Under the pieces are notes generated by a model. The model did not search any database. It saw only the letters and a list, made by a program, of their open reading frames with translations, and was not told the origin of the DNA. A stretch of 34,109 bases of DNA. Source: Bacteroidota bacterium. Lineage in GTDB: Bacteria; Bacteroidota; Ignavibacteria; UBA10030; SZUA-254. The first letter of the stretch is position 1. Every line of letters begins with the position of its first letter. The translations under genes were made by a program, and so were the position numbers. This document shows positions 1-34,109 of this stretch, in pieces. Where the stretch lies: NCBI GenBank assembly GCA_020056225.1, contig JAGVIE010000005.1, forward strand, positions 1 through 34,109, read 5' to 3'.

Positions 1-248
1 TCTTCTTCTTCTGACTTGTTCTGCTTCCATTTCGGACTTCTCCTTTTCTCTAATATACTGGCTTTTCTCTCTGTCCGAAAATTAGGGGGAAGATCAATGC
101 CTTCATAAAGCAATAAGAATTGCGAGATGTTGTTGTAACGCTGGATGCCCAATATCTTCCGTAAACCATTGATGGTGTTTTTCTTTCCACAGACAAAGGT
201 GCAAATCGGGGCAAGATCAGTATCCTCATTGCATTGTCTATTCAGCAT
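1..248 (-). CDS. Hypothetical protein, C-terminally cut by window edge
   Basis: An open frame of 82 codons begins at an ATG at 246-248 and runs off the left edge. The visible product has Cys residues in its first half (ICTFVCGKKN) and a very basic, Lys/Arg/Glu-rich tail (EKRRSPKWKQNKSEEE). I do not recognise the family. Its start overlaps the stop of the small ORF at 238-387 by 11 bases, a spacing typical of translationally coupled genes, which is the main reason to treat it as real. The two would share the promoter at 416-443. It could instead be a decayed fragment of a larger gene. Confidence 0.4.
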   Translation of the reverse strand, partial: MLNRQCNEDTDLAPICTFVCGKKNTINGLRKILGIQRYNNISQFLLLYEGIDLPPNFRTERKASILEKRRSPKWKQNKSEEE

Positions 249-387
249 CATTTGTTGTTTGCAGTGAATACACTTTCTCAATCAAATCCTTTACTGCCTT
301 AGCACCTTTCTTGTCGATCGTAACACAGATAAGTGTTTCACCTTCATACGCTGCCCAATGTCTTTGACCATACTTCTTGACGCTTAT
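238..387 (-). CDS. Small hypothetical protein (49 aa) with apparent ATA start
   Basis: The frame reads SVKKYGQRHWAAYEGETLIC followed by VTIDKKGAKAVKDLIEKV, a plausible small beta-beta-alpha protein of unknown function. An in-frame TAA lies just upstream and no ATG, GTG or TTG occurs in the first 30 codons. A good Shine-Dalgarno (AAAGGAG on the minus strand, at 395-401) sits the right distance from an ATA codon at 385-387, so either ATA is used as the start or an ATG has mutated. The stop overlaps the next ORF. The promoter at 416-443 points into it. Function unknown. Confidence 0.4.
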   Translation of the reverse strand: MSVKKYGQRHWAAYEGETLICVTIDKKGAKAVKDLIEKVYSLQTTNDAE

Positions 388-415
388 ATCTTGTCTCCTT
401 TATATGTTGTTTTTT

Positions 416-443
416 ATTATATTATTTTGTAACTCTGTTGTAA
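416..443 (-). promoter_or_regulatory. Probable sigma70-type promoter for the small minus-strand ORFs
   Basis: On the minus strand a perfect TATAAT (416-421) lies 16 bases downstream of a weak -35 box TTACAA (438-443). It would start transcription near 409, just before the Shine-Dalgarno at 395-401. The -10 is strong and the -35 poor. The region is AT-rich, so a chance match is possible. Confidence 0.4.
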
Positions 444-516
444 CTTTAATAATTATCAGTTATCTAAATTATTGAACAGAAATAACATAGACGTCCGGGT
501 GTTATTCAGGTGTAGT

Positions 517-1302
517 ATGAAATTCATGCTGGTGTTGTTGTTTATTGTGTACGGATTCCAGCGTAGTTCCGCTCAATCAACAGTCATTCAGCCAGATTCA
601 CTCAAAACGTATCTCTCATTCGAAGAACCGACCGGGTTTGGTTTTCTATTGGAATATTTCCCGCCGTTTTTTATTCAGCATGGAATGGAATTGAAATCGT
701 TTATTCGAAGCAGAACATTTGATGAGATACGCCGTAAGTATGGTGACCTCAAAGCTTTGGATGCGGTTTTCATCCATGCAATGAAATTGACGAACGATAA
801 TACTGCCGTCTCGCTTCTTCTTTCAACATTCGCCTGTTTTGATCATCGGATTGTCGGCTTGAAAATCCCCGTCTTCGCTCTTGCGTTTCCTTTATCTGAT
901 GAATCGTCGGAGGAATTCAATAGCCGTGTGAAAAATCTTCCAAGGAAACTCTATCCCGATACACCGCGCATTCCAAGCGGAGACCGCGACAAGCTACAGC
1001 ATTTCTATGGTGCGGCATTCATTGCTTTTACATTTGAATCCGATCAGCCGGCGGAAAGATTTTCTGAATTCATCGAACAGGGTGAAGATGCGATCATCGT
1101 TGATGGCGTACTCGATGAGCGCGATAAACGGGCGAGCAGGAACGGTGAAAAATTCGGTCTCGCATTGTTGAAAAATAACCACCTGGTACCGTCGGAGTTT
1201 CTTGATCCGCATTTTGCCGCAGTGAACGATTTGAAAAATGATTCTAAACGTGGTATTCCGATGCAAGCGGATACCGCCAAAACAATAGGAGATAAAAAAT
1301 GA
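517..1302 (+). CDS. Secreted/periplasmic hypothetical protein
   Basis: This is a 261-residue protein starting at the ATG at 517. An in-frame TTG at 472 would add 15 residues, but the hydrophobic segment MKFMLVLLFIVYGF then begins too late for a normal signal peptide. The N-terminus looks like a Sec signal peptide with cleavage near SSA|Q, so the product is probably exported. Near residues 150-160 is DKLQHFYGAAF, and later DERDKRASRNGEKFG. This spacing of DK..HF and a polar RN.G helix recalls small periplasmic proteins of uncharacterised families, but I cannot assign one. The stop overlaps the start of the next gene as ATGA, so the two are probably translationally coupled; it may be a sensor or target connected with the response regulator. 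Confidence 0.7.
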   Translation: MKFMLVLLFIVYGFQRSSAQSTVIQPDSLKTYLSFEEPTGFGFLLEYFPPFFIQHGMELKSFIRSRTFDEIRRKYGDLKALDAVFIHAMKLTNDNTAVSLLLSTFACFDHRIVGLKIPVFALAFPLSDESSEEFNSRVKNLPRKLYPDTPRIPSGDRDKLQHFYGAAFIAFTFESDQPAERFSEFIEQGEDAIIVDGVLDERDKRASRNGEKFGLALLKNNHLVPSEFLDPHFAAVNDLKNDSKRGIPMQADTAKTIGDKK

Positions 1303-2678
1303 AAAACGTTCTCGTCGTTGACGATGAAAAAAGTGTCCGCGATTCTATCAAGATGATACTCGATTACGAAAAGTATTCTGTCCTGTTTGCAGAGAATGGA
1401 GCGAAAGCCATCGCTTCATTCAAGGAAAACAATCCCGATGCGGTTTTTCTCGATATCAAGATGCCCGGTGGAATTGATGGCATCGATGTTCTTCGGGAGA
1501 TGAAGCAGATGAACGCGGAAGTTCCGGTAATAATGATTTCCGGTCACGGTACATTCGAGACTGCTGTTGAGGCGACAAAGTTAGGCGCATACGATTATCT
1601 TCCCAAACCGCTCGACCGTGATAAATTATTAATCACTCTTCGCAACGCGCTGGAACACAAAAAACTCTCCGATGAGATTGTAAAGATACGAGGGAAGGAA
1701 AAAATTCTCGGCGAGAGCCAGAAGATAAAAGAAATTTATGCAGTCATACACCGTGTTGGACCTACGGATGCGCGCGTGCTGATTTGCGGTGAGAGCGGCA
1801 GCGGTAAAGAATTGGTCGCGCGGGCAATCCACCGTACAAGTAAACGCGCAGCCATGCCGCTTGTAGAGGTGAACTGTGCGGCGATTCCTGCCGAGCTGAT
1901 AGAGTCGGAGTTGTTCGGACATGAGAAAGGCTCATTCACAGGCGCCGCCAACCAGCGCATCGGTAAGCTTGAGCAGGCGGACGAAGGGACGATTTTCCTC
2001 GACGAAGTCGGTGACATGAGCTTGCAAGCACAGGCAAAAGTTTTACGCGCACTTGAAGAAGGCAAGATTGAAAGAGTGGGCGGAAACAAAGTAATTCCTG
2101 TCGATGTGAGGGTTATTGCCGCCACAAATAAAAATCTTCCGGAAGAAATTAAGAAAGGAAATTTCAGGGAGGATTTGTACCACCGACTTAATGTTATTCC
2201 AATAACGGTTCCTCCTCTTAGAGAGCGGCGGGATGATATTCCAATTTTGGTCAATGCCTTTATCGAGGAAACGTGTGCGCGAAATGGAATCACAGGGAAA
2301 AAAATAACAGAGCGGGCTATCGATATTCTGAAGAACATGGAGTGGCGCGGGAATGTACGGGAGCTTCGGAACGTTATTGAGCGGTTAGTGATTATGTCCG
2401 TTAGCAGTGAAATAGATGCTTTTGATTTTGAGATGCTATCTTTCGCACCGAGGGACACAGTTGACCAGATTGTACAGTCGAGCCAATCGTTCCAGGAATT
2501 TAAAGACAGGGCAGAGGCGGCATTCATCAAGCACCAATTGGTTCAGCACAACTGGAACGTTTCGAAGACCGCAGAAGCTCTTGAGATGGAACGCAGCCAC
2601 CTTTATACGAAAATCAAAAAGTACAGATTAGAACGTGAAGGCAAAGGTGAAGATGATGAGGGCAACTCGTCACATTGA
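1299..2678 (+). CDS. Sigma-54-dependent response regulator (NtrC family)
   Basis: This 459-residue transcriptional activator has three domains. The receiver (about 1-120) has the acidic pair D8-D9, phosphoacceptor D52 in FLDIKMPG and the conserved Lys in LPKP (K103). The AAA+ sigma-54 interaction domain (about 136-375) has Walker A GESGSGKE at 164-171, Walker B IFLDE at 232-236 and the sigma-54 contact loop as GSFTGA (211-216), a Ser variant of GAFTGA. A Fis-type helix-turn-helix lies at about 405-442 (NWNVSKTAEALEMERSHLY). Phosphorylation should trigger oligomerisation and ATP-driven opening of RNA polymerase-sigma54 promoters. GGAG precedes the ATG by a normal distance. It overlaps the upstream secreted-protein gene by 4 bases. 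No histidine kinase is adjacent, so the partner kinase is unknown. Confidence 0.95.
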   Translation: MKNVLVVDDEKSVRDSIKMILDYEKYSVLFAENGAKAIASFKENNPDAVFLDIKMPGGIDGIDVLREMKQMNAEVPVIMISGHGTFETAVEATKLGAYDYLPKPLDRDKLLITLRNALEHKKLSDEIVKIRGKEKILGESQKIKEIYAVIHRVGPTDARVLICGESGSGKELVARAIHRTSKRAAMPLVEVNCAAIPAELIESELFGHEKGSFTGAANQRIGKLEQADEGTIFLDEVGDMSLQAQAKVLRALEEGKIERVGGNKVIPVDVRVIAATNKNLPEEIKKGNFREDLYHRLNVIPITVPPLRERRDDIPILVNAFIEETCARNGITGKKITERAIDILKNMEWRGNVRELRNVIERLVIMSVSSEIDAFDFEMLSFAPRDTVDQIVQSSQSFQEFKDRAEAAFIKHQLVQHNWNVSKTAEALEMERSHLYTKIKKYRLEREGKGEDDEGNSSH

Positions 2679-2761
2679 ACGCAGTCGAGATATGAATAGA
2701 GCCGTTAGGATTTCGGATTTAGATATTAGAATCTGGTGTTGCACAGAATAAGGATTTATCA

Positions 2762-2891
2762 CAATAGCCCCACGATTTATCGTGGGGATTAATGAAACCC
2801 AATTGATATTTGGACTTCAGTCCAAAGTATGGGGTTGAAACCCTCGTGGTTTTGTTCATAATTTACCCCGAACTGAAGTTCGGGGCTATTG
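2762..2891. repeat. REP-like palindromic element A (four hairpins within a terminal inverted repeat)
   Basis: The element is bounded by perfect 10-base inverted repeats, CAATAGCCCC at 2762-2771 and GGGGCTATTG at 2882-2891. Inside are four near-perfect palindromes with 2-base centres: 2768-2787 (CCCCACGAT/ATCGTGGGG), 2811-2824 (TGGACT/AGTCCA), GGGTT/AACCC around 2832-2844, and 2866-2885 (CCCCGAACT/AGTTCGGGG). There is no transposase gene. It lies in the gap after the NtrC-family gene, where its outer hairpins could also act as a transcript end or an mRNA-stability element. It resembles other intergenic elements here (4960-5026, 29088-29111), which also have CTTCAG or CTGAAG at the palindrome centre. 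Confidence 0.7.
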
Positions 2892-2953
2892 AAGTTCAGA
2901 GATATTGAGATCCCCAAAACAATGATATGTGTAATATGAGTTAGAGTTTATTT

Positions 2954-3082
2954 ATGAAGGGTCTCTCCAACAGACAAAAACCGATTGTGAAGCCGCGGGA
3001 AAGCTGGCAAAAGTTCGCGCTGAAGAAAAACAAACCAACGCGAAAAGTTCAGCGCGCTTCAAATGCCAAACCTATACAGTAA
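2954..3082 (+). CDS. Possible small basic protein (42 aa)
   Basis: The ATG at 2954 opens a 42-codon frame ending in TAA at 3082. The product is strongly basic (KPRESWQKFALKKNKPTRKV), with Trp and Phe embedded among Lys/Arg as in small nucleic-acid-binding or ribosome-associated peptides. No strong Shine-Dalgarno is seen. It lies alone between repeat element A and the convergent gene at 3128-3403. The coding-like composition is the only support; function unknown. Confidence 0.3.
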   Translation: MKGLSNRQKPIVKPRESWQKFALKKNKPTRKVQRASNAKPIQ

Positions 3083-3127
3083 ACTTATAATTTCCAACCA
3101 AGCGCGTTTCCCGCGTCTCATCAATAG

Positions 3128-3403
3128 TCACAGTTTTGAATCTTCTTCTAAAAATGTCATTTGAGGTAAATTAGCATTTGGATTTTCTTTCAGAGCTTGT
3201 GTGTGAACCTTATCTATAAATATTTTTGCATGGCTCAGATCCTTAGTTCGGAAAAGAAACAATACCTCTTCCGAATCATCCGCATTTTGCCAGAGATGCT
3301 CCAAATATAATCCCTGCTCGGCATGTTTGGAAGCATCAGCTCTAAGTATTTTTCCGATATCCTCTATCCTCACACCTCTGAGTTTTGCTAATAAATGAGG
3401 CAT
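3128..3403 (-). CDS. Small conserved-looking hypothetical protein (91 aa)
   Basis: The gene starts at an ATG preceded by a strong Shine-Dalgarno (GAAAGGAG on the minus strand) and encodes 91 soluble residues with no signal peptide or membrane segment. Visible features are GLYLEHLWQNADDSEEVLFL in the middle and a final stretch rich in Asn/Pro and acidic residues. The alternating pattern suggests a compact ferredoxin-like or dimeric alpha/beta-barrel fold, but that is only a guess from the pattern. It lies downstream of trpB2 on the same strand with a 113-base gap and no clear terminator between, so it may be read through from trpB2. I cannot name a family. Confidence 0.65.
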   Translation of the reverse strand: MPHLLAKLRGVRIEDIGKILRADASKHAEQGLYLEHLWQNADDSEEVLFLFRTKDLSHAKIFIDKVHTQALKENPNANLPQMTFLEEDSKL

Positions 3404-3516
3404 ATTCTTTTGCTCCTTTCATACAGCGATAATTGTTTTTTGTTCACATAGTCATATTCAAATTGATGGATAATATAACCGCTTTTTTATTCAATTGCAC
3501 TTTTGCGGCGATGTAT

Positions 3517-4869
3517 TTATTTTTTCTCCGGCGACTGAACAACATCGGAAGCGTGCTCTTTGGGCGATTCATCGTCTTTAAGCTTGCCTTCGAGGAATGC
3601 ATCGTATGCGCCCATATCGAAATGACCGTGACCGCTCAGGTTGAAAAGAATCGTTTTCGATATTCCTTCCTGTTTCGCTTTTTCCGCCTCGGCAATCGCA
3701 CTGCAAATAGCGTGAGCTGATTCGGGAGCCGGGATTATTCCCTCAGTCTGAGCGAATAATCGCGCCGTTGTGAACACATCCGATTGCTTGACCGCGACCG
3801 CTTCGATATATTTTTCTTTTGTTAGATGACTGACAAGCGGCGCCATGCCGTGGTAACGCAATCCGCCGGCGTGAATCGGAGGAGGCACGAAATTATGACC
3901 GAGCGAATACATCGGCATCAGAGGCGTCATCTTGGCGCTGTCGCCGAAGTCATAGCCGAACGTGCCGCGCGTAAGAGACGGGCACGAATCCGGCTCAACT
4001 GCAAGCGCCTTAAAATTCTTTCCTGTGAATTTATCCTGCAAGAATGGAAACGCCAAACCGGCAAAATTACTTCCGCCGCCTACACAACCGATGATCACAT
4101 CCGGATAGTAACCGGCAAGCTCCATTTGTTTTTTTGCCTCAAGCCCAACGACAGTTTGGTGCAGAAGAACGTGGTTCAAAACGCTGCCGAGTGCATAGCG
4201 TGTATCGTCGCGGGAGAGCGCCTCTTCAATTGCTTCGCTGATGGCGATGCCGAGACTTCCCGGTGAATCCGGATCTGCCAGCAGCACTTTGCGTCCGAAT
4301 GCTGTTTGCGTGCTCGGACTTGCAGTTACGCTTGCGCCCCAGGTCATCATCATCGCGCGGCGGTATGGCTTCTGCTGGTAACTGATTTTCACCATGTACA
4401 CTTTGCACTCGATGCCGAACTGTTTACATGCAAAGCTCAATGCGCTTCCCCACTGTCCGGCTCCGGTTTCCGTGGTGAGGCGCTTTACGCCCGCTTTCAT
4501 ATTGTAATATGCCTGCGGGACTGCCGTGTTCGTTTTGTGGCTGCCTGCAGGACTGACGCCTTCATATTTATAAAAGATTTTTGCCGGTGTTTGTAGAGCT
4601 TTCTCTAATCTATGGGCACGGAAGAGGGGGGAGGGTCTCCACAATTTGTAAATATCGAGAACCTCATCGGGGATATCGATCCACCGCTCTGTGCTTGCTT
4701 CCTGCTTGATCAGTTCCATCGGGAAGAGCCGTTCAAGGTCTGCTGGACCCACCGGTTGTTTCGTGCCGGGATGTAGCGGAGGCAGCGGGGGCGACGGTAG
4801 ATCCGCCATGATGTTGTACCACTGACGCGGTAAATCTTGTTCTGGTAGAATTATTTTTGTTGTGTCCAT
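3517..4869 (-). CDS. trpB: Tryptophan synthase beta chain, TrpB2 type
   Basis: This 450-residue PLP enzyme makes L-tryptophan from indole and serine (EC 4.2.1.20). The first ATG with a Shine-Dalgarno (AAGGAATG, minus strand) is at 4869; the frame stays open upstream to 5028 but there it runs through a repeat. TrpB2 features are the long N-terminal extension ([27 protein letters not shown]), [17 protein letters not shown], the PLP lysine K112 in GSHKTNTA, and the phosphate loop GCVGGGSNF. At 450 residues it is longer than the ~400 of TrpB1. No trpA or other trp gene is adjacent, which is common for TrpB2, an enzyme thought to act alone or salvage indole. The leader upstream (5113-5339) contains what looks like a trp attenuator, a direct hint of regulation by tryptophan. 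Confidence 0.95.
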
Positions 4870-4934
4870 AAAACATTCCTTATATTGATTGTTGAAAGTA
4901 CTGTATTTGATTTCTGAATTATTTTTTCTTGTCA

Positions 4935-5058
4935 GTTGGGGGTTGTCCAAAAAAAATCTGGTAGCCGCAGACTTTATGTCTGCGTTCGTGGCATCTTCGC
5001 ACGCAAGCTGAAGACTTGCGGCTACCACACCAAACCTACTTTTAGGACAGCTCCAAAC
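4935..5058. mobile_element. MITE-like element B between the trp attenuator and trpB
   Basis: About 124 bases are bounded by imperfect inverted repeats: GTTGGGGGTTGTCCAAAA at 4935-4952 and, on the other strand, GTTTGGAGCTGTCCTAAA at 5041-5058 (14 of 18 match). Nested inside are perfect inverted repeats GGTAGCCGCA (4960-4969) and TGCGGCTACC (5017-5026), and two hairpins, 4966-4984 (CGCAGAC/GTCTGCG) and 5002-5020 (CGCAAG/CTTGCG around CTGAAGA). There is no transposase. The tips resemble ends of common insertion sequences, so a non-autonomous derivative is likely. It inflates the open frame upstream of trpB, so the part of that frame above 4869 should not be called coding. Confidence 0.55.
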
Positions 5059-5112
5059 ATCTCATTATCAACCGTTTTAGATCCTTCACTCATATCCAAG
5101 CAGACTACCGTA

Positions 5113-5147
5113 AAATAAAAAACCCACTATGAGTGCCATAATGGGTT
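5113..5147 (-). terminator. Attenuator terminator of the trp leader
   Basis: On the minus strand AACCCATTAT (5138-5147) pairs with ATAGTGGGTT (5121-5130), one G-U pair, around a 7-base loop, followed at once by TTTTTTATTTT. It is a good intrinsic terminator placed after the leader peptide and before trpB. Its 5' arm is also the partner of an alternative hairpin (see the leader at 5113-5304). Confidence 0.8.
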
Positions 5148-5175
5148 GGATAAAAAAATAGATATTAAGAGTTAC

Positions 5176-5286
5176 TTAGTCATCGTCGCAAAGCAAATCC
5201 AGCCCACGTAAAATAATACGCCACCACCAGCCCAAAGTGCCTTGGCTGATGATAATTGAAGTGGTCATGGATTTGTTGTTTTTCAT
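5176..5286 (-). CDS. trpL: trp leader peptide (36 aa, three consecutive Trp)
   Basis: An ATG at 5284-5286 opens a 36-codon frame ending in TAA at 5176. The product contains SQGTLGWWWRIILRGL; the three tandem TGG codons occupy 5221-5229. Tandem Trp codons in a short ORF between a promoter and a terminator upstream of a tryptophan biosynthetic gene are the hallmark of a trp leader peptide. There is no clear Shine-Dalgarno, and the 5' untranslated part is only about 18 bases. At 36 residues it is longer than the E. coli leader (14). Met7 is an alternative start. The peptide probably has no function apart from being translated. Confidence 0.8.
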   Translation of the reverse strand: MKNNKSMTTSIIISQGTLGWWWRIILRGLDLLCDDD

Positions 5287-5310
5287 TTTATGATGTTAGA
5301 TACTATAATC

Positions 5311-5339
5311 AATATATAAGAAAATAAATAGACTGTCAA
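5311..5339 (-). promoter_or_regulatory. Consensus sigma70 promoter of the trp leader
   Basis: On the minus strand a perfect TTGACA (5334-5339) is separated by exactly 17 bases from TATATT (5311-5316). Transcription should begin near 5304, about 18 bases before the leader-peptide ATG. It is the best match to a housekeeping promoter that I see in the window. Confidence 0.8.
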
Positions 5340-5489
5340 GGGGTTGGGTAAAATAATTTTGACGGTCAAGATTCTGTTGATTTCTGATTCTGAACACATT
5401 CTACAATTCTTTGGTGCTCATAAAAATTCTCTGTGAGCAAAAGCATTGAGAGGACTCAATAATCATTTTCGATTTTGTGAGCACCGTTG

Positions 5490-6104
5490 CTACTGATGTT
5501 GTGTGCCGTACAAGATTTCCTTTAACCCTGGTATAGTGATGCGCGCTTCATTGTTGTCATAACGAAATTCCCGGGACACTGGTGGAATTGTTGGACCGTT
5601 ACTGTGATGTCCCAGAGCCTCGATCACCTCTCGCTGGATAGCGGGATTGGTTAGGATCACGAAACTATAAGACGAACTATCATCGGGATAATCATCGTAA
5701 AACTTGATCTCCTGATGACCACCGACAGGAATTGTTTCCGCCTTCTGGTTGCAGCAGAGTCCACCGAATGTATTGGTTTGATACGGGTGTGGGTTGAGAT
5801 TCCTGAAAACGAGGACATACGGTTTAGTAAAGTCAGCATTCCCCGCATTTCTAACCGTGATATAAAATCTTACTTCGGGTGGGTACATAGTTCGATCTAG
5901 TGGTTCCCGTGGCGGCGGCGGGATGTACTCATACTCGATGTTTGAGATTGTCAAATCCGGGGCGACAGTGAGTGAATCGATTATGGACCACTCCGCCTGC
6001 CATGCTTCCTGATCAAAGTCACGGAGGATGGTATACCCGCATCCCGTTAAACAACACGTGATGACAGCAATAGATGTGAATGTAAATAAATCAGTACGCT
6101 TCAT
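5490..6104 (-). CDS. Putative lipoprotein with CARDB-like beta domain
   Basis: This 204-residue protein starts at the ATG at 6104, preceded by GGTGAAAG; a longer frame to 6161 would bury the signal. It has a lipoprotein signal: MKRTDLF, a hydrophobic stretch, then the lipobox LTGC with Cys22 as the lipidated residue. The mature part is beta-rich, with VRFYITVRNAGNADFTKPYV, an arrangement like the CARDB/NEW3 Ig-like domains found in FCB cell-surface proteins. The substrate is unknown. The gene stands alone between the trp leader promoter and a hairpin at 6239-6280. Confidence 0.7.
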   Translation of the reverse strand: MKRTDLFTFTSIAVITCCLTGCGYTILRDFDQEAWQAEWSIIDSLTVAPDLTISNIEYEYIPPPPREPLDRTMYPPEVRFYITVRNAGNADFTKPYVLVFRNLNPHPYQTNTFGGLCCNQKAETIPVGGHQEIKFYDDYPDDSSSYSFVILTNPAIQREVIEALGHHSNGPTIPPVSREFRYDNNEARITIPGLKEILYGTQHQ

Positions 6105-6238
6105 TCTTTCACCAAATAGTTTACGCCTAACTTGTATGGCGCACAATTTAGACGTTTTCAAATATCTGCTTCTTACTTTATGCGTCTATATTTCTCGCTC
6201 AAGAATATAGAATTTGCTTAGACGAAAGTCAAGATAAC

Positions 6239-6280
6239 CTCCCGAAGGTTTCAATGTATAAACCGGTGAACCTTCGGGAG
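6239..6280. repeat. Long perfect hairpin (12-bp stem)
   Basis: CTCCCGAAGGTT (6239-6250) and AACCTTCGGGAG (6269-6280) form a perfect 12-bp stem with an 18-base loop. It lies just after the NUDIX-like gene (ending at 6296 on the minus strand) and could end that transcript, but no U-run follows on either strand. The arm shares the word AACCTTCGG with the repeats at 28911-28963, so it may be a dispersed repeat instead of a terminator. Confidence 0.55.
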
Positions 6281-6295
6281 ATTTACCCGGAGTTA

Positions 6296-6910
6296 TTATA
6301 CCAGCTTATCTAAGCCGTTAATACATATCTTCGACCAGTTTTCATAGTCGTCGATATTCTTTCTTAACTCTTCATGGTTAGAGAAGCCGGTTTCGTTAAT
6401 CGATTTTTCACGCGGCTTAATTAGCGGCTGATCGAGCGCAAATGTGTGGATGATACCGAAATGAACTTTGCCAACCTCGTTCGAGTCATCGTTAATCAAT
6501 CCTCCAACCTTTTCCTTGTAGGTTGTTTCGATAATTATTTCTTCATTTACTTCCCGTTGAAGTCCTTCTTGGTATGTAGTACCAAAAAGTGTCGGGTCGT
6601 TCACCGAGATGTGTCCGCCAATTCCAATTGAACAATTTCCCATCAATCGTTTCTCTGCTAAAAGTTTTCCCCTGCGATAGGTGAATATTTTATCTTTGTG
6701 GTGGAGAATAACATAAGGTATAAGCTGCTTATGCAGGAAGTCTGTCTCGGCTTCTTTCCGTTTCATGTATCTGTGATTCTTCGGGTCGAGTATCACATCG
6801 AGATATTTTTGAACATCGAACGAGAGTCCCTGAAAATCGCCGAGGCGTTTCAGCAGGTCGGTCGGGAAAACGAGAACATATTCTTCCATCTCTTTCATAT
6901 CTTTTGCCAC
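6296..6910 (-). CDS. NUDIX-like phosphohydrolase
   Basis: This 204-residue soluble protein contains a NUDIX-box-like segment GGHISVNDPTLFGTTYQEGL followed by QREVNEEIII. It keeps the GG..., E and REVNEE elements of Gx5Ex7REUxEExGU, with an insertion between G and the first E. NUDIX enzymes hydrolyse nucleoside diphosphates linked to another group; the substrate cannot be told. The N-terminal 70 residues are extra to the NUDIX fold. The likely start is a GTG at 6910 with AGGGA upstream; ATG codons at residues 5 and 8 are alternatives. It is 42 bases downstream of the GT39-like gene on the same strand, so they are probably cotranscribed. Confidence 0.7.
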   Translation of the reverse strand: MAKDMKEMEEYVLVFPTDLLKRLGDFQGLSFDVQKYLDVILDPKNHRYMKRKEAETDFLHKQLIPYVILHHKDKIFTYRRGKLLAEKRLMGNCSIGIGGHISVNDPTLFGTTYQEGLQREVNEEIIIETTYKEKVGGLINDDSNEVGKVHFGIIHTFALDQPLIKPREKSINETGFSNHEELRKNIDDYENWSKICINGLDKLV

Positions 6911-6952
6911 TTGTTGTCCCTATCAGTGTGTGAATGACGGTTGTTTTTATTA

Positions 6953-8671
6953 TTACCTTGCTATGGATGTCCGACGAAGCACGTAAATACTCGCCTGTCC
7001 GAGAGGCAGCCATTTATCGTAAATGTACTCACGGTAAAACTCGAAGCCCCTCACGGGACCCATCGTAATCATATATCGGGTATTATTTCCGCCCCAGATA
7101 CTTTTCTGTGCTGTAATCGATTCGTTGGAATTGCACAGATACCATCCATTGAACTCAAATCCGCCATCGATCTCGTTTGGTGAAATCGATTCCTTCTCCA
7201 TCAAATTTTGTAATGCTTGCCAGCGAACTCTATTCCAACTTAAATAATCCCGCGTGCCTGTGATGCTGAAGATTGCCATGACGATCAAAATTAGTGAAAC
7301 TAAAGCCACCGCTATAAATCGTTTCTTCGTCAGGTTAGCTGTCCTTGGAACTATGATCGCAGCACAGAGAAGCGGAATAAGCGGAATCAGCCAGCGATCA
7401 AAAGGACGAGTAATGGTGATCGGCAGAAAATAAATAATACAGGCAGAGAGTATGAAAATATTAATTATCGAATCGGTGCTGTTCTTCATTTCACGACGAT
7501 TGACGTACAAATGTATTACGCGTATAACGATGTGAAAGAATAACAAACTCCCGCCAAGTATAGCAAGGACAGTAATGAGAATCCAAAAAAAAGCCGGCAG
7601 CGCTTCTACGTTTGGTAATTTGAAGAGATATATGTCGTGCAATGTAATTGGTCCGATACCGTTTTTTGTTATGATATTATCCATCTGTGGGAAAACCTTA
7701 TGCAGGATTAAAAACAAGATCGCAGAACCGGCGGCGAAAACGCCTAAAAGAATTCCACTCAATACACGCAACTTTGATTTGAGTTCAATAAACGGGGATG
7801 GCAGTAGCAGCATGAATGGTAATAAGAAGAGTCCGAGGTACTGAATAAAAATTAACATATTCCATGTCGAAATGGAAACAATAAGCTTAGGATTCCCCAG
7901 AACTTGGAACAGTGACTCAGACTGAACATTGTATAATGCCGGAAGACCTGCGTTGGATTGGAGCCAGCTATCAAACAAAAACTTTGATCCAAATCCCATG
8001 ATGAGAATGAATCCTGCCCGTACCAATGAACGACGCGAGATGCCATGTTTAGCGATTACAGCGATTGTAAATGCAACCGGGAGAAATAATCCAAGCTGCC
8101 TGCATAAAACTGCAGTGACTGTAAAACAACCTCCGATAATCAGATAAATGTTTGATTCTTTTTGTAGATAAAAGACGAAGAAGAGCAGTGCCAATACTAA
8201 AAATGCCGTGAATGGAACATCGGTCATAAAAGTGTGCGACAGTGAGAAGTAAATCGGATTAGCCGCCAGAATACATGCTCCAGTTATAGCCAGCGAACGG
8301 TTTGAACCGATCTGCCGTAACAATAGATAAGTTGCGGCAATGCCAATGAGTCCGAGTGACAATGTTGAGAATCTAAGAACTGTAAATGAGAAACCAAACG
8401 GGATGCAGAATATTGCGCCCCATAATGTTTGACTAATCAGGGGCATTGAAGTCCATGGAGTAGGATAAAATCCGCCCCTCTCAATCAGATTTTTTACTGC
8501 GATGCCATAAGACCAATCATCATTTAGAGGAAAGTCTCCACGAGGATCGACAAGTATGATGGATAAAATCCAAAAAATAGAAAGAATGGAGATGTCTATT
8601 GCAACTCCGGAGCTATTAAGCAAATCCCGGATCGGCTGAGATGTTTTAGTCGTTGATATTTCTCGCATCAT
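6953..8671 (-). CDS. GT39-like membrane glycosyltransferase (PMT/ArnT type)
   Basis: This 572-residue polytopic membrane protein has about 11-12 hydrophobic helices. The first extracytoplasmic loop contains PLNDDWSYGIAVKNLIERG; acidic residues at this place are the catalytic signature of GT39/PMT_2 enzymes, which move a sugar from a polyprenyl-phosphate donor to a protein or lipid. Further family-like segments are LGLIGIAATYLLLRQIGSN and the TDVPFTAF loop (residues ~150-160). The C-terminal ~120 residues form a soluble beta-rich domain (ESITAQKSIWGGNNTRYMI). No other cell-wall genes lie beside it, so donor and acceptor are unknown. The start is ambiguous between two adjacent Met codons. Confidence 0.75.
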   Translation of the reverse strand: MMREISTTKTSQPIRDLLNSSGVAIDISILSIFWILSIILVDPRGDFPLNDDWSYGIAVKNLIERGGFYPTPWTSMPLISQTLWGAIFCIPFGFSFTVLRFSTLSLGLIGIAATYLLLRQIGSNRSLAITGACILAANPIYFSLSHTFMTDVPFTAFLVLALLFFVFYLQKESNIYLIIGGCFTVTAVLCRQLGLFLPVAFTIAVIAKHGISRRSLVRAGFILIMGFGSKFLFDSWLQSNAGLPALYNVQSESLFQVLGNPKLIVSISTWNMLIFIQYLGLFLLPFMLLLPSPFIELKSKLRVLSGILLGVFAAGSAILFLILHKVFPQMDNIITKNGIGPITLHDIYLFKLPNVEALPAFFWILITVLAILGGSLLFFHIVIRVIHLYVNRREMKNSTDSIINIFILSACIIYFLPITITRPFDRWLIPLIPLLCAAIIVPRTANLTKKRFIAVALVSLILIVMAIFSITGTRDYLSWNRVRWQALQNLMEKESISPNEIDGGFEFNGWYLCNSNESITAQKSIWGGNNTRYMITMGPVRGFEFYREYIYDKWLPLGQASIYVLRRTSIAR

Positions 8672-8743
8672 TCGCTAAATTTAGTAATCGTTACAGCAAA
8701 ATCGAACGAAAGGAATATAAATCTTCGAGGAGAGAAAGTCAAT

Positions 8744-8786
8744 AAAAAAGCGCGAGTCTTCTTTCAGCGAAAGATGATTCGCACTT
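8744..8786 (-). terminator. Intrinsic terminator after rlmB
   Basis: On the minus strand AAGTGCGAATC pairs with GACTCGCGCTT with an inner TCTTTC/GAAAGA stem, then a run of T (complement of 8744-8749). It lies 23 bases past the rlmB stop and would end the rlmB-lgt-hisS side transcript. Confidence 0.8.
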
Positions 8787-8808
8787 CTGAATCTGCAAAT
8801 CGGGTTAC

Positions 8809-9762
8809 TCAGTCTTCTTCCGTTGAAGTATCCTCGTCGTCGGGGGCTTCTTTTATCTTTACGGCTGGAGCTTGTATCAGCTTCCCGTCTGAGAATTTAC
8901 GTTTCTTTGCGATCTCGTACATAATAATAGCACCAGAGACGGAAGCATTTAGCGACTCAATTTTGCCGAACAATGGAATCTTCACAACGAAGTCGCACTT
9001 TTCTTTAACGAGCTGGCGAATTCCTTTTCCTTCATTTCCGATGACAAGCGCTATTGGCGATGAGTAATCGATTTCCGTGTAAAGTTTATCTGCTTCGGAA
9101 TCTGTGCCTACAACCCAGATACCTTTTTGTTTCATCTCGTCGAGAGTTGCCACTATGTTAGTTACTTTGGCAACAGGGACGTGTTCGCTTGCACCGGCTG
9201 AAGTTTTCGAAACGGTTTGGTTAACTGAAGCCGCATGGTGCTTGGGGATAACCACACCATGAACGCCTGCACACTCCGCTGTGCGAATCAGCGCACCTAA
9301 ATTATGCGGGTCTTCAATTTCATCGAGGAGAAGAACAAAGGGTGCTTCACTCCGTTCTTCAGCGATTGCCAGTATATCGGTGACTTCTACATATCTTTTT
9401 GTTCCGACGATTGCAACGACACCCTGTGTAGTTGTGTCGCTGACGAGTTCGCGGAATTTTGATTTGCCGACCTCAACGCAAGGGATGCGGTTTCTTTTCG
9501 CGAGCAGTTTGATGCGTTCGATAGCAGAACCTCTTACGCCTCCGAGAATTACTACTTTCTCGATGATAGTTCCGCCCCTGAGGGCTTCCAATACAGGATT
9601 TCTTCCGGCAATAATATTTGCAGTCGGTTTTCTATCGTGGACTACACGTAATGGAGCCTGCTTCTGGTTTGACTTTTCATTCCTCGAATAAACCGGAGAA
9701 TCGCTCCTGTTGTAGTTATATATTTGTTTTCGTTTGTTGTTGTTTGGGTTTTGATAGAACAT
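8809..9762 (-). CDS. rlmB: 23S rRNA 2'-O-methyltransferase, RlmB/TrmH family (SpoU)
   Basis: This 317-residue enzyme belongs to the SpoU/TrmH (SPOUT) superfamily and probably methylates G2251 (E. coli numbering) of 23S rRNA using SAM. After a ~45-residue basic, Asn-rich tail there is a substrate-binding domain (IIAGRNPVLEALRGG to about 125), then the knotted catalytic domain with motif 1 LDEIEDPHNLGALIRTAE, motif 2 VIGNEGKGIRQL and motif 3 IPLFGKIESLNASVSGAI. The C-terminus is a charged tail ending in TSTEED. Its start lies 47 bases inside lgt; the N-terminal extension is poorly conserved, so a later start is possible. Target site is assigned by family only. Confidence 0.93.
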   Translation of the reverse strand: MFYQNPNNNKRKQIYNYNRSDSPVYSRNEKSNQKQAPLRVVHDRKPTANIIAGRNPVLEALRGGTIIEKVVILGGVRGSAIERIKLLAKRNRIPCVEVGKSKFRELVSDTTTQGVVAIVGTKRYVEVTDILAIAEERSEAPFVLLLDEIEDPHNLGALIRTAECAGVHGVVIPKHHAASVNQTVSKTSAGASEHVPVAKVTNIVATLDEMKQKGIWVVGTDSEADKLYTEIDYSSPIALVIGNEGKGIRQLVKEKCDFVVKIPLFGKIESLNASVSGAIIMYEIAKKRKFSDGKLIQAPAVKIKEAPDDEDTSTEED

Positions 9763-10549
9763 TTAATCCGCCAATTCCAATAATTATTAAGATGATTGAT
9801 ATTAATTGTGCTTCTGAAAATCCGAAAAGCAATCGTGGATTCAACCGGATAGCCTCGACGGCGAAACGCGCGATCCCGTAGAACAATAGATAGATCATAA
9901 ACAGTTTCCCGTCGATGTAATCGTTCTTCCGGAGTCTCCACAATATTGAGAACAAAATAATTGCTAAAATAAATTCATAGATCGGTGTCGGGTGTACAGA
10001 AATCGTATCAGGGACAATGCCGTTTACACCATATTTTTGCACAATATCCGGAAAATCCCTGAAAGCGAGCGATGGGGGGTAAGTTCCGTTGGAATAAACG
10101 GCGCCCCATGGCAGGCTTGTCGGCAATCCGTAATCTCCATCTCCCGATAAATGGCACCCAATCCGTGCCACACCGTACCCGATCATCAGGCTTGGAGCCG
10201 CGGCATCGCAGATACGAAGAAATGGAATTTTTTTCTTCCGGGCATATATCCATATTGCAAATGTGGCAAAGAAAAAACCTCCATACCAGGTTAAGCCGCC
10301 CGGCGAAAAAGCTTCTTTCAACGGATTCTGGGTGAAGTGGCTCCAATCTTCTATCAGAAAAAGAATTTTTGAACCAGCAATTCCAAAAATAAGCGCAAAG
10401 AGCGTGATGGTACTGCCCAGATTGGGATTATATCCTTTGCGGTTTAGCTCATTTGTGAGTAACCAACTTCCGACAATAAAGCCGATTGCCATCATTAAGC
10501 CGAAGCTGTGTACGGTGAACGGTCCTATTTTAAAAAGGTCAGGATACAT
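9716..10549 (-). CDS. lgt: Prolipoprotein diacylglyceryl transferase (Lgt)
   Basis: This 277-residue inner-membrane enzyme moves diacylglycerol from phosphatidylglycerol to the lipobox Cys of prolipoproteins (EC 2.5.1.145). It has seven or so membrane segments, HSFGLMMAIGF near residue 14, the PGGLTWYGGF loop, and HPTPIYE near 185. The family signature normally reads GRxGNFxNxE; here it is GVARIGCHLSGDGDYG, so the core Arg-Ile-Gly is kept but the Asn/Glu positions differ. Similar variants occur in other FCB bacteria as far as I recall. It overlaps rlmB by 47 bases. The lipoprotein at 5490-6104 would be one of its substrates. Confidence 0.93.
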   Translation of the reverse strand: MYPDLFKIGPFTVHSFGLMMAIGFIVGSWLLTNELNRKGYNPNLGSTITLFALIFGIAGSKILFLIEDWSHFTQNPLKEAFSPGGLTWYGGFFFATFAIWIYARKKKIPFLRICDAAAPSLMIGYGVARIGCHLSGDGDYGLPTSLPWGAVYSNGTYPPSLAFRDFPDIVQKYGVNGIVPDTISVHPTPIYEFILAIILFSILWRLRKNDYIDGKLFMIYLLFYGIARFAVEAIRLNPRLLFGFSEAQLISIILIIIGIGGLNVLSKPKQQQTKTNI

Positions 10550-10581
10550 TTATTATTAGATTAGGGATGGGAGTTATAAGT

Positions 10582-11001
10582 TTATTTTTCATACCACTCG
10601 ACTTCTTTTGTTACTATTTCTACAAATTTCTTTTCAGGGATTTTTTTCAATCGTATTTCATTATTTGAAATGTGGACCGAAAATAAGTTCTCATCTTTTC
10701 CATGTTTCGATACGATAACATTGTATGTACCGTGAAGACCGTCGTATTCGGTTTTGAACACCGCCGGACCTGTTCCGGGCAGTGACACCTGAGGCGCACG
10801 GAGTCCGCGTATAGTAAATTTGAGCGTCCGGTCGGTACATTCAGGTTCGACTACAATATCGTAACGAAAGTTTGTAAACTCAACCATTGTCCGTAGCGCA
10901 ACGAGCGTTACAATTTTCCTTTCGCGCTCTTTCAGCTTCGGTGTAATAAGTAAGCGATATTCAATCGGAACAACCGGTTTAATCCTTTTTCCCCGGTTCA
11001 T
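10582..11001 (-). CDS. Hypothetical protein (139 aa) overlapping hisS
   Basis: This soluble, beta-rich 139-residue protein starts at an ATG preceded by AAGGCAAGG inside the end of hisS; the overlap with hisS is 23 bases, so they are probably translated together. Features include a run of alternating hydrophobic residues (EYRLLITPKL), RTLKFTIRGLRAPQVS and the tail FVEIVTKEVEWYEK. No signal peptide or known motif is visible. The position next to hisS and lgt says only that it belongs to this housekeeping operon. Confidence 0.7.
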   Translation of the reverse strand: MNRGKRIKPVVPIEYRLLITPKLKERERKIVTLVALRTMVEFTNFRYDIVVEPECTDRTLKFTIRGLRAPQVSLPGTGPAVFKTEYDGLHGTYNVIVSKHGKDENLFSVHISNNEIRLKKIPEKKFVEIVTKEVEWYEK

Positions 11002-12265
11002 CCTTGCCTTCCTGATACTGAAAATGATTTACAAGATCTTTTATCATTACAATTGTTTGATTGCCTGTCTTCATATTTTTAACGGACACGTGACCGTTTC
11101 GTAGTTCGTTTTCTCCGATGATAATTACGAATTCTGCCTTTTGTCTGTCGGCTTCTCTCATCTGAGATTTGAGGCTTCGTTCTAGAAAATCGATCTCACA
11201 CGATATGCCGCTTTGCCGGAATGTCATCGCTTGTGTTATTGCCCAGTCTTTGCCGGCGCTATCTGCGGCGGCGATGAATATTTTCGGACTGAACTGCTCA
11301 CCTGAAAAAAGATTCTGTTTTTCCATTGCCATCAAAGCTCGTTCGATACCAGCGGCGAAACCAACGGATGGTGTTTGTTTGCCATCGAGTTCCTTTACCA
11401 GCAAATCGTATCTTCCGCCGCCAGTGAGAGCATCTTGCGATCCTAAATCGTTACTGACAATCTCGTATGCGGTCTTCGTGTAATAATCGAGTCCGCGAAC
11501 TATTCTACCGTCGATCTGATATTCAATATTCAACGATGTCAATATTGATCGTAGCTGACTAAAATGTGAAGAACATTCTTCGCAAAGATGATCCTTCATA
11601 AGCGGAGCGTCGTTGGTGAGGGCGCGATCGTTTTCATCTTTTGAATCGAGAATCCGAAGAGGATTCTGTCCGAAACGTTTTCGGCTTTCTTCAGAAAGTT
11701 TGTCATAAACGCTCTGCAAATGTTTTGTCAGTTTGTCTTTATACGAGGGCCTGCATTGTTCACATCCGACAGAGTTAATTTTTATTTCGAAATTCTTAAT
11801 ACCTAACGCCTTATAGATTTCGGCAGAGAGCACGATAATTTCCGCATCGATATAAGGATGTGAAGCCCCGATAGCTTCAGCGCCAAACTGATGAAACTGT
11901 CTGAGTCTTCCTGCCTGTGGTCGTTCCTGCCTGAACATCGGCGCGATGTAGTACACTTTTACCAACGGCTGCTGTTCGCCAAGATTGTTTTGGATGAATG
12001 AGCGCATGACTGCGGCAGTCATTTCCGGTTTGAGCGTCAAGCTTGAACCGCTTCGATCCAGAAAAGTATACATTTCCTTTCCGACAATATCGGTGAGTTC
12101 ACCGATACCGCGCGCGAAAAGAGCCGTCTCTTCAAAAACGGGCGTGCGGATTTCACGATAATTGAATGCATGCATTACCGACCGGATTGTCTGCTCGACA
12201 AACTGCCATCGGTAACTTTCATCCGGTAGAATATCTTTTGTACCTTTAATGGATTTGAATTTCAA
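10979..12265 (-). CDS. hisS: Histidyl-tRNA synthetase
   Basis: This class II aminoacyl-tRNA synthetase of 428 residues charges tRNA-His (EC 6.1.1.21). It shows the N-terminal KGTKDILPDES, motif 2 (YYIAPMFRQERPQAGRLRQF then HQFGAEAIG), the His-specific GLDYYTKTAYEI and GGRYDLLVKELDG, and motif 3 SVGFAAGIERALMAM. The anticodon-binding domain follows from about residue 325 (PKIFIAAADSAGKDWA). The start is a TTG, supported by GGAG six bases upstream (minus strand CTGGAGCAACATTG) and by conserved sequence beginning immediately after. Length is normal for the family. Confidence 0.97.
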   Translation of the reverse strand: MKFKSIKGTKDILPDESYRWQFVEQTIRSVMHAFNYREIRTPVFEETALFARGIGELTDIVGKEMYTFLDRSGSSLTLKPEMTAAVMRSFIQNNLGEQQPLVKVYYIAPMFRQERPQAGRLRQFHQFGAEAIGASHPYIDAEIIVLSAEIYKALGIKNFEIKINSVGCEQCRPSYKDKLTKHLQSVYDKLSEESRKRFGQNPLRILDSKDENDRALTNDAPLMKDHLCEECSSHFSQLRSILTSLNIEYQIDGRIVRGLDYYTKTAYEIVSNDLGSQDALTGGGRYDLLVKELDGKQTPSVGFAAGIERALMAMEKQNLFSGEQFSPKIFIAAADSAGKDWAITQAMTFRQSGISCEIDFLERSLKSQMREADRQKAEFVIIIGENELRNGHVSVKNMKTGNQTIVMIKDLVNHFQYQEGKDEPGKKD

Positions 12266-12323
12266 TGTTGCTCCAGAAAACGTTTCATTTTGGGTGTAAA
12301 CGTCGGAATGGAAAATTTATTTG

Positions 12324-12348
12324 ATTCCGAAATCTTACATTTCGGAAT
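12324..12348 (-). terminator. Perfect hairpin at the end of the EIIA gene, possible terminator
   Basis: ATTCCGAAAT (12324-12333) and ATTTCGGAAT (12339-12348) form a perfect 10-bp stem with a 5-base loop that includes the stop codon of the PTS EIIA-like gene. The minus strand continues with a mixed A/T stretch, not a clean U-run, so termination is plausible but weak. Confidence 0.45.
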
Positions 12349-12805
12349 AATTTGCTTCTTCTTGTTTGAATGTTGAAATAATTTCTTGCGGTGTTTTTGC
12401 ATCTAACAATTTATTCCGGAATTCTTCTTTATTCATCAGTCTCGATATACGACTGAGCAATTTGATATGAGGACCGACGAGGTTTTCTTTCCCGACCAAA
12501 AGAAACACAAGGCGAACCGGTTTTTCATCGAGCGATTGATAGGGGATTGGTTGAGCAGTCACTCCGAACGCAGCAACGATATCCGATACCGCGTCTGTTT
12601 TTCCATGCGGGACTGCAAAACCGTTGCCAACGCCGGTCGACATGATTTTTTCCCGCTCGAAAATGGCGGTACGTACTTTATCTTTATCGAGTACCTTTGG
12701 AGATTGAGCAACGAGGTTTATCAAACCATCGATGATTTCTTCTTTTTCGTTCCCCGGAAGATTCGTTATTACTAATTTTTCGTCAAGAATATCGCTGATC
12801 TTCAT
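12335..12805 (-). CDS. PTS EIIA-like protein (fructose/PtsN type)
   Basis: This is a 156-residue single-domain PTS EIIA of the mannitol/fructose class (PF00359-like). The phosphorylated His lies in GNGFAVPHGKTDAV. Further family features are ISDILDEKLV at the N-terminus, FEREKIMSTGVG, and PVRLVFLLVGKEN before GPHIKLLSRISRLM. The ATG at 12805 opens with the conserved MKISDIL, and GGAG lies 12 bases upstream; the frame could also begin at a TTG at 12838. No EIIB/EIIC permease is near, which suggests a regulatory role of the PtsN kind instead of sugar uptake. It precedes hisS on the same strand. Confidence 0.9.
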   Translation of the reverse strand: MKISDILDEKLVITNLPGNEKEEIIDGLINLVAQSPKVLDKDKVRTAIFEREKIMSTGVGNGFAVPHGKTDAVSDIVAAFGVTAQPIPYQSLDEKPVRLVFLLVGKENLVGPHIKLLSRISRLMNKEEFRNKLLDAKTPQEIISTFKQEEANYSEM

Positions 12806-13005
12806 TCTATCAATACACTCCTGAAAATGCGGAGCCAAAATAACACTGTTATTATAACCGCTTGTATGATAATTGCAAGATAAGATGCTTTTTAAGTTGT
12901 TTTAAATTTAACGAAAAAAAGTTTCCTATGCAACCAAATAATATTTTAGTGACTATAGTTATACAATTATCTATCATACTTCCTCAGTCGTCAAGATGCC
13001 ATCTG

Positions 13006-13773
13006 TTAAGCCTTAACGGTCGGCGTCATCTTCTTATTCATCAAACTAGCGGCAAACCCAGCCCCGAATCCGTTATCTATATTTACCACTGTTATCCCGC
13101 TCGCGCACGAGTTCAACATGGCAAGAAGCGCGGCGATTCCTTTGAAACTAGCGCCATATCCGATCGATGTCGGGACGGCAATTACGGGCACGTCTACCAT
13201 TCCACCCACAACACTCGGAAGCGCTCCTTCCATTCCTGCAACTACAATGATGACATTGGCTTTCATCAATTTTTCAGAATGCGATAGTAATCTATGAATA
13301 CCCGCAACGCCGACATCGTACAATTTCTCTATATTATTTCCGAACATTGCGGCAGTAATTGCGGCTTCTTCTGCCACGGATATGTCGGATGTTCCCGCAG
13401 TCAACACAAGGATTGTTCCGTCGTATAAGATTTTTTTCGGCTCGTTTGCAGTGATCACACGTGCGAACTCATGATAGTGAGCATAACGAATTTTTTGCTT
13501 AACTGCTTTGAAATGTTCAGATGTTGCTCGTGTTGCAAGCAGAGGCTCCGAACGTTTAAAGATTCTCGAAGCAATCTCAGCAACTTGTTGCGGCGTTTTT
13601 CCCTCACATAAAATCACTTCCGGGAATCCCTGTCGTAATTGCCTGTGATGATCTACGTTGGCAAAGCCGAGAGATTCAAAACGTAAGGATGTAAACTTAT
13701 CGATGATCTGCTGTTCACTCAGTTTTCCGCGTTTGTACTGTTGTAAGAATTGTTTCAATTCTTCCTTGGTCAT
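13006..13773 (-). CDS. larB: LarB: pyridinium-3,5-biscarboxylic acid mononucleotide synthase
   Basis: This 255-residue enzyme belongs to the AIR-carboxylase-like family. LarB carboxylates and hydrolyses nicotinate adenine dinucleotide to make P2CMN, the first step of the nickel-pincer nucleotide cofactor of lactate racemase (EC 2.5.1.143). Features are the N-terminal basic helical region, DHHRQLRQGFPEVILCEGKT (residues ~41-60), ILVLTAGTSDISVAEEA, and VVAGMEGALPSVVGGMVDVP, which resembles the PurE active site. GAGG precedes the ATG. Neither larC, larE nor larA is in the window. It is divergent from plsY, 132 bases away. Confidence 0.92.
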   Translation of the reverse strand: MTKEELKQFLQQYKRGKLSEQQIIDKFTSLRFESLGFANVDHHRQLRQGFPEVILCEGKTPQQVAEIASRIFKRSEPLLATRATSEHFKAVKQKIRYAHYHEFARVITANEPKKILYDGTILVLTAGTSDISVAEEAAITAAMFGNNIEKLYDVGVAGIHRLLSHSEKLMKANVIIVVAGMEGALPSVVGGMVDVPVIAVPTSIGYGASFKGIAALLAMLNSCASGITVVNIDNGFGAGFAASLMNKKMTPTVKA

Positions 13774-13905
13774 CTATGACCTCATTCGAAATTTAAGAAG
13801 GATGTAATGTGAAGGAAAATATAACCGTTTTTCAATGGAGATGCAAACAGTTCCCTTGTTTGTTTAGGTGTTTTTTTGTATTTTGGATGAGTAAAATACA
13901 AAATA

Positions 13906-14562
13906 ATGATTGGGTCCGAGTTGTTAAACTACACCATTAGCCTCTTACTCGGGTATCTCCTTGGTTCTTTCCCGACTGCATATATTCTGGTAACACAGAA
14001 AGATCAGATCGACATTCGTCAGGCGGGAAGCGGCAATATCGGGGCAAGGAACGCCATGGAAGTTTCAGGTTCAAAACTTGTCGGTTTGATTGTACTGATT
14101 GTCGATGTAATTAAGGGCAGTGGCGCTGTGATTCTAAGTTCACAATTACTCGATTATAATTTTTGGATGATGGCATCCGGAGGAATCGGCGCCGTGATCG
14201 GACATAATTATTCGATCTGGATGAGATTCAAAGGCGGGCGCGGTCTTGCAACAACGGCAGGAGTTATGATTTTATTGGGGTGGATATATATTTTAATCTG
14301 GTTAATTCTATATTTTATCGCTCAACAATTTTCCAAACATATCCATCTCTCAAGTGTTGTAGCATCAATACTGGGTCCATTTGTATTATTCTTAATCCCG
14401 GAACCGATCTTGAAGTCAATGTTATTTTTTTCACATAGAGCATCGGATGTTATAATTATAGGTACGATTTTCAGTTTTATGATTTTACTGCGTCATATCG
14501 AGTCGATGAAAAAATTACTTTTTGAGACAAAAAAATATCCTAATGAAATCGACACCGTTTGA
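13906..14562 (+). CDS. plsY: Acyl-phosphate:glycerol-3-phosphate acyltransferase PlsY
   Basis: This 218-residue inner-membrane enzyme makes lysophosphatidic acid from acyl-phosphate and glycerol-3-phosphate (EC 2.3.1.275). Motifs: GYLLGSFPTAYI near residue 17, IRQAGSGNIGARNAM near 37-51, and VIGHNYSIWMRFKGGRGLAT near 98-117, matching the three conserved cytoplasmic-side loops. Five or so membrane helices. It is divergent from larB, so a promoter must lie in the AT-rich 13774-13905 gap; no clean boxes were found. Its 3' end overlaps the following transketolase gene by 20 bases. Confidence 0.95.
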   Translation: MIGSELLNYTISLLLGYLLGSFPTAYILVTQKDQIDIRQAGSGNIGARNAMEVSGSKLVGLIVLIVDVIKGSGAVILSSQLLDYNFWMMASGGIGAVIGHNYSIWMRFKGGRGLATTAGVMILLGWIYILIWLILYFIAQQFSKHIHLSSVVASILGPFVLFLIPEPILKSMLFFSHRASDVIIIGTIFSFMILLRHIESMKKLLFETKKYPNEIDTV

Positions 14563-15418
14563 TATAATTGAATTGAAAGAAATGGCGAGGCAAATTCGCC
14601 GCGATGTAATCAAGATGCTGATGATTTCTAAGTCGGGTCATTCAGGCGGTCCGCTTGGGTTAGCCGATGTTTTTACGAGTCTTTATTTTCATCTTCTCAA
14701 AATCGATCCGCAAAATCCGAAATGGGAAGGTCGGGATTATTTTTTCCTTTCTGCCGGACACCTTTGCCCAGCCTGGTACGCTACGCTTGCACGCAGTGGA
14801 TATCTGCCATTAAGCGAGCTGACAACTCTAAGAAAAATAAACGGACGATTGCAAGGTCATCCGGCGCCAGCCCATACGCACGGTGTTCCCGGGGTCGAGA
14901 TCGCTTCCGGTGCATTAGGACAGGGTTTATCCACCGCTGTTGGTTGTGCTCTCGGACTTCGGCTTGATAAAAAATCTAATCGTGTTTACGTTATCTTAGG
15001 TGACGGTGAATTGGATGAAGGGCAGAATTGGGAAGCTATGATGACTGCGGGTCATCATAAAGTCGATAATCTAATTGCCATCGTAGATAGAAATCATTGC
15101 CAGATAGACGGACGCACGGATAATGTGATGGAGCTTGAGCCGCTGGCGGAAAAATGGAAAGCTTTCAACTGGCATGTGCTGGATTGCGACGGAAATGACA
15201 TCGAACAGTTTATTTCGACTATAAAACAAGCACAGAGTTTAAAAGGTAAACCGATAGTTCTGATTACTCATACGTTCATGGGTAAAGGCGTTTCATTTAT
15301 GGAGGATGATTATAAGTGGCACGGCATGCCGCCAAACGAAGAGCAGGGAAAGCGGGCACTAAGAGAACTGACTCCAACGAAGTATGGAGATTTTATCGAG
15401 TTTGAGTGGGAAAAATGA
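14543..15418 (+). CDS. tktA: Transketolase, N-terminal subunit
   Basis: This 291-residue subunit is the thiamine-diphosphate-binding half of a split transketolase (EC 2.2.1.1), pentose phosphate/Calvin-type sugar rearrangement. It shows KSGHSGGPLGLADVF, LSAGHLCPAWYATL and the ThDP motif starting GDGELDEGQNWEAMM with N in DRNHCQIDGRT. The start is taken as ATG 14543, which overlaps plsY by 20 bases; no good Shine-Dalgarno is seen for any candidate start. ATG 14582 is an alternative. The partner subunit follows after a 68-base gap that contains a repeat. Confidence 0.93.
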   Translation: MKSTPFDIIELKEMARQIRRDVIKMLMISKSGHSGGPLGLADVFTSLYFHLLKIDPQNPKWEGRDYFFLSAGHLCPAWYATLARSGYLPLSELTTLRKINGRLQGHPAPAHTHGVPGVEIASGALGQGLSTAVGCALGLRLDKKSNRVYVILGDGELDEGQNWEAMMTAGHHKVDNLIAIVDRNHCQIDGRTDNVMELEPLAEKWKAFNWHVLDCDGNDIEQFISTIKQAQSLKGKPIVLITHTFMGKGVSFMEDDYKWHGMPPNEEQGKRALRELTPTKYGDFIEFEWEK

Positions 15419-15420
15419 AA

Positions 15421-15459
15421 CCCTCACCCTATAATCCCTATCCCAAATTGGGAGAGGGT
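15421..15459. repeat. Short CCCTCACCCT-type intergenic repeat
   Basis: The gap between the two transketolase genes holds CCCTCACCCTATAATCCCTA running into an imperfect hairpin CCCTATCCCA/TTGGGAGAGGG. CCCTCACCC...GGGAGAGGG sequences of this kind are common dispersed intergenic repeats in many bacteria. It occupies nearly the whole gap of an otherwise coupled pair and could tune the ratio of the two subunits. Confidence 0.55.
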
Positions 15460-15486
15460 TATGAACAAATATAAAAGAAAATAATT

Positions 15487-16449
15487 ATGACCAGATATCA
15501 GATCAAAGAACATAAAGCAACACGTCTCGGATTTGGAGAAGCATTAGTTGAACTCGGACATGAAAATCCGAATGTTGTTGTTTTGGGTGGTGATGTCACC
15601 GGATCGGTTCGAACCGATTTGTTCATGAAAGAATTCCCTGACCGCTTTTTCAGTGTAGGAATTGCGGAGCAAGACATGATGGGAACCGCCGCCGGACTTG
15701 CTGTCGCCGGAAAGATTCCGTTTGCTTCGGCTTACGGAGAATTTGCCGCCGGTCGTCCGTTCGATCAGATACGCCAATCGATAGCGTACAGTGATCTCCC
15801 GGTAAAAATCTGTGCCTCGCATTGCGGTATAACTGTTGGTCCCGATGGCGCAACGCATCAGTCTCTGGAAGATATTGCAATCATGCGGGTGTTACCGCAT
15901 ATGATCGTTGCGTCGCCATGCGACTATCATCAAGCGAAAAAAATGGTGAAAGCTACAATCGATCTGAAGCATCCGATTTATATTCGCTTCTTCCGCGATA
16001 ATTCACCGGTCTATACCGATCCATCGGCAGAATTTCAATTCGGGAAAGCCGATACACTTATCGATGGCAAGGATGTTACCATCGTTGCTTGCGGGTTGCA
16101 AGTGTGGGAAGCTATTCTTGCAGAAGAAATTCTTCAGACTGAAGGAATCAGTGTTCGTGTAATCAATATGCATACGATCAAACCGCTTGATGCTGATATT
16201 CTTATCAAAGCGGCGAGGGAAACCGGTGCTATAGTGACAGCCGAAGATCATCAGCGACACGGCGGACTCGGGAGCGCGGTTGCTGAATTTTTTGCTGAAA
16301 ATCTTCCTACATTACAGGAGTTTGTAGCCGTGAACGATACATTCGGAGAATCCGGTACGGGTGAAGAGTTGATGAAGAAATACGGGATTGATAAAGATGC
16401 TATAGTGAAAGCTGTTCACAGAGTTTTATTGCGAAAGAAAAATCGATAA
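15487..16449 (+). CDS. tktB: Transketolase, C-terminal subunit
   Basis: This 320-residue subunit carries the pyrimidine-binding and C-terminal domains of transketolase. Seen are ATRLGFGEALVELGHENPNV, GIAEQDMMGTAAGLAVAGK (with the catalytic Glu in AEQ), GPDGATHQSLEDIAIMRVLP and NMHTIKPLDADIL in the C-terminal domain. Together with the preceding gene it makes a complete enzyme of about 610 residues; split transketolases are usual in several FCB lineages and archaea. It is followed 22 bases later by the HtrA gene, so the operon may continue. Confidence 0.94.
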   Translation: MTRYQIKEHKATRLGFGEALVELGHENPNVVVLGGDVTGSVRTDLFMKEFPDRFFSVGIAEQDMMGTAAGLAVAGKIPFASAYGEFAAGRPFDQIRQSIAYSDLPVKICASHCGITVGPDGATHQSLEDIAIMRVLPHMIVASPCDYHQAKKMVKATIDLKHPIYIRFFRDNSPVYTDPSAEFQFGKADTLIDGKDVTIVACGLQVWEAILAEEILQTEGISVRVINMHTIKPLDADILIKAARETGAIVTAEDHQRHGGLGSAVAEFFAENLPTLQEFVAVNDTFGESGTGEELMKKYGIDKDAIVKAVHRVLLRKKNR

Positions 16450-16471
16450 ATTAGAGATAAAGGAAACGGAT

Positions 16472-17680
16472 ATGAAAAAAAGTTTATTCATACTTATCAT
16501 TCTTATTCTCCCTTTACTGCTCGGCTTCGGATTGGGGTATGGAGTCGGTCATCGGAATCTTTCATTGCCTTCGGAGAAGGATGGAGGATTTGACGAGCTT
16601 TTTTCATCTGCCGGGTATCAGACATCCGGAAAAGATGATAGTCTGAGCGATCAAATTTCCAACCACAGGCAGAATGCAATTACACGGGCAGTCGCAACGG
16701 CAAGTCCCGCAGTAGTCGGAATTAATGTTACAGAAGTTCGGGAATATACATATCGCAATCCTTGGTCGCAGATGTTTGGCGACGATCCGTTCTTCCGGCA
16801 ATTTTTCGGAGATAAAACATACAAACAGGAAATCAAAGGGTTAGGATCGGGTTTTCTTATTTCACACGACGGCTACATCCTTACGAACGATCATGTCGCT
16901 GGGAACGCAAAAGAAATTACCATCACGCTCACAAACAAAGCAAAGTATAAAGCAAAATTGGTCGGGACGGATCTTGTTTCAGATATTGCTCTTCTCAAAA
17001 TCGATGGAAAAGATTTACCGTACCTCCGGCTTGGTAATTCAGACGACGTTCTCATAGCAGAATGGGTGATCGCTATGGGAAATCCTTTCGGACTTTTCGA
17101 CATTAGCGATAAGCCGACAGTCACCGTTGGCGTTGTAAGTGCGACGGGAATGAATCTGAACGCTGAGCAAGGACGAATTTATCGCGGAATGATTCAGACT
17201 GACGCGGCAATAAATCAAGGCAATAGCGGGGGTCCACTGCTAAACTCGGATGGTGAAGTTATTGGAGTGAATGCCGTAATTTTTACGCCGAACCAGGGAA
17301 ATATCGGATTGGGATTTGCCATTCCAATCAACCGTGTGAAAAGTATCGTGGCTGAACTGAAGAAAAGCGGAAAAGTTGAACGCAATTTCTGGACGGGATT
17401 GGAAGTTCAAACTGTTGACGCGCGGGTTGCACATTATTTCGATCTCGCGAAAGCTGAAGGCGTTATCGTGACTGATGTGAAGAGACGAAGCCCCGCAGAC
17501 GACAGTGGATTTAAACCGGGAGACATCATCATAGAAGTAAACAGCGAGAAGGTATCGAACGACGACGATATAATGGGAATCGTCCAGAATTCAAAAGCAG
17601 GAGACGTACTGAAGATGAAAATTATTCGTGATAAAAAATTTATTAACCTAAGTCTTAAACTGGAAAAGAATCCATCATGA
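16472..17680 (+). CDS. HtrA/DegP-family serine protease, single PDZ
   Basis: This 402-residue envelope protease has an N-terminal hydrophobic segment (residues 5-26, followed by HR) that is an uncleaved anchor or signal, then a trypsin-like domain and one PDZ domain (about 300-400). The catalytic triad is H141 in [10 protein letters not shown]171 in SDIALLKI and S252 in [11 protein letters not shown] disordered acidic loop with [14 protein letters not shown] (about 101-114) resembles the LA loop of DegP/DegQ. AAAGGA precedes the ATG. With only one PDZ and a possible anchor it could be DegS- or DegQ-like; the sequence does not decide. It overlaps purB by 4 bases (ATGA). Confidence 0.94.
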
Positions 17681-18978
17681 TAGCTCGCTATACACGTCCG
17701 GCAATGGGAAATATCTGGACGGAAGAAAATAAATTCCAAACATGGCTCGATATTGAAATCCTTGCGTGCGAAGCACAGGCTGAACTTGGTATTATCCCGA
17801 AGGAAGCTGTGAAGGTGATTCGGGAGAAAGCGAAGTTCGATTCAAAGAGAATTGATGAAATTGAAATTCAGGTGAAGCACGATGTTATCGCTTTCCTGAC
17901 GAACGTCGGTGAATATGTCGGACCGGAATCCCGATTCATCCATCTCGGCATGACATCATCCGATATTCTTGATACGGGACTGGCAATCCAGATGAAACAA
18001 TCCGCCGAGCTTCTTTTGAACGATCTAAATCTTTTACAGGAAATTCTTGCCCGCCGTGCAAAGGAACATAAATATACGATCATGATTGGCAGAACGCACG
18101 GTATTCACGCAGAGCCGACCACATTCGGGCTGAAGCTCGCGCTATGGTTCGATGAGACTAAAAGAAATATCCGCAGACTTGAGCAGGCAAAGGAAACCAT
18201 AGCGTACGGACAGATATCCGGTGCGGTAGGGACTTACGAGCATCTCGATCCGTTTATCGAAAAATATGTTTGCGAAAAATTAGGTTTGCAACCCGCGCCG
18301 ATTTCCACACAGATTCTTCAGCGCGATCTTCATGCTGAGTTCATGACGACGCTTGCTATAATCGGAAGCTCGCTCGAAAAATTTGCCACAGAGATTCGTC
18401 ATCTCCAAAAAACAGAAGTATTGGAAGCAGAGGAATATTTTTCTAAAGGACAAAAAGGTTCATCCGCAATGCCGCACAAGCGTAACCCGATTACCTGCGA
18501 ACGGGTCGCAGGATTAGCAAGAGTTCTTAGAGGGAATGCACAGGCGGCGATGGAAAATATTTCACTCTGGCACGAGCGGGATATCACACACTCATCCGTC
18601 GAACGTATCATTATTCCCGATAGCTGTATCCTGCTCGATTATATGTTAGGATTATTTTCCGATATTATAGATAAGCTAATTATCTATCCTGACAATATGC
18701 GGAAAAACATCGATCTGACTCACGGGCTGATATTTTCACAGGAAGTTCTTCTTGCGTTGACCAAAAAAGGGATGAAGCGGGAAGATGCCTATGCCGCAGT
18801 TCAAAAATCTGCGATGGATGTATGGTCCAACGAAGCCGGAAAAAAGAATTTTAAAGAAGTTATTAAATCAGATAAAAACATTACGACTTACTTGAGTGAT
18901 AAAGAGTTGGACGAACTTTTTGATTTAAAGAAGAGTATTCGTAATGTGGATTATATTTTTAATCGTGTTGGTTTATAA
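17677..18978 (+). CDS. purB: Adenylosuccinate lyase
   Basis: This 433-residue enzyme catalyses two steps of purine synthesis, SAICAR to AICAR and adenylosuccinate to AMP (EC 4.3.2.2). Fumarase/aspartase superfamily signatures are [28 protein letters not shown] with catalytic H141, and the mobile signature loop [16 protein letters not shown] (260-275) with the catalytic Ser. The length is typical of the bacterial short form. Start overlaps the stop of the HtrA gene as ATGA, indicating cotranscription. Confidence 0.97.
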
Positions 18979-18996
18979 TAAATTGGAGAAATAATC

Positions 18997-20478
18997 ATGA
19001 AAAAATACCAGAATTTTATTAACGGAAAATGGTGCGATGCCAAATCGGGGAAAACTTTCGAGAATCGCAACCCAGCGAACTGGAGCGAAATAGTCGGCAT
19101 TTTCCCGAAATCGAGCAAAGAAGAAGTAGATGAGGCTGTGAACGCGGCGCGGATCGCGTTCGAGAAGTGGCGACTTGTGCCAGCGCCGAAACGCGGCGAC
19201 ATCTTGAAGACTGTCGGCGATATTATGACTGCCCGCAAAGAAGAAATCGCCAAGCTCATGACACGGGAAATGGGAAAAGTTCTAACCGAAACTAAAGGCG
19301 ATGTCCAGGAAGGAATCGACACCGCTTACTATGCCGCTTCTGAGGGGAGAAGATTATTCGGACATACGGTACCTTCGGAATTACCGAACAAGTTCAACAT
19401 GGCGATGCGCGTTCCGATCGGTGTTGCTGGTATTGTAACTCCGTGGAATTTCCCGATGGCGATACCTACATGGAAAATATTTCCGGCGCTTCTCTGCGGC
19501 AATACAGTTGTCTTCAAGCCGGCATCCGATACACCTGCAACAGCGACCGTGCTTGTGGAAATTCTTCTTGAAGCCGGCGTCCCTGAAGGTGTTATCAATA
19601 TTATTCATGGCGGTGGCAGTGAAGTCGGAATGGCGATAGTCGATCATCCCGATGTAGATCTGGTTAGCTTTACCGGTTCCACCGCAGTAGGAAAGAAAAT
19701 ATCAGAGATTGCCTCTAAAACATTAAAGCGTGTCTCGCTCGAGTTGGGCGGGAAGAACGCGCAACTCATTATGGACGACGCCGATTTGAACCTCGCGCTC
19801 GATGGTGTTCTTTGGGGTGCGTTCGGAACAACAGGTCAGCGCTGTACAGCAACGAGCCGGCTTATTCTGCATGAAAAGATTCACGATAGATTTCTCTCGA
19901 TGCTTGTAGATCGAACTAAGAAACTGCGGTTGGGCGACGGACTTTTACCGACAACGGAAGTTGGTCCGTGTATCAACGAAGCACAACGCAACACCGACCA
20001 TAGTTATGTTGAGATCGGTTTGAAGGAAGGCGCTAAGCTGATGTGCGGCGGCGATATCGGACGCGGCGGCGATCTTGACAAGGGTTGGTTCTATCAGCCG
20101 ACTATTTTATCCGATGTAAAACCGGAAATGCGAGTTGCGAAAGAAGAAATCTTCGGTCCGGTTCTATCGGTGATCAAGATTAAATCGTTAGAAGAGGGGA
20201 TAGCAGTACTTAACAATACAATCTACGGACTTTCATCATCGGTATATACAAAGAATGTCAATGATGCCTTTACAGCAATCCGCGACATCAAGGCAGGCAT
20301 CACTTATATCAATGCCCCGACCATTGGAGCTGAAGCGCATATGCCGTTCGGCGGAGTGAAGCAAACGGGCAACGGTCACCGCGAAGGCGGCTGGACGGTG
20401 TACGAATTCTTCAGCGAATGGAAGACCGTGTACTTCGATTACAGCGGCGGCTTGCAGAGAGCGCAGATTGATACTTAG
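18997..20478 (+). CDS. NAD(P)-dependent aldehyde dehydrogenase, possibly 2-aminoadipate-semialdehyde type
   Basis: This 493-residue ALDH-superfamily enzyme shows the oxyanion Asn in VTPWNFPMAIP (N151), the glycine-rich FTGSTAVGKK, the general base E249 in LELGGKN and the catalytic C283 in GTTGQRCTAT. The substrate is not fixed by these motifs. The TGQRCT context and the lysine 6-aminotransferase in the same window (27565-28902) make 2-aminoadipate 6-semialdehyde (P6C) a reasonable candidate, with succinate semialdehyde or another aldehyde as alternatives. GGAG precedes the ATG. It starts 18 bases after purB. Confidence 0.9.
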   Translation: MKKYQNFINGKWCDAKSGKTFENRNPANWSEIVGIFPKSSKEEVDEAVNAARIAFEKWRLVPAPKRGDILKTVGDIMTARKEEIAKLMTREMGKVLTETKGDVQEGIDTAYYAASEGRRLFGHTVPSELPNKFNMAMRVPIGVAGIVTPWNFPMAIPTWKIFPALLCGNTVVFKPASDTPATATVLVEILLEAGVPEGVINIIHGGGSEVGMAIVDHPDVDLVSFTGSTAVGKKISEIASKTLKRVSLELGGKNAQLIMDDADLNLALDGVLWGAFGTTGQRCTATSRLILHEKIHDRFLSMLVDRTKKLRLGDGLLPTTEVGPCINEAQRNTDHSYVEIGLKEGAKLMCGGDIGRGGDLDKGWFYQPTILSDVKPEMRVAKEEIFGPVLSVIKIKSLEEGIAVLNNTIYGLSSSVYTKNVNDAFTAIRDIKAGITYINAPTIGAEAHMPFGGVKQTGNGHREGGWTVYEFFSEWKTVYFDYSGGLQRAQIDT

Positions 20479-20531
20479 CAGTTAATGTCTTAAATTTAGT
20501 TTGTAACTTAAAGCTTAGAAGGTTAAATCAA

Positions 20532-20834
20532 TTGAATATCGGACACCTCAACGTACAGAACGATAAACTACAAGAGATCTGTGAGAGATACGGCATCACA
20601 AAGCTCTCAGTATTTGGATCTTCAATACATGATACGGCAGGTCCTGAAAGCGACCTTGATGTTCTTGTAGAATTTTTACCGGATAGAACTCCAGGTTTTT
20701 CATTTATCGATTTAGAAGATGAGCTTTCAGCTTTATTTCATATAAAGATTGATCTTCATACGCCATCGAGTCTGAGCCGCTATTTCAGGGAGAGGGTTCT
20801 TCAAGAAGCACAAGCGCTTTATGCCCACAGTTAA
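20532..20834 (+). CDS. mntA: MntA-type antitoxin, minimal nucleotidyltransferase
   Basis: This 100-residue protein has the minimal nucleotidyltransferase fold: SVFGSS (29-31) then D41 and D43 in ESDLDVLVEF, and the third metal Asp D74 in IKIDLH. In characterised MntA/HepT pairs, MntA AMPylates a tyrosine of the toxin to silence it. The start is a TTG with AAGG upstream; the ORF has no ATG at a sensible position. It overlaps hepT by 14 bases, as in known pairs. Confidence 0.88.
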   Translation: MNIGHLNVQNDKLQEICERYGITKLSVFGSSIHDTAGPESDLDVLVEFLPDRTPGFSFIDLEDELSALFHIKIDLHTPSSLSRYFRERVLQEAQALYAHS

Positions 20835-21192
20835 GAGTGACATAATTCGAATGCGCCATATGTTTGATGCGGCTCTAAAAGCAATTCGCTTTACTTCCGG
20901 TAAATCACGAAATGACTTGAACGTCGATGAACAACTTGCGCTTGCATTGGTTCGGTTAATTGAGATTCTTGGAGAAGCTGCGGTAAAAGTTTCACTGAGT
21001 GCCCAGCAACGCTATCCGGCAATTCAATGGAGACAGATTATCGGCACTCGCAACAGGTTAATTCACGGTTATGAAGATGTGAACTTAGATATCCTGTGGC
21101 AAATTATCACCCACGATCTGCCACCTCTTCTGAAAATACTGGAATCTGCAATTGAAAAGGAAGGACAAAACGAACAGCAAAAATTGTTTTAA
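20821..21192 (+). CDS. hepT: HepT-like HEPN ribonuclease toxin
   Basis: This 123-residue all-helical HEPN (DUF86) protein has the active motif as R77-NRLI-H82-G-Y84, matching the RX4HXY of HepT RNases; Y84 is the residue that the partner AMPylates in studied systems. The motif is intact, so the toxin may be active. The start overlaps the antitoxin gene, so the two are translationally coupled. Chromosomal location between metabolic genes without other mobile genes suggests an isolated acquired module. Confidence 0.88.
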   Translation: MPTVKSDIIRMRHMFDAALKAIRFTSGKSRNDLNVDEQLALALVRLIEILGEAAVKVSLSAQQRYPAIQWRQIIGTRNRLIHGYEDVNLDILWQIITHDLPPLLKILESAIEKEGQNEQQKLF

Positions 21193-21329
21193 GTCGCTAA
21201 TGTGAACAAGCTATTATCCGGTGGAAAACTGATTTGGCATAAAAAAACATATCTTATTAGGTTCACGTGCTTTTAGGGTTAGATGTTTAAATCACTTATT
21301 AAAATAATATCTGATGGAGGATTTTATAT

Positions 21330-23054
21330 ATGAGTAAATTTCTCAATTCTATAAATAAATTGCGCGTCAATTTATTAATCCTTTTGATTACAGTGTTTGC
21401 CGGATACACTGTAAATGCGGGTACTCCTGAAATAATTTATACTTATTCGGAATTTATTTCATCTGGAGTGGTTACACTTCACGCGGCAATAAAAACAAAC
21501 GGGGAGGATGCTACTTTTTGGTATAGTTGTTATATTACTGATTATAAAATCTGGGATACATCTCCACAGTATATTACTGGCGATACGGTGATTTCATTTG
21601 TAGAGACCATCATTACCGAATTCGCGAAAGATTCAATTTTAGATTATTGGTTGTACGCAATGAATGGAAGTGGAACCGTCTGGTCTGGAAAACAGACAAC
21701 AAGTGGGCGAGACCCAATTACTTCCGCTGCTGTCTATAATCTCACCGTTGACAATATCACTACATCGTCTTTTCGGCTTCAAGCCAGTGTAAAGACAAAT
21801 GGATATCCTTGTATTGTCAACTTTAGTTGGGGAATTGAGTCAGGTACTCAATACGTAATTAAACAAATCAGCATCCCACCATTAACGAATGATACGGTGG
21901 TTTCGTATACATTCGCAGACCTTAATCCTTATGTTACTTATTACACCAAGGCATTTGTAACCGATGCACTTCTCGGATATATTGGAGGAGAGACAAGGGA
22001 AAAAACTCTGCAAACACTTTATGATTCGAATACAGTTGGATTAACTACCGCCATGATTGTTTCATCAGAACCTAAAATAGCAGGTGCGCATATCAATTTC
22101 GGTGTTAATACATATGGACATTATGGTTATGATTATGCACTAGGTGAACATAATCTTCCACCCACAGCACCCGGCATTGATGTTAGATTTATAGGTACCC
22201 GTCTTACGGAAGGATCATATATAGATATAAAGCCATTCTATTCAACGACCCAGATTGATACTTACAAAGTACGGCTAATCGCGGATCCAGATTATTATCC
22301 CATTAAGTTTATATGGCAAGATTTGTCGTCAAAGTATACCGGAAGTGTGATTTTAAAAACGAGTGATGAAAGTATAGATATGCGTTCTGTTACTTCCTAC
22401 TCAATCACAAATCCAGATATTGTAATCGTAAGGATCATCGCGGAGGGACCAAAGCCCACGCCATTTTTTCCAAGTATAATGGCAAAAAATCCAACGGTTC
22501 TGCCTTCGACTGGAGCGATACTTGCAAGCTTAGTCAATCCAAACGGCTCTAACGGCAGCTCGTGGTTTGAATGGGGAACATCAGACCAATATGGTACTGC
22601 TACTGCCGTTCAGGAGATACCGACATCTTTCCAGGCGCTCGATGTCACTGATAAATTGGAAGGTTTGTCACCGAGTACGGAATATCATTTTCGCACTGTC
22701 GTCCAAACGGAGTTAGGTACATTCTATGGCATTGATCAGAAATTCCAGACAGGTGACCAGACGAACATTTCCGATGTTGAAATACCAAACGATCAATTTA
22801 AGTTGTTCCAGAATTATCCCAATCCATTTAATCCAACCACAACGATTACGTACCAGATACCTAAAGCAGATAACGTCACAATCAAAGTCTATACTCTTCT
22901 CGGCAGGGAAATCGCGACTCTCGTAGATGAGAAGAAGTCTCTGGGAAAATATCAGGTCACGTGGGATGCCGGCATGTTTCCCAGCGGTGTTTATTATTAC
23001 CGTATAGTTACAGGTTTGGGGACTAAAACCGGTAAACTTCTTTTGTTGAAATAA
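21330..23054 (+). CDS. Secreted protein with FN3-like modules and type IX secretion sorting domain
   Basis: This 574-residue protein starts after GGAGG and opens with a Sec signal peptide (hydrophobic NLLILLITVFAGYTV, cleavage near VNAG). It then has three or so beta-sandwich repeats with the shared words LHAAIKTNG and LQASVKTNG, and a later ASLVNPNGSNGSSWFEWG with STEYHFRTVVQTELGT, all like fibronectin type III modules. The C-terminal ~80 residues form a T9SS type A sorting domain: LFQNYPNPFNPTTTI, VYTLLGREIATLVDE, GVYYYRI and a Lys/Leu-rich end. It should be secreted across the outer membrane by the type IX system and processed or anchored. The ligand is unknown. It is alone, with its own terminator at 23108-23146. 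Confidence 0.88.
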   Translation: MSKFLNSINKLRVNLLILLITVFAGYTVNAGTPEIIYTYSEFISSGVVTLHAAIKTNGEDATFWYSCYITDYKIWDTSPQYITGDTVISFVETIITEFAKDSILDYWLYAMNGSGTVWSGKQTTSGRDPITSAAVYNLTVDNITTSSFRLQASVKTNGYPCIVNFSWGIESGTQYVIKQISIPPLTNDTVVSYTFADLNPYVTYYTKAFVTDALLGYIGGETREKTLQTLYDSNTVGLTTAMIVSSEPKIAGAHINFGVNTYGHYGYDYALGEHNLPPTAPGIDVRFIGTRLTEGSYIDIKPFYSTTQIDTYKVRLIADPDYYPIKFIWQDLSSKYTGSVILKTSDESIDMRSVTSYSITNPDIVIVRIIAEGPKPTPFFPSIMAKNPTVLPSTGAILASLVNPNGSNGSSWFEWGTSDQYGTATAVQEIPTSFQALDVTDKLEGLSPSTEYHFRTVVQTELGTFYGIDQKFQTGDQTNISDVEIPNDQFKLFQNYPNPFNPTTTITYQIPKADNVTIKVYTLLGREIATLVDEKKSLGKYQVTWDAGMFPSGVYYYRIVTGLGTKTGKLLLLK

Positions 23055-23107
23055 ATATTGTTAGATAGGCAAGCCAAACCACCGACATCTTTCTCAACAC
23101 AAAAACA

Positions 23108-23146
23108 AAAAGGCGCAACGATTGATAATATCTTTGCGCCTTTTTT
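23108..23146 (+). terminator. Intrinsic terminator after the T9SS cargo gene
   Basis: AAAAAGGCGCAA and TTTGCGCCTTTTTT form a strong hairpin with a 13-base loop, flanked by A-run and T-run, so it could work in both directions. It lies 53 bases past the stop at 23054. Confidence 0.85.
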
Positions 23147-23267
23147 ATTCAAATTGTATTTGCCCGTATTCATTATATTTTGCATGATGCGTTATAATTA
23201 GCTATATTTAATCGGTTTGTTCTTTGATTTTCTCCGAGTCTGTTTGCCTAAATCGAATGATACGGTG

Positions 23268-23351
23268 GCAGACCAGTAAGCCGGAATCGGCTTCCCGATT
23301 CGAATAGTAATCGGGACGGGTGCACCGGGAAATCGGTGTGCCTCCCACATT
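23268..23351. repeat. Tandem hairpin region C (three consecutive stems)
   Basis: Upstream of the transporter-like gene lie three adjacent hairpins: AAGCCG/CGGCTT with a 4-base loop, TCCCGATT/AATCGGGA with an 8-base loop, and GGTGCACC/GGTGTGCC (with G-U pairs) with a GGGAAATC loop. Three stems in a row resemble the REP-like element at 2762-2891; together with the terminator at 23433-23467 they also look like a structured mRNA leader. The sequence alone does not separate these two readings. Confidence 0.5.
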
Positions 23352-23432
23352 TGGAAAGGAGTCTATTGGTTGTAATTTTATCCGAAGAGCGATAATACAT
23401 TGATAATGATTATCGTCCTTCCGTGATGATTC

Positions 23433-23467
23433 TACCCATCCTCTCCAAAGCGATGGGTTTTTTATTT
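23433..23467 (+). terminator. Intrinsic terminator just upstream of the fused transporter-like gene
   Basis: ACCCATC and GATGGGT pair around a short loop, followed by TTTTTTATTTTATT. It lies about 55 bases before the ATG at 23522 and about 290 bases after the previous terminator, so it is not needed to end the T9SS gene. Placement fits a regulatory terminator in a leader RNA. Confidence 0.65.
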
Positions 23468-23521
23468 TATTGAGATCCCGAAATGTCTCATCACAAATCA
23501 ATGATTAATGTTTAACATACG

Positions 23522-25246
23522 ATGACAGAAAAATACAAACATCTGCATCCCGTTTGGGTAAGGGCGGCACTCCTCGGAAGTTTGTGGGGCTCGGTTGAGA
23601 TTATCATCGGGAGCTTTCTGCATAATCTTCGTGTACCATTTACAGGAACGATTCTTTCGGCAATCGGGATATCGATACTCATCGGTGGACAGAAACTCTG
23701 GAATGAAAAAGGTTTAGTATGGCGGGCTGGTGTGGTATGCGCCTTGATGAAATCGATTTCTCCGAGCGCTGTTATTATCGGTCCGATGGTTGGAATACTA
23801 ACTGAAGCGTTCGCACTTGAACTGTTCGTTCGCATATCCGGGGGGGCGCGCATCGGTTTGTTGATCGGCGGAATGATTACGGCATGTTTACCTTTTATCC
23901 AGAGTATCGTCAGTCTGATAATAACATATGGATTCAATATCGCGGTTTTGTATTTAGAAGCATACCGGATTGCCGCGAAGAACGTGGGTATACACAGTTT
24001 AGATGCGTACGATGTCATCGGAATATTTTTAACTGTGAATGCGCTATTCGGGTTAGGCGCGGTTTTCCTCGGTATTGCAGTCGGTAAGAATGCCGTTAAG
24101 GGTACGCTTGACCCGGTGCCCGAATCGAATGAAAAATATTCGGCTTGGACATCGGAAGAATCACAGCTATTTTCTGTCACTGTGCTAATTCTTACCGTCA
24201 TCATTATCCCGTTGATCCTTTATGCAATCGGCGCTTTGTCGCTTGTATGGTCGTTTGCTCTTGTCGCCTTATATATAATATCTATGATGGTGTTTTATCC
24301 TAAAGCGTGGAAAAGATTTTCCAAACCGAAATTATGGATTGAGATGATTGTAATAACCGTTTTTGCAGGATTACTTCTCGGTGAGATGTCGGGCGGTTCA
24401 TCGGGCGGAATGTGGGGCGGCATCGTCATAGGTTTGCAAATGAGTGTCAGAGCCGCATTCATGGTCGTTGCTTTCACGATCATCGGGATTGAACTTAGGA
24501 ATCCGAGAATAATTAATTGGATAATGAACAAAGGTTTCGGGCAAATCGGTATTGCGATGGAGATGGCATTCGATGCACTGCCGCTTATGGTAGCATCGCT
24601 CGGAAACCAGCGCAAACTGCTGCGCCATCCGGTTCTTTCGCTTTCCCGTATGCTCTCTGTAGCGAATAATCGGCTAAAAGAATTAAACCATGATGGAATA
24701 AGTACCGTGCAAATTTATTTCCTCACCGGTAACCGTGGAAGTGGAAAAACCAAATTGCTCTTGAGATTGGTGGAAGAATTTAAGAATAGAAATCTACCGG
24801 TTAGTGGAATTATATCGCCGGCTGTTTTCATCGATTCAGTCAGGATTGGGTACGATGTAGCGGATATTCAAACTGGGGAAAAAGTTCCGCTATGCAGGAC
24901 TGATGTTGAAAAAGAAGGAAACCGGATCGGCAATTTTACTTTTTTACATGAAGGGTTGGAATTTGGAAACCGGGTTTTAGAAAAATCCAACATGATGGAT
25001 GCCAGTTTCGTGATTGTAGATGAAGTGGGTCCGTTGGAACTTAGAGAGGAGGGATGGACGATCTCATTAAATCGGCTTATGGCAGAAAGAATATCTCACC
25101 TCTTAATCGTTGTTCGTGAGAGTTTAATCGAGCGGGTAAAAGAACGGTGGAAGATTCAACCTGAAGCTGTTTGGAATCTTAACTCGGTAAATTCTGAAGA
25201 ACTATTTTTAGAAATCATAAATAAAATCGGCAAGAATACTAATTAG
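23522..25246 (+). CDS. Fused ECF-like membrane protein with C-terminal THEP1-type NTPase
   Basis: This 574-residue single chain has three parts. Residues ~1-195 hold about six hydrophobic helices with short loops, like the substrate-binding S component of an ECF transporter. Residues ~215-390 hold a second membrane block with polar, charged helices (LQMSVRAAFMVVAFTIIGIE, RNPRIINWIMNKGFGQIGI), similar in pattern to the ECF T component. Residues ~395-574 are a THEP1/NTPase_1 P-loop domain, with Walker A GNRGSGKT (403-410) and VIVDEVGPLELREEGW (497-512) as Walker B. No ABC signature is present. If the reading is right, one chain carries substrate binding, coupling and an energising NTPase that is not of the usual ABC kind. 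The start follows a terminator-containing leader; a TonB receptor follows after 18 bases. Domain assignment to the membrane parts is by pattern only. Confidence 0.7.
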   Translation: MTEKYKHLHPVWVRAALLGSLWGSVEIIIGSFLHNLRVPFTGTILSAIGISILIGGQKLWNEKGLVWRAGVVCALMKSISPSAVIIGPMVGILTEAFALELFVRISGGARIGLLIGGMITACLPFIQSIVSLIITYGFNIAVLYLEAYRIAAKNVGIHSLDAYDVIGIFLTVNALFGLGAVFLGIAVGKNAVKGTLDPVPESNEKYSAWTSEESQLFSVTVLILTVIIIPLILYAIGALSLVWSFALVALYIISMMVFYPKAWKRFSKPKLWIEMIVITVFAGLLLGEMSGGSSGGMWGGIVIGLQMSVRAAFMVVAFTIIGIELRNPRIINWIMNKGFGQIGIAMEMAFDALPLMVASLGNQRKLLRHPVLSLSRMLSVANNRLKELNHDGISTVQIYFLTGNRGSGKTKLLLRLVEEFKNRNLPVSGIISPAVFIDSVRIGYDVADIQTGEKVPLCRTDVEKEGNRIGNFTFLHEGLEFGNRVLEKSNMMDASFVIVDEVGPLELREEGWTISLNRLMAERISHLLIVVRESLIERVKERWKIQPEAVWNLNSVNSEELFLEIINKIGKNTN

Positions 25247-25264
25247 GATAAATACAAGACTAAT

Positions 25265-27283
25265 ATGAAAACTATATCAAGGTATTGTTTTGTTACATTG
25301 TTCGTCATCGCGGCGTCTGCTGGTAACTGTTTCTCTTCTCTGGAAGGAGAAAATGACAGCACAAGGATATTTTATTTAGGAGAGATAGTCATCGTGGGAA
25401 TTCAGGACGGTCTCAATGTTCCTTTCCGTCAGAGCTATGTTCAGAGGGTGGATATAGATGATTACAATTTATTGGATGCCTCGCGGGCGCTGAGTACGCT
25501 TCCGGGTTTATCGCTAGCAAAAGTAGGATCGAGAAACGAATCCATGGTTTACGTGCGCGGTTATGATTTGCGTCAGGTGCCTGTTTTTCTTGATGGCATT
25601 CCTGAATACGTGCCTTATGACGGTTACGTTGACCTTGCGCGATTTACAACATTCGATCTATCGGAGATTACTGTCACCAAAGGTTTCTCGTCTGTTCTTT
25701 ATGGCGCGAACGCATTAGGAGGCGCTATAAATTTAGTTACAAGAAAGCCGGAAACACCTCTCGATTACAATGCTATTGGCGGAATTGCGAGCGGCAACGA
25801 ATACAACTATGCGTTAAGTTTAGGCACGAACCAGAGTTTATATTATGTGGAAGGAAGCGCATCGAAGTTAAGGCAAAATTCGTTTCCACTTTCGAAAGCT
25901 TTCACAGCGACACCGACAGAGAACGGAGGCGAACGGAATAATTCGTACCGCAAGGATAGTAAATACAGTATCAAAGCCGGCTTAACACCGAATGAAACCG
26001 ATGAATATTCATTCAGCTTTGTTAACCAGCAGGGAGAAAAGGGAAATCCGGTGTACACGGGTCTCAATCAAAACGCGAGCATACGATACTGGCGCTGGCC
26101 CGATTGGGATAAGATGAGCGAATACCTGATCACACAAACGGTTTTCGGCGACAAAGGATCCGACGATAATTTTCTGGTTAAGACGCGGTTCTTCCATGAT
26201 AAATTTATGAATACAGTTTTCGGGTATGACGATGCCAATTATTCTACCCAGATAAAAAAGAGTTCGTTTCAAAGTTACTACGATGATGATACGTGGGGAT
26301 CTGTAGTAGAAGCGTCAACAAGATTTATTGAAATGCACAAACTCACAGCCGCGTTTCATTGGAAGCATGATATTCATAGAGAGCACAATCTTGGCGAAGC
26401 CGCACGAATGGTACGTGATGCCACAATCTCTGTTGGAATAGAAGACGTTTATCGTCTGCATGATCAAGTCTCGGTAATCGGCGGCGTGAGTTTCGATATT
26501 CGTAAGAGTTTGCAAGCGCAAGATTATGACAGCAAGACGAAAATTGTATCAGATTTCCAGATCGGCAACAGTGATGCATGGAATCTTCAGATCGGAAGTA
26601 TCTTCACGCTTTCTGCGGGCAGTGAAATTTCAATCAGCATCGCGAAGAAAACCCGCTTTGCCACAATGAAAGATCGTTATTCTTACAAGCTCGGAACCGC
26701 ATTACCAAACCCCGGATTAAAACCGGAGATGGCAATTAATTATGACTTATCTTATCGTGAAATAATCGGGAAGAACACTGCATACAAAGTGAATTTATTC
26801 TACAACGATGTTCGCGATGTTATCCAACAGGTAAGTAATGTACGGGGGAATTTAAACCAGATGCAGAATCTTGGTAAGGCGCGGTACTACGGTGTTGAAA
26901 CCGAAGTTACAGTACGTCCCATCTCGGCGCTCGATCTCGGTGCAAATTATACATTGTTGAAGAGAGAAAATATTTCAAATCCGTCTGTACGTTTCCTGGA
27001 TACACCCGTTCACAAAGCCGCTGTTTATATCGGGATTATACAGATAGCTCCGGTTGATATTCGTGGAAGTATGGAGTACGATTCAAAACGATTCAGTACA
27101 AGCGATGGTATTTACGGAGCAAGTGCGTTTATTGTTTTCAATTTAAACGCTTCAATCTCTGTGCATAGGAATGTGATTGTCTATGCGGGCATAGAGAATT
27201 TACTCGACCGGAATTATTCTATCGTTGATGGATATCAGGAAGCGGGAAGGACAGGCTATCTAACGCTTCGATTTCATAATTAA
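25265..27283 (+). CDS. TonB-dependent outer-membrane receptor
   Basis: This 672-residue protein has a signal peptide (hydrophobic CFVTLFVIAASAGNCFSS), a plug domain (about residues 55-165: LSTLPGLSLAKVGSRNESMV, VYVRGYDLRQVPVFLDGIPE, ITVTKGFSSVLYGANALGGA) and a ~500-residue beta barrel ending in GRTGYLTLRFHN. It has no carboxypeptidase-like N-terminal domain and no SusC-type features, so it resembles the siderophore/cobalamin BtuB-like class. No TonB box was located with confidence. It follows the fused transporter-like gene by 18 bases, so both probably act on one ligand (metal complex, cobalamin-like or similar); ligand not determined. Confidence 0.93.
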   Translation: MKTISRYCFVTLFVIAASAGNCFSSLEGENDSTRIFYLGEIVIVGIQDGLNVPFRQSYVQRVDIDDYNLLDASRALSTLPGLSLAKVGSRNESMVYVRGYDLRQVPVFLDGIPEYVPYDGYVDLARFTTFDLSEITVTKGFSSVLYGANALGGAINLVTRKPETPLDYNAIGGIASGNEYNYALSLGTNQSLYYVEGSASKLRQNSFPLSKAFTATPTENGGERNNSYRKDSKYSIKAGLTPNETDEYSFSFVNQQGEKGNPVYTGLNQNASIRYWRWPDWDKMSEYLITQTVFGDKGSDDNFLVKTRFFHDKFMNTVFGYDDANYSTQIKKSSFQSYYDDDTWGSVVEASTRFIEMHKLTAAFHWKHDIHREHNLGEAARMVRDATISVGIEDVYRLHDQVSVIGGVSFDIRKSLQAQDYDSKTKIVSDFQIGNSDAWNLQIGSIFTLSAGSEISISIAKKTRFATMKDRYSYKLGTALPNPGLKPEMAINYDLSYREIIGKNTAYKVNLFYNDVRDVIQQVSNVRGNLNQMQNLGKARYYGVETEVTVRPISALDLGANYTLLKRENISNPSVRFLDTPVHKAAVYIGIIQIAPVDIRGSMEYDSKRFSTSDGIYGASAFIVFNLNASISVHRNVIVYAGIENLLDRNYSIVDGYQEAGRTGYLTLRFHN

Positions 27284-27352
27284 CAAACATAATGCGAATA
27301 TTTTTATGATGTAAATGTTTGGCGGTCAGCGGAATTTTTATTATATTTCACC

Positions 27353-27460
27353 ATGTTAAACTTCCGGCAAATACAAAAAGTAAGGTTTAAACTTCAGATT
27401 CCGCAAATTCCCGGAAGACCCTACATTCTTTCCCTCTACGAGCACCAGGAGTTTTTCTAA
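27353..27460 (+). CDS. Possible 35-residue ORF
   Basis: The ATG at 27353 opens a 35-codon frame ending in TAA, with a product such as RFKLQIPQIPGRPYILSLYE followed by HQEFF. Its residue mixture looks coding, but there is no Shine-Dalgarno and no recognised family. The rest of 27284-27564 shows a CTTCCGG/CCGGAAG inverted pair and short AACTCATAACTCATAACTTA tandem repeats just before lat; nothing else was found. Confidence 0.22.
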   Translation: MLNFRQIQKVRFKLQIPQIPGRPYILSLYEHQEFF

Positions 27461-27564
27461 GTCGCGTTTCGGTTTTCCCTTTTACTCATGAAGCATATTC
27501 TTAGAATCACTTCGTGAAAAATTCAAAACTCATAACTCATAACTTATAACTCTCAAGGTGCTTT

Positions 27565-28902
27565 ATGAAATTAAATATTCTACCTAAGGACGTTGAGTCC
27601 ACCATTGGCAAGCACATGCTTGTTGACGTCCTCGATTTTATTGTCGATTTAAAAAAGAGCGAAGGTGTGTACATCTGGGATTCAAAATCGAACCGCCGCC
27701 TGCTCGATTTTTTCACTTTCGTCGCTTCGATGCCGGTCGGTTTGAATCATCCAAAGATGATAACGCCGGAATTCAAAGAGAAGATGGCGTATGTTTCAAT
27801 CAACAAGCCGACCAACTCCGACGTGTACTGCGTAGAGATGGCGGAATTTGTTGAAACATTTTCACGCGTTGCAATGCCAGATTATCTGCCTTACGTTTTC
27901 TTCGTGGAAGGCGGTGCGCTTGGTGTAGAGAACGCACTCAAAGCGGCATTCGATTGGAAGATGCGTAAGAATCTTGCAAATGGAATTTACAAAGGTTTGC
28001 AGGATGAATCGAAGATGAAGGTGATTCATTTCCGGCAAGCATTCCATGGACGAACCGGTTATACAATGTCGCTAACCAACACCGATCCTACGAAGATCGA
28101 TTACTATCCGAAATTCCAGTGGCCCCGAATTGATAATCCTGTCGTAAAATTTCCTTTGAATGATGAAAATCTAAAAGCCGCTCAACAGGCAGAACAGAAT
28201 TCTATCAAACAAATTAAAGACGCGATTAATCTCTACAAGAACGACATTGCTTCAATCATCATCGAACCGATACAGGGCGAGGGTGGAGATAATCATTTCA
28301 GAAAAGAATTCTTCGAAGCTCTCCGTCAGATTGCCGATGAAAATGAAATTATGCTCATACTTGATGAAGTGCAGACAGGTATCGGTCTGACCGGCAAGAT
28401 GTGGGCGCACCAGCATTTCATCAAACCGGATATTATTGCATTTGGCAAAAAAACACAGGTATGTGGTTTCATGTCGAGTAAACGTATCGATGAAGTGAAG
28501 GATAATGTCTTCAAAGTTCCAAGCCGCTTGAATTCGACGTGGGGGGGTAGTTTAGTGGATATGGTTCGTTCACAGCAGTATTTAGAAATTATAGAAGAAG
28601 ACAAGTTAGTTGATAACGCGCGTGTAGTTGGTGAATATCTGCAGTCGAAATTGAACGAGATGCAGATTGAATTCCCTATGCTCGTTGGCAACGTGCGGGG
28701 GAAAGGACTCTTCAGCGCATTCGATCTGCCGACCACCGCCCAGCGAAATGAACTCCGCAAGAAAGCATCGGAAAAAGGACTCGTGATTCTTGGAAGTGGT
28801 GAGCGAACGATGCGATTCCGCCCGCCGCTTACTATACAGAAGCACGAGATCGATGAGGGAGTGAATATACTGCGTACTTCTTTAAAAGAAATGAAAGCGT
28901 AA
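27565..28902 (+). CDS. lat: L-lysine 6-transaminase
   Basis: This 445-residue class III PLP aminotransferase moves the epsilon-amino group of lysine to 2-oxoglutarate, giving 2-aminoadipate 6-semialdehyde/P6C (EC 2.6.1.36). Family-specific words are FFTFVASMPVGLNHPKM, SDVYCVEMAEFVETF, ILDEVQTGIGLTGKMWAHQH with the cofactor Asp, and IAFGKKTQVCGFM with the PLP lysine (K295 or K296). Shine-Dalgarno AAGGTG precedes the ATG. It ends with a terminator at 28969. The aldehyde dehydrogenase at 18997-20478 could take the product further. Confidence 0.93.
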   Translation: MKLNILPKDVESTIGKHMLVDVLDFIVDLKKSEGVYIWDSKSNRRLLDFFTFVASMPVGLNHPKMITPEFKEKMAYVSINKPTNSDVYCVEMAEFVETFSRVAMPDYLPYVFFVEGGALGVENALKAAFDWKMRKNLANGIYKGLQDESKMKVIHFRQAFHGRTGYTMSLTNTDPTKIDYYPKFQWPRIDNPVVKFPLNDENLKAAQQAEQNSIKQIKDAINLYKNDIASIIIEPIQGEGGDNHFRKEFFEALRQIADENEIMLILDEVQTGIGLTGKMWAHQHFIKPDIIAFGKKTQVCGFMSSKRIDEVKDNVFKVPSRLNSTWGGSLVDMVRSQQYLEIIEEDKLVDNARVVGEYLQSKLNEMQIEFPMLVGNVRGKGLFSAFDLPTTAQRNELRKKASEKGLVILGSGERTMRFRPPLTIQKHEIDEGVNILRTSLKEMKA

Positions 28903-28910
28903 TTATATGT

Positions 28911-28963
28911 AACCTTCCGAGGGTTTGCGTGGATTAGGTAAAATTAACCTTCGGAGGGTTTGC
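28911..28963. repeat. Direct repeat of an 18-base unit
   Basis: AACCTTCCGAGGGTTTGC (28911-28928) and AACCTTCGGAGGGTTTGC (28946-28963) differ at one base and lie 17 bases apart. Each is nearly self-complementary (AACC...GGTT). A related arm, AACCTTCGG, occurs in the hairpin at 6239-6280, so this is likely a dispersed repeat family. Confidence 0.6.
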
Positions 28964-28968
28964 CAAGT

Positions 28969-29021
28969 AAACCTCCGGTATCTATCTCAGTATTTTCAGA
29001 GTAAGATGCCGGAGGTTTTTT
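28969..29021 (+). terminator. Intrinsic terminator after lat
   Basis: AAACCTCCGG (28969-28978) pairs with CCGGAGGTTT (29009-29018) and a six-T run follows. The loop is 30 bases, with internal pairing possible. It would end the lat transcript before the convergent signalling operon. Confidence 0.7.
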
Positions 29022-29087
29022 GCTCTCATTCCGGCACTTCTGTGTCAGGATGCTGGTCATCGTTACGGCGTTGGAAGGCAACACTCC

Positions 29088-29111
29088 GCTCCGACGCTTC
29101 AGCGTCGGAGC
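29088..29111. repeat. Perfect 24-base palindrome with CTTCAG centre
   Basis: GCTCCGACGCT and AGCGTCGGAGC flank TC, giving an 11-bp perfect stem. It lies between lat and the convergent hybrid kinase gene with no T-run, so it is more likely a REP-like relic than a terminator. The CTTCAG centre matches hairpins in the elements at 2762-2891 and 4960-5026. Confidence 0.6.
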
Positions 29112-29141
29112 GAGAAAACAGACGTGACTCCATCTTGCATT

Positions 29142-32100
29142 CTATTGTTTGTGTAAAACAGAATGAACTGTTTCCAAAAGCTTCTCTGCGTTGTAAGGTT
29201 TTACGATGAAGGCGTTAACCCCTAACTCTTTATCTGTCGCAACATGTCCATTGCCTGTAAGACCGCTTGAAGCAATAATCTTGAGAGCGGGTTTCATTTT
29301 GCGGAGGACTTTGATTGTTTGTGGTCCATCCATAATCGGCATCATCATATCGGTTAATACCAAAGCAATTTCCTCTTTTTTCGATGCGAAATTTGCAACG
29401 GCTTCTGTTCCATCCGATGCCGTAATTACCTGATAACCATACGTTTCAAGAGTCTGTCTGGTGATTTGTAGAATTGAGCTTTCATCATCGACCACCATGA
29501 TCAGTTCCCCTTGCCCCAGGAACATTTCTTTAGGTTCTTCTAACTTCGGTTTGATATCACCAGTCTCCTTCGCGGCGGGTAAGTAGATACTGAATGTTGT
29601 TCCTTTACCAACTTCGCTATACACATTGACGAAACCACCATGGCTTTTAATGATGGAGTAAACGGTGGAAAGTCCAAGCCCTGTCCCTTTACCAACTTCC
29701 TTTGTAGTAAAAAATGGCTCAAAGATATGTTCCAAAACAGCAGGCGATATGCCGCATCCGGTATCCTCAACGCTCAGCAGAACGAACCGGCCAGGTTTTG
29801 CATTGAGGTTCATACGGGAATATTGTTCATCAATGATTTTATTTTCCGCCTTGATATGGATGGATCCGCCATTTGGCATTGCGTCGCGTGCATTTACACA
29901 CAGGTTCAACAACACCTGGTGCAGATTTGTCGGGTCACCTACAATCGTCCAGATATTTTTGGGGATATCCTCTTTAATTGTTATAGATTTCGGGAATGTT
30001 TCCTTGATGATGTTGGTTATTTCGTTGATGATATGTCGAAACTGGATAAGCACGTTTTCACCCTGGACTCCTCTTGCAAAGCCGAGTATTTGCTTTACGA
30101 TAGCGCTGCCCCGCTGTGCACTGGTTTCTAATGTCTCAAGCATTCTTTGACTTCTTTCGTCCGGCATTGATTTCTTAAGAATCTCGATGGAAAGCATGAT
30201 GGGAGCCAGCACATTATTTAGATCGTGCGCTACACCGCCGGCAAGCGTGCCGATGCTTTCAATTCGCTGTGAACGTAAAAGTTGTGCGTGGAGTGATTTT
30301 TTTTCTGTAATATCTTCTTTTACAGCGAGATAATTAGTTGTTTTGCCTGATGCATCCTTGATTGGAGAAATTGTGGCAGATTCCCAATAAAGCTCTCCGT
30401 TTTTCTTTTTGTTATGGAATTCTCCCTGCCATTCTTTACCAGATGTGATAGTTTGCCATAACTGTTTGTATTCTTCAGATGGGATATCCCCCGACTTCAG
30501 TATGCGTGGGTTTTGACCGAGCGCTTCAGCGGAAGTGTAACCTGTAAGCTGTGTAAATTTGGGATTAATATACTCTATTTTACCCTCCAAATTGGTTATG
30601 ACAATAGAGGCAGGGCTTTGTTCTACTGCTCGAGATAATTTAAACAGTTCAGCTTCTGCGCGTTTACGATTCGTTATATCTTGGTTCACACCATATGTCT
30701 TAACGGTCCGGCCCTGTGAATCTTTCTTAATACGAATATGGACAGTGATGTAGCCCTTCTCGCCATCTGCGTAGATAATGCGATGGTCCAACCGAGAATA
30801 ATAGTTTGGGTCGGCTGTTTCAATGGCTTTCCGAGTTTCCACACCGACTAAATGCATATCATCCGGATCAACATATTTTTGGGCGTACTGTGCGGAGGAC
30901 ATGATGTACCCGCCTTCTCGTTCCGCTGATGTGTGTAAGAGTGCATAGAATTGATCGTTGAATGTAAACTGATCGCGGGCGACATCGTACTCCCAGGTGC
31001 CGAGGTTGGCAATTTGCATAGCTTCTAATAGCTTGGCTTTATTTTCGTACAACGATTCCTCCGCACGTTTGTGCTGGATGGATTTTGCTACCTGCGATGA
31101 GACATATTCAAACATCAGTAATTCACGCTTACTATACACTTTCGAATCAGTATAATGTTGAACAGCCATAACGCCGATCGTTTTGTCTTCAACGATTAAT
31201 GGGACTCCGAGCCAGATCGCAGAAGGTGCTCCAACAATTTCAACTTCTCCTCGCCGACGTAATTCCATATCGGTTGCTTCATCACAGAGCAGTGGTTTGC
31301 CCGTGTGGAGAACATAATCTGTCAGACCTTTTCCGGGCTTAACTGATGGGGGAGGACTTTCGACCTCATCAACAAAGTAAGAAAAATTGATTAAATCTTT
31401 CTCTTTATCATATAACGAAATGAAAAAATTCTTCGCCGGCATTACAGTACCGATAATTTCATGGACTGACTTATACAATTCGTTAAGATTTGCAGCTTTA
31501 TCTGTTTCTTGGGAAATTTGGTAAATTGCATTTTGTAAAATCTCTAATCGCTTGCGATCGGTGATGTCATTAAAGACAGTGAGCATTGCCGGTTTACCGG
31601 CGTGAAGGAACGGAATGGCTGATACTTCAACGTCAATCGACGTTCCGTCAAGTCGCACAAATTTTTCTTCCGCTAAGGGGGTGGGAACACCTTCGTTTAG
31701 TAACTGTTGGATGCGTTTCAAAGCCAGTTCCCGGTAATCAGGATGTACAAACTCTAGAACCGGCTTTCCGGTTAGATCAGCCGGGCTTGCCGCGCCGATG
31801 ATTGTGGCGCTGGCAGTATTGGCAAAAACAATACGCCCCTCGCTGTGGACAATCACGCCATCAGGCAAGGTTTCTACAAGCAGGCGGTAATGTTCTTCGC
31901 TTTCGCGCAGTGCCACTTCTGCCCGCCTGCGCTCGGTGATGTCACGGACAATTGCCAGAATGTAATCTTTGCCAACGGTGCTGACGGCATTCAGGCTGAC
32001 CTCCGCATCAAACAGGGTCCTATCGTAACGACTGTGTTGCCATTCAAAGAACTGGGGCTGACCTGTGAGTGCCGCGTTGATCTTCTCCAGCGCTTTCTCC

Positions 32101-32801
32101 TTGGAGTTTCTCCCATCAGGCTGCACATCCGGGGAGAACCGATAAGGAGGCTGCCCAATGATCTGTTCCTTGGTACAACCAAACATCTCCAGGGTCTTCG
32201 CGTTACTGTCGATAAAAATATTCTGATCCATCAAGAAAATAGCATCGTTGGCCGTCTCGAAAAGTGTTCGATACTTGGATTCGCTTTCCCGCAGTGCCTC
32301 CTCCGCATGCTTGCGCTCGGTGATTTCGTGCTGCAGGTTCTCCAAGGTATGCTTTAATTCCTCGGTCCTGCTGGTTACCTCGGACTCCAGCTCTTTCCGG
32401 TAATGACTCATCAAGTCGTTGTATGCCTTCACCTTTAGCAGGGACCGGACCCTGGTCAAAAGCTCCATCTTATCAATGGGCATCGAAATAAAATCATCAC
32501 AACCGGCTTCAATTCCCTTTACCCGATCTTCCGTTTCCCGCAATACGGTAACCAAGATTATCGGAAGCAGTCGATGTGTATTATCTTGCCTGACCCTGCG
32601 GGTAACTTCAAAACCATCCATGCCGGGCATGATTACGTCCAGCAGAATCAGATCGATTTGATTATCAGAAAGTTTCCCCAGTGCTTCTTCACCGTTTGCC
32701 GCCTTAACAATTTCATAACCCTGCGGCTCAAGATATGCTTCAAGAAGTTCAATGTTTTGAGGCTGGTCATCGACAACTAAAATTACTGGCTTATCTTTCA
32801 T
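29142..32801 (-). CDS. Hybrid sensor histidine kinase, REC-PAS-PAS-GAF-PAS-PAS-HisKA-HATPase-REC
   Basis: This 1219-residue cytoplasmic protein has no membrane segment. In order: receiver with D55 in LLDVIMPG (1-120), a coiled helix with a heptad-like [23 protein letters not shown] (about 170-290), PAS (about 300-415), GAF (about 425-590, [10 protein letters not shown]), PAS3 (about 600-725), PAS (about 730-850), HisKA with the phospho-His in [14 protein letters not shown], HATPase with DTGCGIS and GTGLGLS, and a C-terminal receiver ([10 protein letters not shown]). It can accept phosphate at the N-terminal receiver and pass phosphate at the C-terminal one. AAAGGA precedes the ATG. It directly follows a lone receiver (3-base gap), suggesting a phosphorelay. 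The signal is unknown. Confidence 0.94.
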
Positions 32802-32804
32802 TCT

Positions 32805-33173
32805 CTATCCTTTAATAAATTGACTAATTTCTGTCACAAATGTGCGCGTATTTATCGGCTTGCCTATGAACCCACTGTTAGCTATAGGTTTTATCTCTTC
32901 TCTGCCTTCTGCCATTACAGAAGCAGTTACAAAAACAATGGGAATACCGCTTGTCTCTTTGTCTTGACGCAGTATCTTGGCGGCTTCGCTACCGCGCATA
33001 TCTGGAAGCCGAACATCCATAATTATAATATCCGGTCTTTCTTTCCTAGCAATGGCGATCCCAACGGCGGCATTTTCAGCTTCGAATACTTCAAAACCAG
33101 CAATCTCCAAAAGATCTTTTTCCAGCAAAAGATTATTGGCATTATCGTCGACAACTAAGGCTTTTTTTCTCAT
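32805..33173 (-). CDS. Single-domain response regulator (CheY/DivK-like)
   Basis: This 122-residue protein is a receiver only: acidic pair D9-D10, phosphoacceptor D53 in IIIMDVRLPD, Thr in VFVTASV and Lys in FIGKPINT. Without an output domain it probably shuttles phosphate or binds a partner. It is packed between two kinases: one base after the upstream kinase stop and three before the next gene. This arrangement suggests it connects the two kinases in one pathway. Confidence 0.93.
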   Translation of the reverse strand: MRKKALVVDDNANNLLLEKDLLEIAGFEVFEAENAAVGIAIARKERPDIIIMDVRLPDMRGSEAAKILRQDKETSGIPIVFVTASVMAEGREEIKPIANSGFIGKPINTRTFVTEISQFIKG

Positions 33174-33174
33174 C

Positions 33175-34109
33175 TCACACCACCTTCCTGGATATAATAG
33201 GCAGAGTAAACCTAACCAAAGTGCCTTTATTTAGCCCCTCTGATTCTACAAAAAACTTCCCGCCATGTAGCTCAACCAGCTTTTTAGAAAGCGGCAAACC
33301 GAGCCCGGTCCCCTCAGTTACCCGGGAATATGGAGTATCGACACGAAAAAACCCTTCGAATATTTTACCCATGTTTTCAGGCGCAATACCGACCCCCGTA
33401 TCCCATACCACTATTTCTATTTCGGAATCAGCCTTTCTCGTAGAGGCCCGCATGCCGATTTTACCACCCCCAGGTGTAAATTTAACCGCGTTTGAAAGCA
33501 AGTTGTAAAGTATCTCTTTTACCTTGAGCTCATCCCCCTCAATATTCGGCACATCTTCAGCTATTTCAAGCAACATTTGAAGCTTCTTTTTACTGACCAT
33601 ATCCGCTATCAGTAGTGAGATCTCATTTAACAGGCTTTTCATAGGTAAGCTGGATAATGCCAACTTCATCTTTCCGGCTTCAACTTTTGCCATATCAAGT
33701 ATCTGATTTATCAGTAAAAGAAGATGCTTTCCGCTGGTCAAAACATAATCAACGTATTTTTTCTGCTTCTCATTAAGCGACCCGAAAGTCTCGTCATATA
33801 ATATCTCAGAGAAACCATTGATAGAGTTGAGCGGTGTCCTGAGCTCATGCGACATGTTGGCCAGAAACTCGGATTTTGCCCGGGTGGTGCGTTTTAACTC
33901 GGCCGCCAACTCCTGTAACTCTTCATGAGCTTTTTCCAGGCCGGCTTCTACCTCCTTGCGGGTAGTGATATCCTCGATAGCCAGAAGGATGATACGTTCC
34001 TTGCCCAGCCCTCTTTCAATTTGCCGGGCATTCAAAAGCATTATGCGCCTGCCAATGGTAGCAAAATCATGTTCAACCTCATAGTTATCAAAGGTTGTCT
34101 TTTGGGGAA
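33175..34109 (-). CDS. Sensor histidine kinase, N-terminally cut by window edge
   Basis: The frame stays open to 34109, so the gene begins outside the window. The visible 311 residues begin in the end of a PAS-like domain (VEHDFATIGRRIMLLNARQI and ILLAIEDITTRKE, the form seen in CheB/PAS and HK fusions), then a coiled coil (LEKAHEELQELAAEL), HisKA with NMSHELRTPLNSI, N box NLLSNAVKFTP, G1 DTGVGIA and G2 GTGLGLPL. No receiver follows. It is the first of three genes on this strand, followed directly by the lone receiver gene and then the hybrid kinase. Confidence 0.9.
   Translation of the reverse strand, partial: PQKTTFDNYEVEHDFATIGRRIMLLNARQIERGLGKERIILLAIEDITTRKEVEAGLEKAHEELQELAAELKRTTRAKSEFLANMSHELRTPLNSINGFSEILYDETFGSLNEKQKKYVDYVLTSGKHLLLLINQILDMAKVEAGKMKLALSSLPMKSLLNEISLLIADMVSKKKLQMLLEIAEDVPNIEGDELKVKEILYNLLSNAVKFTPGGGKIGMRASTRKADSEIEIVVWDTGVGIAPENMGKIFEGFFRVDTPYSRVTEGTGLGLPLSKKLVELHGGKFFVESEGLNKGTLVRFTLPIISRKVV

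Follow-up and report, generated by a model that had tools for sequence, protein, structure and literature searches.

Whether TrpB2 serves tryptophan (Trp) biosynthesis or indole salvage is a standing question, and a study of Thermococcus kodakarensis reportedly dealt with TrpB1 and TrpB2 in both Trp synthesis and indole salvage. The window, which is the entire 34,109-nucleotide stretch of DNA analysed here, raises this question anew, as its minus strand carries a trpB2 gene behind what an earlier note, made from the sequence alone, described as a complete trp attenuator. How would Trp control such a gene, and what would the gene be for? We consider it quite probable that a ribosome-mediated transcription attenuator couples the expression of a stand-alone TrpB2 to the supply of charged tRNA-Trp; no de novo Trp pathway was detected in the bacterium concerned.

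Architecture and predicted operation of the trpB2 leader

Read on the minus strand, the region contains a promoter-like site, Trp codons within an ORF, segment 2, the stop codon of the ORF, segment 3, a terminator, and trpB2, in that order (Table 1). All of the attenuator parts lie at the coordinates given in the earlier note, including the 36-codon ORF with three consecutive TGG codons and the 3:4 terminator with its U-run; the promoter, which was called perfect, is not quite so. Segment 1, for which a pairing but no position had been given, is best placed close to the start of the ORF. Several of these elements are kept in G007, the nearest relative found, which belongs to the same family but another genus and has a TrpB2 80% identical to that of the window.

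Table 1. Elements of the trpB2 leader and the gene that follows it in the window
Feature	Position	Strand	Remarks
Promoter-like site TTGACA-N17-TATATT	5311..5339	-	11/12 consensus bases; both boxes kept in G007
-35 box, TTGACA	5339-5334	-	17-nt spacer to -10
-10 box, TATATT	5316-5311	-	part of promoter-like site
Leader peptide ORF, 36 codons + stop	5176..5286	-	MKNNKSMTTSIIISQGTLGWWWRIILRGLDLLCDDD
Segment 1, close to ORF start, pairs with segment 2	5261..5274	-	kept in G007
Three consecutive Trp codons (codons 20-22)	5221..5229	-	putative stall site
Segment 2	5197..5207	-	kept in G007
Segment 3, partner of segment 2 (antiterminator) or of segment 4 (terminator)	5141..5151	-	
Intrinsic terminator (3:4), 5147-5121, with T-rich tail, 5120-5111	5111..5147	-	
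Palindromic dispersed repeat stretch, between terminator and gene	4951..5040	-	6 other places in genome
trpB2, 450 codons + stop	3517..4869	-	NF009057 and TIGR01415 above cut-off

The -10 box lies 24 nt from the leader ATG in the window and 25 nt in G007, and no Shine-Dalgarno-like box was seen before the ATG of the window. The gap between the leader stop and trpB2 is 306 nt, as compared with 155 nt in G007. The dispersed repeat within this gap has a palindromic fold of about -33 kcal/mol, and its position between the terminator and trpB2 is probably incidental. Covariance models of Rfam 15 (4227 families), including the T-box and a proteobacterial trp leader family, gave no match at E<=1 on 4860-5480, which rules out a known RNA class at the leader. 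The sole gathering-level Rfam match in the window is a Moco riboswitch (RF01055; 23220-23377, plus strand; 64.6 bits, gathering 36), with an ORF (23522-25246) about 145 bases after it.

The product of the gene scores 749.2 bits with NF009057 (cut-off 366) and 659.4 bits with TIGR01415 (cut-off 518.85). The TrpB1 model TIGR00263 yields 147.4 bits, far below its cut-off of 392.45, and a TrpB1 misnamed as TrpB2 is ruled out by these scores. The nearest solved structures are 6hul_B, 4qys_B, and 6hte_B (454, 403, and 402 bits); the 6hul chain is labelled beta chain 1, and the three say nothing on regulation. A TrpB2-only transcription unit, as claimed in the earlier note, is likely, but a 91-aa ORF on the same strand (3403-3128), 113 bases after trpB2 and with no NCBIfam match at E<=0.001, could be co-transcribed, and another gene comes after trpB2 in G007.

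The predicted pairings are stronger than expected by chance. Segments 2 and 3 of the window pair at 10 of 11 positions, as had been noted, with -13.8 kcal/mol (p=0.011 against dinucleotide shuffles; p=0.857 with segment 4 as the control arm). The pairing of segments 1 and 2 has -16.0 kcal/mol, with p=0.02 in the window and 0.0015 in G007, which are modest values from two sequences only.

Based on this arrangement, we propose the following mechanism. With enough Trp, the ribosome would pass the three Trp codons and segment 2 would first be covered and then held by segment 1, whose place near the ORF start would allow it to do so after the ribosome terminates; segment 3 would pair with segment 4, and RNA polymerase would stop before trpB2. 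When Trp is scarce, the ribosome would stall on the Trp codons, its front edge stopping just short of segment 2. The front edge of a ribosome lies about 12-15 nt ahead, and with the third Trp codon in the A site it would be near 5211, leaving segment 2 free. Segment 2 would then pair with segment 3 before segment 4 is made, no terminator would form, and trpB2 would be transcribed. TrpB2 itself would most likely condense serine with indole, either from an outside source or from the cell's own tryptophanase-family enzyme.

Folding of the leader had been proposed in the earlier note as a check. The stretch 5211-5135 folds as the antiterminator, but once segment 4 is included the terminator has the lowest energy, whether or not segment 1 is present, so the switch would depend on timing. 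The stop codon lies 18 nt past segment 2, further than in most relatives, and a terminating ribosome would therefore leave part of segment 2 uncovered. The usual geometry, with a pairing region that extends to the stop codon, is found in many relatives.

Trp pathway of the window's genome and the role of TrpB2

The window's genome (3.5 Mb) contains a single TrpB-like match, which is the TrpB2 of the window, and no TrpB1. Whole-genome searches found neither TrpA nor TrpC, and all 14 control genomes have matches in both searches. The only TrpE-like match is PabB; by cut-off alone the TrpE model is a weak test, passing in only 5 of the 14 controls. Without TrpA, TrpC, TrpB1, and TrpE, TrpB2 could supply Trp only with indole from elsewhere. 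On this pattern, with PabB in place of TrpE, TrpB2 is unlikely to be the last step of a de novo pathway in this genome, as judged from a search set of TrpA, TrpC, TrpB1, and TrpE.

It is conceivable that the attenuator works and that TrpB2 nevertheless catalyses the last step of a de novo pathway, the other genes having escaped detection through gaps or because the enzymes were not recognised; the assembly is in 62 contigs, the search set was limited as stated, and in some leader-bearing relatives trpB2 heads a full trp cluster, such as trpB2-E-G-(D)-C-F-B-A in G073, where D is assigned by position only. We regard this as unlikely, since completeness is given as 100 and TrpA, TrpC, and TrpB1 are also absent from three leader-bearing relatives that are 99-100% complete, namely G007 (99%, 10 contigs), G033, and G105. 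A further leader-bearing genome, G038 (96%), lacks TrpA and has a weak TrpC match of 75 bits (cut-off 27). Among the leader-bearing rows, 15 of 25 were counted as having TrpA, and several of those without it are incomplete genomes. Because leader-bearing relatives with a full pathway exist, the leader is not tied to pathway loss and is no sign of salvage by itself.

Indole might also come from within the cell, as the window's genome encodes a tryptophanase-family enzyme (NF009709, 704 bits; cut-off 285) that does not reach the cut-offs of the models specific for TnaA and tyrosine phenol-lyase. In G033, a second, distant trpB2 paralogue and a tryptophanase-family gene overlap on one strand (L204 5542-8336; G033:C36), bringing together genes for opposite reactions.

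These gene contents are best read as indole salvage controlled by ribosome-mediated Trp attenuation, and Trp-responsive control of salvage explains both the attenuator and the missing pathway. The earlier note had concluded that TrpB2 is regulated as a biosynthetic enzyme. Setting this against salvage is a false choice in a genome with no TrpA, TrpC, or TrpB1 and with only PabB. The presence of a predicted Trp-sensing switch on TrpB2 in genomes where the rest of the pathway was not detected points to supplying Trp as the job of TrpB2, and such a switch makes the salvage idea testable.

Conservation, covariation, and distribution of Trp leaders

The G007 leader encodes the peptide MLYNKSILTQKTTSISNLCWWWRVLSSGLDFLIDEK. 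When its DNA is aligned with that of the window, conservation is seen as islands: the two promoter boxes (-35 and -10), the ATG, segment 1 (AAATCCAT), the Trp codons, segment 2 (GTGGG.TGGATTT), and the terminator. The window's own 2:3 and 3:4 helices rest on one sequence and that of G007, where the arms hardly vary. Most other leaders combine a C-rich segment 2 with a segment 3 resembling GGTGG(A/G)AACGC, which mirrors the window, where segment 2 is G-rich, and the window leader scores 9.4 bits with, and is not found by, a covariance model of 18 other leaders.

Compensatory changes in orthologous leaders, which the earlier note had suggested looking for, occur in both helices of these 18 relatives, which share an architecture with an arm type other than that of the window. 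The rows, which are related, were chosen from 27 leaders (26 and L160), leaving out the window and L131 for their different arm type, L123 and L152 for a different stem, L037, L068, L156, and L150, as well as L155 (a near copy of L138), and both structures were written from the same 18 sequences. The 2:3 helix is 74.5% paired versus 37-45% when slid, and both partners have changed in 9 of its 16 pairs; at columns 30-91, 10 rows have CG, 7 have GC, and 1 has UA, whereas at columns 36-85, 10 rows have UA and 5 have CG. The 3:4 helix is 93.8% paired versus 39-51% when slid, with 5 of 14 pairs changed on both sides. RNAalifold picked the 2:3 helix by itself, along with a helix joining the Trp codons to segment 4. 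Covariation in both of two mutually exclusive helices with a common arm is the signature of a switch, seen here in the relatives. Conservation and covariation together lend good support to a complete trp attenuator predicted to control the lone trpB2, and the attenuator is very likely functional.

Across the 25 leaders in which a terminator was found (out of 26), the 2:3 pairing reaches p<=0.05 in 11, versus none with the control arm. These shuffle counts and a Fisher p=1.4e-10 overstate the case because the rows are related, and in L132 and L150 a second, downstream terminator was picked. In L037 and L068 the 2:3 pairing does not exceed shuffles (p=0.70 and 0.43), and a classical antiterminator may be missing from these leaders. 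Both a promoter and an in-frame ATG could be recognised in 19 of the 26; in 15 of these the -10 box lies 6-11 nt from the ATG, with no Shine-Dalgarno-like box seen; such short distances suggest that the leader ORFs are leaderless.

A leader RNA or peptide acting mainly in trans, with cis control minor, has a precedent in Sinorhizobium meliloti, where the trpL leader peptide is reported to function in trans (PMC7298713). For the present leaders this is very improbable, given that the peptides differ widely outside the Trp tract except among near relatives and that cis control explains the covarying arms.

On both strands of the window, the only short ORF with three consecutive Trp codons (WWW) followed by a strong terminator is the trpB2 leader. 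The same combination was counted in 132 related loci (1,959,094 bases over both strands) 21 times within 500 nt upstream of trpB2 and never elsewhere, an association that rules out a chance ORF beside a stray terminator. This count left out 32 loci meant as duplicates, of which L094, L101, and L103 are not, and missed L131, where an upstream TTG makes the ORF exceed the length limit. That the hairpin is merely the terminator of the upstream gene (6161-5490), which is on the same strand and for which 5147-5121 is the only terminator-like site reported within 4800-5600, with the three Trp codons arising by chance, is hardly credible in view of this association, the conserved islands, the covariation in relatives, and the promoter-like site between that gene and the hairpin.

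The leader is not universal. A search with TrpB2 over 150 related genomes matched a TrpB2 or a TrpB1 in 102 of them, and 58 TrpB2 genes were examined, including that of the window and excluding two fragments (G046, G075); three had too little upstream sequence. The other 55 have 450 nt or more upstream, and a Trp-rich leader and terminator precede 25 of them (G031 is included, yet has no terminator in the shuffle-test analysis). Orthologous leaders lacking the Trp codons or pairings, named in the earlier note as counting against an attenuator, correspond to the other 30, five of which form a distant clade (47-50% identity). A leader common to all trpB2 genes is thus ruled out, and the element is lineage-specific. 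Among 78 named loci (L002-L081 without L030 and L049, several with little upstream sequence), only L037 and L068, both from Bacteroidota MAGs, have a WWW leader with a strong terminator; weaker ORFs with Trp codons lie close to a hairpin in L066 and L029.

The window and G007 form a starred pair outside the main leader clade in a quickly made tree of 132 TrpB2 proteins, whose deep branches are weak and which includes long rows. This clade has 19 rows, 18 with the leader, and the remaining row, G029, has only 78 nt upstream. G105, G132, and G031 group with G020 in another part of the tree, and the two Bacteroidota MAGs fall in yet another. Leader status changes 7 times if G029 is counted as lacking the leader and 6 times without short-upstream rows; starred branches force 4 changes on the former count, one of which G029 may explain. 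Simple inheritance from the main leader clade was rejected on the position of the window and G007, subject to the weak deep branches. The tree positions and different arm types suggest several origins of trpB2 leaders. As a broader scenario, plausible though somewhat short of probable, Trp attenuators with unrelated arms may have been recruited to trpB2 several times to gate indole salvage; in some lineages TrpB2 and its attenuator would be a remnant of Trp synthesis, drawing on indole only at low charged tRNA-Trp, and the start codon of many leader ORFs would coincide with the transcription start or lie only a few bases from it, coupling translation to transcription from the first codon.

Leaders of similar build are found with other codons. 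Over 294 genomes of the class, the covariance model of 18 leaders identified 21 loci at E<=7e-5, all of them leaders: 18 are Trp-rich, 17 at trpB2 and one (G029) at a contig end with no gene in view, and three are Tyr-rich, in the window's genome (C4:138008-138098), G007, and G058. Nine weaker loci up to E=0.009 comprise one Trp leader (G132) and eight that resemble chance matches to TGG repeats, and eight further matches without a locus are the opposite strand of stronger ones. The Tyr/Phe-rich leader of the window's genome, MSMFKRYYLYYYPWARDSALSLR, with a terminator (L181 1462-1591; C4, about 137969-138098), precedes a DAHP synthase gene (NF006421, TIGR01361), as do those of G007 and G058; the 2:3 pairings in the window's genome and G007 do not exceed shuffles (p=0.13 and 0.08). 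Leaders of other sequence occur near trp genes in three of seven stretches checked. Two of them, in G024 and G018, are Trp leaders that precede trpE. The third, MQKINTIYYTYYRQAFYYPYWWCVSFRKWC (L199 4168-4257; G020:C29), has both Tyr and Trp codons and precedes a cluster of G020 that starts with trpE and contains DAHP synthase, trpB, and trpA. No leader was found in the checked stretches of G043, G059, G017, and G022, the presence of trpE being unconfirmed in the last two. Leader codon choice thus follows the pathway, which serves as an internal control for the mechanism.

Comparison with known attenuators

The window shares with the trpL type of Escherichia coli and other Proteobacteria a leader ORF with Trp codons, exclusive 2:3 and 3:4 helices, a U-run terminator, and a Trp gene downstream (PMC7755916). 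It differs in controlling a stand-alone TrpB2 rather than a trpE operon, in the lack of an Rfam match at E<=1, and in having segment 2 inside a longer ORF, 18 nt before the stop. In S. meliloti, the leader ATG forms the 5' end of the trpL RNA (PMC7298713), and the short spacing in 15 of 19 leaders points to a similar arrangement here, but trpL controls trpE(G) and the window instead has 24 nt between the -10 box and the ATG.

In Corynebacterium diphtheriae, an attenuator has been predicted before trpB2A, so that a Trp leader likewise precedes a second trpB (PMC1262725); there, trpB2 is the name given to the second trpB copy, which lies in an operon with trpA and may or may not belong to the TrpB2 family. 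Chlamydia trachomatis trpRBA similarly places Trp salvage from indole under Trp-dependent control, but has TrpA with TrpB and is controlled by TrpR and YtgR; the cis leader annotated for it is unvalidated and contains no series of consecutive Trp codons (PMC7755916).

A 2010 survey was aware of no leader-peptide system outside Proteobacteria and Actinobacteria, except for its own Firmicutes cases and an atypical ermC leader (PMC2965389), and a later paper cites predicted TrpL attenuators in 16 species (PMC7755916). In the open-access literature, apart from subscription papers (the main reviews of trp regulation among them), no report was found of trpB2 attenuation or of leader peptides in Ignavibacteria or Bacteroidetes that match this element, nor any paper on TrpEb_2. 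The mechanism is classical and already known; what is new, as far as the open-access literature shows, is the controlled gene, its setting, and its lineage, and probably also the several independent origins. Leader-peptide attenuation is thereby extended to an Ignavibacteriae-type lineage.
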